Below are positions 1 to 64,000 of a stretch of 64,000 nucleotides of DNA, piece after piece (the stretch's first letter is position 1; each line of letters begins with the position of its first letter). Position numbers and translations under genes: made by a program. Where the stretch lies: positions 1-64,000 of the forward strand of contig NZ_JAEG01000001.1 in the NCBI RefSeq assembly GCF_000518785.1. The letters run 5' to 3'. The notes below the pieces were generated by a model. That model was given only the letters and a program-made list of their open reading frames with translations. It searched no databases and had not been told where the DNA came from. The DNA comes from Paenirhizobium selenitireducens ATCC BAA-1503 (GTDB taxonomy: Bacteria > Pseudomonadota > Alphaproteobacteria > Rhizobiales > Rhizobiaceae).

Positions 1-65
1 GTAACCGGTGTTCAGGTCCCACGTTGCTCGTTGCCGCCTGATCTGGGATCGACATTCCATGGATC

Positions 66-470
66 ATGAACGGGAGTTTCTCCATGGAGACCTCATTGGA
101 GTTTCTCACAACCAGGAAGCCTGGACGTGAGGTTCACCGACATTGGCCCGATGAGGTCAAGGCGAAGATCGTTTCGGAAAGCTTGAGGCCTGGCACGACA
201 GTCAATGAAGTTGCGCAGCGCTATGGATTGCGAGCCAATAGCCTTTCCACCTGGCGGACGATGGCGCGGCAGGGCAAGCTGATCCTGCCAGCACCAGAGG
301 ATGCGGTAGAGTTCGCGGCGGTGATCGTTGATCCGCCTGTTTCGGAACAGCCGCCTAAAATGCTCAGTCGCCCCGAGATCGTCCTCGGTCCCGTCACGAT
401 CCGTCTTGAGGAAGGTGCGTCTGCTGCCCGGATCGCTGCCATCGCCCGCGCTCTGGCGGCGGCGACATGA
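66..470 (+). CDS. IS66 accessory protein, OrfA/TnpA type (HTH)
   Basis: A 134-aa protein with the IS66 OrfA layout. A helix-turn-helix lies in the first 70 residues: the stretch around EVAQRYGLRANSLSTWR resembles the HTH of IS3/IS66 first-ORF proteins. The C-terminal part (VTIRLEEGASAARIAAIARAL) is the typical OrfA tail. It presumably binds the IS ends and helps the large transposase. A second ATG at 84 is an equally plausible start. The stop overlaps the next start by four bases (ATGA), so translation is coupled. The frame is complete and undamaged. Confidence 0.85.
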   Translation: MNGSFSMETSLEFLTTRKPGREVHRHWPDEVKAKIVSESLRPGTTVNEVAQRYGLRANSLSTWRTMARQGKLILPAPEDAVEFAAVIVDPPVSEQPPKMLSRPEIVLGPVTIRLEEGASAARIAAIARALAAAT

Positions 471-820
471 TCTTTCCGTCGAACCGTGTTCGGATCATGG
501 TGGCGACCAAACCCGTTGACTTCCGCAAGGGCCATGACGGCTTGGCGGCGCTAGTGAAGAATGAGCTTCACAAGGACCCGTTCACCGGAACGGTCTTCGT
601 GTTTCGGTCTCGCAAGGCGGACCGGTTGAAGCTGATCTACTGGGATGGCTCCGGGATCGTCATGGCCTACAAAAGGCTGGAAGAGCACACATTCACGTGG
701 CCTGGCATCAAGGATGGATTGATGACGCTCACCCACGCCCAGTTCGAAGCGCTGTTCGCAGGCCTCGATTGGCGGCGGGTTCATGCCGTCCAGACGAGAG
801 TGCCGGAGGCCATCGAATAG
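467..820 (+). CDS. tnpB: IS66 accessory protein TnpB (Orf2)
   Basis: A 117-aa protein of the IS66 Orf2/TnpB family. The N-terminal motif with KPVDFRKGHDGLAALV and the central RLKLIYWDGSGIVMAYKRLE block are family signatures, and the length is normal. TnpB is required for transposition of IS66 elements, but its biochemical role is not established. It starts in a four-base overlap with the upstream HTH gene and is followed, after about 70 bases, by the DDE transposase. No damage is visible. Confidence 0.92.
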   Translation: MIFPSNRVRIMVATKPVDFRKGHDGLAALVKNELHKDPFTGTVFVFRSRKADRLKLIYWDGSGIVMAYKRLEEHTFTWPGIKDGLMTLTHAQFEALFAGLDWRRVHAVQTRVPEAIE

Positions 821-889
821 CTGCGGCACGATGACTCAGCACGGCAGATTCTGAGGGCAAATCGGCTCGGGATTTGGTAGTTTCCGGTC

Positions 890-2482
890 ATGCTCCATGC
901 CGCCGACCTTCCCGATGATGTTGCTGCCCTGAAGGCGATGCTGATTGCGGCACAGGCACGCGAGGCGGCCAAGGACGTCGCGATAGCCAGCAAAGACGAG
1001 CATATCGCTCGCAAGGATGAGCGGATCGAGCGGCTTGAGAAGCTGGTCGCAGCGTTCAAGCAGGCAGCCTTCGGACGCAAATCCGAGAAGACCGATCCTG
1101 ACCAATTCGACCTGGCGCTGGAAGACCTGGAGACGGCCATGGCTGTCATCCATGCCGAGGATGAGGGGGACGCTCCTGCGGCAAATAGGATTGCCAAGCC
1201 ACGTGCGATCAATCGGGGCTCCCTTCCGAAGCATCTTCCGCATATCGAGGAGGTGATTGAGCCAGAAAGCCTGATCTGTGCCTGCGGTGGTTGCCTGCAC
1301 TGCATTGGCGAGGATGTCTCCGAGCGGCTGGACGTGATCCCGGCGCAGTTCCGCGTGATCGTCACCCGCCGCCCTAAGTATGCCTGCCGGGCCTGCACCG
1401 ACGGGGTCGTCCAAGCCCCAGCTCCGGCGCGGCTGATCCAGGCTGGGCTCCCGACGGAAGCGACCGTCGCGCATGTTCTGGTCTCCAAGTATGCCGATCA
1501 CCTTCCACTCTATCGGCAGGCGCAGATCATGAGCCGCCAAGGGATCGATCTCGACCGCTCCACGCTGGCCGATTGGGTCGGTCGGGCAGCCTATGAACTG
1601 CGGCCCGTCTTCGATGCGTTGATCGTCGACCTGAAGCGCTCGACCAAGCTGTTCATGGATGAGACCCGCGCCCCAGTTCTCGATCCCGGCTCGCGCAAAA
1701 CCAAGACCGGATACTTCTGGGCGCTGGCGCGTGATGATCGCCCATGGGGCGGTGGCGCTCCGCCGGGTGTCGCCTTCACCTATGCTCCTGGTCGGGGAGG
1801 CATTCATGCCGAACGTATACTGCAGGGTTTCTCTGGCGTCCTGCAGGTGGATGGATATGCCGGATACAACAGGCTGATCGCGCCTGAGCGTGTCGGCCCA
1901 GACATTCAGCTTGCATATTGCTGGGCGCATGCCCGGCGCAAGCTGGTGGAGATCACCCGCAACGGGTCAGCACCGATTGCTGAGGATGGCGTCAAGCGGA
2001 TTGGCGAACTATATCGCATCGAGGCCGAGTTGCACGGTCTTGATCCGAAGGCTCGACTTGCCGGACGACAGGAACGATCAGCACCGCTTGTGGCAGAACT
2101 GCAGACTTGGCTGGTCCATCACCGCGCCCGCATCGCTACGAAGTCGCCGCTCGGCGAGGCATTGGCCTACATCGCCAATTACTGGGATGGTCTGAAGCTC
2201 TTCCTGACCGACGGCCGCATCGAGGTCGACAACAACAGTGTCGAGCGGACCATCAGGCCTATCGCTCTCAATCGCAAGAACGCGCTTTTTGCGGGTCATG
2301 ATGCCGGAGCGGAGAATTGGGCGATCATCGCCTCGCTGGTCGAGACCTGCAAGCTCAATGCTGTCGATCCGCAGGCCTATCTGACCAGCACACTCACCGC
2401 CATCGTGAATGGTCACAGGCAGAGCCGGATAGATGAACTTCTCCCGTGGAATTACTTGGTTGATCGTATCAACGGCCACTGA
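890..2482 (+). CDS. tnpC: IS66 DDE transposase TnpC
   Basis: A 530-aa transposase with the full IS66 TnpC architecture. An N-terminal coiled coil (residues about 10-55) is followed by a zinc-binding region with paired cysteines (CACGGCLHC and YACRACTDG) and a DDE catalytic core. Candidate catalytic residues are the Asp of FMDETRAP, the Asp of LQVDGYAGY and the Glu of VDNNSVERTIRP. The conserved YCWAHARRKL segment is also present. It catalyses cut-and-paste transposition of the element. Length is typical and no frameshift is seen. Confidence 0.95.
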   Translation: MLHAADLPDDVAALKAMLIAAQAREAAKDVAIASKDEHIARKDERIERLEKLVAAFKQAAFGRKSEKTDPDQFDLALEDLETAMAVIHAEDEGDAPAANRIAKPRAINRGSLPKHLPHIEEVIEPESLICACGGCLHCIGEDVSERLDVIPAQFRVIVTRRPKYACRACTDGVVQAPAPARLIQAGLPTEATVAHVLVSKYADHLPLYRQAQIMSRQGIDLDRSTLADWVGRAAYELRPVFDALIVDLKRSTKLFMDETRAPVLDPGSRKTKTGYFWALARDDRPWGGGAPPGVAFTYAPGRGGIHAERILQGFSGVLQVDGYAGYNRLIAPERVGPDIQLAYCWAHARRKLVEITRNGSAPIAEDGVKRIGELYRIEAELHGLDPKARLAGRQERSAPLVAELQTWLVHHRARIATKSPLGEALAYIANYWDGLKLFLTDGRIEVDNNSVERTIRPIALNRKNALFAGHDAGAENWAIIASLVETCKLNAVDPQAYLTSTLTAIVNGHRQSRIDELLPWNYLVDRINGH

Positions 2483-2536
2483 TGACACGTCGTGGATCGT
2501 CAAGGCTTAGGCGTGTATGCAAATTCCATGGCCGGA

Positions 2537-3718
2537 TTATGCGACAGCTCCCAGTCTTGCTCTGGAGAAAGCAAGATAAAGGATCGCGATGCCAGCCAAA
2601 GCAAGCCACGGCAGCAGCACGAGATTGAGCGTTTGCCAGCCGAGGCTACTATGTAGCGCTCCCGCGCCTAGTGACGACACGAGTCCGACCAGGAAGATCG
2701 ACAGATCGTTCATCGCTTGTGCTTTACCCTTTTCGGCAGGGGTGTAGGTGCTTGTGAGCAGATTGGTGCCGCCGATGTAAAGGAAGTTCCAGCCGATACC
2801 GAGCAAGATAAGCGCTGCCGTAAAGGAATAGAACCCAGTGCCGGATAGGCTGAAAGCCACATGGCCGAAGAACAGCAAAACACCAGCCAGCATGATCCGG
2901 AGAACACCGAAGCGAGCAATGAGCGACCCCGTGAAGAATGAGGGCAGGAACATGCCGAGCACATGGAGCTGGATCACGGTTGCCGTCTGAGACAGGCCGT
3001 GATGATGATGTGCCATTGCAATCGGTGTTGCTGTCATCGCGAGGATCATCACGCCGTAGCCTGTTGCGGCTCCAAAGAGCGCAACAAGGTAGGTCGGTTG
3101 CCGCATTATCTGGCCCAGCGACCGGGCTGCTGCGTCCACTCCCGAGAGCACAGCAGGACGGGGTACGTTCACCCCCGTCAGAACACCGACTGCAAGCAGC
3201 GAGACAATTGAAAGAATGAGGAAAGAGCCAGTATAGGCAGGCTGCAGGAGATCACCGCCAAAGCCGCCAAGGGCAGGTCCAGCGAGAGCTGCAACGACAC
3301 CACCTGCGAGGACGAAGGAGATGGCTCGGGGCTGGAAAGCGTCATCTGCTACTTCCGATGCCGCAAAACGGTAGAATTGTGCAAACCCTTGATAGGCCCC
3401 AACGAACAAGGTGCCCAGGCAAAGCATCCATAGCGATCCTGCATACACCCCGCCTGCTGCCACAAGTCCCCCCACCACGCCAAGGATAGCGCCCAACAAA
3501 AAGCCAATCCTGCGTCCTACCCGAGCCATCCACATCGAGGCAGGAACGGTCGCCAGCGCCGTGCCGAGGAACATTGAGGCGATAGGTGCCGTGGCAAAGG
3601 CGGGGGAAGCGGCAAGCTGGCTTCCGGCTAGTCCTCCAACTGTCATTACCAGAACCGACGCAGTCTGGAACAGAGCCTGCGCAGACGCCAGCAGTGCGAC
3701 TTGACGATACATGGCCAT
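2537..3718 (-). CDS. MFS transporter (DHA1-like), second gene of a DsrE-MFS operon
   Basis: A 393-aa inner-membrane protein of about twelve hydrophobic segments. The MFS loop signature RVGRR lies between TM2 and TM3, and a second charged loop (IARFGVLR) lies in the C-terminal half. The start overlaps the DsrE stop (TGATG), so the two are translationally coupled. The substrate is unknown. Context with a DsrE protein and an ArsR-rhodanese regulator suggests export of a sulfur compound, or a by-product of sulfur stress, but this is inference only. A short His run (HHHH) in the central loop region is noted without an assigned role. Confidence 0.85.
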   Translation of the reverse strand: MAMYRQVALLASAQALFQTASVLVMTVGGLAGSQLAASPAFATAPIASMFLGTALATVPASMWMARVGRRIGFLLGAILGVVGGLVAAGGVYAGSLWMLCLGTLFVGAYQGFAQFYRFAASEVADDAFQPRAISFVLAGGVVAALAGPALGGFGGDLLQPAYTGSFLILSIVSLLAVGVLTGVNVPRPAVLSGVDAAARSLGQIMRQPTYLVALFGAATGYGVMILAMTATPIAMAHHHHGLSQTATVIQLHVLGMFLPSFFTGSLIARFGVLRIMLAGVLLFFGHVAFSLSGTGFYSFTAALILLGIGWNFLYIGGTNLLTSTYTPAEKGKAQAMNDLSIFLVGLVSSLGAGALHSSLGWQTLNLVLLPWLALAGIAILYLAFSRARLGAVA

Positions 3719-4071
3719 CAGAACACCAGCACCTTGTCGGCAGCCACTGTTGCGGCGGCTAGGGCATCCATTGTGCTGGACTCGGCCCCTTCCGCCATCT
3801 CGCTTTGCGTTAGGCCCCGTGCATCCATGCAGGTGCCACAGAGAAGGACCTTCCCACCTGAAGCGAGGACGCGTTTGATCATGCGCTCGACGTTGTAGTA
3901 CCCTTCTGGTGTCTTCTGGCCCGCCTTCGCGGCAAGTACCGCATCGGCCATCAAGAAGACCGTGATGGCCGCTTCGCTGTCGGCTTTAGGTAGTGCAATT
4001 GCCAGCCGAAGAGCATTGTAGACGCGCTCGGTGCCATAAGGAGGGTCGTTGAGGATGAAGAGGATATTCAT
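3718..4071 (-). CDS. DsrE-family sulfur-relay-like protein
   Basis: A 117-aa soluble protein of the DsrE/DsrF fold. It begins MNILFILNDPPYGTERVYNAL, the usual first strand and nucleotide-like loop, and carries a conserved cysteine pair in LLCGTCMDARG, where sulfur-carrying members hold their active Cys. The start at 4071 is chosen because AGGAGG sits at ideal spacing before ATG; an upstream in-frame start lacks this. It heads a leftward operon with the MFS gene and is divergent from the ArsR-rhodanese regulator. A role in handling persulfide or thiosulfate sulfur fits family and neighbours, but the substrate is not shown. Confidence 0.85.
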   Translation of the reverse strand: MNILFILNDPPYGTERVYNALRLAIALPKADSEAAITVFLMADAVLAAKAGQKTPEGYYNVERMIKRVLASGGKVLLCGTCMDARGLTQSEMAEGAESSTMDALAAATVAADKVLVF

Positions 4072-4103
4072 AGTGCCTCCTAAGATTGACAATCGACGCT
4101 CAA

Positions 4104-4127
4104 TCATTCAATCGTCCAATTGAATGA
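4104..4127. promoter_or_regulatory. Palindromic operator between dsrE-like and arsR-rhodanese genes
   Basis: A perfect 9-bp inverted repeat, TCATTCAAT and ATTGAATGA, separated by 6 bp, sits in the 71-bp gap between the two divergent genes. ArsR-family repressors bind AT-rich imperfect palindromes at such places, so this is the likely autoregulatory operator controlling both directions. No binding data are available. Confidence 0.7.
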
Positions 4128-4142
4128 ACACCAGGATGTCGA

Positions 4143-4811
4143 ATGTCAACCCCATCTCCGAAGCTACAGCTCTTTGGTCACTTTGCGAGTTTGGCAAGGA
4201 CTCTAGGTAACGAACACCGCTTGGAACTGTTGGAGCTTCTTGCTCAGAGTCCACAATCTGTGGAAGTTCTCGCGACCAGGACGGGCCTTGCTTTTGCAAA
4301 TGTATCGCAGCATCTGCAGCACCTGAAGAAGGCCGGGCTTATTGTCGGGCATCGCGAAGGCAAGAACGTCCGCTACAGTCTGAGAGACGGACCCATCATC
4401 GAGGCGATCACCGCGATCCAGAACCTGGCCGAGCATAATATGGCGGAGGTCAAAAGCGTTATCCACGGCTACTTCCATCGCCTCGACGATATGGAGGCCA
4501 TCGACATGGCTGAGTTGATGAAGCGCCTCGACAGCGAAAGCGTGACTCTCCTGGACGTACGCCCAGAAGACGAATATCGGGCCGGACACCTGCCGAACGC
4601 CGTCAACATCACCGTGGAAGAACTAGAAAGTCGCCTGTCGGAGTTGCCACCTGGACAGCAGATTGTTGCCTACTGCCGTGGCCCCTATTGCATTCTTTCG
4701 TTCAAGGCCGTGCAGTCATTGCGACAGCGTGGGTTCAATGTGCGTCGACTTGTCGATGGCTTCCCTGAGTGGAAAGCGGCGGGGTTCCCAATAGAGACGG
4801 CTGCTGTCTGA
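4143..4811 (+). CDS. ArsR-family regulator fused to a rhodanese domain
   Basis: A 222-aa two-domain protein. Residues about 10-95 form a winged helix of the ArsR type (LGNEHRLELLELL, then the recognition helix near FANVSQHLQHLKKAGL). Residues about 125-220 form a rhodanese domain with LLDVRPEDEYRAGHLPNA and an active loop CRGPYC whose first Cys sits at the persulfide-carrying position. Such fusions are thought to sense sulfane sulfur or related ligands through the rhodanese cysteine. It is divergent from the DsrE-MFS operon, with a palindrome between them, and probably represses that operon and itself. The inducing ligand is inferred, not shown. Confidence 0.9.
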   Translation: MSTPSPKLQLFGHFASLARTLGNEHRLELLELLAQSPQSVEVLATRTGLAFANVSQHLQHLKKAGLIVGHREGKNVRYSLRDGPIIEAITAIQNLAEHNMAEVKSVIHGYFHRLDDMEAIDMAELMKRLDSESVTLLDVRPEDEYRAGHLPNAVNITVEELESRLSELPPGQQIVAYCRGPYCILSFKAVQSLRQRGFNVRRLVDGFPEWKAAGFPIETAAV

Positions 4812-5074
4812 CTATGCCGCGACTTCCGATTTTTCGCGTATGGTGCCACGCGCTATGCGGCCCGGCGTGTGACCTCGTTTGCTCGAAACTGATCGGCCGT
4901 GTGTGAGCGGCACACCGCTTACCTACAGCTGGTATGCCCATTTTCCTGTTTGCTGACGGTCGCTATTCATGGCGACCTTCCAGGTTGGACGGCAGCCGGG
5001 CTGCCGGGCTTGTTTTGCCCGCCGGTCGCGGGCTGGGGCTTGGGGGTCGACAACAGAAGTTCGCCTCTTCCACT

Positions 5075-5206
5075 TCGCACGGTCTTCTGGTTGTTGCCGT
5101 AGCGCTTGGCGAGTGCTCGCAGTCTCTCTTGACTATGTTGTATCGCTCGGCGGACTACCTCTGTCGTCGTGGCGAGCCGCAAAACAGGCCTGATACATGA
5201 CCGCAC
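5075..5206 (-). pseudogene. IS481-type transposase N-terminal relic
   Basis: On the minus strand the segment encodes ATTTEVVRRAIQHSQERL followed by RALAKRYGNNQKTV. This matches the N-terminal HTH region of IS481-family transposases, which usually reads ATTTEAVRRAIQ and later RYGINQKTV. Similarity stops after about 45 residues, and there is no downstream catalytic domain, so it is a truncated relic. The rest of the 4812-5306 gap holds GC-rich hairpin-prone sequence, and I see no other gene in it. Confidence 0.6.
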
Positions 5207-5306
5207 CCGATCTCACGTTCAAAACCGCTCGAAGAACTACTTGCATGAACGGGGGCATCCATACATGACCCGGCGGGTCAGCTCTCAGTGGAAATTAACA
5301 CCTATG

Positions 5307-7139
5307 CTAATGTTTGTATCTTGCGATGAGGTTCCGAATACCGCTGCTGCGCTCCTTCATCTTCTTCTCGAGAGAAATCCTAAGGCTTTGGATACAGCGG
5401 ATGTCTGCCGCGACTTCTCGGACGCAGCTAAGTTCGTTCAGTAGGTTGTCGGGAAGGGCGCTTATATTGAAACCCTTACCTTGAGCTTCGCGTTTATGAG
5501 CTCCGAGTGCTCTGCGATCATAAGCTTCCTGTCGTTCCGATAGCGTACGCTGTCTGTCGATGTATGAGGTTATCAACCGTCGGTCATCCTGATGGTCGGC
5601 GGTTCTAACATTGGGGCGATCGGAGAATTCGTTGAGAATGATGCGAAGGCTCTTATGCTCGATTATCCCTGCCTTGGGAAATGTCAGGCCGTTTTCGTAA
5701 ACCGGTTTTCCTAAAATGGACCTGATCAAAGCGATGTCCGACAGATTTTCGTTCAAGAGTCCTTCCAGCTTCCCTAGTTTTGGAATTACCCATTCTTGGA
5801 GAATGACGCCTTCGTTTAACTGGAAAACCATTCGCAATACGTTGTCTACGCGCCCGCGCTCCACCAAAGCTTCCACAATATCGAAAACTTCTGATGGCGG
5901 ACTATTGGAGATGAAAAGCGCCGCAAAATACTCTTGGAAAGACCGATGGATGAAAGTCGTGTAGATTCCATCTCGCTGTAAAAGGCACACGGTGACCATT
6001 AGGTCTTTGAGAAATGCATCACTATCCGCATCGATGTTTGAGAGGGCGAAAGCGGCTTTAAGATCCTCGATAAGCTGGAACTGTAAAAAGCTAAACCGCT
6101 CCTGAAGATAGGAGATGAAGCAAAAGGCCGCGAGCACCTGTCGGAACTGCTCTACGTCGAGCCTAGACTCGATAGTCCGCGAAAATGCGCCCTTTATGAA
6201 GTCGTGCTTGTGGAATAGCGTTTGGTAGGCCTGTTCGTAGAACACGTGCATCTTGCTCGGAACGGTGGCGAACTCGCTGTACGTCAGCATCATGAGCGTC
6301 GCGAGGAGGGGAATCGAAAGAAATTCTTCATGGTTCTCGAAGAACTGCTCGGTCATCGTTCCAATAAATGCGGATTTGATATCGCCGTCATAGTTGAGCT
6401 TGGACAACATCAGCGTCGTCTGCTCGCGCGTCATGGGGAGAAGCTTGGCCACCGTGAAGGCCTCCCATGGTAGATAAAAGTCATCCGGCCGGGTCGAAAG
6501 AAGAACGGGTGTCTCGGGATACCTGTAGGCGAGGTCCAAGATTTCCGCAGCGTAACGAGTGCGATCGGTTAGAGCTATTTCGTCGATGCCATCGAGGTAA
6601 ATTATGAACTTTCCACTCCCCATGCCGAACCTGAGGTGCTCTTCAGTGAAACCCGGCAGGTGATCGGCGACCTGTTTCACTAGGTTGGCGATCAGGGATT
6701 TCGTGTTGTCTAAGTGGAGGTGTCGCAACTCAAAAAGTATCGGAATATAATCTGTTTCATAGAGTATCGTATGGCGAAGCAGATGCCTTACAAACAGCGT
6801 CTTTCCCAGTCCAGCCGTGCCCTCGATTATAAAACGTTTTCCGAGAGCGAGTTGGGCAAAAAAGTCTTCACCACGGAATACCTCTTCTCCCGATTTGATG
6901 CGTACTGGCACATAGTTGTGCTCAAAACTTATCGCTTCGTGGCGGTTAATCAGGGTTTTAAATTTGGAGTATCTGGCGATTGTCTCAGACAGATAGCTTG
7001 AGAAGCCGCGACCAAACCGCACCTTGTATTTGGCGATCTGATCCTTTGTAACATTTCCGACGGACGAGAAAAACGACTCGACCAAGTCTGCGGCGGCATG
7101 TCCGGCGATTTCATTCACATTGATTTCTACTTCAGACAC
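5307..7139 (-). CDS. NACHT-domain STAND NTPase, probable antiphage protein
   Basis: A 610-aa protein starting at a GTG preceded by GGAGGG at good spacing; the longer frame to 7268 has no such site. Residues about 107-114 are the Walker A motif GTAGLGKT, and 178-187 the Walker B FIIYLDGIDE. A sensor-1-like STRPDDFYLP and the family motif HRSFQEYFAALF follow. The N-terminal about 100 residues are a helical domain without a recognisable nuclease or protease effector, and the C-terminal about 180 residues would be the sensor part. Bacterial NACHT proteins are known single-gene antiphage systems; defence is inferred from family and island context. Base composition is lower in G+C than the neighbours, which suggests separate acquisition. 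Confidence 0.85.
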   Translation of the reverse strand: MSEVEINVNEIAGHAAADLVESFFSSVGNVTKDQIAKYKVRFGRGFSSYLSETIARYSKFKTLINRHEAISFEHNYVPVRIKSGEEVFRGEDFFAQLALGKRFIIEGTAGLGKTLFVRHLLRHTILYETDYIPILFELRHLHLDNTKSLIANLVKQVADHLPGFTEEHLRFGMGSGKFIIYLDGIDEIALTDRTRYAAEILDLAYRYPETPVLLSTRPDDFYLPWEAFTVAKLLPMTREQTTLMLSKLNYDGDIKSAFIGTMTEQFFENHEEFLSIPLLATLMMLTYSEFATVPSKMHVFYEQAYQTLFHKHDFIKGAFSRTIESRLDVEQFRQVLAAFCFISYLQERFSFLQFQLIEDLKAAFALSNIDADSDAFLKDLMVTVCLLQRDGIYTTFIHRSFQEYFAALFISNSPPSEVFDIVEALVERGRVDNVLRMVFQLNEGVILQEWVIPKLGKLEGLLNENLSDIALIRSILGKPVYENGLTFPKAGIIEHKSLRIILNEFSDRPNVRTADHQDDRRLITSYIDRQRTLSERQEAYDRRALGAHKREAQGKGFNISALPDNLLNELSCVREVAADIRCIQSLRISLEKKMKERSSGIRNLIARYKH

Positions 7140-7469
7140 GATCCCTCCGGAACATGAAGCTAACTTCCCGCGAAAAATGGCCTGCCACGTGCAGGTGCGG
7201 CGGACCGCGTAGCTCTCCGGCCACAATGACGGCCGCGGCTGCAACAGTTGGCCTGCCGACGGAATCATTTTGAACGCGTCTTATACGCGTAGATAACACC
7301 CATGACGACAATCTCGCCGAGATTGTTTTCCGGCGATATTAGGCTCTCGTCAACCCAATAGACTGTTGATTTTGCGCTGAGAACTGACCCGGGATTGCGG
7401 GAAGTTCTCACCGAGATTTGGCTCTGACTCACATATGCTGCTGGTGCGGTCGAGACTTTCGGTGATTCA

Positions 7470-7933
7470 TTGGGGGATCAGCGGATGCAGCATCGGTTTC
7501 AGCGTGCGTGCCTCGCGCCGGACGGCTTCGCAGTGGATTCTATCAAGATTGTAGGCGAGATCGTCGATATTCTCTTGAGATCGCGCTCTCCCGCGGGAGC
7601 TTGTTCTGCCTGCGGACGACAGCGACGCGTTCAAAGCCGATATCTGCGATGGCCGACAGACCTGCCCCTCGGTGGACGGCGCGTGGACTCACAGTGGTGG
7701 CGCTCCGATGTTGGTGTGACGCTGTCCTTTGCGGTCGCTGCATCTTCCGCGAACAGTTCGAACACGGCTTCCTGGCTCGGTATGGTCGTCGCACCCAGCG
7801 GTTCGAGACGATCGTCCACCATCTTGGTCTGGCGCTCGGCGGCAGACCTGCGGCAGCCTTCGCCAATCGTCTGATGATGCCTGTCAGCAGTGAAGTGAGG
7901 TCGCGAACCGGATATTACGAGTTGGTGTTCTAG
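7470..7933 (+). pseudogene. ISL3-family transposase fragment, frameshifted and truncated
   Basis: The first part (to about 7690) encodes a zinc-ribbon-like GACSACGRQRRVQSRYLR and then DLPLGGRRV, typical of the ISL3 transposase N-terminus. The match continues in another frame with CWCDAVLCGRCIFREQFEHG and RRTQRFETIVHHLGLALGG. A frameshift near 7690 and loss of the catalytic domain after about 7890 make this a relic. The rest of the 7140-8044 interval contains no other supported gene. Confidence 0.75.
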
Positions 7934-8044
7934 ACCATCGACCTGCGCACCAAATTGGCGTCTTGGCGGCTTCCGTACGGACATCGACTATTTTGCCCCC
8001 GCGGATTAGCGACTGGTCACGAAAGATAGAACACGCGACGGTGT

Positions 8045-9562
8045 TCAAGCTCGGTCGAACAGTCCTCTGAACTCGTTATCGTCATGATATCGGATCTTCC
8101 GCACCCACGCCGGCCGCTTCCCTTGTCTGAGCAGGATCATGTGTTCCGACGACGAGGTCTTGCCCTCGCTCCATGACCGGGTCACGTAGTGCGCATCGGT
8201 CTTGCCGATCGAGCGGGCAATGAGACTTGCCGTTTCCACATCGTTGACGCCGAACACCTGAAGCACGGCGGCATTCGACAGGAAGGTGCCGGCGCGTTGC
8301 CCATAGGTGGCACGCAGCTGGTGGATGTCCTGGAGGATCGGCCAGAGCTGAACACCATAGCCGGCCATCAGCCCCATGGCACGTTCGACGGGCGCCAGGT
8401 GACCGAGAGCGGTGAACTCGTCGAGCAGATACAGCACGGGCCGGGCAGGGGCGGCAGGATCGCGTGCCATCTCGGTGAGGCTTTGGGTGACCAGCAGTCG
8501 CAGCCATCTGGAATAGGTGGAGAGCCGATCGGGCGGCAGGACGAGGAAGACTGTGGCATTGTTGCGCTTCAGATCGGCGAAGCGGAAGTCTGAGCGACTA
8601 AGCACGGCGGTCATGCGCGGACTGTCGAGGAAATGGGTGTGGCGCTGCGCGGCCGACAAGACGCCCGCCGCTTCCCGGTCGGACTTGCCGAGGTGACGAT
8701 TGGCAGCGCGCGCGATTAGCCCGCCGGCCCCGTCCAAGGCCTGCATTCTCAGAAGCAGGTTCGCGAACTTCTCCGGGGAAAGCGTCAGATGGTCCCGCAG
8801 CGTTCCGAGGTCCCGTCGCCCCGGCGGCTCCGCGACGATGGTAAAGAGGATCAGTCCGGCAATGAGCGCCCTGGCCTCTTCGTTCCAGTGCGCCTCACCA
8901 GCCATGCCCGGCTCGTCGAACACCAGCGCATCGGCGAGCGTGTTGGCGTCTTCGGCGATATCGAGGCTGTCAGGCTTCAGTCCATCGAGGGGATTGAAGG
9001 CGGACGAGTGTTTGCCCGTGACGCCAAACGGATCGAGGACATGGACCGGACCGAACCGTTCGCGGGCGCGACCGGTGATCCTGGCATTCTCGCCCTTCGG
9101 GTCGATGCAGATCACGGAGCGGTCGGCGGTGAGCAGATTGGGGATGATGGTACCGACACCCTTGCCCGTTCTGGTCGGTGCGATGGTCATCAGATGCGCC
9201 GGCCCGTCATAGCGCAATAGCTTGGCTGTTGCCGGATCGCGTCCGATCAGCAGGCCATCGTCTTTGGCCGACAGGGTTTGCAGGTCTTTCTTCGTCGCCC
9301 AGCGCGCCGAGCCGAAGACGGCCGAGATTTGCGCTTTGCTGAAAAACGCCGAGAAGAAGCCGCCGATCCCAAGCGTCACGGGAAGATACTTGGCGACAAC
9401 GTGCACGACGTGGCTGATCTGTCCATGTTCAATTCCGCCGATTAGGTGGATCAGGAAATTCACCAGCAGCATCACGATGGAAAAGGCAGCGCCGAAGAGG
9501 AGGCACCCCACCGCGATGACGGGAGCCATCAGCATGGACTTGAGCAGACGCGCAACCGTCAT
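8045..9562 (-). CDS. traG: TraG/VirD4-type conjugation coupling protein
   Basis: A 505-aa inner-membrane ATPase that would link the relaxase-DNA complex to a type IV secretion channel. Two hydrophobic N-terminal segments (about residues 10-40 and 58-75) anchor it. Walker A is APTRTGKGVG at 128-137 and Walker B lies in VLYLLDEFTALG. The family motif NLLTADRSVICIDPKGENA is also present. It is shorter than many TraG proteins (about 600 aa or more), so the C-terminus may be trimmed, but the core ATPase is complete. It overlaps traD by an ATGA junction and is transcribed away from the oriT. Confidence 0.93.
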   Translation of the reverse strand: MTVARLLKSMLMAPVIAVGCLLFGAAFSIVMLLVNFLIHLIGGIEHGQISHVVHVVAKYLPVTLGIGGFFSAFFSKAQISAVFGSARWATKKDLQTLSAKDDGLLIGRDPATAKLLRYDGPAHLMTIAPTRTGKGVGTIIPNLLTADRSVICIDPKGENARITGRARERFGPVHVLDPFGVTGKHSSAFNPLDGLKPDSLDIAEDANTLADALVFDEPGMAGEAHWNEEARALIAGLILFTIVAEPPGRRDLGTLRDHLTLSPEKFANLLLRMQALDGAGGLIARAANRHLGKSDREAAGVLSAAQRHTHFLDSPRMTAVLSRSDFRFADLKRNNATVFLVLPPDRLSTYSRWLRLLVTQSLTEMARDPAAPARPVLYLLDEFTALGHLAPVERAMGLMAGYGVQLWPILQDIHQLRATYGQRAGTFLSNAAVLQVFGVNDVETASLIARSIGKTDAHYVTRSWSEGKTSSSEHMILLRQGKRPAWVRKIRYHDDNEFRGLFDRA

Positions 9563-9882
9563 TCGGGCGATCCTCCGCTCTCTCCGCTGTTCTCGTTCTC
9601 GACCGGCGATACCATCGGCGCCGCCGGCTTCAGGATGCCGGCGAACAGAGCCCGGTCGCCCTCGCGCGTCAGAAACCCCGGCAGCTCGGCACGCAGCCAG
9701 TCGCCGAGACGCCGGGAGAGTTCGGCATCGCCCGATTGCTTCAGCCGGTGCAGCACCAGCGCGCCAATCAGGATCTTGCGGCGTGTGTCGTGAGCTCGCT
9801 CCTGCTTGGCCAGGCGCGCGACCAGCACCTGTTTGCGGGCTTCGAGCTGTAGCAATCGTTCGCGAATAGCCTTGCGCGACAT
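9559..9882 (-). CDS. traD: Conjugal transfer protein TraD
   Basis: A 107-aa basic protein of the rhizobial TraD type encoded directly upstream of traG. The N-terminus (MSRKAIRERLLQLEARKQVL) is a charged helix and the protein has no membrane segment. It probably belongs to the relaxosome or assists TraG; its precise role in Ti-like plasmids is not well defined. The start at 9882 is chosen over an upstream one because the family begins near MSRK. Its stop overlaps the traG start. The usual third gene of this operon, traC, is not found upstream, where the oriT lies instead. Confidence 0.8.
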   Translation of the reverse strand: MSRKAIRERLLQLEARKQVLVARLAKQERAHDTRRKILIGALVLHRLKQSGDAELSRRLGDWLRAELPGFLTREGDRALFAGILKPAAPMVSPVENENSGESGGSPE

Positions 9883-10007
9883 GACATCATCCTTCCCGTC
9901 ATTCGTCCGGGGATGGTCGATGCAACGCCGATCGATCCGCCGGCACAACTCGCAAATCTGCGAGAAGCGGAGCGGTATCCCTTGGTGCTACCGTAGCGAA
10001 GCGAAGG

Positions 10008-10046
10008 AAGTCCAAGGGCGCACTTACGAGTTGCTGCGCAACTCAG
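10008..10046 (+). other. Origin of transfer (oriT), Ti/RSF1010 type
   Basis: Between the divergent traD and traA genes the sequence CCAAGGGCGCACTTACG (from 10012) closely resembles the nic region of agrobacterial Ti plasmids and RSF1010 (complement TAAGTGCGCCCT). It is followed at once by a perfect 7-bp hairpin, GAGTTGC-TGC-GCAACTC (10028-10044). Position, motif and adjacent inverted repeat all fit the oriT nicked by a TraA-type relaxase. Confidence 0.85.
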
Positions 10047-10082
10047 CGCTCAGAACCGCCCTTCGCCCGACCGGAGGCTGGC

Positions 10083-13000
10083 ATGGCGATCTATCATTGC
10101 AGCATGAAGCCGGTGGCGCGCAGCGGCGGCCGCAGCGCCGTGGCTGCTGTCGCCTATCGCACGGCCAGCCGCTTGCTGAACGAGCGTGACGGCCTGGTGC
10201 ACGACTTCACCCGAAAGAGTGGCGTGGTTCATACCGAGATCGTGCTGCCGGATGGGGTGGAGGCCGATTGGGCGCGCGACCGTTCGAACTTGTGGAATGC
10301 CGTCGAGTTTGCCGAGAAGCGCAAGGATGCCCGTGTCGCCCGTGAGTTCGAGATCGCCCTTCCACACGAGCTGAGTGCCGCCGAGCGGCTATCCCTGACA
10401 CGCGACTTTGTCCGTGATCTTGCCAACCGTTATGGCGCCGCCGTCGACTTCGCCATTCACCAGCCGGGCAGCGAAGGTGATGTCCGCAACATCCATGCCC
10501 ATGTGCTGATGACGACGCGCACCGTCGAAGCAAACGGCCTTGGCGAGAAGACGCTGATCGAGCGGGAGAACAAATGGCTGCTGAACCACGATCATCCGAC
10601 CGCGCAGATGCAGCTTCGCGATATCCGCCAGGCCTGGGAAGCCCATGCCAACCGGCATCTGGTGCGCGCCGGTCTCGATGTCAGGATCGATCATCGCTCG
10701 CATCTGGAACGTGGCCTTGAGATCGAGCCGACCGAGCACATGGGCGTTCATGCCTCCCAGATCCATCGGCAGGGAAGGGAGGTGTCGCGCACGCGGATCG
10801 ATGAAGAGGCGGCAAGGCGCAATGCCGACCTGATCCGGGAAAAACCGGAACAGGTTCTGAGCATCATCACCGGTGAGAAGAGTGTGTTCGACCGCTATGA
10901 TGTAGCGCGTGCCCTGCATCGCTATATCGACGATCCGCAAAGCTTCCAGAACGCCTTTGCCGCCGTCATGGCATCAACCGCCCTGGTGGAACTGAGACCT
11001 GCGCAGAAGGGCGAACTTGCCCGGCTGACGACGCGAGAAATGCTGGAGATCGAGCAGGCCATGGTCGCGAGCGCATCTATGATGGGGGTCGCTCGCGGCC
11101 ATGGCGTAGACCGGCATCACGTCGATCAGGCGCTGAATCTACAGGATGAAGCCATCCGTGCAAGGACTGCTGCGTCGCTTGCAGGGAAAGTCGAGTCCGG
11201 CGAAATGGTCTTGGTCGATCGCGTGCGGGCGATCGAGCGCTCGGGCTTGAGCGAAGAACAGCGCGCCGCGGTCCGGCACATCACCGGCCCAGAGCAGATC
11301 GCGGTCGTGATCGGCTTTGCCGGTGCGGGCAAGTCGACGATGCTGTCTGCGGCGCGTGAGGCCTGGGAACGTCAGGGTTATCGGGTTCATGGTGCAGCCC
11401 TTGCCGGCAAGGCGGCGGAAGGTCTGGAGGAATCCTCCGGCATATCATCGCGCACATTGGCGTCCTGGGAATATGGCTGGCAGAGGGAGAGGGGCCAACT
11501 CGGCAAGGGCGATGTCCTGGTCATCGACGAGGCCGGCATGGTGGGAAGCCGGCAGCTTGCGAAGTTCGTCACCGAGGCCGAGACCCGTGGCGCTAAACTC
11601 GTCCTGGTCGGTGATCACGAGCAGCTTCAAGCGATCGGGGCAGGATCTCCGTTCCGGGCGATTGCCGAGCGGGTCGGCGCCGTCGAGCTCTCGGAAATCC
11701 GCCGCCAGAATGAGGGCTGGCAGCGCGAGGCGTCGATTGCCTTTGCCACACACAGAACGAGCGACGGTCTCTCAGCCTATGCCGACCGCGGTCATGTCCA
11801 GTTCGCAGACAACCGCGACGAGGTACGCTCCGCCTTGGTGCGGGACTACCTTGCCGACATGGACGAGCGCACAAGCGGTTCCCGGATTGCCCTGGCACAT
11901 CGCCGTGTCGATGTGCGTGCAATCAATGCCGACATCCGGGCATCGCTTCAGGAACGCGGGAAACTGGCACGAGATGAAAAAGAGCAGGGTCCGCTCGGGC
12001 GGGAAGTCCTCTACCAGACGAATGACGGCGAACGGTCCTTTGCACCAGGTGACCGGATCGTTCTGCTGGAGAACAACCGCGATCTCGGCGTCAAGAACGG
12101 CATGTTGGGAACGGTTCAGGCCGTCGAGCCGGACGCACTACAGATACGTCTCGACGGCGCAGGGCAGAACAGTGCCCGTGTTCTCTCCATACCGACAAAA
12201 AGTTACCAGGCCTTTGACCATGGTTACGCGACGACGATCCACAAGTCGCAAGGGGCGACCGTCGACCGGGCCTTCGTCATGGCGTCGGGCACCATGGACC
12301 GGCATCTGACCTACGTGGCGATGACCCGCCATCGCGATCAGGTGAAGCTTTATGCCGGCCGCGATAAACTGAAGGATCTGCAAACACTCAGCGCCAGCAT
12401 GGGCCGGTCGGGGGCCAAGGAAACGACGCTCGATTACACCCGTGCCTTTGCCGAGCGGCGGGGGCTGGCGCAAGAGTTCGGCGTGCTGAGCGAAATCGGG
12501 ATCAGCTGCAAGTCCGACCGGACCGACGATCGGCCGCCGGCTCACTTCGGCGCTTGGGATGAGCGCGTTCGCGCGCCGACCGATCGTCAGTCCCCCACCA
12601 CGCTCGGGGCCGGGCAGAGCGGGCAGGGGATCGGTGGCGGGCCTGAGAAGATCGAGCCGCTCATTCCGGCGATCACGCACTATTCCCGCAGTGTCGAGGA
12701 CGTGGCGCGCGAAAAGGCTAGGCCGGACTTCGAGCGGGCCATCGAGGCGGTGAGAGCACTCGGTCGCGATGTCTATGTCGATCCGGAGGGCGTGGTGGAA
12801 AGGCTCAGCCTGGCCATTGTCGACAAGGGCATGGATGGGCAGGGGCTGGCGAAGCTGCTCGCGGACCGGCCGGAGCAGTTCGGGGAGCTGCGCGGCAAGG
12901 TCGGGCTCTTTGGCGAGAACAAGGAGCGGAAAGCGGCGCGGCACTATGCCAGGGCGTTCCGGAGGCATGCCGTTGCGGCCGCCGAGACCTGGGAGCGTCG

Positions 13001-13400
13001 GCTTGAGGAAGAGCGGCGGTCCGAGATCTGGAAACGCGAGAAGCAGGATGTGATCGAGGTTCCGGGGCTCAGCCGACGCAGCGAGGTCGTCCTGAAGCAG
13101 CTCGATGGGCTGACGCAGGAGAACAGGCCGAGGTCCCTTGAGAAGCTATTGGACACACAGGAGGGGCAGGAGGCGCTCGCGGAGGCGGAGAAGATTGCAC
13201 GGGCGATTGAGCGGCGGTTCGGCAGCTCCGATCCGCGCGCCCTGGAGAAGGAAAGCCTGCGGCTCGGGCCGGAAGATGCCGCGAGGCTTGATCGCATCAA
13301 GGGTGTCGCCCGGATTGCCTATCGGGCGCAAATCGCCGAACTGACGCGGGAGTATGAGTTGAAGCAACGCCTCAGCAAGGGGTTGGGATTGGGGATGTAG
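10083..13400 (+). CDS. traA: Ti-type conjugative relaxase/helicase TraA
   Basis: An 1105-aa bifunctional enzyme. Residues 1 to about 230 are a MobA/MobL relaxase with nucleophile-region tyrosines and the metal-binding HAH at 138-140 (in NIHAHVLMTTR), which nicks oriT. Residues about 390-760 are a TraI/RecD-like helicase with Walker A GFAGAGKS at about 411-418, Walker B VLVIDEAGM, and the late motif TIHKSQGATVDRAFV. The C-terminal about 300 residues are a charged helical region. Length matches Ti-plasmid TraA proteins. The oriT lies just upstream. No frameshift is visible, so the relaxase is probably functional, although mating-channel genes are absent from the window. Confidence 0.95.
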   Translation: MAIYHCSMKPVARSGGRSAVAAVAYRTASRLLNERDGLVHDFTRKSGVVHTEIVLPDGVEADWARDRSNLWNAVEFAEKRKDARVAREFEIALPHELSAAERLSLTRDFVRDLANRYGAAVDFAIHQPGSEGDVRNIHAHVLMTTRTVEANGLGEKTLIERENKWLLNHDHPTAQMQLRDIRQAWEAHANRHLVRAGLDVRIDHRSHLERGLEIEPTEHMGVHASQIHRQGREVSRTRIDEEAARRNADLIREKPEQVLSIITGEKSVFDRYDVARALHRYIDDPQSFQNAFAAVMASTALVELRPAQKGELARLTTREMLEIEQAMVASASMMGVARGHGVDRHHVDQALNLQDEAIRARTAASLAGKVESGEMVLVDRVRAIERSGLSEEQRAAVRHITGPEQIAVVIGFAGAGKSTMLSAAREAWERQGYRVHGAALAGKAAEGLEESSGISSRTLASWEYGWQRERGQLGKGDVLVIDEAGMVGSRQLAKFVTEAETRGAKLVLVGDHEQLQAIGAGSPFRAIAERVGAVELSEIRRQNEGWQREASIAFATHRTSDGLSAYADRGHVQFADNRDEVRSALVRDYLADMDERTSGSRIALAHRRVDVRAINADIRASLQERGKLARDEKEQGPLGREVLYQTNDGERSFAPGDRIVLLENNRDLGVKNGMLGTVQAVEPDALQIRLDGAGQNSARVLSIPTKSYQAFDHGYATTIHKSQGATVDRAFVMASGTMDRHLTYVAMTRHRDQVKLYAGRDKLKDLQTLSASMGRSGAKETTLDYTRAFAERRGLAQEFGVLSEIGISCKSDRTDDRPPAHFGAWDERVRAPTDRQSPTTLGAGQSGQGIGGGPEKIEPLIPAITHYSRSVEDVAREKARPDFERAIEAVRALGRDVYVDPEGVVERLSLAIVDKGMDGQGLAKLLADRPEQFGELRGKVGLFGENKERKAARHYARAFRRHAVAAAETWERRLEEERRSEIWKREKQDVIEVPGLSRRSEVVLKQLDGLTQENRPRSLEKLLDTQEGQEALAEAEKIARAIERRFGSSDPRALEKESLRLGPEDAARLDRIKGVARIAYRAQIAELTREYELKQRLSKGLGLGM

Positions 13401-13550
13401 ATACGGTGTCCAATTTGGAACCGAGGCCACCATAGCCGCTTTGGCTAGCTGACGATAAAAACCAAAATACGGAACAGCTTGGAACACACCTCGGCTAGTC
13501 AATGCATGCACCTTTAACAATCCATACCCCTAGTGCTGGTAGAAATGGTT

Positions 13551-13585
13551 CGTGTGCGCAGGTTCAAATCCTGCCCCCGCAACCA
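13551..13585 (+). other. 3' fragment of a tRNA gene, probable attachment-site scar
   Basis: The sequence forms a complete tRNA T arm (GCAGG TTCAAAT CCTGC, 13558-13574) followed by an acceptor 3' strand CCCCGCA, discriminator A and encoded CCA ending at 13585. The matching 5' acceptor strand (TGCGGGG), D arm and anticodon arm are missing upstream. A rho-independent terminator follows. Such 3' ends are what integrative elements carry to restore a target tRNA, so this is probably an att scar. The isotype cannot be decided from this fragment. The rest of the 13401-14078 gap holds no gene I can support. Confidence 0.75.
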
Positions 13586-13645
13586 GTTCCGACATAAATC
13601 GCTGATCACACCGATATAACAGACGATTAACCGCCAAATCCTCCT

Positions 13646-13675
13646 AACCGCCTCTGCATCTCAGGGGCGGTTTTT
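13646..13675 (+). terminator. Rho-independent terminator after the tRNA fragment
   Basis: AACCGCC pairs with GGCGGTT around a short loop and is followed by a T run (TTTTT). It lies 60 bases after the tRNA 3' end, as a native tRNA terminator would, supporting the view that this flank came from a genuine tRNA locus. Confidence 0.7.
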
Positions 13676-14078
13676 GCGTTTAAGCGGAAGAAAGCCGCCC
13701 GAGGTGGCAGTGTACGATCAGCGCATTCTCGATCAATCAATATTGCAGAGCGCGCTGACGAGGCGTGAGGAGCGTTGCGAGCACGCAGAAGGCGCTATAG
13801 GCGTCTCTTCGGAAGGGACGCACGACCTGTCCCGCCAAAGCACGATTGTGACGCCTTTGCTGGCGGCATCGCCCGGCGTGTGAACAATCACGGCATGCCG
13901 GTCAGCCAAGGAGAGCTGGCGGGCGATATGATGGATTGGTTCGCGGGCGGCGAGATTTCCGGACGCCCGACGATCGGACAATGCGGAGGAAAGTATCGGC
14001 GATCTGGAGGGAACTGAATAGGCCTCATCCTTGACATACCCGCGACCAGAGTTGATTGGCGCATTCAGCGGCAAAACA

Positions 14079-16007
14079 TCACGACATGAGTGCTTCACTC
14101 TCGCTGACAACAGTACCTGAGGGTGCTGAACCGCGAAACTCAGATGCACGTCGCCCTCGACGCAAAGGCAGCGGCAGGGCTAGGTATAGATCGCCTTCCT
14201 GGATAATGAATTCGCGGCTAACTAGCATTGACAACGCTTGACCTACCTCTGAGGCTGAGTAAGAGTTGCCAATTTGATTGGTAACTTGGTCAAATATATT
14301 GCTGGCTGATCTCGGTCTGTCGACGCAGAATAAGAACGCGCATGCCAACAAGTCCGTATAAAAATAGCTCTTTATTTTTATCGATCGGCCATCGACGATT
14401 CGCACTCCATTCGACAGTTTTTGGTATACTAATGTAGGGAGTGGTTCTATCTGCCAGCGCTCACGCCAGTCTTTGACCGCAGTCGTCAACGAACTGACAG
14501 ATGACTTGTCGACGGCATCAATGAGCTCCGCCTCAAAAAAATAAGCAGCACGATGGACATCGACTGTAGCTGGATATGCGTATTTATAGCTATCGTGAGG
14601 TCTAAGGCCATGAAAATGGCGACCCTCTGTCGCGTCGCGAAAGTAAGGGCTAAATCGTTCAATCCATATCGGGCCGATGCCTCGCGGCGGCGGCAAAAAA
14701 TGTAGCTTCTGAATCAGATCTCGCTGATCTTCATAGTCGCGCCGACTCTCGCCAGGAAAACCAAAGATCAGGTTCCAAAACGCATGCACACCGTAGTATG
14801 CAAACCAGCGGAGGGAATTGACATTCTGAATACCAGTGATGCCCTTGTCCATGAGCTTCAATACATGTGAGCTGAAGCTTTCTATTCCGGGCTGAACGTG
14901 AGTTATGCATCCCTCCGAAAGGGCCTGAATCTCATCTCTACTTAGATTTGCTTTGATCTCAAAAAAAAGATCATAATCCATTTCTTTGGATTTCATGTAT
15001 TGGGTAAGCTGCTTCGTTTGTTCACGGCCAATAATGTTGTCGACCGCATTGATGCGAGCGATCCGGTGGCGTTCTGAAAGAACTTCTATGTCCTCGATTA
15101 TACGTTGGGTGCTCTTTGATCTGAAACGCATCCCTAAACCGTTCAGGCCACAAAATTTACAGTGATGCTTGTCTCCCCACCAGCAGCCACGCGAACCTTC
15201 AATCAGCAACGTGATTGGGTTCGTCTGTTGCTTATAGGAAGCCGGAACTACTTCGAGTGACTTAAAATACTCTGAGTAATCCGGGATTGGTAGGTCGTCC
15301 ATGCGGCCTTCGAAGGTTGCCCTCCGATGCGCCTGTGCTCCAGAGGCATCCCTTAGGATGATTCCGTCTAGGGAGGGGATCTCGTGACCGGCAAGTAGTG
15401 CACTCAGAAGAGGGGAGAAAACGTGATCTGCCTCCCCGGAAACTGCAACGTCAATCCACTGCACGCCTTCGACGTAAGCGCGTCCCATTTCGCCGTCGAA
15501 ATTTGATCCACCGAAGACGGTCTGGAGCGAGGGCCTGAGTGATTTAAGCCGGCGAGCAAGTGCGATGCCAGCAACATTCTGTTCAAATGTTGAGGTAAAG
15601 CAAACAACCTCATAGCCCGCAACCACGATACGCCGAGCTTCCTCGTCAAGGAATTCAGGTATCAGGGTTTCGCGGACTTCAAGTAGCGCGGCCAAGTCAG
15701 TTCGCCCGCGGTCCGAAACTAGGTCAAGCGCTTCTGCGTACCGCTTTACAAACTCTTCCGGCGGCGGGACGCTATCGCCGAAAGCGGCAGCTGAGAACAT
15801 CCATTCGCCTAGGAGGGGCCCACGATAGCTCGATAAAAAATTATAGAGCCGTGGCTCCATGATTTTGGCTAAGCTAAGATTAAGGTAGTGGCAATCGACT
15901 TTGATCCCATCTCGTTCGGCAATTGCTTTGAGCAAGCCGGCCTGGATAGACGGATACTGCACAGTACCGAACGGCATTACGACGAATGCGACTTTCGCTT
16001 GGTCCAT
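14079..16007 (-). CDS. RiPP maturation radical SAM protein, B12-dependent C-methyltransferase type
   Basis: A 642-aa protein. Residues 1 to about 215 have the look of a cobalamin-binding (B12) domain (VAFVVMPFGTVQYPSIQAGL; GYEVVCFTSTFEQN; TVFGGSNFDGEMG). Residues about 260-500 are a radical SAM domain whose iron-sulfur ligands are Cys275, Cys283 and Cys286 in RGCWWGDKHHCKFCGLNG. This CX7CX2C with the WWG/KHHC context is the signature of ribosomal-peptide maturation radical SAM protein 1 (TIGR03975). Known relatives methylate unactivated carbons of peptides. It is the last gene of a four-gene leftward operon, one base after the subtilase stop. Lower G+C than the neighbours suggests transfer. 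The target is inferred to be the 61-aa peptide upstream. Confidence 0.9.
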   Translation of the reverse strand: MDQAKVAFVVMPFGTVQYPSIQAGLLKAIAERDGIKVDCHYLNLSLAKIMEPRLYNFLSSYRGPLLGEWMFSAAAFGDSVPPPEEFVKRYAEALDLVSDRGRTDLAALLEVRETLIPEFLDEEARRIVVAGYEVVCFTSTFEQNVAGIALARRLKSLRPSLQTVFGGSNFDGEMGRAYVEGVQWIDVAVSGEADHVFSPLLSALLAGHEIPSLDGIILRDASGAQAHRRATFEGRMDDLPIPDYSEYFKSLEVVPASYKQQTNPITLLIEGSRGCWWGDKHHCKFCGLNGLGMRFRSKSTQRIIEDIEVLSERHRIARINAVDNIIGREQTKQLTQYMKSKEMDYDLFFEIKANLSRDEIQALSEGCITHVQPGIESFSSHVLKLMDKGITGIQNVNSLRWFAYYGVHAFWNLIFGFPGESRRDYEDQRDLIQKLHFLPPPRGIGPIWIERFSPYFRDATEGRHFHGLRPHDSYKYAYPATVDVHRAAYFFEAELIDAVDKSSVSSLTTAVKDWRERWQIEPLPTLVYQKLSNGVRIVDGRSIKIKSYFYTDLLACAFLFCVDRPRSASNIFDQVTNQIGNSYSASEVGQALSMLVSREFIIQEGDLYLALPLPLRRGRRASEFRGSAPSGTVVSESEALMS

Positions 16008-16008
16008 T

Positions 16009-17352
16009 CTAAACTCCCGATCCGGCTAGTTTGCGGGCGTCGATGATACCAGCTCCCTGTTCATCGATCCCAATGCCTGGAAGCCTAGTGCAGGATTCTA
16101 ACACTGCGGTGCGTAACTCTGCGGCGGACCAGCTTGGATTTCTCTGCAAGGCCAAAGCGGCAACCCCAGCAACAATCGGCGCCGCAAAACTCGTCCCTGG
16201 AATGGCAACAGCTTCTATTTGTCCGTTCCGGTCGGTCACTTGAATGCCACCACCCGGAGCAACCAGATCAGGCTTATTTGTGCCACCTACCGTTGGCCCT
16301 CGTGACGACTTTTGGTGAACCTGTGTACCCAGCCTGTCAGTCGATCCAACACTGATGACATGTGCAGCATCCGCCGGCGATGTCAAAGTTCCGGGCTCAG
16401 GGCCTGAATTGCCCACACTCTTAAATGTGAGCATTCCTTTCTTAAAAGCGGCGTCTACTGTCTGCGCCCAGATTGATTGGCCATCTGGCTTGGCCTTACT
16501 CTGTCCCCAGCTGAGGTTGGCAATCTTCGCACCGTCAATGCATGCTTGCTCTAACGCTGCAGCTACGCTCGACCCGTCCGCAACAAGTGGCGCGATCTTA
16601 TAGTTCCAAATAGTAGCTTTTGGTGCGACGCCTTTCAAGGAGCGCCCGTTAGGTGCTTCACTTCCGTCTCCTGCGAGAATGGCCGCTACCTTGGTACCGT
16701 GTTCCTTTCCCAACGAGTCGGCCAGTCCAGTCCCGCCCCACGCAGTGTCGGAAAAGTTCCCTTTTTGGATTACTCTACCGACGAGGCCAGGGTAAAGCGT
16801 ATCAATTTCACCATCGAGTATAGCAACAACTTGACCGGCGCCATCGGCGCCTAGTCCGAAATCGGCATCGTCTAATTGAATGGCATGTCTAGCGGCGTCT
16901 AACTCTAGTTCGCCTGCGCTATTGAGCCATGCAAGCGACTTATGGTCAGCGACCTCTGAAAGTATTTCAAGTAAATCTGGTTCGGTCACATTAAATGTGA
17001 CCGAAGTTGTAAACCTCAAAATGTTTCTAATCCGGAGGGATTTGTTTTCTATTACATTAATTGTGGCCGCCAGATTTTTACGCGTCTCTGCCTCCAATTC
17101 GCTGATGTAACTGGACCAATGTGCGTCACTGGACGTTATTGTCTCACCGAGTATAGATGGTCGCGTTACCTGCAAGGTAACCGGAAGCGCGAAGCCTTCA
17201 AGACCGGTCTCCCTAGCGACTGCAATAGCGCCCGCAAGTCCGTCGTCAATGCGAGCAGACAACTCGCTAGACCAACCGGCAGACTTTTCTAGATAACTTC
17301 TAGCCGCACCTAGGTCGGTCAAAAGCTGTGCTGTAAGTGCCCAGTTTGCCAT
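16009..17352 (-). CDS. Subtilisin-like (S8) serine peptidase of the RiPP operon
   Basis: A 447-aa peptidase with an intact catalytic triad: Asp180 (VVAILDGEID), His218 (KEHGTKVAA) and Ser388 (IPGTSFAAPIVAGVAAL), plus the oxyanion Asn315 (SVGNSGPEP). There is no signal peptide, so it probably acts in the cytoplasm. Residues 1 to about 160 form an N-terminal region that may contain its own propeptide-like fold. It starts six bases after the stop of the 79-aa I9-like gene and ends one base before the radical SAM gene. Its likely job is leader removal from the modified peptide; the alternative is a role unrelated to a RiPP, such as proteolytic defence. Confidence 0.9.
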   Translation of the reverse strand: MANWALTAQLLTDLGAARSYLEKSAGWSSELSARIDDGLAGAIAVARETGLEGFALPVTLQVTRPSILGETITSSDAHWSSYISELEAETRKNLAATINVIENKSLRIRNILRFTTSVTFNVTEPDLLEILSEVADHKSLAWLNSAGELELDAARHAIQLDDADFGLGADGAGQVVAILDGEIDTLYPGLVGRVIQKGNFSDTAWGGTGLADSLGKEHGTKVAAILAGDGSEAPNGRSLKGVAPKATIWNYKIAPLVADGSSVAAALEQACIDGAKIANLSWGQSKAKPDGQSIWAQTVDAAFKKGMLTFKSVGNSGPEPGTLTSPADAAHVISVGSTDRLGTQVHQKSSRGPTVGGTNKPDLVAPGGGIQVTDRNGQIEAVAIPGTSFAAPIVAGVAALALQRNPSWSAAELRTAVLESCTRLPGIGIDEQGAGIIDARKLAGSGV

Positions 17353-17358
17353 ACGCGG

Positions 17359-17598
17359 TCATCGCCCGAATTGCTCCAATTCGCCCGGATCGTCCATATC
17401 AATGCGCGCGCTCGGAAAGTTCACCTTTAGGTCGTCAAACAGAGAATTCGGTAATTGAGCAGACAATGTATTGGTAAGCTTAAAAGCGCGCCTAACGCTG
17501 CCATGTTGCCTAATGTACGCCTTTAGCCGGTCCAGCTCTTCAGATGCGGTGTCCGGTAGAGTTACCACGAAAGAAATCAGTTCGTGATCTGGGGGCAT
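17359..17598 (-). CDS. Stand-alone I9-like protease propeptide/inhibitor
   Basis: A 79-aa protein. The order of strand (ISFVVTLP), helix (SEELDRLKAYIRQHG), strands (VRRAFKLTNTLSAQLP), helix (NSLFDDLKVNF) and final strand (SARIDMDD) matches the inhibitor-I9 fold, which is normally the N-terminal propeptide of subtilases. Here it is a separate gene directly upstream of a subtilase. It probably folds or inhibits that peptidase in trans. AGGG lies upstream of the start at slightly long spacing, 12 bases after the peptide gene. Assignment rests on pattern only, since I9 sequences are poorly conserved. Confidence 0.65.
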   Translation of the reverse strand: MPPDHELISFVVTLPDTASEELDRLKAYIRQHGSVRRAFKLTNTLSAQLPNSLFDDLKVNFPSARIDMDDPGELEQFGR

Positions 17599-17610
17599 GA
17601 ACTCACACCC

Positions 17611-17796
17611 TTACGTGATTCCAACAGTCACCCCAACTTCTACGCCTTCTAGGCCAGCAGCTTGCCTCAAATCCTTGACATGCTGGATGAGATCAGGGGC
17701 CTCAATTTTGATAAACGGTTCCTCGCCAGCGTTCTCTACGACCTCCATATTTTCCAGGGGTATCTTCACACCGGCGGACTGCGAAACAGTTGGCAT
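17611..17796 (-). CDS. Candidate RiPP precursor peptide
   Basis: A 61-aa peptide with a textbook ribosome site (GGAGG, five bases before ATG) and no signal peptide. The N-terminal about 45 residues are acidic and helix-prone (PFIKIEAPDLIQHVKDLRQ), like a leader. The C-terminus GLEGVEVGVTVGIT alternates beta-branched Val/Thr/Ile with Gly/Glu, a plausible core for C-methylation at beta carbons by the radical SAM enzyme three genes downstream. There is no Cys, so no lanthionine or sactionine chemistry is expected. It is the first gene of the operon. I do not recognise a named precursor family, so the assignment rests on size, position and composition. Confidence 0.6.
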   Translation of the reverse strand: MPTVSQSAGVKIPLENMEVVENAGEEPFIKIEAPDLIQHVKDLRQAAGLEGVEVGVTVGIT

Positions 17797-17824
17797 GTCA
17801 TCCTCCTATAGTTGTGATATTTGA

Positions 17825-17853
17825 AAGATGCTCCTCCGCAAGGGATGAGTCAA
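17825..17853 (-). promoter_or_regulatory. Putative sigma70-type promoter of the RiPP operon
   Basis: On the minus strand a TTGACT -35 (17853-17848) is separated by 17 bases from a weak CATCTT -10 (17830-17825), about 30 bases before the precursor start. Spacing is ideal, but the -10 is poor, so confidence is moderate. Confidence 0.45.
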
Positions 17854-17883
17854 CTTTTTTGTCTTTCCTGTTGGCAATGCTTA

Positions 17884-18333
17884 CTACGCCACGAGAAGCC
17901 CAGGGTTCAAAACGTCACCGACCTGCTCGAGCCCGGCACGAAGGGGATCGTCGAGCAGAAGGGCGTAGCGCTGTGTGGTCTGAACCTGCGTATGGATGAG
18001 GAGCTTGCCGATCATCGGCAGCGTCATGCCGTCCGAAACGAGTAGCGACGCGAATGTATGGAGCAAATCATGGATGCGGACGACGCCCAGATCGTCCTTC
18101 GCCCGAACATCCTTCCAGAACCGCTTGATGTCCTTAAGCGGCTTGCCTTCGGCATCGCCCGGAAATACCCATACGCAATCTTCCGGGACTCGCAGCCGGA
18201 TCGTGCGAAGGAGGGCAGTGGTGGCGGAGGCACTGATCTGCGCACGATGCAAACGCCGCCGCTTCGTGGTGGCGGCGGGCTCGATCCAGATGGCGGTTTC
18301 GAGATCGAGTTGCTCCCAACGCGCGCCGACGTT
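17884..18333 (-). pseudogene. Tyrosine recombinase C-terminal remnant
   Basis: About 150 residues resemble the catalytic half of phage-type integrases (ARWEQLDLETAIWI; VFPGDAEGKPLKDIKRFW; RIHDLLHTFASLLVSDG; HTQVQTTQRYALLLDD). The conserved HDLRH reads HDLLH, so the catalytic Arg is lost, and the GHT before the tyrosine region reads IHT. Sequence upstream of about 18333 no longer resembles an integrase. The gene is therefore truncated and mutated and should be inactive. It marks an earlier integration event next to the RiPP operon. Confidence 0.85.
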
Positions 18334-18466
18334 TCCCCTGGGGGAAGCCGAAAGTTTAATGTATAAATAGAGCTGGGTTGGCAAATCTGAACAACCAGGA
18401 TCCAGAGAAAAAACAATAACTGGACGTTGGGGGTCAACTTTCCGCGCCGATTGACAACTTGTCGTA

Positions 18467-19423
18467 ATGTTGGTGACGACGGCATGGCCTGGCAATGCAT
18501 GCGTGACCGTGACGATCAGCCACCCGGCTTCCGGCCGTGTCTTTTGGAACCGCAGCTTTCACATCGTTGCGTGGAACGGCCCTTCCGACCATGACCGCCT
18601 GCATCGAGTGGCGGCAAGGATTGTGGAGGCTGCTCTCTCCGTCTTGCGCCAGCGGCGGGATGAGTTGCGGCTTCGTAACTGCGCGGCTCTGTCCGCCTAT
18701 CACGGTCGCAGCCTGATTTTCGGGTTCGACAAGACCAGCCTGGCGGAAGCCGACCACCATTTGCGTTTCGCCTGGAACCATGAGCCGCGTCCGCAATATC
18801 TTGCGTGGCGGGCATTCCTGCGCAACATGGCGAACTTTCAACACCGCACCTGCGATTTTCTTGATGACCCGATCGACATCGAGACACTTGCACAGGAGGC
18901 GATTCGTCAGGCTCCGGGCAGCGCCATCACGCTGGGCGTCGGCGCCCATATCGAGTATCTCAGCGGTGGCTCCCACCGCAGTTCGCTCCAACTCGCGCGC
19001 CGGGCCGTCGACTACGATCCGTTGAATGCGGTCAACTTCGCCATCCTCTCCAACACGGAACTCGCGCTGGGCCATAGAGAGGAAAGCCGCCGGTCTGCGC
19101 TCAAGGCGCTGGCGCTGGCTGGGGCCGGAGACCACAGGGCGTTCGCCGAATTCTTCGGCTGCATGTCCGCCGCCGCGTTGGGCGATTACCAGGCGGCCAT
19201 CGACCATGCCGAGGCGGCGCTGGTCTTGCGCCCGGCGTTCCGTGCACCCCTGCGCTACCTGGTCGCGCTGTACAAGTGCGTGGGCACATCGGCCGACCGG
19301 GAGCGAGTGCTGGCACGTATGAGGCGCCTCGAGCCAGATTTTCACGAAGGACGCCTCTTGGAAGGCGACTATCCCGTCACCACCATGCGGCGAATGCGGT
19401 TGATCGATATGATCGCGCGCTGA
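18467..19423 (+). pseudogene. Truncated CadC/adenylate-cyclase-type TPR protein
   Basis: The 318-aa frame encodes a segment like the TolB-like middle region of CadC-type regulators (SGRVFWNRSFHIVA, then a helix ending RIVEAALSVL). TPR-like helical repeats follow over residues about 80-290 (LARRAVDYDPLNAVNFAIL; ESRRSALKALALAGAG; IDHAEAALVLRPAFRAPL). The N-terminal DNA-binding or cyclase domain expected in such proteins is absent, and the frame begins at the junction with the integrase remnant, so it is probably a decapitated gene. It could still be expressed as a TPR protein. No partner is evident. Confidence 0.6.
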
Positions 19424-19530
19424 GGGTCTCGTAGCGCGCGATTTCACGCTGTTTGGCGGCCAGAATTCACGCGGAAATCACGCGCATATGGTTGTATGGC
19501 GTCCCGTGGAATGGGGAAGGGGACCAACTC

Positions 19531-19758
19531 ATGAGCGCTCACGACATAATCGCCGACCATCTGACTTTCGCCCTGCGGCTTGTCGCGAAGCAGGAGAGCC
19601 CGCTTCTCGCCTACCTGATCGAGATGGCGATCTTGGAAAACAACAATCCGTCCGATGTGACAGCCTCCTTGGAGACGGAGATGGCATCTGTTTCCGGCGG
19701 CCGCGCGGGGCAGTACATCTGCCCTGACGCGGTCGAAGGCGATATGATGCTTTCTTAA
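19531..19758 (+). CDS. Small protein of unknown function downstream of the TPR gene
   Basis: A 75-aa protein starting at an ATG preceded by GGAAGGGG, which makes the start convincing. The sequence is mainly helical in the first half (ADHLTFALRLVAKQESPLL, YLIEMAILENN) and has one Cys. No membrane segment or known motif is seen. It lies 107 bases after the truncated TPR gene in the same direction and may be the tail of that locus. Function unknown. From 19759 to 20206 I see no gene, only the promoter listed next. Confidence 0.6.
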   Translation: MSAHDIIADHLTFALRLVAKQESPLLAYLIEMAILENNNPSDVTASLETEMASVSGGRAGQYICPDAVEGDMMLS

Positions 19759-20148
19759 GAACCCTGGGAACGATCCGGGTGGCGCGGAAGGAAACGGTGG
19801 AGCGCTGTTCAGGGTCTTCGTGAAAGTTGCTGCGCATATTTGCTGAAGCGTCATCGGCCGCGAAGCAGAGGTGCGAGAAGAGCGGCATGCGGCCGCAAAG
19901 GACGCATCTAGCCAGAAGCCATTCGACGCAATACTTCCAGGCAAATGGCCTCAACGAACCAACGTGTTCTCACAAAATGCGGAAACTCGAAATACTCTAG
20001 TGGATCTACGGCTTCTGCGTATCGGCGTCGCCCAGACGGCGGGAAAATGGCGAGGCCGCAGGTGGTTTCCGGAGACGGCAGTTTGACGGTAGCTAGCTGA
20101 GTATGAGCGACTACAATACTCAATCTTGTGTATTTTAGACGTTCATTG

Positions 20149-20178
20149 TTGACGGCCCGTTAAGATTGTGGTTATTGT
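20149..20178 (+). promoter_or_regulatory. Putative promoter of the subtilase-tyrosinase operon
   Basis: TTGACG (20149-20154) and TATTGT (20173-20178) are 18 bases apart, or 17 using TTATTG. The -10 lies about 29 bases before the chosen subtilase start at 20207, which argues against the longer frame beginning at 20168 because that start would fall within the promoter. Confidence 0.5.
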
Positions 20179-20206
20179 CGTGCGCAACTTCGAGATGGGG
20201 GCAGTC

Positions 20207-21955
20207 ATGAATGACTTTTCGAAGATGTTGCGCATCATTTTCATATACGTCTTCTGCACAGGAACCGCTTCTGCGGATGCGGATATCGACGATCAAATGG
20301 CCAGCACCGGAAAAGCCCAGGTAATCATCCAGGTCAATCCTTCGGAACTCTTGACCCCTCAACCGTCAGTAATCGAGGCCCTTCGGGAAGTGTCCAAACT
20401 TCTTACCGATTCGGACAAATCAAGTCTTCGTTCGATAGGAACCCAGCCCTTGTTCACGGGAATAATTAGTAAGGATAGCTATCTAAATCTCGCACATAAG
20501 CCCGGTATTACAGTAGTCGCCGATACGCCATCACCTGCGCTGTCTTCAGTGGCCAGAAGCCTGGTTGGATTGAAGGATGTTGAGGATGACATAGCGGCCA
20601 TCGCGGTAGATGGCGATCCTGCTTCCAGTACCAGCGGCTATGCGGTTGCGGTAATCGATAGCGGCTTTGATATCGATCATCCATTTATAGAAGGTGCAGT
20701 TCTTCGTCAGGCATGCTTTTCGACGAGCAAGTCCCCAAGCTACAAGGTTAAGTCTCTATGCCCGAACGGCTATGAGATCCAAACTGCAGGAAATGCGGCG
20801 TCACCGTGCGCAACACTTGCGATTGCGTGCGATCATGGAACCCATGTGGCGGGATTGATATCGGGAAAGGGCGGCAGAAATGGAGGAGCGGCGTTCGATG
20901 GAATTGCGCCAAGGACTCCGCTGATCCTGATAACATCGTTCACCGAGTTTGATGATGCAGGAACCTGCATCATGATGGGCTTCACGTCGACGCCCTGTAT
21001 TGGCAGCTTTCTGTCGGATCAGATTGAGGCCCTTGAGTATGTCCGCCTCCTATCGACGGAGCATTTCATCGCGGCGGTGAACTTCAGTCAAGGTATGGTC
21101 GTGAAGGGGGAGTGCTCAAAGCACATCCTGGGACCTGTGCTTCTATCGCTCCTCGACGCCGGTGTCCCAACTGTGGCCGCCGCGGGAAACAACGGAAAGC
21201 CCTTTAGCTTACTTCCGGCATGCATCTCCACTTCGGTAAATGTAGCTGCATCCGACCAGTCCCAAAATTTTGCCGGAAAGTTCCCGACACCTTGGAGGGG
21301 CGGTTCAAATTACTCAGAAGAGGTCGACATAGTTGCGCCAGGTGTGAACATCATATCCGCAGCTCCTCATGGAAAGTATATTGAGCTAACCGGAACATCG
21401 ATGTCGGTGCCTATCGTGAGCGGTACGCTGGCAAGAATTCGCAATCTGATTTCCCCGCCAACCGGACTGCCAGGGCACGGTTTCGAGATGGCCGAGTTGT
21501 CAGTTACTCTTTTGACGTCAACGGACAACAAGATCACCATCGGGAAAACTGCTGCCGGAGTGGATATTGTGAAGCCGCTACTCGACGTGTCCGTGGTTGA
21601 GACCGCGGCCGCCGCCTATCTTAAGGCTGGACAAGATCAGATAGCTCTACCTGCTGGCGCGGATCTGGAACCCAACACGCAAGTGGAGTGGGGATGGGTG
21701 CCAGCCAATCCCGGAGGAAATCGGAGCATCGTGCTCAGCAGCAAGCCATTCACCAACAGCCAAATCAAGGGCCTCTCCGAGCTGATTGCGAAAGAAATGG
21801 GGCTCACCAGTTTTCAGGTTCTTCCTCAGAATGATCCGACGAAGGTGATTGTCGATTCTGAGGTGCCGATCGACAAGACCTATCTCGAAACACTGACAAA
21901 GCAGCTGGGCAATGGTGGTCGTGCTTACGACGACGCAATTTCAACAATTCCATGA
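20207..21955 (+). CDS. Exported subtilisin-like (S8) serine peptidase
   Basis: A 582-aa secreted peptidase. A signal peptide (MLRIIFIYVFCTGTASA, cleaved near Ala) is followed by an I9-like propeptide region (AQVIIQVNPSEL onward). The S8 domain has Asp151 (VAVIDSGFDID), His210 (CDHGTHVAGLISG) and Ser398 (LTGTSMSVPIVSG). Several Cys in the catalytic domain suggest disulfides, consistent with export. The last about 100 residues are an extra domain (EWGWVPANPGG; FQVLPQNDPTK) of unknown role. GATGGGGG precedes the start. Ten bases separate it from the tyrosinase gene, which has a very similar ribosome site, so the two form an operon; the peptidase may process the tyrosinase or a shared substrate. 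Confidence 0.9.
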   Translation: MNDFSKMLRIIFIYVFCTGTASADADIDDQMASTGKAQVIIQVNPSELLTPQPSVIEALREVSKLLTDSDKSSLRSIGTQPLFTGIISKDSYLNLAHKPGITVVADTPSPALSSVARSLVGLKDVEDDIAAIAVDGDPASSTSGYAVAVIDSGFDIDHPFIEGAVLRQACFSTSKSPSYKVKSLCPNGYEIQTAGNAASPCATLAIACDHGTHVAGLISGKGGRNGGAAFDGIAPRTPLILITSFTEFDDAGTCIMMGFTSTPCIGSFLSDQIEALEYVRLLSTEHFIAAVNFSQGMVVKGECSKHILGPVLLSLLDAGVPTVAAAGNNGKPFSLLPACISTSVNVAASDQSQNFAGKFPTPWRGGSNYSEEVDIVAPGVNIISAAPHGKYIELTGTSMSVPIVSGTLARIRNLISPPTGLPGHGFEMAELSVTLLTSTDNKITIGKTAAGVDIVKPLLDVSVVETAAAAYLKAGQDQIALPAGADLEPNTQVEWGWVPANPGGNRSIVLSSKPFTNSQIKGLSELIAKEMGLTSFQVLPQNDPTKVIVDSEVPIDKTYLETLTKQLGNGGRAYDDAISTIP

Positions 21956-21965
21956 GGGGGGCAGC

Positions 21966-23396
21966 ATGGGTGAATGTTCGGACAGCAGGCGACTGAATAC
22001 AATCAGCGCGATAACGACGCGTCGCCGTTTCGTGGGAGGGGCAACCGCCTCCGTGGCGTCAGTTCCGTTTCTGTCATCATTTCTTGAGGTTCTGGCTGCG
22101 GCCCCAGCAAACGCGGTAGTGCGGAAAGCCGCGCATAAGCTCAAAGTCCATGACACCGAAGTCCAGCTTCTCCGGGACGCAGTAAAGATCTTGAAGGAGA
22201 ATGATGGCATTGGAGGATGGAGTTTCCTGGCCACCTATCACAAGGACTTCTGCGGGGTCATGTCTAGCAAGGAAATTCACTTTGGCTGGTATTTCCTACC
22301 TTGGCATAGAGTTTATCTCGCGGTCATGGAGCGCCACCTTCAGGCCGCGGTTTCAGAGCCGAGCTTGGCAATCCCTTACTGGGACTGGTATGCCTCACCG
22401 GCAATACCGGAAATTTTCATGGGGTCGGATAACCCACTGAATGACGGTTCACGACGCCCTAGCGGACCAGAAATGGGGCCTTTCGATCTTGGAGTGCTAA
22501 CGGAGGCAGACCTGGTCGATGACGAGGATTTCAAGGTGTTCGGTGGAGGAGACCCCGAAAGGGAAGGGGGCGGAGCAATCGAGTTTGGTCCACATGGTGG
22601 CGGCCATGTATTTGTCGGCGGCAATCTCGGAGCGTTTGCAACCGCAGCACTAGACCCTCTTTTCATGGCGCATCACGGCAATATCGATCGGCTCTGGGAG
22701 GTATGGCGCAATGCTGGAACCACACCACGCGCGGAACCGGTAGATGAGGGTTGGGATGCGCGACCGTACGTCTTTATTGGCGCTGACGGCACAGAGATCA
22801 AGAGAATTAGTAGTGAGACAATATCGACTGTTGGTCTTGGATACCAATATGACGATTTGAAGGTGAAGCCTGCCGAAGTCGTTGTTGCCGGCGGGGCAGA
22901 AATTGGAGTCCCGCTTGGAGCAGGGGAAGAACTTAGCCTAGAACTCACCTCGTCTGGGCCAGCCGGCCAACCTATAAATCTGTCAGGTGCAGGGGTACTC
23001 TTTAAGCTGACACTGCCAGCAGATGACGGTATTGCGTCGGTATTGAGCAGCGCGCCGACGTCTTCATTGACCAAGGGGCGAAAGCTGAAAGTTAGAATTC
23101 GCGAACTGGAAGTTCCAGACGATGCCGTTCAAATCCGTGTTTATCTCGATCCGAAAAAACCGATCGCGGATCTGCATTCGGATGAGGCATCCTTCGCTGG
23201 ATCGATAAATCTCGTGCCAATGAATGGCTCCGGAACGGGCGCTAGGATTATTGCCAACGTTGATATCACCAGGGCGGCCGATGGCGTCGATTTGCCGATA
23301 TCTGAGATGCCTGTACTGATTGTTCCGTATACAAGAGATGGCAAGCCGCGAGGCGGTTCAATGAGTATAGTGGGGGTTCAGTTGATAATAAAATAG
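21966..23396 (+). CDS. Tat-exported tyrosinase/polyphenol oxidase
   Basis: A 476-aa type-3 copper enzyme. A twin-arginine signal (TTRRRFVGGATASVASVPFL) directs it to the periplasm. CuA ligands are likely His92, His105 and His114 (ATYHKDFC; IHFGWYFLPWHR), and CuB ligands His210, His214 and His236/237 (GPHGGGHVF; FMAHHGNIDRLW). Cys96 lies four residues after His92, as in plant catechol oxidases where the Cys forms a thioether with the second CuA His. The C-terminal about 170 residues, after GLGYQYDDL, resemble the plant-type polyphenol oxidase tail. It oxidises phenols to quinones; the physiological substrate is unknown. Start chosen by GAGGGGGG just upstream. Co-transcribed with a subtilase. 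Confidence 0.92.
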   Translation: MGECSDSRRLNTISAITTRRRFVGGATASVASVPFLSSFLEVLAAAPANAVVRKAAHKLKVHDTEVQLLRDAVKILKENDGIGGWSFLATYHKDFCGVMSSKEIHFGWYFLPWHRVYLAVMERHLQAAVSEPSLAIPYWDWYASPAIPEIFMGSDNPLNDGSRRPSGPEMGPFDLGVLTEADLVDDEDFKVFGGGDPEREGGGAIEFGPHGGGHVFVGGNLGAFATAALDPLFMAHHGNIDRLWEVWRNAGTTPRAEPVDEGWDARPYVFIGADGTEIKRISSETISTVGLGYQYDDLKVKPAEVVVAGGAEIGVPLGAGEELSLELTSSGPAGQPINLSGAGVLFKLTLPADDGIASVLSSAPTSSLTKGRKLKVRIRELEVPDDAVQIRVYLDPKKPIADLHSDEASFAGSINLVPMNGSGTGARIIANVDITRAADGVDLPISEMPVLIVPYTRDGKPRGGSMSIVGVQLIIK

Positions 23397-23549
23397 GCGT
23401 GCACGCAGTATGTTGTCTGTATGTTGTTTATTACTGAAGCGTTAAATTGTCTTTTTAGAGCCAAATGGCATCGATAATCGGATTCTGTTGTGATTTTGTG
23501 TCAGAGTACGCTCGATACAGCGATCGGGTTATTTCAGTTGCGGCCACTG

Positions 23550-23611
23550 AGGCGTGTCCGCGATCTCAGGGGCGAGGCGGTTGCGGCTAGGCGTGTCTGC
23601 GATCTTGTTGA
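23550..23611 (-). pseudogene. Integrase relic with a duplicated segment
   Basis: Bases 23564-23609 match bases 25377-25422, inside the intact integrase gene, at 38 of 46 positions by eye and in the same orientation. A 17-bp piece of it, AGGCGTGTCYGCGATCT, occurs twice (23550-23566 and 23589-23605). This is debris of one or two related integrase genes left beside the current one. I see nothing else in the 23397-23688 gap. Confidence 0.6.
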
Positions 23612-23688
23612 GGTGCCCATTGTCCAGAAAAAATCTCGGTCAGCCGCTTTGCCGGCCCATGCGCGGTTCGTTTGCGTCCAAGACGGGC

Positions 23689-24015
23689 CTATTTTTCGGC
23701 GGCCGGTTCGCTGAAATTCTTGATACTGACAACGGCGTCGGGAAAGCGCGCGGTGATCTCCAGCGTGCCGCCAAGAGCCTCAATATAGCGCCGAAGGTTG
23801 CTGACATAGATGTCAGCACGCTGCTCCAACTTGGCGACGGCGGGTTGCTTCACATGGAGTGCGCGCGCCACATCCTGCTGCGTCTTTTCACGCGCCTGAC
23901 GCAGCTCGTGGAGCGCCATTTCCCGGAGCAAAACCGTGGTTGCTTGTTCGTTGCGGGCGCGACGTTCCGGCGACATCCGGTTGCGCAGTTCGTCAAAGGA
24001 GCGGTGTCCAGTCAT
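23689..24015 (-). CDS. higA: HigA-type antitoxin (XRE helix-turn-helix)
   Basis: A 108-aa DNA-binding protein. The XRE helix-turn-helix spans about residues 40-75 (KTQQDVARALHVKQPAVAKLEQRADIYVS, in part), followed by the family tail LRRYIEALGGTLEI. It should neutralise the toxin encoded upstream and repress the operon. Its start overlaps the toxin stop by four bases. Toxin-before-antitoxin order is typical of higBA loci. Such modules often stabilise integrated islands. Confidence 0.88.
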   Translation of the reverse strand: MTGHRSFDELRNRMSPERRARNEQATTVLLREMALHELRQAREKTQQDVARALHVKQPAVAKLEQRADIYVSNLRRYIEALGGTLEITARFPDAVVSIKNFSEPAAEK

Positions 24016-24371
24016 ATCAAGCCTTCCTTCCTGATCTCAATCAGGTAGATGTCATATAAGTGATCAGCGACCGGGATCATGATCTCATAAAAACGATCGT
24101 TGCCGGTCTTGTTGCCGCCGATCAGTAGCACTGCAGTACGGCGTGGATCGAATGCATAAAAGATACGGAACGGTTCCCCGCCGCTTTGGATCCTTAGCTC
24201 ACGCATATGCTCATGCTTGGAGCCTTCTATGCCCGATGAATAGGGAAAGGGCAGCTGTGGCCCCTTGGCTTCAAGGAGCCCGACGACCCTCGCGATGTCA
24301 TCTTGAATGGCATCGATCAGAGACGTGTACCAGTCGCCGAACTCATCCGTATACTCAACGGTCCAGACCAT
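24012..24371 (-). CDS. higB: HigB/RelE-type toxin (Gp49-like)
   Basis: A 119-aa protein of the phage-derived Gp49-like/HigB family, expected to cleave mRNA at the ribosome. Characteristic segments are WTVEYTDEFGDWYTSL at the N-terminus, LPFPYSSGIEGSKHEHMREL in the centre, and EPFRIFYAFDPRRTAVLLIGG with FYEIMIPVAD near the end. The ATG at 24371 is preferred over a GTG two codons earlier because GGAG is six bases upstream of it. Paired with the XRE antitoxin. No gene is seen between this toxin and the integrase stop at 24577. Confidence 0.88.
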   Translation of the reverse strand: MVWTVEYTDEFGDWYTSLIDAIQDDIARVVGLLEAKGPQLPFPYSSGIEGSKHEHMRELRIQSGGEPFRIFYAFDPRRTAVLLIGGNKTGNDRFYEIMIPVADHLYDIYLIEIRKEGLI

Positions 24372-24576
24372 GTGCACTCCACTTGTATTCCATCTGCGGA
24401 ATATTTCAAGGCGTTTTCATGTTTGGGGGCAAGGCCGCCTTTGTGGCTGACCGGAGGTGACAGTCCGGTCGATTTGCGCGACCATGTCTTCCTGGGCATT
24501 GGACACCCATGCGTTCGGTAGTCGAAGCGGAGGCATCTTTTTGAGGGACGAAGAACCGATCTCCTTGGCTCTTCCT

Positions 24577-25818
24577 TCATGCCGCAGCGTCGTTTGCGTT
24601 CCTGGCCAGCATGGCGCACACAAACTCGTCCCACTGCTTCATACCTGCGCGCTTTTCGGGCATGTAGTTCCAGCGGTCATAGTTCTTCGAACTGACGTCC
24701 TGCAGTGCATGGTTTTGTAGGCGGTCGCGGATTTCCTTCGACACGCCTGCTTTGCCCGCAAGCGTCTTGAAGGTGCGCCGCAGATCGCGGTTCGTCGCAT
24801 AAGGAATCACCCCGCGCTCGCGCTGGCGCCAAACGAAACTGTACAGCGTGTTGTGGCTCACCGGCGTCATCGGATCCTTGGCAGACGGAAAGTACCAGCC
24901 GTATTCGTTGGGTGTGATCGACTCGATCAACTCGGCAGCGAGTGAGGGAACTGGTACCGCATGGGGCTGCAAGTTCTTGGTTTTCGACCAGTCGATGATC
25001 TTCTCTTTGGCATCCCACTGGTCGACGCGTAGGCGTGCGATTTCCTCGACCCGCTGCCCGGTCAGCATGATCAACTGGATGGCACGCGGATAGGCCGGAT
25101 GGATCGGGACATCCGGGCATTCGAGCCAGCGATACAGCCGAACGAATTCCTCTTCGCTGAGCCAGCGTGTGCCACGGACCTTAGGTTCGGTGGGAATGCC
25201 GGAGGCTGGATTGTAGGGAATTCGAAATCGGCGAGGGGAGGCGCTGCGATAGTCGTGTTCGGACTTCATGCCCCAGCTATAGGCAGCATGGATATAGCCT
25301 CTCACGTGATCCGCCATGGCTCGCGCGCCACGCGCGTAGATCGGCCGGATCAACTCGACGATTTCTTCCGCCTCTATATCGCGGGCGAGGCGCTTGCGGC
25401 CGAGCGTGTCGGCGATCTTGTTCAAACCCTTTTCAGCTTCCTTCCAGGAGGGCTTGTCAGCTGATTTAAGGGCGGCGACATAGCCCTCGAACAGGTCGGC
25501 AACGGTGCCGGCTCGGGTGTCGCCGGCAATCTTGATGCTGCGTCCTTTCTGGATTACGTCGGCAAAATCGCGCTTGAAAATTTCCCGGGCCTGGGCAAGC
25601 GATGTCGAAGGGTAGGCGCCGATCTTTTTCTTGGTGCGTTTGCCGTCGCGCCATTGCTGGGCCATCCATTCGGCCGTCACGCGCGTGGGCATGGGCTTCA
25701 CCGACAGGACTAGGCGACCTGTGCCGCGCCCGTCGCCATCGGGAAGATTTTCCTGCTTTCCTGTCTTTTCGACCCGCTTCAAGGCCTGCCGGATGGCTGT
25801 GTCGGAAAGGCTTGCCAT
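24577..25818 (-). CDS. int: P4-type tyrosine recombinase (island integrase)
   Basis: A 413-aa integrase. The N-terminal arm-binding domain (LVLSVKPMPTRVTAEWM; KKIGAYPSTSLAQAREIF) is the P4/DUF4102-like type. A core-binding domain follows, then a catalytic domain with Arg in LTGQRVEEIARLR, the NRDLRRTFKTLAG box (Asn where His is usual) and the nucleophile Tyr in SSKNYDRW. All key residues except that His-to-Asn change are present. GGAG precedes the start. It reads away from the truncated radC 145 bases off and is flanked by repeats that may be arm sites. It probably drove integration of the island segment into radC. Confidence 0.92.
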   Translation of the reverse strand: MASLSDTAIRQALKRVEKTGKQENLPDGDGRGTGRLVLSVKPMPTRVTAEWMAQQWRDGKRTKKKIGAYPSTSLAQAREIFKRDFADVIQKGRSIKIAGDTRAGTVADLFEGYVAALKSADKPSWKEAEKGLNKIADTLGRKRLARDIEAEEIVELIRPIYARGARAMADHVRGYIHAAYSWGMKSEHDYRSASPRRFRIPYNPASGIPTEPKVRGTRWLSEEEFVRLYRWLECPDVPIHPAYPRAIQLIMLTGQRVEEIARLRVDQWDAKEKIIDWSKTKNLQPHAVPVPSLAAELIESITPNEYGWYFPSAKDPMTPVSHNTLYSFVWRQRERGVIPYATNRDLRRTFKTLAGKAGVSKEIRDRLQNHALQDVSSKNYDRWNYMPEKRAGMKQWDEFVCAMLARNANDAAA

Positions 25819-25840
25819 GGCGATTTCTCCGGTTCCAGGA

Positions 25841-25917
25841 CTGGGATCGGAAGGGGCGCAACAGGGATCGGTAACAGGGATCTAAATGTGGTTTTGTGCC
25901 TCTTCAACCGATCCCAG
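25841..25917. repeat. GGGATCGG repeats upstream of the integrase, candidate arm sites
   Basis: GGGATCGG occurs at 25843-25850 and 25864-25871, a partial copy GGGATC at 25877-25882, and an inverted copy CCGATCCC at 25908-25915. The first and last extend to a 10-bp inverted pair, CTGGGATCGG and CCGATCCCAG. Clustered short repeats between an integrase and its attachment site are typical of arm-type recombinase or excisionase sites, or of an integrase operator. Confidence 0.5.
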
Positions 25918-25963
25918 TTTGCCAGAGAGGCAGCCGCGATTCAAGATGGAAAAATGTTATGTT

Positions 25964-26716
25964 TCAATATGTTTGCGCGTGATGCCGCGTGATGAAATGA
26001 GGCTGAGTGGGATGGTTATGGACCAGGATAATGGCGGTGGCCGAGAGTTCCAGCGCCCGCTTGACCACTTCGCGCGGATAGACCGGTGTATGATCGACCG
26101 TGCCGCGCCCCTGCACCTCGTCGGCGATCAGCGCATTGCGCTTGTCGAGGAAGAGAATGCGGAACTGCTCGGTCGATTCGTAGGCCATCGCCGTGTGGCA
26201 GTAGTCGATGACCGAGGACCAGGAGGTGAGCACCTGACGGCCGCGGATCTCGCTTTTCAGCATGCGCTGGGCGACGCTGGCGATCAGCTTGAGTTCGAGC
26301 GCGACGCTTTCGCCGACGCCCTTGACCTCCTGCAGCAGCGACGGTTGCGCACCGAACACGCCGGCCAGCGTGCCGAAGCGGGCAATCAGCGCCTTGGCGA
26401 TCGGCTTGGTGTCACGCCGCGGGATCAGGCGAAACAGCAGGAGTTCGAGGATTTCGTAGTCGGCCAGCGCCGTATCGCCGCTCTCGCGGAAGCGCGCCCT
26501 CAGCCGGTCGCGATGGCCGTGATAATGCGCCTCCGTCGTCTCGACCGTTCCGGTGACTGCGGAAGGCTTCTTCAGAGCGCCAGATTTCGCCGCCTGCTCG
26601 GCGAAGAAGCCCCGTTCGTCGTCCGCTCCGTGCTCTGCCCCTCCGTCCGTCCCTCGCAGGTCGAAGGCGGGTTCGTCTTCGGTGTCGAGAGGGCCGGGAG
26701 GAGGGGGCTTTGCCAT
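25964..26716 (-). pseudogene. radC: radC truncated at its HNHP motif by island insertion
   Basis: The frame of 250 codons begins at ATG 26716, two bases after the map stop, and encodes a normal RadC N-terminus. This includes a helix-hairpin-helix region ([34 protein letters not shown]) and most of the JAB-like domain ([41 protein letters not shown]). Intact RadC continues SGDPTPS and on to the C-terminus with the metal-ligand Asp. Here the sequence after HNHP becomes unrelated and stops 14 residues later. The lost about 45 residues include the rest of the JAMM metal site, so the product is probably inactive. The break coincides with the integrase region. Confidence 0.85.
25996..26020. other. 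Island/chromosome junction in radC (probable att site)
   Basis: The codons for HNHP lie at 26009-26020 on the minus strand (GGGATGGTTATG on plus). Leftward of about 26009 the sequence no longer encodes RadC. This boundary, 190 bases from the integrase start, is the probable attachment-site crossover. No second copy of the core is seen in the window, so the other end lies to the left of base 1. Confidence 0.65.
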
Positions 26717-26718
26717 GG

Positions 26719-27555
26719 TCAGCCCTTGAGCGGCGGAAGGCCCGGCCGATCGAAACCGCCCGGCGACAGAGTGAAGATCTCGCAGCCCGTGGCGGTGACG
26801 CCGACGGCGTGCTCGTACTGCGCGGTCAGCGAGCGGTCGCGGGTGACCGCCGTCCAGCCGTCGGCCAGCACCTTCACATGCGGCCGGCCGAGATTGATCA
26901 TCGGCTCGATGGTGAAGATCATGCCTTCCTTCAGTTCCGGCCCCTCGTTGGCCCGGCCGTAATGCAGGATGTTCGGGCTGTCGTGGAACAGGCGGCCGAC
27001 GCCGTGGCCGCAGAAATCGCGCACCACCGAGCAGCGCTCGGCCTCGGCATAGGTCTGGATCGCCTCGCCGATGGCGCCGGTGCGGGCGCCGGGACGCACG
27101 GCGGCGATGCCGCGCATCAGGCATTCATAGGTGACCTCCAGCAGGCGCTCGGCGGCGCGCTTGATCTCGCCCACCGGATACATGCGGCTCGAATCGCCGT
27201 GCCAGCCGTCGAGCACGTAGGTCACGTCGATATTGACGATGTCGCCGTCGCGCAGCGGCTTGTCGTTGGGAATGCCGTGGCAGACGACGTGGTTGATCGA
27301 GGTGCAGACCGACTTGGTATAGCCGCGATAGTTCAGCGTCGCGGGCAGCGCGCCGTTGTCCATGCCGAATTCGAAGACGAAGCGGTCGATGGCATCGGTG
27401 GTGACCCCGGGCTTGACCATCGGCACGAGTTCGTCAAGGCAGCGTGCCGTCAACTGGCAAGCCTTGCGCATGCCCGCAAAGTCCTCAGGCCCATAGAGCC
27501 TGATCGCGCCGGTGTTCTTCAGCGGGGCGGTCGCCGCTTCGATATAGGTTACCAT
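26719..27555 (-). CDS. map: Type I methionine aminopeptidase
   Basis: A 278-aa cytosolic metalloprotease that removes initiator Met from new proteins. Metal ligands are visible: the Asp pair in [18 protein letters not shown], His in [13 protein letters not shown], and Glu in [10 protein letters not shown] with a final Glu region near [11 protein letters not shown]. The substrate His is in NHVVCHGIP. Length and order fit type Ia enzymes with a short N-terminal extension. It directly follows sfsA (stop TGA adjacent to ATG) and precedes radC by two bases, which is a common alphaproteobacterial order. Confidence 0.97.
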
Positions 27556-28314
27556 TCATCCGCTTTCGGTCGTGGAAAGTGCTGTATTCGTCGTACATAA
27601 TGCAGCAAGGCCGGGTTCGTCCATGGCGATCGGGCCGAGCGGCACGATTTCCGTCGGCGTGACCCGGCATTTCACCGCATGAGCCTCGACTCCGGCCTCG
27701 ATCGCGCGGGCAAAGGTCCGTGCATAGAGCGGGTCGAGATCGCCGCAGATGCGCAAGGACCGGCAGTCCTCCCGCTGGACGAGGTAGAGCATGACCGCCC
27801 TTTGCCCACCGCGGACGATCTCGATCAGCTCCTCCAGGTGCCGGGCGCCGCGAGTGGTCACCGTATCGGGGAACTCGGCAAGGCCAGCCTGGCGGATGAA
27901 ATGCACGTTCTTCACCTCGACATAAGCCGCAGGGCGATCCGGCGCGGAGAGCAGGAAATCGATGCGCGACCGCGTGCCGTAGCGCTGTTCGCGGGCAATC
28001 ACCGGATAGCTCGCGAGATCCGACACCAGGCCGCCGCGGATCGCTTCTTCCGCCAGCCGGTTGGCGATTGCCGCATGCACGCCGACCACGGTGCCCTCCG
28101 CCTCGATCAGTTCGAAGGCATGGGCATATTTGCGGTTCGGGCTGTCGTGCTCAGAGAGCCAGATGCGCGAACCCGGCGCCGTCAGCCCCTGCATCGACCC
28201 GGTATTCGGGCAAAACCCGGTGATCTCGCGGCCGTCTTCGAGCACCGCATCGAACAGGAAGCGCTTGTAGCGGCGGATGAGCCGGGCAGGGACGAGGGGC
28301 GGGGAGAAGATCAT
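27556..28314 (-). CDS. sfsA: SfsA, DNA-binding sugar fermentation stimulation family
   Basis: A 252-aa protein of the SfsA family. Typical segments are [19 protein letters not shown] at the N-terminus, [13 protein letters not shown], and the nuclease-fold-like RIDFLLS with [10 protein letters not shown]. The family was named for a maltose-related phenotype in E. coli and has an OB-like plus nuclease-like fold; its biochemical role is unclear. It overlaps the HxlR stop by four bases and abuts map. The start at 28314 fits the family N-terminus; the upstream extension is not conserved in character. Confidence 0.93.
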
Positions 28315-28727
28315 CGGGGCGGGCTGGCCGTTCCGTCGGGCGTCGGGGCCGGTTCGGTGTTTTCCGGCTTGTTCTCGGCCCAGGTGAGCAGCGCATCCAG
28401 TGCCGGGCACAAGGTTTGCCCCCATTCGGTCAGGCAATATTCCACCCGGGGCGGGACCTGATGATAGACGATGCGACGGACGATGCCGTCCGCCTCCATC
28501 TGGCGCAGCTGCTGGATGAGCATTTTCTGCGAAATGCCCGGCGTCTGTCGTTCCAGCTCGGAGAAGCGCAGAACCTTGCCGCCGAACAGGTGAAAGAGGA
28601 TCACCAGCTTCCAGCGCCCCTCCAGCATGCGAAGCACGTTTTCCACACCCGCAGCCCCTGCGCTGGGGGTCGGATATCTATCCTTACTTTTAGGTGAGTA
28701 CCTTACATTTTCGTCGGTTCTTGTCAT
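28311..28727 (-). CDS. HxlR-family transcriptional regulator
   Basis: A 138-aa winged-helix protein with the HxlR core: [20 protein letters not shown], then [20 protein letters not shown] and the wing [19 protein letters not shown]. It lacks a ligand domain, as usual in this family, many of whose members respond to aldehydes, oxidants or disulfide stress. It is divergent, across 76 bases, from the SnoaL-like/SDR pair, which it probably controls. It overlaps sfsA by four bases, although the sfsA-map functions seem unrelated. Confidence 0.92.
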
Positions 28728-28803
28728 ATCGCCAGCTTATGGCCATCTTGGTTTTCGAGCAAGCGCGCAGGCTCTCAACGCAATCGAAGATGAGAGAGAT
28801 ATC

Positions 28804-29133
28804 ATGCCACAGAACTTTCCCAGACCGGTCGAAGATTATTTCGCCGGCAAGAATTCCGGCGACTTTGCCACTGCACTGTCCGGTTTTGCCGAGGACGCGG
28901 TGGTGAGTGACGAAAACCGCGCCTACGAAGGCAGGCAGGCCATCCGCAGCTGGATGGAAGAGACGCGGGCCCGCTACAATGACAGGTCCGTCGTTCGCGA
29001 CTTTGCCGTCGAGGGCGACACGGTCGTCGTGCACGCCGAGGTTTCGGGAACCTTTCCGGGAAGCCCGATCACGCTGCGGTACCGCTTCACGCTCACCGGT
29101 GGCAGCATCGCCCGGCTGGAGATCGGCTCATGA
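28804..29133 (+). CDS. SnoaL-like/NTF2-fold protein
   Basis: A 109-aa single-domain protein of the cystatin/NTF2 cone fold. Conserved features are ENYF-like opening ([18 protein letters not shown]), [23 protein letters not shown] and the strands [15 protein letters not shown] and ITLRYRFTL. Such proteins are either small isomerases/hydrolases or binding proteins. The start at 28804 follows GAGAGAG and fits the fold; an upstream frame extension is spurious. It overlaps the SDR gene by four bases and forms a small operon divergent from the HxlR regulator. Confidence 0.85.
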
Positions 29134-29933
29134 CGGTTCACCAGCGCTTCCGGGTCGATCCGACGGAATTTGCCGGCCGCCGCGTCGTGGTGACGGGCGG
29201 CACCAAGGGAGCGGGCGCTGCGGTCGCGGCACGATTTGCCGCTGCCGGTGCAAAGACCCTGACGGCGGCCCGGTCCGCTCCGCAGGACCTTGAGGAGGGC
29301 ACACTCTTCGTGCCAGCCGACCTGACGACGGAGGAGGGCATCGGCACGCTTGCGGAAGCCGTCCTCTCCAGTCTCGGCGGCGTGGATATCCTCGTGCACT
29401 GCCTCGGCGGATCGGCGACGCCCGGCGGCGGTTTCCGCGCCGCGACCGAAAACTTCTGGCAGCAGGAGCTGGCGGTCAACCTGCTGCCGGCCGTCCGTCT
29501 CGACCGCCTGCTGGTGCCGGGCATGATCGAGCGCGGCGCGGGGGTCGTGATCCATGTGGCGTCGATCCAGCGTCGCCTACCGCTGCATGAGTCGACGATC
29601 GCCTATGCGGCTGCCAAGGCGGCGCTTGCGAGCTACAGCAAGTCCCTGTCGAAGGAGCTCGGCCCGGCTGGCGTGCGCGTCAATACGGTGTCTCCCGGCT
29701 GGATCATGACGGCGGCCGCCGATCATCTGGTCAAGCGCCTGGCGAGTGGTAGCGGGACGGACGAGGCCGCAGCCCGGCAGGGCGTGATGGATGCGCTGGG
29801 CGGAATTCCGATCGGCCGCCCGGCCTGGCCCGAGGAGGTCGCGGAACTGGTGGCGTTCCTCGCCTCCGATCGGGCCGCTTCCATCCACGGGGCCGAATAC
29901 GTCATCGATGGCGGGACGATCCCGACCGTGTGA
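29130..29933 (+). CDS. Short-chain dehydrogenase/reductase
   Basis: A 267-aa SDR oxidoreductase. The NAD(P)-binding motif is [19 protein letters not shown] near residues 23-41, followed by the active-site Ser in IHVASIQRR and the catalytic YAAAK. The stretch VNTVSPGWI is the usual substrate/cofactor loop, and the C-terminal GAEYVIDGG is typical. The substrate is unknown. It is co-transcribed with the SnoaL-like gene and probably controlled by the divergent HxlR regulator, a layout common for inducible aldehyde or ketone reductases. Confidence 0.92.
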
Positions 29934-29971
29934 CCGGTCGCACCGTCGGTCACCCATGACCGGCGGTGCCT

Positions 29972-31864
29972 CTACACCCTCGCCATCACGTAGGAACCCG
30001 GGGCATCGGCGATGGCGTTGAGCGCGCCGCCGCCGGGAATGCGGGCGGGAACGCGCTCGTCGTCCATCGCCTCGATCCAGCGCTGCCAGTGCGGCCACCA
30101 GGAACCCGGCGTCTCCTTGGCCCCGGCCACCCAGTCTTCGTAAGCGCCCTTAACCCCGCCATTGGTCCAGTACTGGTACTTCTGCTTGTCGGGCGGATTG
30201 ACCACACCGGCGATATGGCCCGAACCGGACAGCACGTATTCGACAGGACCGCCGAACAGGCTGGAGCCGACGAAGACCGACTTTGCCGGCGCGATATGGT
30301 CCTCGCGGGTGGCGAGGTTGTAGATGGGGATCTTGATGTCCTTGAGCGACAGCGTCTTGCCGGCGAGTTCCATCTTGCCCTGGCTCAGCGTGTTGCTGAG
30401 ATAGCAGTTGCGCAGATAGAAGGAGTGGTTGGCGGCCGCCATGCGCGTCGAATCGGAATTCCAGTAGAGCAGGTCGAAGGGCATCGGATCCTGGCCCTTC
30501 AGGTAGTTGTTGACGAAATAGGGCCAGATCAGCTCGGAGGCGCGCAGCATGTTGAAGGCCGAGGCCATCTTCGAGCCGTCGAGATAGCCGGAGGATTTCA
30601 TCCGGTCCTCGATGCTGCCGATTTGTCCTTCGTCGACGAAGACCTTGAGATCGCCGGCATAGGTGAAGTCGACCTGGGTGGTGAACAGGGTCGCACTGGC
30701 GATCCGCTTGTTGCCCTCCTGGGCATGCAGCGCGAGTGCTGCGGCCAGCAAAGTGCCACCGACGCAATAACCGATGCTGTTGACTTGCGTTTCCCCGGTC
30801 GCCTTCTCGACGGTGTCGAGGGCGAAATCGACCCCTTCGCGGATATAGGATTCCCAGTCCTTGCGCGCATGCCGCTCGTCTGGATTGACCCAGGAGATGA
30901 CGAACACGGTGTGGCCCTGGTCGACGCACCACTTGATGAACGACTTCTGCGGATTGAGGTCGAGGATGTAGAACTTGTTGATCCACGGCGGGCAGATCAG
31001 AAGCGGCCGCTTCAGCACCGTGTCGGTCGCGGCCTCGTATTGGATGACCTCGCAGATCTCGCTCTGGGCGATCACCTTGCCCGGCGTCACCGCCATGTTC
31101 TCGCCGACCTTGAACTTGCTGGTGTCGGTCTGGCGGATCCTCAGATCGCCGCCGCCGGCGGCAATGTCCTCGGCCAGCATCTGCATACCCTTGACCAGGT
31201 TGGCGCCGTGGCTGGATACCGTCTCGCGATAGAGCTGCGGGTTGGTCATGACGAAATTGGTGGGCGACAGCGCGGCGGTAATCTGACGCACGTAGAATTC
31301 GGCCTTGTGACGGGTATGGTCGTCGAGCCCCTCCGCCTGGGTGACCATCTTCTCAGCCCAGTCCGACAGGATGACATAGGCCTGTCGCAGGAAGTCGAAG
31401 AACGGATTGCGCTGCCAGTCCTCGTCGGCGAAACGCTTGTCCTTGATGGGCTGCAGCGGCTGGGCCTCGCTTTCGCTTGAGAAGCGCGACAGCGTCTGGG
31501 TCCACATGCCAAACATGCTGGCGAGCAGCTGGGTCTGGGCCTCCAGCGTTCGTTTCGGGTCGGACATCCAGTATTCCGACACCTTCGACATGGTCTTGAC
31601 CATCTCGGCCATGGGTTCGGAAACGGGGTCGACGACTTCCCCGCGTTCGCGCGGCGCGAGCCAGGTCGAGGCTGCCTTGCCCAGGTTTTCCAGCGCCTTT
31701 GCCACGTTGAGCGTCAGCGCTTGCGGGTCCTTGACGACATATGGCTCGATCAGTTTCGGATCGAACCCAGCCGCCTTCGCCGCCCCTGGTCCCGCCTCTT
31801 CGCGTGTGCTGGTCAAACCGTCCTCCCCAGGATCATTTTCTCGGCGTCTTTTGCAATTGCGCAT
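29972..31864 (-). CDS. phaC: Class I poly(3-hydroxyalkanoate) synthase PhaC
   Basis: A polymerase of up to 630 aa joining hydroxybutyryl-CoA units into storage granules. The lipase-box-like GYCVGGT holds the nucleophile Cys; the catalytic Asp and His are in TREDHIAP and GSGHIAG. The N-terminal region has the class I segment NPFFDFLRQAYV and LSPTNFVMTNP. The exact start is uncertain because no strong ribosome site precedes the first ATG. The phasin gene at 53,995 encodes a partner granule protein elsewhere in the window. It converges with the SDR gene. Confidence 0.95.
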   Translation of the reverse strand: MRNCKRRRENDPGEDGLTSTREEAGPGAAKAAGFDPKLIEPYVVKDPQALTLNVAKALENLGKAASTWLAPRERGEVVDPVSEPMAEMVKTMSKVSEYWMSDPKRTLEAQTQLLASMFGMWTQTLSRFSSESEAQPLQPIKDKRFADEDWQRNPFFDFLRQAYVILSDWAEKMVTQAEGLDDHTRHKAEFYVRQITAALSPTNFVMTNPQLYRETVSSHGANLVKGMQMLAEDIAAGGGDLRIRQTDTSKFKVGENMAVTPGKVIAQSEICEVIQYEAATDTVLKRPLLICPPWINKFYILDLNPQKSFIKWCVDQGHTVFVISWVNPDERHARKDWESYIREGVDFALDTVEKATGETQVNSIGYCVGGTLLAAALALHAQEGNKRIASATLFTTQVDFTYAGDLKVFVDEGQIGSIEDRMKSSGYLDGSKMASAFNMLRASELIWPYFVNNYLKGQDPMPFDLLYWNSDSTRMAAANHSFYLRNCYLSNTLSQGKMELAGKTLSLKDIKIPIYNLATREDHIAPAKSVFVGSSLFGGPVEYVLSGSGHIAGVVNPPDKQKYQYWTNGGVKGAYEDWVAGAKETPGSWWPHWQRWIEAMDDERVPARIPGGGALNAIADAPGSYVMARV

Positions 31865-32009
31865 CCTGCCTGAAAACGACTACAAGTTCCATAGTTACGA
31901 AAGCATAGTGTGACATAGGCTGTGTGACGAACTTGAGGCTTGAGCATGCCGAGCGAACTGCCGGCGTCTGGAATAGATAATGATCGCTGATACTTGGGCA
32001 ATTGGGACA

Positions 32010-32384
32010 ATGCGAAGTGCAAGGCGCCTGACCGTGCTTGGCCTTCTGGCCGTGCTTTCGGCCTGCACGACGCCGGCCGGGACGACCGCCGAGGCACCGG
32101 GGCGTACGGCGAGCCTCGATGTGACCGTCGCTGATCCCGATGCTCCGGCCGCGGAGCTCTCGCGCTCGCCGGACGGTTACCCGGACTTTTCCGGTTCGCT
32201 GACCGCCGCCAATGTGCAGATGGGCAATGAGGAAGCCGCCGAATTGCAGGGCAAGCTCTCGGCCCTTGGTGCGGCGCGCAAGGCCGGCGCCATTTCCGAG
32301 GCCGAATATCAGCGCCGGCTCCTGCTGTTGCGCAAACTCGCGGCCGAACACGGGGCGGATGCGCAGGCGCAAATCGCCAAATAG
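32010..32384 (+). CDS. Small lipoprotein with a SHOCT-like C-terminal helix region
   Basis: A 124-aa protein with a lipoprotein signal (MRSARRLTVLGLLAVLSAC, lipobox LSAC). A low-complexity Ala/Pro/Thr-rich linker follows, then a helical C-terminus (ARKAGAISEAEYQRRLLLLRKL) that resembles short SHOCT-type oligomerisation helices. It should sit in the envelope facing the periplasm. Divergent from phaC; about 230 bases without features separate it from alaC. No function can be assigned. Confidence 0.8.
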   Translation: MRSARRLTVLGLLAVLSACTTPAGTTAEAPGRTASLDVTVADPDAPAAELSRSPDGYPDFSGSLTAANVQMGNEEAAELQGKLSALGAARKAGAISEAEYQRRLLLLRKLAAEHGADAQAQIAK

Positions 32385-32612
32385 CGCTTGCCTTTGCCCG
32401 GCTTTTTACGCAAAGCAACATATTGGGGGCAGGAGGGTTCCGCTTCGGACCGACCGGCCTTCGGGCGCAATTGCGCCAAGATTTGCGGCGACCATGCCGC
32501 AGGCATCCTAACTTCACCCGTCCCGGTTATGCGGTTCGTTGCGGGACGGGCTTCACCAGGCAAAACGAACCCGCCTGCCGCGGTCAAGTCCGTGCGGTCT
32601 CAGGGGTTGAAG

Positions 32613-33830
32613 ATGGAAGAATTTCATAAGGTCCGGCGTCTGCCGCCATACGTTTTCGAACAGGTCAATCGTTTGAAGGCGAGCGCGCGAGCCGCGGGCG
32701 CCGACATCATCGACCTCGGCATGGGCAATCCGGACCTGCCGACGCCGCAGGCGATCGTCGACAAGCTGTGCGAAGTGGTCCAGGACCCGCGTACCCATCG
32801 CTATTCCTCGTCCCGCGGCATTCCCGGCCTGCGCCGCGCCCAGGCCGCCTATTATGCCCGCCGCTTCAACGTCAAGCTCAACCCCGACACCCAGGTCGTG
32901 GCAACGCTCGGCTCGAAGGAAGGCTTTGCCAACATGGCCCAGGCGATCACCGCGCCGGGCGACGTGGTGCTGTGCCCGAACCCGACCTATCCGATCCATG
33001 CCTTCGGCTTCCTGATGACCGGCGGCGTCATCCGTTCGATCCCGGTCGAGCCGGACGAGACCTTCTTCCCGCCGCTCGAACGCGCCGTGCGCCATTCGAT
33101 CCCCAAGCCGATCGCGCTGATCATCAACTACCCGTCCAACCCGACGGCCCGCGTCGCCAGCCTCGATTTCTACAAGGACGTCATCGCCTTCGCCAAGAAG
33201 CATGAGTTGATCGTGCTGTCCGATCTCGCCTATTCGGAAATCTACTTCGACGACAACCCGCCGCCGTCCGTGCTCGAAGTGCCGGGCGCCATGGATGTCG
33301 CGGTCGAGTTCACCTCGATGTCGAAGACCTTTTCCATGCCCGGCTGGCGCATGGGTTTCGCCGTCGGCAATGAGCGGCTGATCGCGGCGCTGGCCCGCGT
33401 GAAGTCCTACCTCGACTATGGCGCCTTCACGCCGATTCAGGTGGCCGCGACCCACGCTCTCAACGGAGACGGGACCGACATTGCCGAGGTCCGCTCCATC
33501 TACAAGCGCCGCCGCGACGTGATGGTCGAGAGCTTCGGCAAGGCCGGCTTCGAAGTGCCGCCGCCGGCCGCAACCATGTTCGCCTGGGCGAAGATCCCGG
33601 AAAAGTTCCGCTCGCTCGGCTCCCTGGAATTCTCCAAGCTGCTAGTCGAGAAGGCCGACGTGGCGGTTGCCCCGGGCATCGGCTTCGGTGAGATGGGCGA
33701 CGAATATGTCCGCCTCGCTCTCGTCGAGAACGAGCACCGCATCCGTCAGGCGGCCCGCAGCATCAAGAAGTTCCTGTCGACCGCCGACGAGACGATGCAC
33801 AACGTGATCCCGCTCAACGCCCATCGCTGA
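32613..33830 (+). CDS. alaC: AlaC-type alanine/PLP aminotransferase
   Basis: A 405-aa class I/II aminotransferase. It follows E. coli AlaC closely along its length as I recall that protein: RLPPYVFEQVN, IDLGMGNPDLPTPQAIV, YSSSRGIPGLRRAQ, SKEGFANMAQAI and FTSMSKTFSMPGWRMGF with the PLP Lys. It probably interconverts pyruvate/glutamate and alanine/2-oxoglutarate. The start at 32613 is supported by AGGGG upstream; the longer frame is not conserved in character. It lies directly upstream of hom, a frequent arrangement in this order of bacteria. Confidence 0.9.
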   Translation: MEEFHKVRRLPPYVFEQVNRLKASARAAGADIIDLGMGNPDLPTPQAIVDKLCEVVQDPRTHRYSSSRGIPGLRRAQAAYYARRFNVKLNPDTQVVATLGSKEGFANMAQAITAPGDVVLCPNPTYPIHAFGFLMTGGVIRSIPVEPDETFFPPLERAVRHSIPKPIALIINYPSNPTARVASLDFYKDVIAFAKKHELIVLSDLAYSEIYFDDNPPPSVLEVPGAMDVAVEFTSMSKTFSMPGWRMGFAVGNERLIAALARVKSYLDYGAFTPIQVAATHALNGDGTDIAEVRSIYKRRRDVMVESFGKAGFEVPPPAATMFAWAKIPEKFRSLGSLEFSKLLVEKADVAVAPGIGFGEMGDEYVRLALVENEHRIRQAARSIKKFLSTADETMHNVIPLNAHR

Positions 33831-33836
33831 ATTCCC

Positions 33837-33858
33837 GGCGGCCCGTTTCGTGGCCGCC
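33837..33858 (+). terminator. Hairpin between alaC and hom
   Basis: GGCGGCC and GGCCGCC form a 7-bp stem around an 8-base loop, just after the alaC stop and before hom. A short ATTT follows rather than a T run, so it may be a weak terminator or a processing hairpin. Confidence 0.4.
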
Positions 33859-33893
33859 ATTTCCCCAAGCTTCTGAATTGTCAGGATTTATTT

Positions 33894-35213
33894 ATGGCTG
33901 ATGCCCTTAAAATTGGCATTGCGGGTCTCGGCACCGTTGGTGCCTCACTGGTCCGCATCCTTCAACAGCGCAGCAACGAACTGGCCGTGTCCTGCGGCCG
34001 CGCCATCCAGATCACTGCCGTATCGGCGCGTGATCGCAGCAAGGATCGCGGCGTCGATCTGAGCGGCATCACCTGGTTCGACGATCCGGTCGAAATGGCC
34101 GAAAAGGGCGACATCGACGTGCTGGTCGAACTGGTCGGCGGCGCCGAAGGCACGGCCGACCAGTCGGTGCGCGCAGCGCTTGCGCGCGGCCTGCATGTCG
34201 TGACCGCCAACAAGGCACTGCTTGCACGCCACGGCGTCGAACTGGCGATCATGGCTGAGGAAAAGGGCCTGCTGCTCAACTACGAAGCGGCTGTGGCCGG
34301 CGGCATTCCCGTCATCAAGGCGATGCGCGAGAGCCTGACCGGCAACCATTTCTCCCGCGTCTACGGCATCATGAACGGCACCTGCAACTACATCCTGACC
34401 CGGATGGAGAAGGAAGGCCTGTCCTTCGAGGCCTGCCTCAAGGAAGCGCAGCGTCTCGGTTATGCCGAGGCCGATCCGACCTTCGACATCGAGGGCAACG
34501 ACACGGCGCACAAGCTGTCGATCCTGACGACCCTCGCCTTCGGCAGCCAGATTTCCGCTGACGACATCTATCTCGAGGGCATCAGCAATATCTCGATCGA
34601 GGATATTCATGCCGCCCGCGACCTCGGGTTCCGCATCAAGCTGCTCGGCGTCGCCCAGCGCACCGAAACCGGCATTGAGCAGCGCGTGCACCCGACCATG
34701 GTGCCGCTCGATTCGGTGATCGCCCAGGTCGATGGCGTGACCAATGCGGTGGCGCTCGAATCCGACATCCTCGGCGAACTGCTGATGGTCGGCCCCGGCG
34801 CCGGCGGCAATGCCACGGCTTCGGCCGTGCTCGGCGACATTACCGACATCGCCAAGAGCCGTCCCGGCACCCAGCAGGTTCCGGTGCTCGGCCGTCCGGC
34901 CCATCTGCTGGAACCCTATCGCCAGGCGCAGATGCGCAGCCATGAGGGCGGCTACTTCATCCGCCTGACGGTGGTCGACCGCACCGGCGTCTTCGCCAGC
35001 ATCGCCACCAAGATGGCGCATAACAACATTTCGCTGGAATCGATCGTGCAGCGGTCGGAACATTCCGCGGCCGACGCGCCGGTCACCATCATTCTCGTCA
35101 CCCATGCGACGATGGAAGACGCCGTCCGCAAGGCCGTCGCCGCCATCAAGAGCGAAGGCTATCTCGTCGGCGAGCCGCAGGTGATTCGCATCGAGCGCCC
35201 GAAGACGGCCTGA
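33894..35213 (+). CDS. hom: Homoserine dehydrogenase
   Basis: A 439-aa enzyme reducing aspartate semialdehyde to homoserine for threonine and methionine synthesis. The NAD(P) motif IAGLGTVGASL opens the protein; IMNGTCNYILTRM and the YAEADPTFDIEGNDTAHKL block mark the catalytic domain. A C-terminal ACT domain (FIRLTVVDRTGVFASIATKM) should mediate feedback by threonine. Length is standard. In many relatives glpX follows hom, but here the next genes are a tiny membrane protein and recJ. Confidence 0.97.
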   Translation: MADALKIGIAGLGTVGASLVRILQQRSNELAVSCGRAIQITAVSARDRSKDRGVDLSGITWFDDPVEMAEKGDIDVLVELVGGAEGTADQSVRAALARGLHVVTANKALLARHGVELAIMAEEKGLLLNYEAAVAGGIPVIKAMRESLTGNHFSRVYGIMNGTCNYILTRMEKEGLSFEACLKEAQRLGYAEADPTFDIEGNDTAHKLSILTTLAFGSQISADDIYLEGISNISIEDIHAARDLGFRIKLLGVAQRTETGIEQRVHPTMVPLDSVIAQVDGVTNAVALESDILGELLMVGPGAGGNATASAVLGDITDIAKSRPGTQQVPVLGRPAHLLEPYRQAQMRSHEGGYFIRLTVVDRTGVFASIATKMAHNNISLESIVQRSEHSAADAPVTIILVTHATMEDAVRKAVAAIKSEGYLVGEPQVIRIERPKTA

Positions 35214-35227
35214 CCAGAGGTCCAAGG

Positions 35228-35252
35228 GGTGCCGGTTTTCTGAGCCGGCACC
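35228..35252 (+). terminator. Hairpin after hom
   Basis: GGTGCCGG pairs with CCGGCACC across a short loop 15 bases after the hom stop. There is no clear T tract, so termination is plausible but not certain. Confidence 0.45.
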
Positions 35253-35380
35253 GCGCATTCTGGGCCATCCTGCCCGATTTTTCTTTCCGCCTCCGATTTT
35301 GTTAAAAGTATCCCCTCGCATCTTTCGCGCGAGGCGGTTACTCTATGCCTTCTGTGAAATCGGGTTCGGGGAGGGGCTTG

Positions 35381-35551
35381 ATGATCTCAATCGACAAACG
35401 CGAGTTCGGCGGGAGGCAAGGCCGTGCGCGAAATGAGCGCTGGCGGCTGGAGGACGACGATTTCGAAGGCGCGCGCAACTGGGCGGTGATTCTGCTCTAC
35501 GTGTCGCTGATGACGGTTCCATTCATGGTCGTCGCCTGGCTCCTGTCTTGA
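35381..35551 (+). CDS. Small C-terminally anchored membrane protein
   Basis: A 56-aa protein. The first half is charged (DKREFGGRQGRARNERWRL) and the last about 22 residues form one transmembrane helix (AVILLYVSLMTVPFMVVAW). GGAGGGG precedes the ATG at good distance, which supports a real gene. It lies between hom and recJ and ends 151 bases before recJ. I do not recognise the family; tail anchoring in the inner membrane is the only inference. Confidence 0.6.
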   Translation: MISIDKREFGGRQGRARNERWRLEDDDFEGARNWAVILLYVSLMTVPFMVVAWLLS

Positions 35552-35702
35552 GGACGCGGTTTCGGCCCTGCCGGAACGATTGATCCGCAAGCCTGCCATC
35601 CGGAAAGATCCTGCGGTCGGTTCGATGCCCGACATGCGCAGGGCTGGTCATTTGCTGCCGGACCTGTAGAAAGGGCACAGGCTCAAAGGACAGCAATCTG
35701 GC

Positions 35703-37505
35703 ATGGAAGAACCCGTCGATCCCGTTCCACGTGCATTTCTCGGCGTCGACCGCTCGGTCTCCGGGCAGCGTTGGGTCTCGCGCTTGGATCAGGCCGGCCA
35801 GAACCGCGCGTTGGCGATGAGCCAGCTGCACGGCATGCCCGAGCTTGTGGCGCGGGTGCTGGCCGGACGCGGCGTGGCCGTCGACGAGGCACCGGGCTTC
35901 CTGGAGCCGAGCATCCGCAACCTGATGCCGGATCCCTATCGTCTCACCGATTGCGAAGCGGCGGCCGAACGGCTTGTCCGGGCGATCGTCCGCGGCGAAC
36001 GCGTGGCGATCTTCGGCGACTACGACGTCGACGGCGCGGCGTCGTCGGCCCTTCTCTCGCGCTTCCTGCACCATTTCGGCATTGACGCGGAGATCTACAT
36101 TCCCGACCGCATTTTTGAGGGCTATGGGCCGAACCCGGCGGCGATCGGCCAGCTGATCGATCGCGGCGCGCGCCTGATCGTCACCGTCGACTGCGGCTCG
36201 ACCAGCCTCGATGCGCTGGCGGTGGCGAAAGACCGCGGCATCGACGTGGTGGTGATCGACCACCACCAGATGGGCCACGAAATGCCGCCGTGTCTGGCCC
36301 TGGTCAATCCGAACCGCGAGGACGATCTGTCGGGGCAGGGGCATCTCTGCGCCGCCGGCGTGGTCTTCCTGGTGCTGGTCGCAACGCTGCGGGTGCTGCG
36401 CCAGAACGGTCATGCGCAGGCCCGCTCGCTTGATCTTCTGGCCTGGCTCGATCTGGTGGCGCTGGCGACGGTGTGCGACGTTGTGCCGTTGAAGGGCCTG
36501 AACCGTGCCTATGTCACCAAGGGACTGATCGCGGCGCGTCACCAGAACAATGCCGGGCTCGCCGCGCTGTTGCGCGTCGCCGGCATCGGCGGCCCGGTCA
36601 CGCCCTATCATTTCGGCTTTCTCGTCGGCCCCCGCATCAATGCCGGCGGGCGCATCGGCGACGCGGCACTCGGCAGCCGTCTGCTGACGCTCGACGACGC
36701 GGGCGAAGCCGATCAGATCGCCGTCAAGCTCGACGAGCTGAACCGCGAGCGCCAGGCCATGGAACAGGTCATGCTGGCCGAGGCGGAAGCCGAGGCGCTG
36801 GCCGAGTATGGCGACGGGCAGGCGGCCTCGGTCATCGTCACGGCGCGCGACAACTGGCATCCGGGCATTGTCGGCCTGCTCGCCGCCCGGCTCAAGGAAA
36901 AGTTCAAGCGCCCGGCCTTCGCCATTGCCTTTGACTTGAACGGCAAGGGCACGGGCTCCGGCCGCTCGATCAACGGCTTCGACATCGGCCGCATGGTGCG
37001 CGCCGCCGTCGATTCGGGCCTGCTGGTGAAGGGTGGCGGACACGCCATGGCGGCGGGCCTGACCGTCGAGCGGGCCAATCTCGGCCGCCTGCGCACCTTC
37101 TTCGACGAGGCCTCCGCCGAACAGGTGGGAGCGCTTGCCGCCAATCAGACGCTGAAGATCGACGGCGCGCTCGGCGCATCCGGTGCCACCATCGCGCTGA
37201 TCGATCAGTTGGAGACCGCGGGCCCCTTCGGCTCCGGCCATCCGCAGCCGATCTTCGCCGTGCCCGCCCATCGCCTGCGCGATGCCCGGCCGGTCGGCAC
37301 CACCCATGTGAAGATCACGCTCGAGGCGGCCGACGGCACGCGGCTGGAGGGCATCGCCTTTCGCGCCGCCGAAACGGCGCTTGGCGACTTCCTGCTCAAC
37401 GGGCGGGGAACGCAGGTCCACGTGGCAGGTACGCTCAGCGCCGACCACTGGCAGGGAACGCGCCGCGTGCAGATGCGCGTGCTGGACGCCGCCAAAGCGT
37501 TCTGA
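35703..37505 (+). CDS. recJ: Single-stranded-DNA-specific exonuclease RecJ
   Basis: A 600-aa 5'-3' exonuclease used in recombination and mismatch repair. DHH-phosphoesterase motifs are in order: IFGDYDVDGAASSALL, TVDCGSTSLDAL, VVVIDHHQMGHEMP and the DHHA1 part with KGGGHAMAAGLTV. A C-terminal OB-type segment follows (HVAGTLSADHWQGTRRVQ). Length is standard. It is followed by the tRNA-Glu genes on the other strand. Confidence 0.97.
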   Translation: MEEPVDPVPRAFLGVDRSVSGQRWVSRLDQAGQNRALAMSQLHGMPELVARVLAGRGVAVDEAPGFLEPSIRNLMPDPYRLTDCEAAAERLVRAIVRGERVAIFGDYDVDGAASSALLSRFLHHFGIDAEIYIPDRIFEGYGPNPAAIGQLIDRGARLIVTVDCGSTSLDALAVAKDRGIDVVVIDHHQMGHEMPPCLALVNPNREDDLSGQGHLCAAGVVFLVLVATLRVLRQNGHAQARSLDLLAWLDLVALATVCDVVPLKGLNRAYVTKGLIAARHQNNAGLAALLRVAGIGGPVTPYHFGFLVGPRINAGGRIGDAALGSRLLTLDDAGEADQIAVKLDELNRERQAMEQVMLAEAEAEALAEYGDGQAASVIVTARDNWHPGIVGLLAARLKEKFKRPAFAIAFDLNGKGTGSGRSINGFDIGRMVRAAVDSGLLVKGGGHAMAAGLTVERANLGRLRTFFDEASAEQVGALAANQTLKIDGALGASGATIALIDQLETAGPFGSGHPQPIFAVPAHRLRDARPVGTTHVKITLEAADGTRLEGIAFRAAETALGDFLLNGRGTQVHVAGTLSADHWQGTRRVQMRVLDAAKAF

Positions 37506-37545
37506 TGTCGTGCGGATGATGGCGGGAGGATAACGTAAGGTGAAG

Positions 37546-37620
37546 TGGCACGCCCTAGGGGAGTCGAACCCCTCTTCCCAGAATGAAAATCTGGTGTCCT
37601 AACCGATAGACGAAGGGCGC
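37546..37620 (-). tRNA. tRNA-Glu (anticodon TTC), copy 1
   Basis: On the minus strand the 75 nt fold as a cloverleaf with acceptor GCGCCCT/AGGGCGT, discriminator G and encoded CCA. The anticodon stem CCAGA/TCTGG encloses TTTTCAT with anticodon TTC, and the T arm is GAGGGGTTCGACTCCCC. Identical in sequence to the second copy downstream. Confidence 0.97.
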
Positions 37621-37812
37621 CTGCGCTTCGTGGTGGCGCCCTTATAGTCAGGGCTCGGACAACCCGCAAGCGGAATCTTGCTGTTTTTCCATTCCAATTT
37701 TGAAAAAGTTCGGCCTGTGGAAAACCGCAGCCGGACGCGGCAAACGCGCGTCGCAAAGCGCGCGCTGGCGTTCAGATTCGAGCATTTTGGGGGAGGAAAA
37801 TGAAAGCAGGAG

Positions 37813-37887
37813 TGGCACGCCCTAGGGGAGTCGAACCCCTCTTCCCAGAATGAAAATCTGGTGTCCTAACCGATAGACGAAGGGCGC
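37813..37887 (-). tRNA. tRNA-Glu (anticodon TTC), copy 2
   Basis: An exact second copy of the tRNA-Glu gene, 192 bases from the first. Short flanks (GGCGCCCTTATAGTCAG on the promoter side) are duplicated too, so this is a tandem gene duplication with part of its upstream region. The 37,888-38,140 gap shows nothing further. Confidence 0.97.
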
Positions 37888-38140
37888 GTGCGCTCCGTGG
37901 CGCCCTTATAGTCAGGTGATTTTATTCCCGCAAGCGGCAAATTCCGTTTTTTGCAAAAAATATGACAGCGCTCGTCCGGGCGGTGGCAAAGGCGCGATTG
38001 GGCAACGAATCCAGCGGCTTGCGGTGAAGTGAAAAAAAGGCTTCCGTAGCCTTCGCCTAGGTGAGGCCAAGGGAAAGAGGCTGGACGGCCGGTCGCTGGA
38101 CATACCCGCGCCGGCAGGGCGTCAGACGGCCTGGAGGCCC

Positions 38141-38953
38141 CTAGTCCTTCTTCTTGCCGAACGCCGCCTTGAGGGACTCCAGCCATTTGCGCTTCTTCGG
38201 CTGCTCGGGCTCTGCAGGGTCCATTGCGGCCGCGGGCACGGTCTGGGCGACCTGCTGCTCGGCTTTGGCGACAGGCTGGGACGCTGCCGCTGCATCTTCG
38301 TAGATCGGTGTTTCGTCGGCCGCATAAACCGGCGTTTCGCCCGCCGTCTCGGGCGGAAGATAGGCTTGCTCGACGACGGGCGGCTGGGGCTGGCGCAGTT
38401 CGGCGCTGAACAGGCTCTTGCGCATGGGATTGACCTCGCGCGTCGGAAGCTCGGACGGAACGACGATGCTGGTCGAGCTGTCACTTCCGCTATCGGCCAT
38501 GGCCACGGCCTGTGGGGCCGCCGGCGTCTCGGTCTCCGCAGCGGCAGGCACCGGCGATTCGCTTGCCGTGGTGGGCGCCTGCGAAAACAGGCTGTTGCGG
38601 CTTGCATTGACCGCGGTCGGCTGCTGGGTCAGTTCGCCGAGGTCGGCGGGAGCCTGCGCGGGGGCATAGGCGGCGATTGCGCCGTCACCGGTGGGGATCG
38701 CCGAGGGCCGAGCGGCCGGATCGGTCCCGGGCGCGGTGGCGCTCACCAGCGGATCGGTATAACCATTGGCGGTCTTCTTCGACGGGGCGGGTTTCGACGC
38801 TACTGCGCTTGCCGTCTCCATCGGCACCGCATCGCCCTGGGCCGCGCTGTCCTGCGCCGTGGTCTGGCAGGAGGCCAGCATGAGGGCTGCGGCCGCCGGA
38901 GCGGCGATGCGGCCGAAAAGACCGCCGGCGATGGATGGGATGTTGCGCGACAC
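38141..38953 (-). CDS. Low-complexity envelope lipoprotein of unknown function
   Basis: A 270-aa protein from a GTG start preceded by AGAGG. It has a lipoprotein signal ending LMLASC (lipobox LASC). The remainder is Ala/Pro/Thr-rich and probably disordered, with two related short motifs, SRNSLFSQ and MRKSLFSAE, and a strongly basic end (KKRKWLESLKAAFGKKKD). Such proteins may span part of the periplasm. I do not recognise a domain. The gene is divergent from nothing close and is followed on the same strand by the glyoxalase upstream, separated by about 140 bases. Confidence 0.75.
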   Translation of the reverse strand: MSRNIPSIAGGLFGRIAAPAAAALMLASCQTTAQDSAAQGDAVPMETASAVASKPAPSKKTANGYTDPLVSATAPGTDPAARPSAIPTGDGAIAAYAPAQAPADLGELTQQPTAVNASRNSLFSQAPTTASESPVPAAAETETPAAPQAVAMADSGSDSSTSIVVPSELPTREVNPMRKSLFSAELRQPQPPVVEQAYLPPETAGETPVYAADETPIYEDAAAASQPVAKAEQQVAQTVPAAAMDPAEPEQPKKRKWLESLKAAFGKKKD

Positions 38954-39095
38954 TGGCTGACCTCTGCACACGATGGGGTGACGCACGCGACGTGGGTCTC
39001 TTCACCGCGTCGCGTATGTCGTCCGCCGGCATCCGGCGGACTCTCGGTGCACTAAGGTCTAGCGCTTCAATCTTGCGCGAAGCGGGAAGCGAGGC

Positions 39096-39536
39096 TTACC
39101 AGGCGCCGGTGTTCGGCATGGAAAGCCAGGGTTCGGCCGGCGCCAGGCTTTCGCCCTTCTGCAGGATTTCGATCGAAATGCCGTCCGGCGAGCGCACGAA
39201 GGCCATGTGGCCGTCGCGCGGCGGGCGGTTGATGGTGACGCCATGGTCCATCAGCCGCTGGCAGATCGCATAGATGTCGTCGACCTCGTAGGCGAGGTGG
39301 CCGAAATTGCGCCCCCCGGTATAGTCTTCCGTATCCCAGTTGTAGGTCAGTTCCAGGCAGGGCGCCTTGTCGGCGCGCGCCCGGTCGAGGTCGTCGCGTG
39401 CGGCGAGAAAGACCAGCGTGAAGCGGCCCTTTTCGCTGTCCATCCGGCGGATCTCGGTCAGTCCGAAAATGGTGCAGTAGAAATCGAGAGACGCATCGAG
39501 ATCTTTGACGCGAACCATGGTGTGAAGATAGCGCAT
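39096..39536 (-). CDS. gloA: Lactoylglutathione lyase (glyoxalase I)
   Basis: A 146-aa metalloenzyme converting the methylglyoxal-glutathione adduct to lactoylglutathione. Metal ligands follow the GloA pattern: His5 in RYLHTMVRV, Glu in CLELTYNWD, His in NFGHLAYEV and Glu in [10 protein letters not shown]. Start at 39536 is fixed by AGGAGG seven bases upstream. Single-domain length is standard; cytosolic. Confidence 0.93.
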
Positions 39537-39720
39537 GAAGGTCCTCCTGAGATTTGCAGGGATATGGGGCACACGACAGTTTCGAGCAAGGCTGCACGGG
39601 CAAAAAGCATTTGGGTATATGTGAAACTAGGACTTGCGTAGATCCGTTGCTCGAATGTTAATCTTAAGTTCAAGAATCAATTAACTCTGCGATGTGACGC
39701 GTTTCGAGGGGCTTTGGGAA

Positions 39721-40299
39721 ATGGCGGACAGGATTTCACCGAATGGGCTCGCTGGGTTCGAAGAACTGTCCAGTGAAGCCGTCGACCTGATCGAGATCAC
39801 CGGCGTCGTCAAGTGGTTCGACGTCGCCAAGGGTTTCGGCTTCATCGTTCCGGACAACGGCATGCAGGACGTGCTGCTGCACGTCACCTGCCTTCGCCGA
39901 GACGGCTACCAGACCATCCTCGAAGGCACGCGCATCGTCGCCCTCGTGCAGAAGCGTGATCGCGGCTACCAGACCTTCCGCATTCTCTCGATGGACCAGT
40001 CGACCGCGGTTCACCCCTCGCTGCTTCCGCCGGTACGCACCCATGTGCAGGTGACGGCGACCAGCGGCCTGGAGCGGGCTCTGGTAAAGTGGTTCAACCG
40101 TACCAAGGGTTTCGGCTTCCTGACGCGCGGCGAGGGCACCGAGGACATCTTCGTCCATATGGAAACGCTGCGCCGCTTCGGCCTGACCGAGCTTCGTCCC
40201 GGCCAGACCGTCCTGGTGCGCTTCGGACCGGGCGACAAGGGCCTGATGGCCGCCGAGATCCATCCCGACAATCCGGGCCCGTTGGTCCGGGCGCACTGA
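39721..40299 (+). CDS. Double cold-shock-domain protein
   Basis: A 192-aa protein with two CSD folds. The first (about residues 25-90) contains [18 protein letters not shown] and DVLLHVTCL; the second (about 120-190) contains [18 protein letters not shown] and DIFVHMETL. The RNP1/RNP2-type aromatic motifs are complete in the second and slightly altered in the first. Tandem CSD proteins of this length are common in alphaproteobacteria and bind RNA or single-stranded DNA. The start at 39721 follows GAGGGG. A terminator-like hairpin lies just after, inside the next gene's start. Confidence 0.93.
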
Positions 40300-40308
40300 G
40301 GCTCCGCG

Positions 40309-40785
40309 ATGGTCGGCAGACTGATGAAAAGCGCTTTCGTGGCGCTTTTTTTATGGGCGCTTGCCGGACCGATCGCGGCCCAGGCGCCGCATTTCGACCG
40401 CGCGCCGCTGTCGATCCGCACGACCGAGGGCAAGGAGATCACCCTCGACGTCGAATGGGCGATCACGCCCGAGCAGCGCGAGCACGGCCTGATGTTCCGC
40501 GAAGAGCTGGGCGACGATCAGGGCATGATCTTCGATTTCGGCACGGTGCGCGACGTGATGATGTGGATGAAGAACACGCCGCTGTCGCTCGACATGGTCT
40601 TCATCGACCAGCACGGGCGGGTGAAACGCGTCGCCAGCCGCACCACGCCCTATTCCGAGGCGATCGTCGGATCCGGCACACCGGTGCGCTATGTGCTGGA
40701 AATCCGCGGCGGGAGGGCTGCGGCACTGGGCATCGGCGAAGGGGCGGTGGTCACGCTGACCCCACCGACCGGCGCAGCCGACTAG
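40309..40785 (+). CDS. Exported DUF192 family protein
   Basis: A 158-aa protein with a signal peptide (MKSAFVALFLWALAGPIAAQA) and a DUF192 domain. Typical motifs are EREHG-like (EQREHGLMFREEL), GMIFDFG, MWMKNTPLSLDMVFID and VLEIRGGRAAALGIGEG. The function of the family is unknown. Start may be 40309 or the internal ATG at 40324. The signal-peptide codons overlap a hairpin with a T run, so expression might be attenuated. It follows the cold-shock gene by nine bases. Confidence 0.88.
   Translation: MVGRLMKSAFVALFLWALAGPIAAQAPHFDRAPLSIRTTEGKEITLDVEWAITPEQREHGLMFREELGDDQGMIFDFGTVRDVMMWMKNTPLSLDMVFIDQHGRVKRVASRTTPYSEAIVGSGTPVRYVLEIRGGRAAALGIGEGAVVTLTPPTGAAD
40327..40352 (+). terminator. Terminator-like hairpin inside the DUF192 signal-peptide codons
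   Basis: AAAAGCGC and GCGCTTTT form a perfect 8-bp stem with a 7-base loop, followed by three more T residues. This has the form of a rho-independent terminator for the cold-shock gene, yet lies in the start of the next reading frame; it could act as an attenuator. Confidence 0.5.
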
Positions 40786-40877
40786 CGGCGGCCGACGAAT
40801 TCCAAGCGCGCGCGGAAAGCGGCTTTTAGCTGTTGCGGCTCAGCGGTGAACCGTGTATTGCGCTCCCATTGCTGGAA

Positions 40878-40954
<77 letters not shown>

Positions 40955-41156
40955 TTGCAAGCAGTGCCGATGCCCCATTCCGGCACAGTAAAAAATTCCG
41001 CCAATACTATCGCCAATCAGTATGCCGCCCCTTGGCTCGCCCGCCCGCCCGCCGGGCCGGCCTTGCGGCTTCAGCGCCTGTCTATGCGCGCGCGTTTGGC
41101 CGGAACCGATCGCCTTCCCGTCGCGTTCCCTTTGATCCAACAGGGAGGATAACATC

Positions 41157-41480
41157 ATGACAAAACTCACAACCATCATCGCTGCCATCGGTATGGCGAC
41201 CTTCATCTCAGGCCCGGGCCTTGCGGCCTGTCCCGAGGTGACGGGCTCGGTCGAGGGCAAGGCCGCGGCGGGTATTTCCAAGGACGGAACCCACGTTCCT
41301 CTCGAAGGCTCGGCCGATACCCAGGCCAACGCCTCCGGCGGCGTGCAGAAGGACGGCAACACCATGCCGCTTTCGGCCGACAAGAATCTCGCGACCTCCA
41401 ACCAGGACGTCGCCGCCCAGCAGCAGGGCGAGGAAACCGCGGCCGCCTCGGCGGCGGACAAGGACAAATGCACCGACTAG
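41157..41480 (+). CDS. Small exported hydrophilic protein
   Basis: A 107-aa protein with a clear signal peptide (LTTIIAAIGMATFISGPGLAA) and a mature part rich in Ala, Gly, Asp and Gln with two repeats (ISKDGTHVPLEGSAD and VQKDGNTMPLSAD). Two Cys, one just after cleavage and one near the end, could form a disulfide. AGGGAGG upstream supports the start. Function unknown. The 340 bases that follow (41481-41820) hold no gene I can support. Confidence 0.8.
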   Translation: MTKLTTIIAAIGMATFISGPGLAACPEVTGSVEGKAAAGISKDGTHVPLEGSADTQANASGGVQKDGNTMPLSADKNLATSNQDVAAQQQGEETAAASAADKDKCTD

Positions 41481-41820
41481 CGGGGCATGGGCTCGATCGC
41501 ACTGGCCGCGGCTGCAATGCCGTGGGTGGCTGAATGCGTCGAGATAGTCCCCGCTTCATGGCCGTGGTGACATTTACAGAGCGCTTCGCCGACAAGGCGT
41601 GGCGCTCTTGTTCTTTGCGCCCTGTTGCCGGAGGTTCCGCTTGAAAATGATCGCAATCGTCGCTACGACGGAAACAGTCATCCGGCATCGCGCCGGAGCC
41701 TCCGGGCCGGCCACGTGCAGGCCCCGGAACGGGAATTTGCCGCGGCGCCTGCCGTGGTTGGTGCCATGAACTGGACGGGGCAGGGTGAAGCCTGGCCGTC
41801 ACTTTGGAGTTGGATGCGAC

Positions 41821-42126
41821 ATGTCTGCGAAGATCTACCGCCCCGCAAAGACCGCGATGCAGTCCGGCAAGGCGAAGACGCATGTGTGGATACTCGAATT
41901 CGACCAGGCCATCCCGCGTAAGATCGACCCGGTCATGGGCTATACGACCTCGGCCGACACCCGCCAGCAGCTCAAGCTGATGTTCGAGACGCAGGAGCAG
42001 GCCGAGGCCTATGCACAGCGCGAAGGCATCGACTACCGCGTCATCCCGCCGAAGGAAGCCAAGCGCCAGGTCGTCTCCTACACCGACAATTTCAAGTACA
42101 GCCGCCTGCAGCCCTGGACGCACTGA
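41821..42126 (+). CDS. NDUFS4-like ETC complex I accessory subunit
   Basis: A 101-aa protein of the ETC_C1_NDUFA4 family, the bacterial relative of mitochondrial NDUFS4. Signature parts are AKIYRPAKTAMQSGKAKT, WILEFDQAIPRKIDPVMG and the C-terminal AKRQVVSYTDNFKYSRLQPW. It peripherally stabilises NADH dehydrogenase and is typical of alphaproteobacteria. The start at 41821 fits the family; a twelve-codon upstream extension does not. It lies just before tRNA-Arg. Confidence 0.92.
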   Translation: MSAKIYRPAKTAMQSGKAKTHVWILEFDQAIPRKIDPVMGYTTSADTRQQLKLMFETQEQAEAYAQREGIDYRVIPPKEAKRQVVSYTDNFKYSRLQPWTH

Positions 42127-42192
42127 CCATCGTTCGCGCAGGACCGTTCGGGTGCGCCGCGCCTTGCCCGTCGATCGGTCCTTCATCGACAA

Positions 42193-42269
<77 letters not shown>

Positions 42270-42581
42270 AACCTACACCTAAGCCATTGAAGTCATTCAG
42301 GGTCCGACCAAGCAGGTCGGAGGTGCGACCTACAGTCCGGGACAGACGTTCCGAGGCGCCGCGCGCCGGCTTCTTCTTGTAGGCTTCGCGGGTGCAGATC
42401 TCGATCACGCGGAGCCGGCGCAACTTCCCGCCAGGCGCACGATCCGCTGGCATTTCCCGGGTCAAATCGGCTATCGCTGCCTCAGCATGATTCGCGCGGC
42501 CGGATTCGGTCGGTCGCGCCGTCATGGGGCTGGCGACCATCGCATGGGAGCGATCGGCGGCCGTCGAGGCGAGGGTTTTTC
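42270..42581 (-). other. 312-bp region after tRNA-Arg without a supported gene
   Basis: A minus-strand frame reads through much of this interval with a basic segment (GGKLRRLRVIEICTREAYKK) that looks protein-like. It has no good start or stop context and no family I recognise. It may be the remnant of a gene left by an element that once used the adjacent tRNA. Confidence 0.3.
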
Positions 42582-43343
42582 ATGGCACGTCCCACCACTA
42601 CGAGGCGAAAGCCGCGCAAGCGCAGCAGCACGGCGCGCAAGAAGTCGTCGAGTGGCGGCGGCCTCTGGCCGTGGGTCGTGGCGCTCGTTCTGGTCGCAGG
42701 CGCGATTGCAGCCTACGACAATCGCGACAAGCTGCCCCGGATGATCGCGGACTACCTGCCCAGCACTGCCAAGAACCCGTCGGGCATGCCCGCCGGGAAC
42801 GGCTCCGACAATGCAGCGGCTTCGCGCCCGAAAGCGGATACCTCGCCCGCAAGGCCGGCGAAACCCGGCGACACGCGTGACAGCGGACCGATCCCGCCGG
42901 CCCCGGTCGGTACCGCCGCCGTCAAGCCGCCCGCCGCCGTTCCCGTGCCCGGCGGTCGTCCGGGCGACGCCTCCGAGGACGGCAAGGGTTTTGCCGGCAA
43001 GTTCTATTTCTGCGGAACCTCCGGCCTCGACAATTGCGTGGCCTCCGGCGACAGCTTCTGGTTCCGCAAGGGCCGTCTGGTGCTGGCCGACGTGGTGGCG
43101 CCGGCGACCGAGGACGCCCAGTGCCAGCAGGAGCGGGACAAGGGCTTTGCCGCCAAGGTGCGGCTGCGCGACCTGCTCAATGCCGGCCGCTTCGAACTTT
43201 CCGAGCTGAAGGGCCAGAACGTCTCGGCCGCCAGCCCGACCATGCGCGTCGTCACGCGCGACGGCCGGTCGCTCGGCGCCATGCTGGTGGCGGAAGGGCT
43301 GGCCCAGCCGCGCTTCGGCAAGCGGCAGTCCTGGTGCCCGTGA
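42582..43343 (+). CDS. Membrane-anchored thermonuclease-like protein
   Basis: A 253-aa protein. A basic N-terminus (TTTRRKPRKRSSTARKK) is followed by one transmembrane helix (WPWVVALVLVAGAIAAY, about residues 29-45), a Pro/Ala-rich linker to about residue 130, and an SNase-like domain (RLVLADVVAPATEDAQCQQE; GFAAKVRLRDLLNAG; RDGRSLGAMLVAEGLAQPRF). The domain is short and some classical nuclease residues are not evident, so activity is uncertain. It should face the periplasm. It is the last gene before the bidirectional terminator shared with aapP. Confidence 0.8.
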   Translation: MARPTTTRRKPRKRSSTARKKSSSGGGLWPWVVALVLVAGAIAAYDNRDKLPRMIADYLPSTAKNPSGMPAGNGSDNAAASRPKADTSPARPAKPGDTRDSGPIPPAPVGTAAVKPPAAVPVPGGRPGDASEDGKGFAGKFYFCGTSGLDNCVASGDSFWFRKGRLVLADVVAPATEDAQCQQERDKGFAAKVRLRDLLNAGRFELSELKGQNVSAASPTMRVVTRDGRSLGAMLVAEGLAQPRFGKRQSWCP

Positions 43344-43431
43344 GCCAGCGCCACTGAGCGGCTGTCATCGGCGACCGTGGCGCGCCGGACGGAGATCACC
43401 GTCGTAACCAAGCATCGACCGCCCAATCAAA

Positions 43432-43462
43432 AAAGCCCGCGCCGGTGACCGGCGCGGGCTTT
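43432..43462. terminator. Bidirectional terminator between the nuclease-like gene and aapP
   Basis: A perfect 14-bp stem (AAAGCCCGCGCCGG with its complement) encloses TGA, with A residues before and TTTC after. It suits both converging transcripts. Confidence 0.85.
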
Positions 43463-43486
43463 CTTATCTGATGTCCGGAGCAGCGA

Positions 43487-44260
<774 letters not shown>

Positions 44261-44275
44261 TGTTTTCCCCTGACG

Positions 44276-45430
44276 TTATTTTTTGTGGCCGGTATCGAGG
44301 TGCCGTTCCATGAATCCCGAATAGCGCGACATGCCGAAACAGAAAACCCAGAAAACGAAACCGGCGAAGATCAATCCGGTAAGCGGCGTGACCGGCGTCT
44401 GCCAGGCAGAGTCGCCGAACGAGGCCTTCACGACGCCGAGCAGGTCGTACATCGAGATGATGGTGACGAGCGACGTGTCCTTGAAGATGCCGATGAAGGT
44501 GTTGACGATGCCCGGGATCACCAGCTTGATCGCCTGTGGCAGGATGATGAAGGCCATCTTGTGGAAGTAGCTCAGCCCGAGCGCGTCCGCCGCCTCGTAC
44601 TGGCCCTTCGGAATGGCCTGCAGCCCGCCACGAATGACCTCCGCCATATAGGCCGAGGCGAAGATCGACACGCCGATGAGCGCCCGCAGGAACTTGTCGA
44701 TATTGTTGCCCGGCGTCAGGAACAGCGGCAGAAGCACGCTTGCCATGAAGAGCACGGTAATCAGCGGCACGCCGCGGATGAGTTCGATGAAGGCGACGGA
44801 CACGGTCCTGACGATCGGCATCGGCGAGCGACGGCCGAGCGCCAGCAGGATCCCGAGCGGCAGCGACACGGCGATACCGACGAAGGACAGGATCATCGTC
44901 ACCATCAGGCCACCCCAGAGTGGGGTTTCCACATGCGAGAGCCCGAACCAGCCGCCGAGCAGCAGGCCATAGGCGATGACCGGCAGTCCGATGAGCAGCA
45001 GAAGCGCGTTCAGCCCCTTGCGTGGCGCCTTGGGGATCAGGAACGGAGTGAGCAGGGTGACGAACAGCCCGACGACCAGCAGCGGTCGCCACAGCTCGCC
45101 GCGCGGATAGGAGCCGAACATGAACTGCACGAAACGATCGTTGACATAAGCCCAGCAGGCGCCGCTCCAGCCGTCCGGCTGGATGCCGCCCTGTACCGCC
45201 GTCGTGCAGACGGAACGGTCGGCGCCGGTCCACACGGCCGACAGGAAAAGCCAGTCAAGCAAGCCCGGAAGGAAGTAGAGGATCGCGGCGATGGCGACCA
45301 GCGTCAGGACCGTGTCCTGCACCGTTGCGAAGAGGTTCTTGCGCAGCCAGCCGATGGTCGTCGAATCCTTTCGGGGCGCGGCCTTGGCGGGCAGGAAAGT
45401 GTGACGGACGAAAGAAGTTCCGGTGTCCAT
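44276..45430 (-). CDS. aapM: General L-amino acid ABC transporter permease AapM
   Basis: A 384-aa inner-membrane permease with several transmembrane helices and the HisM-type domain ([40 protein letters not shown], the EAA loop contacting AapP). Start at 45430 follows the aapQ stop closely; a ten-codon extension overlapping aapQ is less likely. It pairs with AapQ to form the channel. Confidence 0.96.
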
Positions 45431-45431
45431 G

Positions 45432-46643
45432 TCAGCGCTCCACCAAGGCCATTTTTGCATTGAACCAGTTCATGAACAGCGAGGTCAAGAGGCTGATGGT
45501 CACATAGACCGCCATCCAGATCGCGATGATCTCGACGGCCTTGCCGGACTGGTTGAGGATCGTACCGCCGACCGCGACGAGATCCGCGTAGCCGACCGCG
45601 ACCGCCAGGGAGGAGTTCTTGATCAGGTTCAGATATTGCGAGGTGAGCGGCGGGATGATGATGCGCAGCGCCTGCGGCAGGACCACGAGGCGGGTCGTCG
45701 GTCCGGACCTGAGGCCAAGCGCATAGGCGGCCTCGGTCTGTCCCTTGGCAACCCCGCGAATACCGGCCCGCACGATTTCGGCGATGAAGGACGCGGTGTA
45801 GAGCGAGAGCGCGAGATAGAGCGCCAGGAATTCCGGCCCGATGACCATGCCACCGCTCATGTTGAACGAACCCGGGACGGGATAGTCGAACGATAGCGGC
45901 GCACCGAGGAGGGTAAAGACGACCACCGGCAGGAGAATGACCAGTGCCATGTTGACCCAGAGCACCGGCGGGCGTTTGCCGGTCGCCAGCTGGCGCCGGT
46001 TGGCCCAGATGGTGTAGAGAACCGCGGCGGCAATGCCGGCGACGAGCGACGCCGCGACGATGCCGAAACCTTCGCCGAACACCGGGGCCGGCATGTAGAT
46101 GCCGCGGTTCGAGACGAAGAAGACGGCGCCTGGATTGTCCTTGGCATGCTGGAAAATGGTGCGGATTGCCGGCAGCAGTGCAAGCACGCCGAGATACCAG
46201 AAGAAGATGACGAGCAGCGGCGGAATGTTGCGGAAGATTTCCACATAGACCGTGCTGAGGCGCGAAATCAGCCAGTTGTGCGAGAGCCGGCCGATGCCGA
46301 CCAGCAGGCCGACGATCGTTGCCGTGATGATGCCGAAAAACCCGATCACCAGGGTGTTGAGAAGGCCGACCTGCAGCGCGCGGAAATAGGTTGAATCGCT
46401 GGAATAGGCGATCAGGGATTGCGCGACGTCGAAGCCGGCGCGGCTGTTGAGGAAGCCGAAGCCCGAGGTCATGTTGGCGCGGGCAAGGTTCTGCGCGGCA
46501 TTGGTCCAGGCGAAATAGATCACCCCACCGATCAGCAGCAGCGTTAGCGCTTGATAGACGATCTGTCTGAAGGCCTGATTATAGAGCAGCGATACCTTCG
46601 GACGGTCGTCGCCGCCCTGCATACGGGCGTCGGTCGCAGCCAT
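45432..46643 (-). CDS. aapQ: General L-amino acid ABC transporter permease AapQ
   Basis: A 403-aa permease with about eight hydrophobic segments, a large insertion between early helices as in known AapQ, and the EAA loop ([20 protein letters not shown]). [20 protein letters not shown] is the family's conserved helix. It forms the heterodimeric channel with AapM. It is separated from aapJ by a strong hairpin. Confidence 0.96.
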
Positions 46644-46699
46644 CGATAATTCCCCTGTCGTTTGGTCACCCTTTTTGTCCGGGTGTTTCCGTCCGAAAA

Positions 46700-46725
46700 G
46701 GGAAGGCGGATGTCTCCGCCTTCCC
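46700..46725 (-). terminator. Intercistronic hairpin between aapJ and aapQ
   Basis: An 11-bp perfect stem (GGGAAGGCGGA and its complement) lies 16 bases beyond the aapJ stop; on the transcribed strand it is followed by TTTTC. Such a hairpin would let more aapJ than permease mRNA accumulate, matching the need for excess binding protein. Confidence 0.75.
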
Positions 46726-46741
46726 GATAGTCAGATCGCGA

Positions 46742-47770
46742 TCAGCGGATCGGAGGAGCGTACTGCAGGCCGCCCTTGTTCCACAGGGCGTTCAGGCCGC
46801 GGGCGATCTTGAGCGGCGAGCCTTCGCCGACATTGCGCTCGAAGCTTTCGCCATAGTTGCCGACGGCCTTGATGATCTGGACGGCCCAATCCTTCGGCAG
46901 GCCGAGGTCGGCACCGAGGGTAGAGTCGGCTTCTTCACCGAGGAAGCGCTTGATGTCCGGGTTCTCGGACTTCTTCATTTCCTCGACGTTTGCCTGGGTG
47001 ATGCCGAATTCCTCGGCGGCGACCATGGCGTAGTGCGACCAGGTCACGACGTCGAACCACTTGGAGTCGTTCTGGCGAACGGCCGGGCCGAGCGGCTCCT
47101 TGGAGATGATTTCCGGCAGGACCTGATGGTCGTCCGGGTTCGCCATCTTCAGGCGGATCGAGTAGAGGCCCGAGGCGTCCGTGGTGTAGGCGTCGCAACG
47201 GCCGGCATTGTAGGCCGCATCGGCTTCGTCCTGGGCTTCAAACACGACCGGCTTGAATTCCATCTTGTTGGCGCGGAAGTAGTCGGCGAGGTTCAGCTCG
47301 GTGGTGGTGCCGGACTGTACGCAGATCGAGGCGCCGTTGAGTTCGAGCGCCGACTTCACGTTCAGTTCCTTCTTCACCATGAAACCCTGGCCGTCATAGT
47401 AGTTGATGGCGCGGAAATCGAAACCGAGCTGCGAATCGCGGCTCGTGCTCCAGGTGGTGTTGCGGGCGAGCATGTCCACTTCGCCCGACTGCAGGGCCGG
47501 GAAACGGTCCTTGGCAGAAAGCGGCGTGAACTTGACCTTGGTCGCGTCGCCGAACACGGCGGCGGCGACAGCCTTGCAGAGATCGGTATCGAGGCCGGTC
47601 CAGTTGCCGGAGGAATCCTGCGCGCCGAAGCCGGCGAGATTCGAACCGTTGACGCCGCACTGGACGAAACCCTTGGCCTTCACGTCATCGAGCGTGCCAG
47701 CAAATGCAGCCGACGCGCCCATTCCCAGGACTGCAGCGCCGAGTGCGGCTGACAGAAGAGTCTTGTTCAT
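46742..47770 (-). CDS. aapJ: General L-amino acid-binding periplasmic protein AapJ
   Basis: A 342-aa solute-binding protein with signal peptide (LLSAALGAAVLGMGASAAFA) and the family 3 SBP fold. Marked segments are GFVQCGVNGSNLAGFG, WTGLDTDLCKAVAAAVFGD, TPLSAKDRFPALQSGEVDML and FMVKKELNVKSALELNG. It captures L-amino acids for AapQMP. First gene of the operon; start chosen for the signal peptide, with GGTTGGGAAAA before it. Confidence 0.97.
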   Translation of the reverse strand: MNKTLLSAALGAAVLGMGASAAFAGTLDDVKAKGFVQCGVNGSNLAGFGAQDSSGNWTGLDTDLCKAVAAAVFGDATKVKFTPLSAKDRFPALQSGEVDMLARNTTWSTSRDSQLGFDFRAINYYDGQGFMVKKELNVKSALELNGASICVQSGTTTELNLADYFRANKMEFKPVVFEAQDEADAAYNAGRCDAYTTDASGLYSIRLKMANPDDHQVLPEIISKEPLGPAVRQNDSKWFDVVTWSHYAMVAAEEFGITQANVEEMKKSENPDIKRFLGEEADSTLGADLGLPKDWAVQIIKAVGNYGESFERNVGEGSPLKIARGLNALWNKGGLQYAPPIR

Positions 47771-48127
47771 TTTTCCCAACCTTTTTCCGTTGTCTTTTGC
47801 TCTTGACCGCCGCGCGCCATGAGGTCGGCGCAGCTGGCCGGCTCGCGGCCCTCCCGGTGCGAGCCCGACTATCACAGTCTTAAATGGATCGACGGTCAAG
47901 TCTCGAGCTCAGAAATTGCGGCGAAAAGCGGCAAATTGCTAATTAAGCTGGAAAAACAGGCACAAATTGCCGTTTCCGATCAGCGAATGCTCAAAATTGG
48001 ATCGCCCGAAAGCGCTTTGGCTCACCGGTTTGTCAATGGCAGGGTGACAAATCTCGGCTTGACCGCAAAGCTTGCGGCCTTCAAAAATCCCCGCTTCATA
48101 CCTCGCAATCAGAAGGCCTCAGGTTTC
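47771..48127. promoter_or_regulatory. Divergent control region between aapJ and metC
   Basis: This 357-bp gap between two divergent starts must hold both promoters. An AT-richer patch (about 47,925-48,000, with AAATTG repeats) contrasts with the flanks, but I cannot single out -10/-35 elements with confidence, and see no coding sequence. Confidence 0.4.
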
Positions 48128-49318
48128 ATGAAGGACAGGAAAGACATGCTGGTTCGCGCCGGCACGGACACGAAGCTCTGCCATATCGGCCACGACCCGT
48201 CGAGTTTCCACGGCTTCGTCAATCCACCGGTCGTGCATGCCTCCACCGTGCTGTTTCCGGACGTTCGAACCATGGAGACGCGCGCCCAGAAATACACCTA
48301 CGGCACGCGCGGCACGCCGACGACGGATGCGCTCTGCGAGGCGATCGACGAGCTTGAGGGGTCCGTCGGCACCATTCTCGTGCCCTCGGGGCTGGCCGCC
48401 ATCACGGTCCCCTTCCTCGCCTTCCTCTCGGCCGGCGATCATGCCCTGATCGTCGATTCGGTCTATTCGCCCTGCCGCCATTTCTGCAACACCATGCTGG
48501 CCCGGCTCGGGGTCGAGGTCGAATATTACGATCCGGAGATCGGTGCCGGCATCGAGCAGCTGATCCGGCCGAACACCAAGCTGGTCCACACCGAGGCTCC
48601 GGGCTCGAACACGTTTGAAATGCAGGACATCCGGGCGATCGCCGATGCCGCCCACAGGCATGGCTGCGTGGTGACCATGGACAATACCTGGGCGACGCCG
48701 CTCTATTTCCGGCCGCTCGATTTCGGCGTCGACATCTCCATCCATGCCGCGACCAAGTATCCGTCCGGCCATTCCGACATCCTGATGGGCACGGTCTCGG
48801 CCAATGCCGCGCATTGGGAGAGGCTGAAGGAAGCGAACATCACGCTCGGCATCTGCGGTTCGCCGGACGATTCCTACATGATCCTGCGCGGGTTGAGGAC
48901 GATGAACATTCGGCTTGAGCACCATGGCCGCAGCGCCCTTGCCGTGGCTGAGTGGCTGGAGGGCCGCGACGACGTGGCGCGCGTGCTGCATCCGGCGCTG
49001 CCGAGCTTTCCCGGCCACGACATCTGGAAGCGCGATTTCAAGGGTACGAGCGGCATCTTCTCCTTCGTCCTTGGCGCCGATTCGCAAGAGAAGTTCAAGC
49101 CGAAGGCACGGGCCTTCCTCGACGAACTCTCGCTGTTCGGCCTCGGCTATTCCTGGGGCGGCTTCGAGAGCCTGGCGGTCATGGTCAATCTCGATGACCG
49201 CACGATCCGCAAGGCGCCGAGTGAAGGCCCGGTCATCCGCCTGCAGATCGGCCTGGAGAATATCGAGGACATCGTCGCCGACCTCGAACGCGGCTTCAAG
49301 GCTGCCGCTGCCGTCTGA
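48128..49318 (+). CDS. metC: Cystathionine beta-lyase
   Basis: A 396-aa PLP enzyme of the Cys/Met metabolism family, converting cystathionine to homocysteine. Conserved features are YGTRGTPTTDALCEAIDEL, the cofactor-contact VPSGLAAIT, VTMDNTWATPLYFRPLDFG and the PLP Lys in IHAATKYPSGHSD. GTRGTPT distinguishes this class from gamma-synthases. The start at 48128 follows a short CAGG; the ATG at 48146 is an alternative. Reads divergently from aapJ. Confidence 0.93.
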   Translation: MKDRKDMLVRAGTDTKLCHIGHDPSSFHGFVNPPVVHASTVLFPDVRTMETRAQKYTYGTRGTPTTDALCEAIDELEGSVGTILVPSGLAAITVPFLAFLSAGDHALIVDSVYSPCRHFCNTMLARLGVEVEYYDPEIGAGIEQLIRPNTKLVHTEAPGSNTFEMQDIRAIADAAHRHGCVVTMDNTWATPLYFRPLDFGVDISIHAATKYPSGHSDILMGTVSANAAHWERLKEANITLGICGSPDDSYMILRGLRTMNIRLEHHGRSALAVAEWLEGRDDVARVLHPALPSFPGHDIWKRDFKGTSGIFSFVLGADSQEKFKPKARAFLDELSLFGLGYSWGGFESLAVMVNLDDRTIRKAPSEGPVIRLQIGLENIEDIVADLERGFKAAAAV

Positions 49319-49333
49319 GCGGCAACCAGGGCC

Positions 49334-50500
49334 TCAGCCTTTGGCGCGATAGCCGTAGAGCCAGTCGAGATCGCCGGCGAGGCTCTGCGGCGAGCGCAGC
49401 GACAAGACGATGTCGCGGCCAAGGCGGATCGGCCCTTGGGCGTGATAGGCGAATTTGTTGAACGCGCCACGATGGCGCACCCGGGCGGCGCGCGCCTTGC
49501 GCGTCGCCTCGAAGCGCGAAAGCGCTTCGGGCAAGGGCAGGGGACCGCTCACCGCTCCGGCCAGCTCGAAGGCATCCTCGATCGCCATGGCGGCGCCCTG
49601 GGCGGAAAACGGCATCATCGCATGCGCCGCGTCGCCGATCAGCACCGTGTCGCGGCCATTCTGCCACCGTCCGTCCGAGGCCTCGTAGAGCGGCCAGAAG
49701 GTCGCCCGATCGATCGAGGCGAGCAGCGTGCAGATCTCGATGTTCCAGCCGGCGAACTGGCGCAGCAGCAACGCGCGCTGTCCGGCACTGCCTTCCGTTC
49801 CCCAGGTCTCTCCCGGGTTCATGCCGGCCGCGATGGCGACGATGTTGAAGCCGTCGATTTCCTTCAGCGGATAGGCGACGAGATGCGAATTCGGGCCGAG
49901 ATAGGCGGTCACGTTGACCGGATCGAGGAAACCGGGGGCGACGGCGGCGGGCACGGTGAAGCGCCAGGCGATATTGCCGGAAAAGCTGATCTCGGGATGT
50001 CCGTCGATCAGTTTGCGCACCGATGACCAGGCACCGTCGGCCCCGACGACCAGGTCGCTCGGCGATCCGGCCAGGCGTTCGACCGCGGCATGGTCAGAAG
50101 GCTCGATGCGGCAGCCGAGATGGAGGCGGCAGAGCGGGTTGTGCAGCACTTGTGTCAGCAGCGCTTGCTGGAGCGTGGAGCGATGCAGCACGCCATAGGG
50201 CGATCCCCAGCGCTTGCGGGCAAAGGCGCCGGTCGGCACCGCAGCAAGCTGCTTCAGCGTCACGCCCGAGGCCAGGCGCACTTCGTCCGGTTCGCGCCAG
50301 TGGCGCTCGATCTCATCGAGAGCGCCGAGTTCGGCCAGAATGCGGGAGGCATTGGGGGAAATTTGCAGGCCGGCGCCGACTTCGGCGAGTTGCGGGGCCT
50401 GCTCGAAGATAGCGCAGTGCACGCCGTGTCGCGCCAAGGCAAGCGCAGCCGTGAGACCCGCCACCCCGGCTCCGATAATGGCGGCGGTCTTGATCGACAT
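49334..50500 (-). CDS. FAD-dependent aromatic monooxygenase (salicylate hydroxylase-like)
   Basis: A 388-aa flavoprotein of the UbiH/PHBH class. The FAD-binding GxGxxG is in AIIGAGVAGLTAALALARHG, the DG motif is VVGADGAWSSVRKLI and the late GD motif VLIGDAAHAMMPFSAQG. Substrate cannot be told from sequence; salicylate-type aromatic acids are typical. It converges with metC and lies 27 bases after the start-side of a zinc-finger gene in the same direction. Confidence 0.88.
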   Translation of the reverse strand: MSIKTAAIIGAGVAGLTAALALARHGVHCAIFEQAPQLAEVGAGLQISPNASRILAELGALDEIERHWREPDEVRLASGVTLKQLAAVPTGAFARKRWGSPYGVLHRSTLQQALLTQVLHNPLCRLHLGCRIEPSDHAAVERLAGSPSDLVVGADGAWSSVRKLIDGHPEISFSGNIAWRFTVPAAVAPGFLDPVNVTAYLGPNSHLVAYPLKEIDGFNIVAIAAGMNPGETWGTEGSAGQRALLLRQFAGWNIEICTLLASIDRATFWPLYEASDGRWQNGRDTVLIGDAAHAMMPFSAQGAAMAIEDAFELAGAVSGPLPLPEALSRFEATRKARAARVRHRGAFNKFAYHAQGPIRLGRDIVLSLRSPQSLAGDLDWLYGYRAKG

Positions 50501-50527
50501 GAATGATCCGATCAGGAACGGTGCCGG

Positions 50528-50773
50528 CTACGCGGCCTTGACATGATAGACGCAGCCGGGCGGGTTCGTCTGCTCGGCCTTGAGCGAAGGGTTGTAGCGG
50601 TAGAGCGTCGAGCAGTAGGAGCACACCTTTTCGGTGTCATGTCCCATGTCGATGAAGATGTGCGGATGGTCGAAGGGGGAGGACGCGCCTGTGCACATGA
50701 ATTCCTTCACGCCGATTTCGATCACCTGATGACCGCCGTCGTTCTGGAAATGGGGAATGCTGTGCCCGGCCAT
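50528..50773 (-). CDS. zf-CHCC (NDUFS6-like) zinc-finger protein
   Basis: An 81-aa protein with the zinc-finger motif of the CHCC family: VKEFMCTGASSPFDHPHIFI and EKVCSYCSTLYRY provide Cys-His-Cys-Cys ligands. The family is related to the mitochondrial complex I assembly factor NDUFS6 and widespread in alphaproteobacteria. Much longer upstream frame is spurious; the start at 50773 fits the family. It is divergent from the alpha/beta hydrolase and upstream of the FAD monooxygenase. Confidence 0.9.
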   Translation of the reverse strand: MAGHSIPHFQNDGGHQVIEIGVKEFMCTGASSPFDHPHIFIDMGHDTEKVCSYCSTLYRYNPSLKAEQTNPPGCVYHVKAA

Positions 50774-50938
50774 GTTCGTCTCCGCTATGCCATTCAACGC
50801 GGCGGACCATATCGCCGTTCGATCGAAATGTGTAGAGCCAAACACATACCCGGCCGACAGAAAATCGGGTCGACCGGGTTGGACCGGCGGCCGGTATTTT
50901 ATAGTGTGGCGCAAATTCGATGCCGACAGGACATGCTG

Positions 50939-51727
50939 ATGAATCTCGATGCCCCGCCTTTCTCGCTCTTCTATCATGAAGGTCTGCAACTCGCCTATTT
51001 CGACGAGGGCGATCCGGCGGGCGATCCCGTTCTGCTGATCCACGGCTTCGCCTCGACCGCGAGCGTCAACTGGGTCTATCCTGGCTGGCTGAAGACGCTG
51101 GGCGAGGCGGGCTACCGGGTGATCGCCATTGACAATCGCGGGCACGGCGCCAGCGACCGTCCGCATGATCCGCAAGCCTACCATCCCTCGCTGATGGCCG
51201 GCGATGCGGCAGCGCTTCTGACCCATCTGGGCATCGAACAGGCCCACGTCATGGGCTATTCCATGGGCGCGCGCATCTCGGCCTTCCTTGCCATAGAGCA
51301 CGCCAATCGCGTCCGCTCGCTGGTGCTCGGCGGTCTTGGCATCGGGCTGTGCGACGGCGTGGGGGACTGGGATCCGATCGCCGAGGCACTGCTTGCACCG
51401 TCGATCGCCGATGTCACCCATCCGCGCGGCCGCATGTTTCGCGCCTTTGCCGACCAGACCCATTCCGATCGCTTCGCGCTAGCCGCCTGCATCAAGACGT
51501 CGCGGGTGCTGGTCGAGCGCGGCGACATCGCCAGGGTCGACGTGCCCACCCTGATCGCCGTCGGCACCAAGGACGACATCGCCGGATCGCCGCAGGAACT
51601 GGCGGCCCTGATGCCGCACGCGACGGCGATCGACATTCCCAATCGCGATCACATGCTCGCCGTCGGCGACAAGGTCTTGAAGAAGGCGGTCATCGACTTC
51701 TACCGGCATATCGCGGCAAACGGATGA
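50939..51727 (+). CDS. Alpha/beta hydrolase
   Basis: A 262-aa hydrolase. The oxyanion strand LLIHGFASTASVNW, nucleophile elbow GYSMGARI (Ser), acid in IAVGTKDDIAG and His in IPNRDHMLAVGD make a complete triad. Substrate unknown. Start at 50939 is preferred, since AGG lies eight bases before it, over an overlapping ATG two codons upstream. No membrane or signal segment, so cytosolic. Converges with the hydratase gene. Confidence 0.9.
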   Translation: MNLDAPPFSLFYHEGLQLAYFDEGDPAGDPVLLIHGFASTASVNWVYPGWLKTLGEAGYRVIAIDNRGHGASDRPHDPQAYHPSLMAGDAAALLTHLGIEQAHVMGYSMGARISAFLAIEHANRVRSLVLGGLGIGLCDGVGDWDPIAEALLAPSIADVTHPRGRMFRAFADQTHSDRFALAACIKTSRVLVERGDIARVDVPTLIAVGTKDDIAGSPQELAALMPHATAIDIPNRDHMLAVGDKVLKKAVIDFYRHIAANG

Positions 51728-51756
51728 GGTGCCTCACGCATCCGGTCCAGCCGTGA

Positions 51757-52560
51757 TCAGCGGCCGGTAAAGGTCGGCCGTCGCCTTTCGGCGAAGGCGG
51801 CCCGGCCCTCGGCATAGTCGGCGCTGTCGAAGGTCGAAGCGCCGAACACCTCGGCTTCGCGCAGGAGATCCTCGTCCTGCTGGGTTGCTGCGCGGATGGC
51901 GAGCTTTGAGGCGCGCACCGACAGCGGCGCATTGTTGGCGATCGTCTCGGCCAGCCTCAAGGCTTCGGCCTCGAGCGCCTCCGGCGTCGTCACCTGCAGG
52001 AGGAAACCGCAGGCGAGCAACTGCGCCGGGCTCATCGGCGCGCCGGTGTAGAGCGCCATGCGTGCCATCTGCGTTCCCATCGACTGGACGAAATCCTGCA
52101 CCGCATCCGCCGGATAGGCGAGGCCGAGCCGGGCGGCGGGCACCGCGAAGGCCGAGCCTTCGGCCGCGATGCGCAGGTCGGCGGCGGCCGCAAGCCCGAA
52201 GCCGCCGCCGTAGCAGATGCCGCGGATCGCGGCGATCACCGGGACGTTCGAGTCGCGGATGGCCGCGAAGGCCTTGCTGTTGTCGTCTTCGTAGAGCCGC
52301 GCGGTCGGCGTATCCTTGCGCACAACGGGGAATTCGGAGATGTCGGCGCCCGCGCTGAAATCGCTCTCGCCGGCGCCCATCAGCAGGATCACCCGGGCCT
52401 CGCCTTCGCCACACAGCCAGTGCATCGCCTCGGGGATTGCCCGCCACATGGCGGCATTGATCGCGTTCTTGCGATCGGCATTGGCGATGAGGAGAATGCC
52501 CGTTCCGGCCTGGCTTGCGGCGCGGATCATGCCGGCGGCAAAATCGTGGGTACGTTTCAT
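51757..52560 (-). CDS. Enoyl-CoA hydratase/isomerase family protein
   Basis: A 267-aa crotonase-fold protein. The two oxyanion-hole segments are FSAGADISEFPV and GICYGGGFGLAAAADLRIA. Of the usual acid residues near the second segment, the sequence AARLGLAYPADAVQDF lacks one expected Glu, so the exact reaction within the crotonase family is uncertain. It lies between converging hydrolase and divergent cysE. Confidence 0.88.
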   Translation of the reverse strand: MKRTHDFAAGMIRAASQAGTGILLIANADRKNAINAAMWRAIPEAMHWLCGEGEARVILLMGAGESDFSAGADISEFPVVRKDTPTARLYEDDNSKAFAAIRDSNVPVIAAIRGICYGGGFGLAAAADLRIAAEGSAFAVPAARLGLAYPADAVQDFVQSMGTQMARMALYTGAPMSPAQLLACGFLLQVTTPEALEAEALRLAETIANNAPLSVRASKLAIRAATQQDEDLLREAEVFGASTFDSADYAEGRAAFAERRRPTFTGR

Positions 52561-52634
52561 TTGGGTAGGCCCATTTATGTTGATTCACGGATCGACTATA
52601 TAATGCGCTCGAACAGGAAACGAGGAGACCGGCA

Positions 52635-53456
52635 ATGGCCGCAAAAAGCGAAATCCTCAAGAGAGAGCACGTGCAGTCGATGGATCCGATCTGGGACAGC
52701 CTTCGCAGCGAAGCGCGGCTTGCCGCCGATCACGATCCGCTGCTGGCCGCCTTCCTCTATTCCACGGTGCTCAACCATCATTCCCTTGAGGATTGCGTGA
52801 TCTACCGGATCTGCGAGCGCCTCGATCATCCCGATCTGCAGGCGATCCTGCTGCGCCAGACCTTCGACGAGATGCTGCGCGACTGGCCGGAATGGGGTTC
52901 GATCATGCGCGTCGATATCCAGGCGGTCTATGACCGCGACCCTGCCTGCACCCGCTTCATGGAGCCCGTCCTTTATTTCAAGGGCTTCCATGCCATCCAG
53001 ACCCATCGTCTGGCCCATTGGCTGTGGAATCGCGGGCGGCGCGACTTCGCGCTCTATCTCCAGAGCCGCGCGTCGAGCGTCTTCCAGACCGACATCAACC
53101 CGGCGGCGCGCATCGGCAAGGGCATCTTCCTCGATCACGCCACCGGCCTCGTCGTCGGCGAGACGGCGCGCATCGGCGACAACGTTTCGATCCTGCACGG
53201 CGTCACGCTCGGCGGCACCGGCAAGGAGGGGGCGGACCGTCATCCCAAGATCGGCGACGGCGTGCTGATCGGTGCCGGGGCCAAGGTGCTGGGCAACATC
53301 GAGGTGGGCTGCTGCTCGCGCATCGCCGCAGGCTCGGTGGTGTTGAAGCCCGTGCCGCGCGGCTCGACGGTCGCCGGCGTTCCGGCACGCGTGGTGGGGG
53401 AGGCAGGTTGTGCCGAGCCGGCGCGCTCCATGGACCAGATGCTCGCGGCGGATTGA
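52635..53456 (+). CDS. cysE: Serine O-acetyltransferase
   Basis: A 273-aa enzyme making O-acetylserine for cysteine synthesis. An N-terminal helical SATase domain (residues about 10-140) precedes the left-handed beta helix with hexapeptide repeats and the catalytic loop HGVTLGGTGKEGADRHPKIG. The end has no long C-terminal tail ending in Ile, so interaction with CysK by that means is doubtful. GGAGACCGG precedes the ATG. Confidence 0.95.
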   Translation: MAAKSEILKREHVQSMDPIWDSLRSEARLAADHDPLLAAFLYSTVLNHHSLEDCVIYRICERLDHPDLQAILLRQTFDEMLRDWPEWGSIMRVDIQAVYDRDPACTRFMEPVLYFKGFHAIQTHRLAHWLWNRGRRDFALYLQSRASSVFQTDINPAARIGKGIFLDHATGLVVGETARIGDNVSILHGVTLGGTGKEGADRHPKIGDGVLIGAGAKVLGNIEVGCCSRIAAGSVVLKPVPRGSTVAGVPARVVGEAGCAEPARSMDQMLAAD

Positions 53457-53597
53457 CCGCCGGCGGCGGGGCAGGGCCGGACCTTGTGTCCGGCCGGGCG
53501 GCCCGCCGCGGCAAAGATTGGCCTTTCGCGTCTTTACAGCGGCGGATGGCGCATGCGACAAGCGGCCCGAATTTGAATCGCCGATGGAGAATGGATC

Positions 53598-53801
53598 GTG
53601 AAGCCCGAAGAAATCAAGAAACTCGACGCCTATTTCAAGCGGATGTTCAATCCGGCGATGGCGGTCAAGGCTCGCCCCCGCAAGGATGACTCGGCCGAAG
53701 TCTACGTGGGCGACGAGTTCCTCGGCGTGGTTTTCCGGGACGACGAAGACGGCGATCTGTCCTATAATTTTTCCATGGCGATCCTCGACGTCGATCTTTA
53801 A
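53598..53801 (+). CDS. DUF3126 family protein
   Basis: A 67-aa protein from a GTG start with GGAG upstream. It matches the small alphaproteobacterial DUF3126 family: KKLDAYFKRMFNP, the strand pair SAEVYVGDEFLGVVFRD and GDLSYNFSMAILD. No function is known. It follows cysE on the same strand and is closed by a strong hairpin. Confidence 0.9.
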   Translation: MKPEEIKKLDAYFKRMFNPAMAVKARPRKDDSAEVYVGDEFLGVVFRDDEDGDLSYNFSMAILDVDL

Positions 53802-53851
53802 GCCAGCGGTTGCATGATCGCTGATATATGTTTTCCCTTTCAAGGGAACGC

Positions 53852-53874
53852 GGCCGACCGGGCTCCGGTCGGCC
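53852..53874 (+). terminator. Terminator after the DUF3126 gene
   Basis: GGCCGACCGG and CCGGTCGGCC form a perfect 10-bp stem with loop GCT, followed by TTAACTTT. Confidence 0.7.
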
Positions 53875-53916
53875 TTAACTTTGGTCAAAAATACAACTAA
53901 AACGGGATACCGCATC

Positions 53917-53955
53917 GCACAAAACACTTGACTGATTTTGTGCAACTGCTATCTA
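53917..53955 (+). promoter_or_regulatory. Phasin promoter with overlapping palindrome (candidate PhaR operator)
   Basis: TTGACT (53928-53933) and TATCTA (53950-53955), 16 bases apart, form a good promoter 40 bases before the phasin start. An 8-bp inverted repeat, GCACAAAA (53917-53924) and TTTTGTGC (53936-53943), straddles the -35 element, placing it where a repressor would block RNA polymerase. Phasin genes are classically repressed by PhaR until PHA granules form, so this is a candidate PhaR site. Confidence 0.7.
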
Positions 53956-53994
53956 TCTGAGCACCGAATGAAACGGACCTGAAGGAGTGGTGGC

Positions 53995-54345
53995 ATGATC
54001 AATTTGGACGAAGCCAACAAGAAGGGCAAGGAAGCCATGGACGCGGTACTGAAGAACTATTCCGAGGTCGCCAAGGGTTTCCAGGCAATCGCGACCGAGG
54101 CTTCCGAGTACTCGAAGAAGTCCTTCCAGGACGTCTCTTCCCACATGGAAGCGCTGTCGGGCGTGAAGAGCATCGAAACCGCTCTTGAGCTGCAGACCAA
54201 CTTCATCAAGTCGTCGTATGAGAGCTTCGTCGCCGAAGCCACCAAGATGAGCGACATGTACGCCGATCTCGCCAAGGTGGCCTACAAGCCTTACGAAGCA
54301 CCGATCGCCAAGGCGACCGGCATGAAGATGCCGACCGCGGCCTGA
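53995..54345 (+). CDS. phaP: Phasin (PHA-granule surface protein)
   Basis: A 116-aa amphipathic helical protein with no Cys or Trp, of the Phasin_2 type: QAIATEASEYSKKSFQDVSS and SIETALELQTNFIKSSYES are family-like. It coats poly-3-hydroxybutyrate granules made by PhaC. AAGGAGTGGTGGC upstream is a strong ribosome site. Its own promoter/operator and a downstream hairpin make it a single-gene unit. Confidence 0.9.
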   Translation: MINLDEANKKGKEAMDAVLKNYSEVAKGFQAIATEASEYSKKSFQDVSSHMEALSGVKSIETALELQTNFIKSSYESFVAEATKMSDMYADLAKVAYKPYEAPIAKATGMKMPTAA

Positions 54346-54371
54346 CACCAGCCTTCCAGATCGTCAAGATT

Positions 54372-54405
54372 GCAAGACCGGCCGCAAATCTGCGGCCGGT
54401 CTTGC
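54372..54405 (+). terminator. Hairpin after the phasin gene
   Basis: A perfect 15-bp stem starting GCAAGACCGG, loop AATC, lies 27 bases past the phasin stop. Only a short CATTT follows, but the strong hairpin is probably the terminator. Confidence 0.7.
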
Positions 54406-54597
54406 CATTTGTGCCGCCTTGTATAAGCCTGAAGGCTCTTTTTGAGCCTGCTTCGCGGATGCGTCGCGCAATTCTGTTTGCGCTGTGCGAAGGGGGGCTT
54501 AAAATCACCGAATTATGAACTACCTTACTGAGCTGAGTGTTTGTCCGTCGCGTTGCGTCTTCGGCAGATCGGCCGGACAATTGGAGAATGAACTGAA

Positions 54598-54945
54598 ATG
54601 ATCGCCAAGCCGGTCGTCATGCAAAGCCAGCGGGACGGGGACAACGCCAATCGTGGCACCTCGGTGATCACGCGTACCAAGCCTAAGACGAAGAAACCGA
54701 ACCTGTACCGCGTCCTGCTTCTCAACGATGACTATACCCCGATGGAATTCGTGATCCATGTACTGGAGCGCTTTTTCCAGAAGGACAGGGAAGCAGCCAC
54801 CCGCATCATGTTGCACGTTCACAATCATGGTGTCGGGGAATGTGGCGTCTTCACCTACGAAGTCGCCGAGACGAAGGTAAGCCAGGTAATGGATTTCGCC
54901 AGGCAGCATGAGCATCCGCTTCAATGCGTCATGGAAAAGAAGTGA
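54598..54945 (+). CDS. clpS: ClpS adaptor of ClpAP
   Basis: A 115-aa adaptor for N-degron substrates. The fold core is [20 protein letters not shown], with the substrate pocket Asp pair, then [20 protein letters not shown]. The N-terminal about 30 residues form the flexible arm that enters ClpA. Nine bases separate it from clpA, with a ribosome site before each, so they form one operon. Confidence 0.97.
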
Positions 54946-54954
54946 GGAACTGAC

Positions 54955-57432
54955 GTGCCAACATTTTCTCCCAGCCTTGAAAAGGCGCTGCATCAGGCAC
55001 TGACCTTTGCCAACGAGCGGCATCATGAATATGCCACGCTCGAACACCTGCTCCTGGCCCTGATCGACGATGCAGACGCCGCGGCGGTGATGGGTGCCTG
55101 CAATGTCAATCTCGACGCCTTGCGCAAGACCGTCATCGATTATGTCGACAACGAACTCGCCAACCTGGTGACGGGTTACGACGAGGATTCCAAGCCGACA
55201 TCCGGATTCCAGCGCGTCATCCAGCGCGCGGTGATCCACGTCCAGTCCTCCGGTCGCGAGGAAGTGACCGGCGCCAACGTGCTGGTGGCGATCTTCGCCG
55301 AGCGCGAAAGCCATGCGGCATTCTTCCTGCAGGAGCAGGAGATGACCCGCTACGACGCCGTCAACTACATCTCACACGGCATCGGCAAGCGGCCCGGCAC
55401 CTCCCAGACGCGCCCGCCGCGCAGTGCCGAGGAGGGCGGCGACGGCGAGGCCAAGCAGGCCCGTGAGCAGGAGGAAGGTCCGCCCAAGGCCAAGCAGGAG
55501 GCTCTCAAGGCCTATTGCGTCAACCTCAACGAGAAGGCCAAGAGCGGCAAGATCGATCCGCTGATCGGCCGCCACAGCGAGGTCAACCGCACCATCCAGG
55601 TGCTTTGCCGTCGTTCCAAGAACAACCCGCTCTACGTGGGCGATCCCGGCGTCGGCAAGACGGCGATCGCCGAGGGCCTGGCCAAGCGCATCGTCGAGGG
55701 CAAGGTTCCCGACGCGCTCAAGGATGCGACGATCTTCTCGCTCGACATGGGCACGCTGCTCGCCGGCACCCGCTATCGCGGCGACTTCGAGGAGCGGCTG
55801 AAGCAGGTCGTCAAGGAACTTGAGGACTATCCGGGCGCCGTGCTGTTCATCGACGAGATCCACACCGTCATCGGTGCCGGTGCCACCTCGGGCGGCGCGA
55901 TGGACGCGTCCAACCTGCTGAAGCCGGCGCTGTCGTCCGGCGCGATCCGCTGCATCGGCTCGACCACCTACAAGGAATATCGCCAGTTCTTCGAGAAGGA
56001 CCGGGCGCTGGTCCGCCGTTTCCAGAAGATCGACGTCAACGAGCCGACGATCGAGGACGCGATCGAGATCATGAAGGGCCTCAAGCCCTATTTCGAGGAC
56101 TATCACAAGCTGAAATATACCAACGAGGCGATCAAGTCGGCGGTCGAGCTCTCGGCCCGCTACATCTCCGACCGCAAGCTGCCGGACAAGGCGATCGACG
56201 TGATCGACGAAACCGGTGCGGCGCAGATGCTGCTGCCGGCGTCCAAGCGCCGCAAGCTGATCACCGAGAAGGAGATCGAGGCGACGATCGCCACCATGGC
56301 CCGCATTCCGGCCAAGACCGTATCCAAGGACGACGAGATGGTTCTCGCCAACTTGGAGAAGGAACTGCGTTCGGTGGTCTATGGCCAGGATGCGGCGATC
56401 GAGGCGCTGTCGACGGCGATCAAGCTGGCCCGTGCCGGTCTGCGCGAACCGAATAAGCCGATCGGCTCCTACGTCTTCTCCGGCCCGACCGGCGTGGGCA
56501 AGACGGAAGTCGCCAAGCAGCTCGCCGCCTCGCTCGGCGTCGAACTCCTGCGCTTCGACATGTCGGAATACATGGAGCGGCACACGGTTTCGCGCCTGCT
56601 CGGCGCACCTCCGGGCTATGTCGGATTCGACCAGGGCGGCCTTCTTACCGACGGCGTCGACCAGCATCCGCACTCGGTGGTGCTGCTCGACGAGATCGAG
56701 AAGGCGCATCCGGACATCTACAACATCCTGTTGCAGGTGATGGACCACGGCTCGCTCACCGACCATAACGGCAAGAAGATCGACTTCCGCAACGTCATCC
56801 TGATCATGACGACCAATGCCGGCGCCTCGGAAATGGCGAAGTCGGCGATCGGCTTCGGCTCGTCGAAGCGGACCGGCGAAGACGAGGAGGCGCTCAACCG
56901 CCTGTTCACGCCGGAATTCCGCAACCGCCTCGATGCGACGATCCAGTTCGCGCCGCTGCCGACGGAAGTCATCCATCAGGTGGTGCAGAAATTCGTCATG
57001 CAGCTCGAAGCGCAGCTGTCGGAACGCAACGTGACCTTCGACCTGTCGGAACCGGCCATCGCCTGGCTCGCCACGCGTGGTTACGACGAGAAGATGGGCG
57101 CCCGGCCGCTTTCGCGCGTCATCCAGGAGCACATCAAGAAGCCGCTCGCCAACGAGATCCTGTTCGGCAAGCTGAAGAAGGGTGGCGTGGTCAAGGTCGG
57201 CGTCAAGAAGGACGAGAACGGCGCGGACGTGCTCGATCTGGAAGCGCTCTCCGAAGCGCTGCCGGTCAAGCCGAAGCCCGAGGCCGAACTCGTCGGCGCG
57301 GAAGCAGAGGCTCCGGCCAAGGCGAACAAGTCCAAGGCGAAATCCAAGGCTGCAGCCGCCAAGGACGAGAAGACCGCCGAGCCTTCACCGGCCAAGCGCA
57401 GTTCCGTGCCCAAGGTGCCGAAGAAGAAGTAA
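54955..57432 (+). CDS. clpA: ClpA, AAA+ unfoldase of the ClpAP protease
   Basis: An 825-aa unfoldase with a GTG start. A ClpN repeat domain (residues about 1-150) is followed by two AAA modules: Walker A GDPGVGKT and GPTGVGKT, Walker [10 protein letters not shown] and VVLLDEIEK. The loop for ClpP binding lies in the second module. It is longer than E. coli ClpA (758 aa) because of an Ala/Lys-rich C-terminal tail of about 60 residues ([16 protein letters not shown]) that is likely disordered. Partner ClpP is not in this window. Confidence 0.97.
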
Positions 57433-57493
57433 CGTCAAGGACCGGCACGCAACGTGCGATGACGGCCGGCAATATTGGCAGAATGTCGGATTG

Positions 57494-57525
57494 ACCCCTT
57501 GCGGCCTTGCTGCGAGGGGTTTTTC
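57494..57525 (+). terminator. Terminator after clpA
   Basis: CCCCTTGC pairs with GCGAGGGG around a short loop and is followed by TTTTTC. Confidence 0.8.
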
Positions 57526-57639
57526 GTTGTCGCAAGTGACGTTTCTGTGATCTGTCCTTGTATGGGGATTGCCGGGCTTGCGGGGTGCGTCCGGCGGGCG
57601 CTAGGCTTTGACGGGGCAATGGGGTAGCAGGGCATCCGG

Positions 57640-58056
57640 ATGGACACGAAGGACCGGGAAGCGCAGCATTTCTCGCAGGAGCAGCGGGAACTCTGGGAAC
57701 ATGTCACGGAACTCTGGGAAATCGCGCGGCGGCGCGAAACCGGTCCGGTCCGCAAGCTGCTGCACCGCGACTATACCGGCTGGGTGACCGGCCTCGATAC
57801 GCCGCACGACTACGAGGCGGCCGTGGCCTCGGTCGGGCCGGGCACACCGCAGGTCCTGCGCTATCGCCTGAAACCGTTGAAGGTCACCGTCTTCGACCAC
57901 GAGGTCGGGGTGGTGCACTACAGCTACGAGGCCGATGTCGAGGCGGTCGATGGCACGCCGAAACAGATCGCCGGGCGCTGGACCGAAATTTACAAGCGTC
58001 GCGGCAGCGGCTGGTTGATGATCGCCGTCAGCGGCGGACCGGACGGAATGCGCTGA
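57640..58056 (+). CDS. NTF2-like/DUF4440-type protein
   Basis: A 138-aa protein of the NTF2 fold: the opening helix EHVTELWEIARRRETGPV, LLHRDYTGWVTGLDTPH, VGVVHYSYEADVEAV and RWTEIYKRRGSGWLMIAVSGG follow the DUF4440/SnoaL pattern. No cofactor motif is visible and its function is unknown. It lies after the clpA terminator in the same direction, with the AzlC gene 120 bases on. Confidence 0.8.
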   Translation: MDTKDREAQHFSQEQRELWEHVTELWEIARRRETGPVRKLLHRDYTGWVTGLDTPHDYEAAVASVGPGTPQVLRYRLKPLKVTVFDHEVGVVHYSYEADVEAVDGTPKQIAGRWTEIYKRRGSGWLMIAVSGGPDGMR

Positions 58057-58176
58057 CGGCAACAGTCGAGGCAAAAACCTCTGTCTCGTGGCGGCAATCG
58101 GCGGTATACGTCCTATCCTTCGTGGTCACCTCGGTCGGCCCGTCCGTCCCTATCTAGCCGCCCGCCGGATCCGTCG

Positions 58177-58935
58177 ATGTCCCAAACCCATGCCGATGCC
58201 GCTTCCTTTCGCTGGTTCCTCCGGGGCGCGCGCGGCATCTTTTCGCTGCCTGCCTTCATCCTGATGACCTCTTTCGTCGGTTTCAGCGCATTCGCGCTCG
58301 AATCGGGCGTCAGCCGCGGCGAGGCGATGTTCATGACCGCGGCGATCTGGGCCTTGCCTGCCAAGATGATCCTGATCGGCATGATGGCGAGCGGCGCCAA
58401 TGTGCTGGCCGTATTCCTCGCCGTGACGCTCTCGTCGATCCGCATGATGCCGATGGTGGCCTCGCTCGTTCCCGAGTTGCGCGGCTCCCGCACGCCGACC
58501 TGGCTGCTGCTCGTCCTGTCGCATTTCGTCGCCATCACCGCCTGGGTCTTCGCCATGGGGAGCCTCAAGGACATTCCGCGCGAGGCGCGGGTCTCCTACT
58601 TCGCCGGCTTCGGCCTGACGCTGGTTGCGGTCAACACGGTCCTGGTGGGTTTGAGCTACGGGATCGTCTCTACCTTTCCGCCGGCCGTCGCCGGCATCCT
58701 GTTCTTCCTGACGCCGGTCTATTTCGTCGGCTCGATCTGGGCCTCCGCCCGCCATTCCGTGGTGAAGATCGCCTTTGTCATCGGCGTGGTCTCCGGCCCG
58801 CTGCTGGCCGTGGTCACGCCCGGCTTCGATATCCTCATCGCCGGGATCGGCGGGGGAACGCTTGCCTATCTGATCGACCGTTTCGTCGTGCGTCGGCGCG
58901 CCATTGTTGCACCACGAGTTGGAGACGAGCCATGA
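58177..58935 (+). CDS. azlC: AzlC-family branched-chain amino acid exporter subunit
   Basis: A 252-aa inner-membrane protein with about seven hydrophobic segments and the AzlC pattern MFMTAAIWALPAKMILIGMM and LSSIRMMPMVASLVPELRG. With AzlD it exports branched-chain amino acids or related compounds such as azaleucine. ATGA overlap with azlD shows one operon. Confidence 0.9.
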   Translation: MSQTHADAASFRWFLRGARGIFSLPAFILMTSFVGFSAFALESGVSRGEAMFMTAAIWALPAKMILIGMMASGANVLAVFLAVTLSSIRMMPMVASLVPELRGSRTPTWLLLVLSHFVAITAWVFAMGSLKDIPREARVSYFAGFGLTLVAVNTVLVGLSYGIVSTFPPAVAGILFFLTPVYFVGSIWASARHSVVKIAFVIGVVSGPLLAVVTPGFDILIAGIGGGTLAYLIDRFVVRRRAIVAPRVGDEP

Positions 58936-59267
58936 CCGCCGCCGAACTCTGGCCCTATGCAGTGATCCTGTTCGCCGGCTGGTTCGCTACCGATCTATGG
59001 CGCTGGCTCGGCGTGATCGCCGGCAATAGGCTGGCCGAAGGTTCGGAGACGCTGAACTGGGTGAGGGCGGTCGCCACCGCTCTGGTCATGGCGGTGACCG
59101 CCAAGCTGATCGTCTTCCCGACCGGCAGCCTGGCGGAATCGCCGCTTTGGCTCCGGCTCGCCGCCGCCGGCCTCGGCTTCGTCGCCTTTCTCGTCACCGG
59201 GCAGCGCGTCATCGTCGGGGTCGTCGTGTCCCTTGCCCTGCTGTCGCTCGGGCTGGCGGTGCTGTGA
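58932..59267 (+). CDS. azlD: AzlD-family small exporter subunit
   Basis: A 111-aa membrane protein with four hydrophobic helices, matching the AzlD partner family in size and arrangement. Start overlaps the azlC stop. Both probably form the exporter complex in the inner membrane. Confidence 0.88.
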   Translation: MTAAELWPYAVILFAGWFATDLWRWLGVIAGNRLAEGSETLNWVRAVATALVMAVTAKLIVFPTGSLAESPLWLRLAAAGLGFVAFLVTGQRVIVGVVVSLALLSLGLAVL

Positions 59268-59373
59268 GCGCCGCCGGCTTACGGCAGCGGCGAGGGCGCA
59301 TTTGGGCGCGCGCGACCGCCGTCGCCGGTCTATAGTTCTTTCACTCTTCGGAACCGCAAACACAGGAACCGCC

Positions 59374-60228
59374 ATGTCTTCCACGCCCACCGTCACCGCC
59401 CCGACCGATGCCGCCGAGCGCCGCGCCGTCAAGCCCGTGGTCTGCTATCCTGTCGAGACGCTGCCGGTGCCGGACATGGCCATGCTGCGGCGCGCCCGCG
59501 AGACGCTGACCAAGGTCGACGATGTGATCGTGCCGCCGCGCGAGGGCGCCACCTTCTCCGTGCCGAAGGGGCATTTCTTCCGCATCCTCAGCATCGACGG
59601 CCCGCAGGTCGGCGACCTCAACCTGTGGAACGCCAACGACCTCACCGAACGCTTCTTTTCTGGCAAGACGCGGGCGCTGCACGCCACCCATGTGACGACC
59701 GGCAACCGCCTGTGGAGCACGCTCCCCAATCTCCGGCCGATAGCGACGATCACCCATGACACGCTCGGCTGGTACGGCTTCGACGAATTCGGCGGCAGCG
59801 TGCACGACGTCATCGGCACGCGCTGCGATCCCTACACCAACAAGCTGCTGTCCGGCGGCGACTATCACCACTGCTGCCATTCCAACCTGACCCGGGCGCT
59901 GGCCGGCGCGAAAGGCCTGTCGTTCGCAGAGGCCGAACCTCTCGTGCATGACGTGCTGAACGTCTTCATGTGCACCGGCTTCACCGCCGACACCCACCAG
60001 TATTTCATGAAGGCGAGCCCGGTGCGGCCCGGCGACTATATCGAGTTCTTCGCCGAGATCGACCTGCTGGGCGGCCTGTCCGCCTGCCCGGGCGGCGATT
60101 GCAGCGCCAAGCATTCGAGCGACGCCGCTGCCTGCTATCCGCTCAAGGTCGAGATTTTCCGACCCGACATGGATCTGCTGAAGAGCTGGCCCTTCCCGGA
60201 GCGGAACGGCTATCGCAATCCGGAATAG
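59374..60228 (+). CDS. DUF1989 urea carboxylase-associated protein
   Basis: A 284-aa protein of the DUF1989 family, found beside urea carboxylase/amidolyase genes elsewhere. Characteristic are VPKGHFFRILSIDGPQVGDLN, NANDLTERFFSGKTR, the His/Cys-rich GGDYHHCCHSNLTRAL and FMKASPVRPGDYIEFFAEID. The His/Cys block may bind metal. Here no urea carboxylase is visible; azlCD sits upstream, 106 bases away. Start at 59374 follows AGGAACC. Confidence 0.85.
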   Translation: MSSTPTVTAPTDAAERRAVKPVVCYPVETLPVPDMAMLRRARETLTKVDDVIVPPREGATFSVPKGHFFRILSIDGPQVGDLNLWNANDLTERFFSGKTRALHATHVTTGNRLWSTLPNLRPIATITHDTLGWYGFDEFGGSVHDVIGTRCDPYTNKLLSGGDYHHCCHSNLTRALAGAKGLSFAEAEPLVHDVLNVFMCTGFTADTHQYFMKASPVRPGDYIEFFAEIDLLGGLSACPGGDCSAKHSSDAAACYPLKVEIFRPDMDLLKSWPFPERNGYRNPE

Positions 60229-60262
60229 GCGAGGGCGAAACGTTCAGTGTTCGCCGTCGTCG

Positions 60263-60400
60263 ACACCTCCCCCTTGATGGGGGAGGTCGCGCGGAACGCG
60301 CGGGTGGGGGTGACCTTTTGCGCCGGGCCGTCGGATGCGTGGTCGCGACATCACCCCACCCCGGAGCTTCGCTCCGACCCTCCCCCTCAAGGGGAGGGTG
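60263..60400. repeat. Palindromic intergenic repeat element (RIME-like)
   Basis: Two GC-rich hairpins (ACCTCCCCCTTGATGGGGGAGG at its left end and CCCTCCCCCTCAAGGGGAGG, in part, at its right) flank a central palindromic segment (CGCGCGGAACGCGCG). This is the build of the intergenic mosaic repeats common in rhizobial genomes. It ends five bases before the HIT gene stop and may also terminate its transcript. Confidence 0.7.
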
Positions 60401-60404
60401 GCGC

Positions 60405-60830
60405 TTACAGCTCGGCCTTGATCTTCTCGGCATTGGCCTTCAGCACCTCGATATCCTCCATCTTGCCCGAATGAGGCTTGAGCGGCACGCCGTCGTGGCG
60501 CGGGATGACGTGGAAGTGCAGGTGGTAGACGGTCTGGCCGGCGGCGGCCTCGTTGAACTGCGCAACGAAGACACCGTCGGCGTCGAAGGCTTCCTTGGCG
60601 GCGACGGCGAGTTTCTGCACGACCGGGATCAGCTTGGAAAGCACCGCCGGATCGGCGTCGAGCAGGTTGCGCGAGCCGGTCTTCGGAATGACCAGCAGGT
60701 GGCCGGTCGCCTGGGGCATGACGTCCATGAAGGCGAGTGTGTCGTCGTCCTCGTAGAGCTTCACCGAGGGGATCTCGCCCTTCAGGATCTTGGCAAAGAT
60801 GTTGTTCGGATCATAGGCGGAACTGGTCAT
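60405..60830 (-). CDS. HIT-family nucleotide-binding hydrolase
   Basis: A 141-aa histidine-triad protein. The triad is HLHFHVIPRH near the C-terminus, and the adenine-binding region precedes it (IFAKILKGEIPSVKLYED; MPQATGHLLVIPK). HIT enzymes hydrolyse nucleoside phosphoramidates or dinucleotides; the exact substrate is not shown. The start at 60830 is preceded by AGGAG; an extension of five codons is not needed. Confidence 0.93.
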   Translation of the reverse strand: MTSSAYDPNNIFAKILKGEIPSVKLYEDDDTLAFMDVMPQATGHLLVIPKTGSRNLLDADPAVLSKLIPVVQKLAVAAKEAFDADGVFVAQFNEAAAGQTVYHLHFHVIPRHDGVPLKPHSGKMEDIEVLKANAEKIKAEL

Positions 60831-60890
60831 CGGGAATCTCCTCAAGGTTTGGCCGTAGTTAAGGCAGCCGGCGGGCGATGATCAAGCGGC

Positions 60891-62090
60891 CTATTCGTCG
60901 CTCTCGCAGTCGCGCTGCTGGCGCTCGCCGCGACGGAAGGGCGTGTGCTCGCCGAGGATCTCGGCCATCTGCTCGACCTCGCGCCGCTCGTGCTCAAGAT
61001 AGTCGGCGACGGCGCGCCTTAAGCCCGGATGGGCGATGTAGTGGGCCGAATGCGTGGTGACGGGCTGGTAGCCGCGGGCCAGCTTGTGCTCGCCCTGGGC
61101 GCCGGCCTCGACCCGGCTCAGTCCCTTAGACAGCGCGAACTCGATCGCCTGGTGATAGCAGACCTCGAAATGCAGGTAGGGGTGATCCTCGATGCAGCCC
61201 CAGTGCCGGCCGTAGAGCGCATCCGCGCCGATGAAGTTGATGGCACCGGCCACATAGCGCCCGTCGCGTCTGGCCATGACCAACAGGATATCGTCGGCCA
61301 TGCGCTCGCCGATCAGCGAATAGAAGGCCCGCGTCAGATAGGGTTTTCCCCATTTGCGGCTGCCGGTGTCCATGTAGAAGGTGAAGAACTGGTCCCAGAT
61401 GTCCTCGGTGAGGTCGCCGCCGGTCAGCCAGTCGATCTCGATGCCGTTCTCCAGCGCCGCCCGGCGTTCTTTCCTCAGCGCCTTGCGCTTGCGCGAGGCG
61501 AGCGTTTCGAGAAAGGCCTCGTGGTTGGCATAGCCGGCATTGAGGAAATGGAACTGCTGGTCGGTCCGGTGCAGGTAACCGCTGCCGGTGAAGGCCGGCA
61601 ATTCGTCCTCGGGAATGAAGGTCGCGTGCGCCGAGGACACGCCGAGTTCGTCGGCCACCTGGCGGAGCCCGCCGGCGAGCAGAGGCCGGATCTCCGCCGG
61701 ATCGCGCCTCTCGGCCACCATCAGACGCGGGCCGGTCGCGGGCGTGAAGGGGAAGGCGCTCTGCAGTTTCGGATAGTAGCGGCCGCCGGCCCGCTCGAAG
61801 GCGTCGGCCCAGCCCTGGTCGAAGACATATTCGCCGCGGCTGTGGCTCTTGAGATAGCAGGGCGCGGCGCCGAGCAGGTCGCCGGCTGCGTCCTCCAGGA
61901 GGAGATGATGACCGAGCCATCCGGTCTCGGCCGTGGCCGAGCCGGATTCCTCGAGTGCCGACAGGAAGGCGTGCGAGGCGAACGGATTGTATCCGTCCGC
62001 GCCGCGTCTGGCGCCGCCGAGCATGGCCCAGCGTTCAGGAGCGATATTGGCAAAGGATCGTTCGATCCGGATCGTCACGTCTCCTGGCAT
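60891..62090 (-). CDS. FemAB-like acyltransferase (GNAT-fold, DUF482)
   Basis: A 399-aa GNAT-fold protein of the PF04339-type family. The stretch EDIWDQFFTFYMDTGSRKWGKP and GAINFIGADALYGRHWGC are family blocks, followed by the C-terminal MDYHQAIE-like VCYHQAIEFALSKG. Substrate unknown; relatives act as N-acyl or amino-acyl transferases. Start at 62090 is set by GGGAG just upstream. It lies ten bases after the GDPD stop, in the same operon. Confidence 0.85.
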   Translation of the reverse strand: MPGDVTIRIERSFANIAPERWAMLGGARRGADGYNPFASHAFLSALEESGSATAETGWLGHHLLLEDAAGDLLGAAPCYLKSHSRGEYVFDQGWADAFERAGGRYYPKLQSAFPFTPATGPRLMVAERRDPAEIRPLLAGGLRQVADELGVSSAHATFIPEDELPAFTGSGYLHRTDQQFHFLNAGYANHEAFLETLASRKRKALRKERRAALENGIEIDWLTGGDLTEDIWDQFFTFYMDTGSRKWGKPYLTRAFYSLIGERMADDILLVMARRDGRYVAGAINFIGADALYGRHWGCIEDHPYLHFEVCYHQAIEFALSKGLSRVEAGAQGEHKLARGYQPVTTHSAHYIAHPGLRRAVADYLEHERREVEQMAEILGEHTPFRRGERQQRDCESDE

Positions 62091-62100
62091 GCGTCTCCCA

Positions 62101-62835
62101 TCATGCGCTGGCGATGGCAGCCTCGCGGGGATCAAAGCCCTCGAAGGTCATCTGGTCCGCATGAGTATAGGTATGAGCGCGCATGGTTTCATCCCTGACC
62201 GTCCAGGTAATCACCGGAATTCCACGTTCGCGCTGCGCCGTGACGAAGCTGTTGGGCAGGTGCGGGGCGCAATAGGAGATGAAGTCGAGGCCGAGCTGCA
62301 TGGCCTCTTCGTGGGCGGCGAGCTGCTCGGGGCGCACGCCCTCCGCCGTCAGACCGACCGGGTAGGGGCAGTCGAGCTTCTTCAGGTCCCGCAGAAGCCA
62401 GAAGTCGAAACTCATCAGCGCGACCTTGCCCTCATAGCCTTCGAGCACTTCCAGCACAGCTTCGGCCAGGCCGTCGTCATGCTCGGCATCGATGCCCTTG
62501 AGTTCGATCACCAGCGGCACCCGGCCCTTGACCAGGGCGAGCATCTTCTTCAGCGACGGGATCTTGTCGGCCGTGGCGCCGATCGACAGGAGGCCGAGTT
62601 CGCCGGCGGTGCGCTCGCGCACTTCACCGGCAATGCCGCACAGCCGCTGCAGGTCATGGTCGTGGAAGACCATCGGCACGCTGTCCGACGACAGCTGGAT
62701 GTCGCACTCGATGGCAAAGCCCGCGTCGATGGCGCGCTGGAAGGCCGAGAGCGTGTTTTCCCATACCGTCTTGTTCTGGTCGTGGAAGCCGCGATGGGCG
62801 ACCGGCACGTCCTTGATCCAGCTGATATCGCTCAC
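62101..62835 (-). CDS. Glycerophosphodiester phosphodiesterase
   Basis: A 244-aa GDPD enzyme of the TIM-barrel type. Metal-site features are AHRGFHDQNKTVWENTLSAF, AIECDIQLSSD and VFHDHDLQRLCG. It has no signal peptide and so works in the cytoplasm on glycerophosphodiesters. Its start overlaps the RidA gene stop by four bases. Confidence 0.93.
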   Translation of the reverse strand: MSDISWIKDVPVAHRGFHDQNKTVWENTLSAFQRAIDAGFAIECDIQLSSDSVPMVFHDHDLQRLCGIAGEVRERTAGELGLLSIGATADKIPSLKKMLALVKGRVPLVIELKGIDAEHDDGLAEAVLEVLEGYEGKVALMSFDFWLLRDLKKLDCPYPVGLTAEGVRPEQLAAHEEAMQLGLDFISYCAPHLPNSFVTAQRERGIPVITWTVRDETMRAHTYTHADQMTFEGFDPREAAIASA

Positions 62836-63302
62836 AGGGCGATCTCCAAGATAGCGTCGATCTCGACGGCGGCATTGAGCGGCAGCGCCGCCATGCCGAC
62901 GGCGGCGCGCGCATGCTTGCCGGCTTCGCCCAGCACGCCGGCGATCAGGTTGGAGGCGCCGTTGATGACGAGATGCTGTTCGACGAAACCCGGGGCCGAG
63001 GCGACGAAGCCGTTGAGCTTGATGACGCGCACGATGCGGGAAAGATCGCCGGACAGGGCAGACTTCGCCTGGGCAAGGATGTTGATGGCGCAGAGCTCGG
63101 CGGCGCGCTGGGCGTCAGTGAGTGCGACGTCGCTGCCGACCAGACCGGTGACGGCGATCTTTCCACCTTCGATCGGCAACTGGCCGGAGAGATAGAGAAG
63201 GTTGCCGCTGATCACGTAGGGGACATAGTTGGCGGCGGGCGCTGCCGCTTCCGGCAGGGTGATTCCCATGGCCTTCAGACGGCCGTCGATCGTATCGGTC
63301 AT
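62832..63302 (-). CDS. RidA/YjgF-family protein
   Basis: A 156-aa enamine/imine deaminase-family protein with GNLLYLSGQLP and AAVGMAALPLNAAVEIDAIL. The catalytic Arg typical of active RidA enzymes is not evident at its usual place near the end (the segment reads HARAAVGMAAL with an Arg two residues earlier), so activity is uncertain. First gene of the leftward RidA-GDPD-acyltransferase operon. Confidence 0.88.
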   Translation of the reverse strand: MTDTIDGRLKAMGITLPEAAAPAANYVPYVISGNLLYLSGQLPIEGGKIAVTGLVGSDVALTDAQRAAELCAINILAQAKSALSGDLSRIVRVIKLNGFVASAPGFVEQHLVINGASNLIAGVLGEAGKHARAAVGMAALPLNAAVEIDAILEIAL

Positions 63303-63422
63303 GTGCGTTTCCCGGGGCTCAGTAAAATAATTGAAGAGAATCTCGTTGTGATCAAAAGCTTGTCTCGCTTTTGCCGGATCTGTTCTTATAACATCGCCGC
63401 CAAGTGCAACAGGAGGATGTCG

Positions 63423-64000
63423 ATGTTTCGTTCGAGCTTAGCCATGGCCTTGGTCGCCGGCTCCGCCGTCAGCCTGACGGCAGCCATCGCCAACGCGGCG
63501 GTGGCCGGCGGTCTCGTGCCGCACCGGGCGGTCTACGACATTCAGCTCAAGCAGGCTTCGGAACGATCCGGCATCGAGGGCATGCGCGGCCGCATGGTCT
63601 ACGAATTCAGCGGTTCGGAATGCGCGGGCTACACGACCAACTTCCGCTTCGTCACCCGCATCGACACGGGCGAGCAGATCCGTGTCACCGATCAGCAAAG
63701 CAAGACCTTCGAAGATCTGGCCGCCGGCAAGTTCCGTTTCGAGACCAAGTCGTTCACCGACGATCAGATGGACAAGGACGTGAGCGGGGCCGCAGCCGAC
63801 GAAAACGGCAAGGTGATGATCGAGCTGGAAGAGCCGGCGCCGCGCGCGCTGGAACTGGCCGACAGCCGCTTTCCTGCCGAGCACATGCTGGAGGTTATCG
63901 GGAACGCCAGAAAGGGCAAGGCCCTGTTCGAGGCGCGCATCTTCGACGGCTCGGAAGACGGCGACAAGAGCTACCTGACCACCACGGTCGTCGGCCCTTC
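63423..64000 (+). CDS. DUF1849/EipB-type cell-envelope protein (partial)
   Basis: The first 192 residues of a DUF1849 protein run off the right edge. A signal peptide (MALVAGSAVSLTAAIANAAVA) is followed by LVPHRAVYDIQL, then FSGSECAGYTTNFRFVTRID and the strands FRFETKSFTDDQMDK. The family includes Brucella EipB, a periplasmic beta-spiral protein needed for envelope integrity. AGGAGG precedes the ATG. One conserved Cys is visible in the part present. Confidence 0.88.
   Translation, partial: MFRSSLAMALVAGSAVSLTAAIANAAVAGGLVPHRAVYDIQLKQASERSGIEGMRGRMVYEFSGSECAGYTTNFRFVTRIDTGEQIRVTDQQSKTFEDLAAGKFRFETKSFTDDQMDKDVSGAAADENGKVMIELEEPAPRALELADSRFPAEHMLEVIGNARKGKALFEARIFDGSEDGDKSYLTTTVVGP

Follow-up and report, generated by a model that had tools for sequence, protein, structure and literature searches.

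The stretch of DNA analyzed here, referred to as the window, comprises 64,000 nucleotides (positions 1-64,000 of contig NZ_JAEG01000001.1, GCF_000518785.1) from Paenirhizobium selenitireducens ATCC BAA-1503, and contains a minus-strand run of four genes whose products are 61, 79, 447, and 642 residues long. The intergenic gaps are 12, 6, and 1 nt, and the coordinates agree to the base with the preliminary description of four tightly spaced leftward genes. The features of the run are as follows.

17802..17807, minus strand: Shine-Dalgarno sequence AGGAGG, read from the sequence, 5 nt ahead of the ATG of the 61-aa gene
17611..17796, minus strand: 61-aa candidate precursor peptide (open reading frame, codon score)
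17359..17598, minus strand: 79-aa stand-alone protein, predicted to be subtilisin-propeptide-like (I9-like) (AF2 model, Foldseek)
16009..17352, minus strand: 447-aa S8 (subtilisin-like) peptidase (PF00082, catalytic triad)
14079..16007, minus strand: 642-aa B12-type radical SAM RiPP maturase (TIGR03975, CX7CX2C)
14178..14432, minus strand: C-terminal winged-helix domain of the maturase, with a predicted RRE-like topology (AF2 model)

The GC content of the four genes is 50.4-52.9%, compared with 61.1% for the 64-kb window. Conjugation genes and integrases are present in the surrounding region, and a 203-aa integrase ORF, limited to the catalytic part, lies directly upstream of the run. A promoter scan returned three candidates against 3.8 expected, none of them upstream of the four genes, and no exporter or immunity gene is present within the run. 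MetH is encoded, indicating that the cell uses cobalamin.

The 642-aa protein scores 590.5 bits against TIGR03975, about twice the cut-off of 281.85, with residues 6-613 aligned to positions 1-606 of the 606-position profile, and its CX7CX2C motif, CWWGDKHHCKFC, is found at residue 275; the TIGR03975-type maturase with this motif that had been proposed is thus confirmed. PF04055 is matched at 44.4 bits, while the Pfam B12-binding model reaches 15.8 bits, below its cut-off of 32.1. CX7CX2C has been reported for PoyC, the C-beta-methylase of Ile3 and Val5/10/21 in polytheonamide (PMC11285071). An expressed TIGR03975 cluster has also been reported, with such enzymes called typical for RiPP maturation (PMC12350317). 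For ApyD, co-expression in E. coli with btu cobalamin-uptake genes and cobalamin has been reported (PMC11117315). Membership alone is nonetheless not proof of a peptide substrate, because in one survey clusters called on the TIGR03975 rule were discarded, being likely false positives (PMC9426513).

The C-terminus of the maturase is predicted to form a winged helix of RRE-like shape, as modeled by AF2 on a 36-sequence alignment (pLDDT 84.3, pTM 0.77). VIA-align places this domain on the RRE of TbiB1 with its leader (5v1v_A) at Z 8.1 (79/88), tied with the DNA-binding winged helices of MecI, BlaI, and Fur. Foldseek returns winged-helix proteins, with no match at E<=0.001 and no recognised RRE among the best 50 matches listed, and there is no PqqD Pfam match in the maturase at E<=1. 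The nearest maturases are about 40% identical (top 42% among the matches listed). In a phylogenetic tree the window maturase falls within a set of 22 rows (SH-aLRT 96), 14 of them from Actinomycetota and several with adjoining precursor-like small genes, and outside the Nitrospirota/Nitrospinota clade. Its branch is very long (1.94), which makes its position in the tree uncertain and leaves room for a changed substrate. The protein matches a PHROG of unknown function (E 6.2e-99); no relatives occur in viral contigs, and among phages there is a weak partial match in two records of one phage.

In the 64 kb, counting both strands, the gene at the head of the run is the sole ATG-initiated ORF with a length of 50-90 aa and AGGAGG 3-16 nt upstream. 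Using a codon table derived from the S8 and radical SAM genes, with stop codons penalised in frames and shuffles alike, its codon score is 0.208, compared with -0.448 and -0.306 for the remaining frames on that strand, and is matched by none of 2000 nucleotide shuffles. With this strong ribosome site and coding-like codon use, the 61-aa gene is real-looking. The Val/Thr/Gly-rich tail previously ascribed to the peptide is seen as a beta-branched tail, GLEGVEVGVTVGIT, in which seven of 14 residues are Val, Ile, or Thr, and we regard the peptide as the putative maturase substrate. As the preliminary description had it, the precursor family is not one that can be recognised: NCBIfam, Pfam, defence-system models, and PHROGs yield no family match, NCBIfam gives no NHLP (proteusin) or Nif11 leader at E<=1, and no relative was detected in plasmids or viral contigs. 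Comparison with the N-terminus of the S8 enzyme gave a shuffle fraction of 0.027, one among several such tests.

The 447-aa protein matches PF00082 at 154.4 bits (cut-off 21.8), and the triad D180/H218/S388 is complete, accompanied by N315, in agreement with the intact S8 peptidase described earlier. Residues 1-165 match no Pfam family, and no hydrophobic signal-like segment is seen at its start, judged by hydropathy only. Against the cyanobactin PatA/PatG model TIGR03895 the enzyme scores 63.9 bits, below the cut-off of 421.05. Plasmids provide 77 records of relatives, one covering 80% of the query; in four plasmid neighbourhoods (two from Tolypothrix, one from an unannotated Nostoc, and one from Streptomyces canus) no maturase relative is present. 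With the Nostoc plasmid enzyme the alignment extends over 438 columns (33% identity), so the long N-terminal part may occur in other enzymes too. Among 397 genomes of the order, with at most the best four candidates scored per genome, relatives at E<=1e-20 are found in its own genome only. A role as a defence system component was rejected, as only generic subtilase and IetS models were matched, as were recA matches of the N-terminus, which came from multi-copy recA constructs with each stretch below 11 bits.

The S8 enzyme also matches the QhpE model NF049966 weakly (24.6 bits, E 1.3e-05), which raises the alternative of a QhpD/QhpE-like protein maturation in which a larger protein encoded elsewhere is modified and then trimmed by the S8 enzyme, with the 61-aa product acting as a small accessory. 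The lack of an exporter in the run and of conservation of the precursor would fit such a scheme, but we consider it unlikely: the score is far under the cut-off of 165, the run holds no other plausible substrate gene, and the strongest ribosome site belongs to the 61-aa gene, the first of the run.

The 79-aa protein is predicted to have the fold of a subtilisin propeptide. The best of five single-sequence AF2 models has a pLDDT of 71.7 (44.6-53.6 for the other four) and a strand-helix-strand-strand-helix-strand topology. Foldseek ranks the subtilisin propeptides 1scj_B and 1spb_P first and second (probability 1.00, with a weak E of 0.048), with no match at E<=0.001, and VIA-align gives Z values of up to 7.6, tied with unrelated folds; the EpiP chain 3qfh is at Z 7.1 and POIA1 at Z 7.3. 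The earlier label 'I9-like' is backed by the predicted fold and finds no backing in sequence, as neither PF05922 (Inhibitor I9) nor any other Pfam family is matched at E<=1. PHROGs gave weak matches to families of unknown function only (E 0.0086 and 0.037), the N-terminus of the S8 enzyme is not similar (score 26, shuffle fraction 0.44), and there is no relative in viral contigs and a single plasmid match at E 5. Matches in 40 relatives (best outside its own genome E 0.04) were dismissed as chance, being stretches of about 30-60 residues within much longer frames.

We compared the run with 103 other loci, each having a maturase relative at E<1e-5: 80 from genome_contigs, which are the best 80 of at least 583 confirmed maturase relatives, together with four from plasmids, 13 from family/phylum genomes, and six from class genomes. 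Fourteen are shorter than 9 kb, some are near-copies, and in one (G330) the maturase is split in two. Scanning ORFs of at least 100 aa for S8 motifs identified such a gene beside the maturase in one of the 103, L045 from Streptomyces tauricus (one of the best 80 of at least 583 in genome_contigs, 0/4 in plasmids, 0/13 in family/phylum genomes, and 0/6 in class genomes). A tblastn search with the window S8 enzyme found only L045 (33 residues, E 0.008) and L063 (E 0.055), and for the 79-aa protein the sole match, in L012 (E 0.76), is at chance level. The four-gene cassette is thus an orphan, no second copy of the combination having been found among these 103 TIGR03975 loci. The preliminary description had looked to homologous maturases elsewhere for an adjoining 61-aa gene, and at E<=1 tblastn detected no second instance in the same loci; with no relative of either small protein there, co-occurrence does not confirm the precursor. 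This absence weakens the precursor claim without refuting it, because the nearest maturases share only about 40% identity and the window maturase branch is so long. Eight candidate precursors from other loci show no significant similarity to the peptide (lowest shuffle fraction 0.10). In their last 14 residues, Val, Ile, and Thr number seven in L040, six in L015, and six in L032, and the tails are poor in these residues in L045 (one), L012 (three), and L041 (three); the L040 candidate exceeds the Nif11-leader cut-off (45.0 against 32.3 bits).

The rarity of this pairing (1/103), the conjugation genes and integrases of the region, and the self-consistent pair formed by the S8 enzyme and the propeptide-like protein suggest another alternative, that these two and the peptide constitute a protease module merely adjoining the maturase on an acquired island. 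The 1-nt gap between the S8 and maturase genes, the uniform GC content of the four genes, and the S8 gene directly after the TIGR03975 gene in L045 argue against it, however, and make it quite improbable.

The reading that we favor, and consider probable, is that of a compact RiPP cassette in which C-methylation of a peptide tail is followed by leader removal by the S8 enzyme under the propeptide-like protein. The 61-aa peptide would be the precursor, its N-terminal part gripped by the fused RRE-like domain of the maturase, which with methylcobalamin and a SAM-derived radical would methylate unactivated carbons in the GVEVGVTVGIT tail, most likely at the C-beta of Val, Ile, and Thr. A cytoplasmic S8 peptidase would then cut off the leader, with the 79-aa protein presumably acting on it in trans as a folding helper and/or as an inhibitor that delays the cut until modification is complete; the product may exit through a host exporter or work inside the cell. 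We infer, with the preliminary description, that the gene set may be sufficient for making, modifying, and cleaving a peptide.

Speaking for the cassette are the gene packing, the TIGR03975 score, CX7CX2C, the predicted RRE-like domain, the S8 triad, the propeptide-like fold, and the Shine-Dalgarno sequence with codon use, along with V/I/T-rich tails elsewhere, the tree placement, the L045 gene order, and MetH. Counting against it are a peptide without relatives, the uneven tails elsewhere, the single S8 pairing among 103 loci, the lack of an exporter or immunity gene, the branch of 1.94, the false-positive judgement reported from the survey (PMC9426513), and two fold models tied with unrelated folds and lacking Foldseek matches at E<=0.001. 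The earlier interpretation of the cassette as a whole is thus partly supported. That an acquired cassette is decaying and has lost its function, as the partial integrase ORF directly upstream and the long maturase branch might suggest, is very unlikely given four open frames, an intact S8 triad and maturase cysteines, and coding-like codon use. Least probable is that the maturase acts on the 79-aa protein or the S8 enzyme, which share the run with it and with a substrate that is only putative, since PoyC is reported to methylate peptide Val and Ile (PMC11285071) and the Val-rich 61-aa tail fits best.

The maturase enzyme type is already known, and its combination with an S8 peptidase, a propeptide-like protein, and this peptide is found here only, relative to the 103 other loci compared; likewise, among the papers listed in the literature searches none was noticed to report a TIGR03975 enzyme together with an S8 peptidase. 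A more tentative reading, less likely than not, is that leader removal is timed by a separately encoded subtilisin propeptide, in a minimal four-gene route to a tert-leucine-rich peptide whose precursor family is unmatched in the libraries used. If so, unusually few parts would be needed to methylate a genetically encoded peptide at unactivated carbons, and the dedicated protease would have its control element encoded separately. It would offer a compact test system for site choice by B12 radical SAM methylases and for the timing of leader cutting, as well as an example of an in-trans propeptide within a RiPP pathway.

Several known systems resemble parts of this arrangement. The polytheonamide C-methyltransferases PoyB and PoyC, which are B12 radical SAM enzymes, presumably match TIGR03975. 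The likeness lies in CX7CX2C and in the C-beta methylation of Val and Ile reported for PoyC (PMC11285071), whereas the window run has no NHLP or Nif11 leader match in the 61-aa peptide and no epimerase or other tailoring enzyme, and does have the S8 peptidase and propeptide-like protein. The TvgB/TvgA cyclopropylglycine RiPP similarly pairs a Val/Thr/Gly precursor with a radical SAM enzyme whose target is Val, but differs in its TVGG repeats and in that TvgB was found by screening enzymes that carry up to three FeS clusters, the abstract making no mention of B12 dependence (PMC9062424). In the pheganomycin-type cluster of a Streptomyces globosus plasmid (L008), a maturase 39% identical to that of the window, annotated as a RiPP maturation radical SAM C-methyltransferase, adjoins a short precursor assigned by annotation to the pheganomycin family; unlike the window run, that stretch encodes a PGM1-related peptide ligase along with dpg genes and lacks an S8 motif gene. 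The S. tauricus locus has the S8 peptidase directly after a TIGR03975-type maturase and a 100-aa precursor-like gene before it, but the S8 similarity is confined to one 33-residue match at E 0.006, the precursor is a different one, and the 79-aa protein has no relative there. EpiP-type leader-processing subtilases and the cyanobactin protease PatA are S8 enzymes that mature RiPPs, in keeping with PDB and NCBIfam titles, and both are echoed here in the match of the window S8 enzyme to the PatA model and the alignment of the 79-aa model with EpiP; the window enzyme is far under the PatA cut-off, however, has no evident signal peptide, and has its propeptide-like part encoded as a separate gene. 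Lastly, small stand-alone propeptide-fold proteins, namely POIA1, the yeast one, TgMIC5, and SUB1-ProM, are reported to regulate S8 proteases in trans (PMC6993865), and the fold predicted for the 79-aa protein, with its alignment to POIA1, is akin to theirs. Those named in that paper are eukaryotic, whereas the 79-aa protein is bacterial and is encoded next to its likely partner, within a RiPP-like run.

The preliminary description reported four minus-strand ORFs separated by gaps of 12, 6 and 1 nt, and this layout was recovered exactly. We regard the run as probably an orphan RiPP cassette, composed as follows.

17611-17796, minus strand: 61-aa peptide, candidate precursor
17359-17598, minus strand: 79-aa protein
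16009-17352, minus strand: 447-aa subtilisin-like (S8) peptidase
14079-16007, minus strand: 642-aa B12-type radical SAM maturase

GC content of the four genes is 50.4-52.9%, compared with 61.1% for the window, and their GC3 is 48-54%, against 74.9% in neighbouring traA. The cassette was probably acquired, since it lies between Ti-type conjugation genes (relaxase, coupling protein) and a 203-aa integrase ORF spanning the catalytic part only. A NACHT-domain protein is encoded near the conjugation genes (5307-7268, minus strand; PF05729, 27.4 bits, cut-off 26.7).

The 61-aa peptide gene has coding-like codon use and a strong SD (AGGAGG 3-16 nt upstream, shared by no other ATG ORF of 50-90 aa in the window), and its product ends in a tail, GLEGVEVGVTVGIT, with V, I or T at 7 of 14 positions. 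Candidate precursors for comparison were chosen by eye from the listing of loci near TIGR03975 genes, except that of L045 (Streptomyces tauricus), which was taken from its own locus; their tails are either V/I/T-rich (L040, 7; L032 and L015, 6; L035 and L028, 4) or V/I/T-poor (L012 and L041, 3; L045, 1), and the 61-aa peptide has no significant similarity to any of these eight. Among the candidates scanned against NCBIfam, that of L040 exceeds the Nif11-leader cut-off, that of L028 weakly matches NF041299, a DynW-associated RiPP peptide (15.5 versus 40 bits), and the remainder reach no cut-off. A loose leader pattern, IT..DI..L..KL..L....E..LL, was seen by eye in candidates of L012, L013, L015, L017, L028, L030, L032, L035, L041 and L080, which are perhaps an undescribed precursor family; those of L015, L028, L035 and L041, like L045's candidate, reach no NCBIfam cut-off.

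The maturase, described earlier as TIGR03975-type with a CX7CX2C motif, indeed matches that model over its full length (590.5 bits, cut-off 281.85), with the motif at residue 275, and is the single match in its genome. Its closest relatives share about 40% identity (maximum 42%) among those compared, the best 80 of 583 for genome contigs. Such enzymes are rare, occurring, own genome counted, in 7/297 genomes of the family (protein query, E<=1e-30), 8/398 of the phylum and 8/385 of the class. The last 127 residues, modelled from a 36-sequence alignment (pLDDT 84.3, pTM 0.77), are predicted to form three strands, three helices and a wing. No RRE was recognised among the 50 Foldseek matches listed, all winged-helix proteins and none at E<=0.001; VIA-align superimposed the RRE TbiB1 with bound leader over 79/88 residues (Z 8.1, rmsd 2.2), a score tied with MecI, BlaI and Fur, and an RRE function is plausible.

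One survey (PMC9426513) dropped the clusters picked up by the TIGR03975 rule, judging them probable false positives. Membership of the family by itself is no proof of a peptide substrate. A quick tree of 87 rows including the window (10 of 97 sought were dropped by motif or length filter) puts the maturase apart from the Nitrospirota/Nitrospinota clade, in a group of 22 rows, 14 of them from Actinomycetota, with SH-aLRT 96; we are unsure of this placement because the enzyme's end branch is so long (1.94). The lineage-wide Nitrospirota/Nitrospinota enzyme may act on something other than a RiPP, and no precursor was evident by eye beside the Nitrospirota loci. In 27 loci of these phyla, within L048-L091, a conserved ~113-aa gene (MSLADN.CVPCRGGVPP...), presumably resembling pterin-4a-carbinolamine dehydratase, precedes the maturase, again with no precursor evident by eye; Nitrospina-type loci L053, L072, L076 and L079 have a conserved small gene (MHEVKVYDSSG...) in its place. 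Elsewhere, L027 of Sphingomonas colocasiae (3502-8797) places a TIGR03975-type maturase with a radical-SAM-looking gene and two HExxH proteins, as labelled by eye.

The intact S8 peptidase of the preliminary description is borne out by sequence: PF00082 matches at 154.4 bits, D180, H218, S388 and N315 are in place, and by hydropathy the N-terminus has no signal-like start. No Pfam family covers its first 165 residues; one Nostoc plasmid relative aligned across most of them too (438 columns, 33% identity). Within 20168-23396 on the plus strand, a second S8 peptidase (PF00082, 72.0 bits) has a hydrophobic start and its ORF overlaps by 44 nt a tyrosinase-domain ORF (PF00264, E 3.7e-33), possibly forming another protease-activated oxidase or peptide-tailoring pair.

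The 79-aa protein had been called I9-like; it has no Pfam match and only weak PHROG matches, all to families without an assigned function, and what stands is a predicted propeptide fold. The single-sequence model (pLDDT 71.7, the best of five; remaining 44.6-53.6) is ordered strand-helix-strand-strand-helix-strand, and among PDB entries Foldseek ranks two propeptides first, those of subtilisin E and BPN' (probability 1.00; TM 0.61 and 0.60; identity 28 and 26%; E 0.048). VIA-align Z values for subtilisin propeptide 2z57_B (7.6), POIA1 (7.3) and EpiP (7.1) are level with those of other similarly shaped folds. Because its gene lies 6 nt ahead of the S8 gene, the propeptide reading is more likely than the scores alone would suggest.

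Co-occurrence of the 61-aa gene with homologous maturases, proposed earlier as a check, did not appear: no relative was found at E<=1 in 103 other TIGR03975 loci, and the 79-aa protein gave a chance-level match only. An S8-motif ORF lies near the maturase in 1/103 (1/80 genome contigs, 0/4 plasmids, 0/13 family or phylum and 0/6 class regions). L045 (5602-9335) has a precursor-like 100-aa gene, a TIGR03975-type maturase and an S8 gene in a row; since its S8 enzyme resembles the one described here over a single stretch of 33 residues only, protease and maturase may have been brought together on two separate occasions. Relatives of the L045 enzyme (~37-40% identity) occur among folE, purB, queE and queC on a Rhizobium plasmid (L148, 5433-14660) and among purine genes on a Mesorhizobium plasmid (L150, 4936-10815), settings that suggest a nucleoside-peptide product.

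That the cassette, probably acquired, is decaying and no longer functions seems very improbable; the lack of relatives of either small protein in the 103 loci and of a recognised RRE among the Foldseek matches listed raises that prospect slightly and lowers our confidence in a RiPP cassette to the same modest degree. The RiPP cassette as a whole remains reasonably likely. The 61-aa peptide would be translated, as its sequence supports, and its leader captured by the predicted RRE-like domain; the maturase would then C-methylate Val, Ile and Thr, as family, motif and PoyC suggest, the S8 enzyme would remove the leader, and the propeptide-like protein, judging from fold and position, may control the protease in trans. 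In polytheonamide, according to a review (PMC11285071), C-beta methylation of Ile3 and Val5/10/21 is the work of PoyC, an enzyme with the CX7CX2C motif. Eukaryotic stand-alone propeptide mimics are known to regulate S8 enzymes in trans (PMC6993865), and POIA1, with which the 79-aa model also aligned, is one of these.
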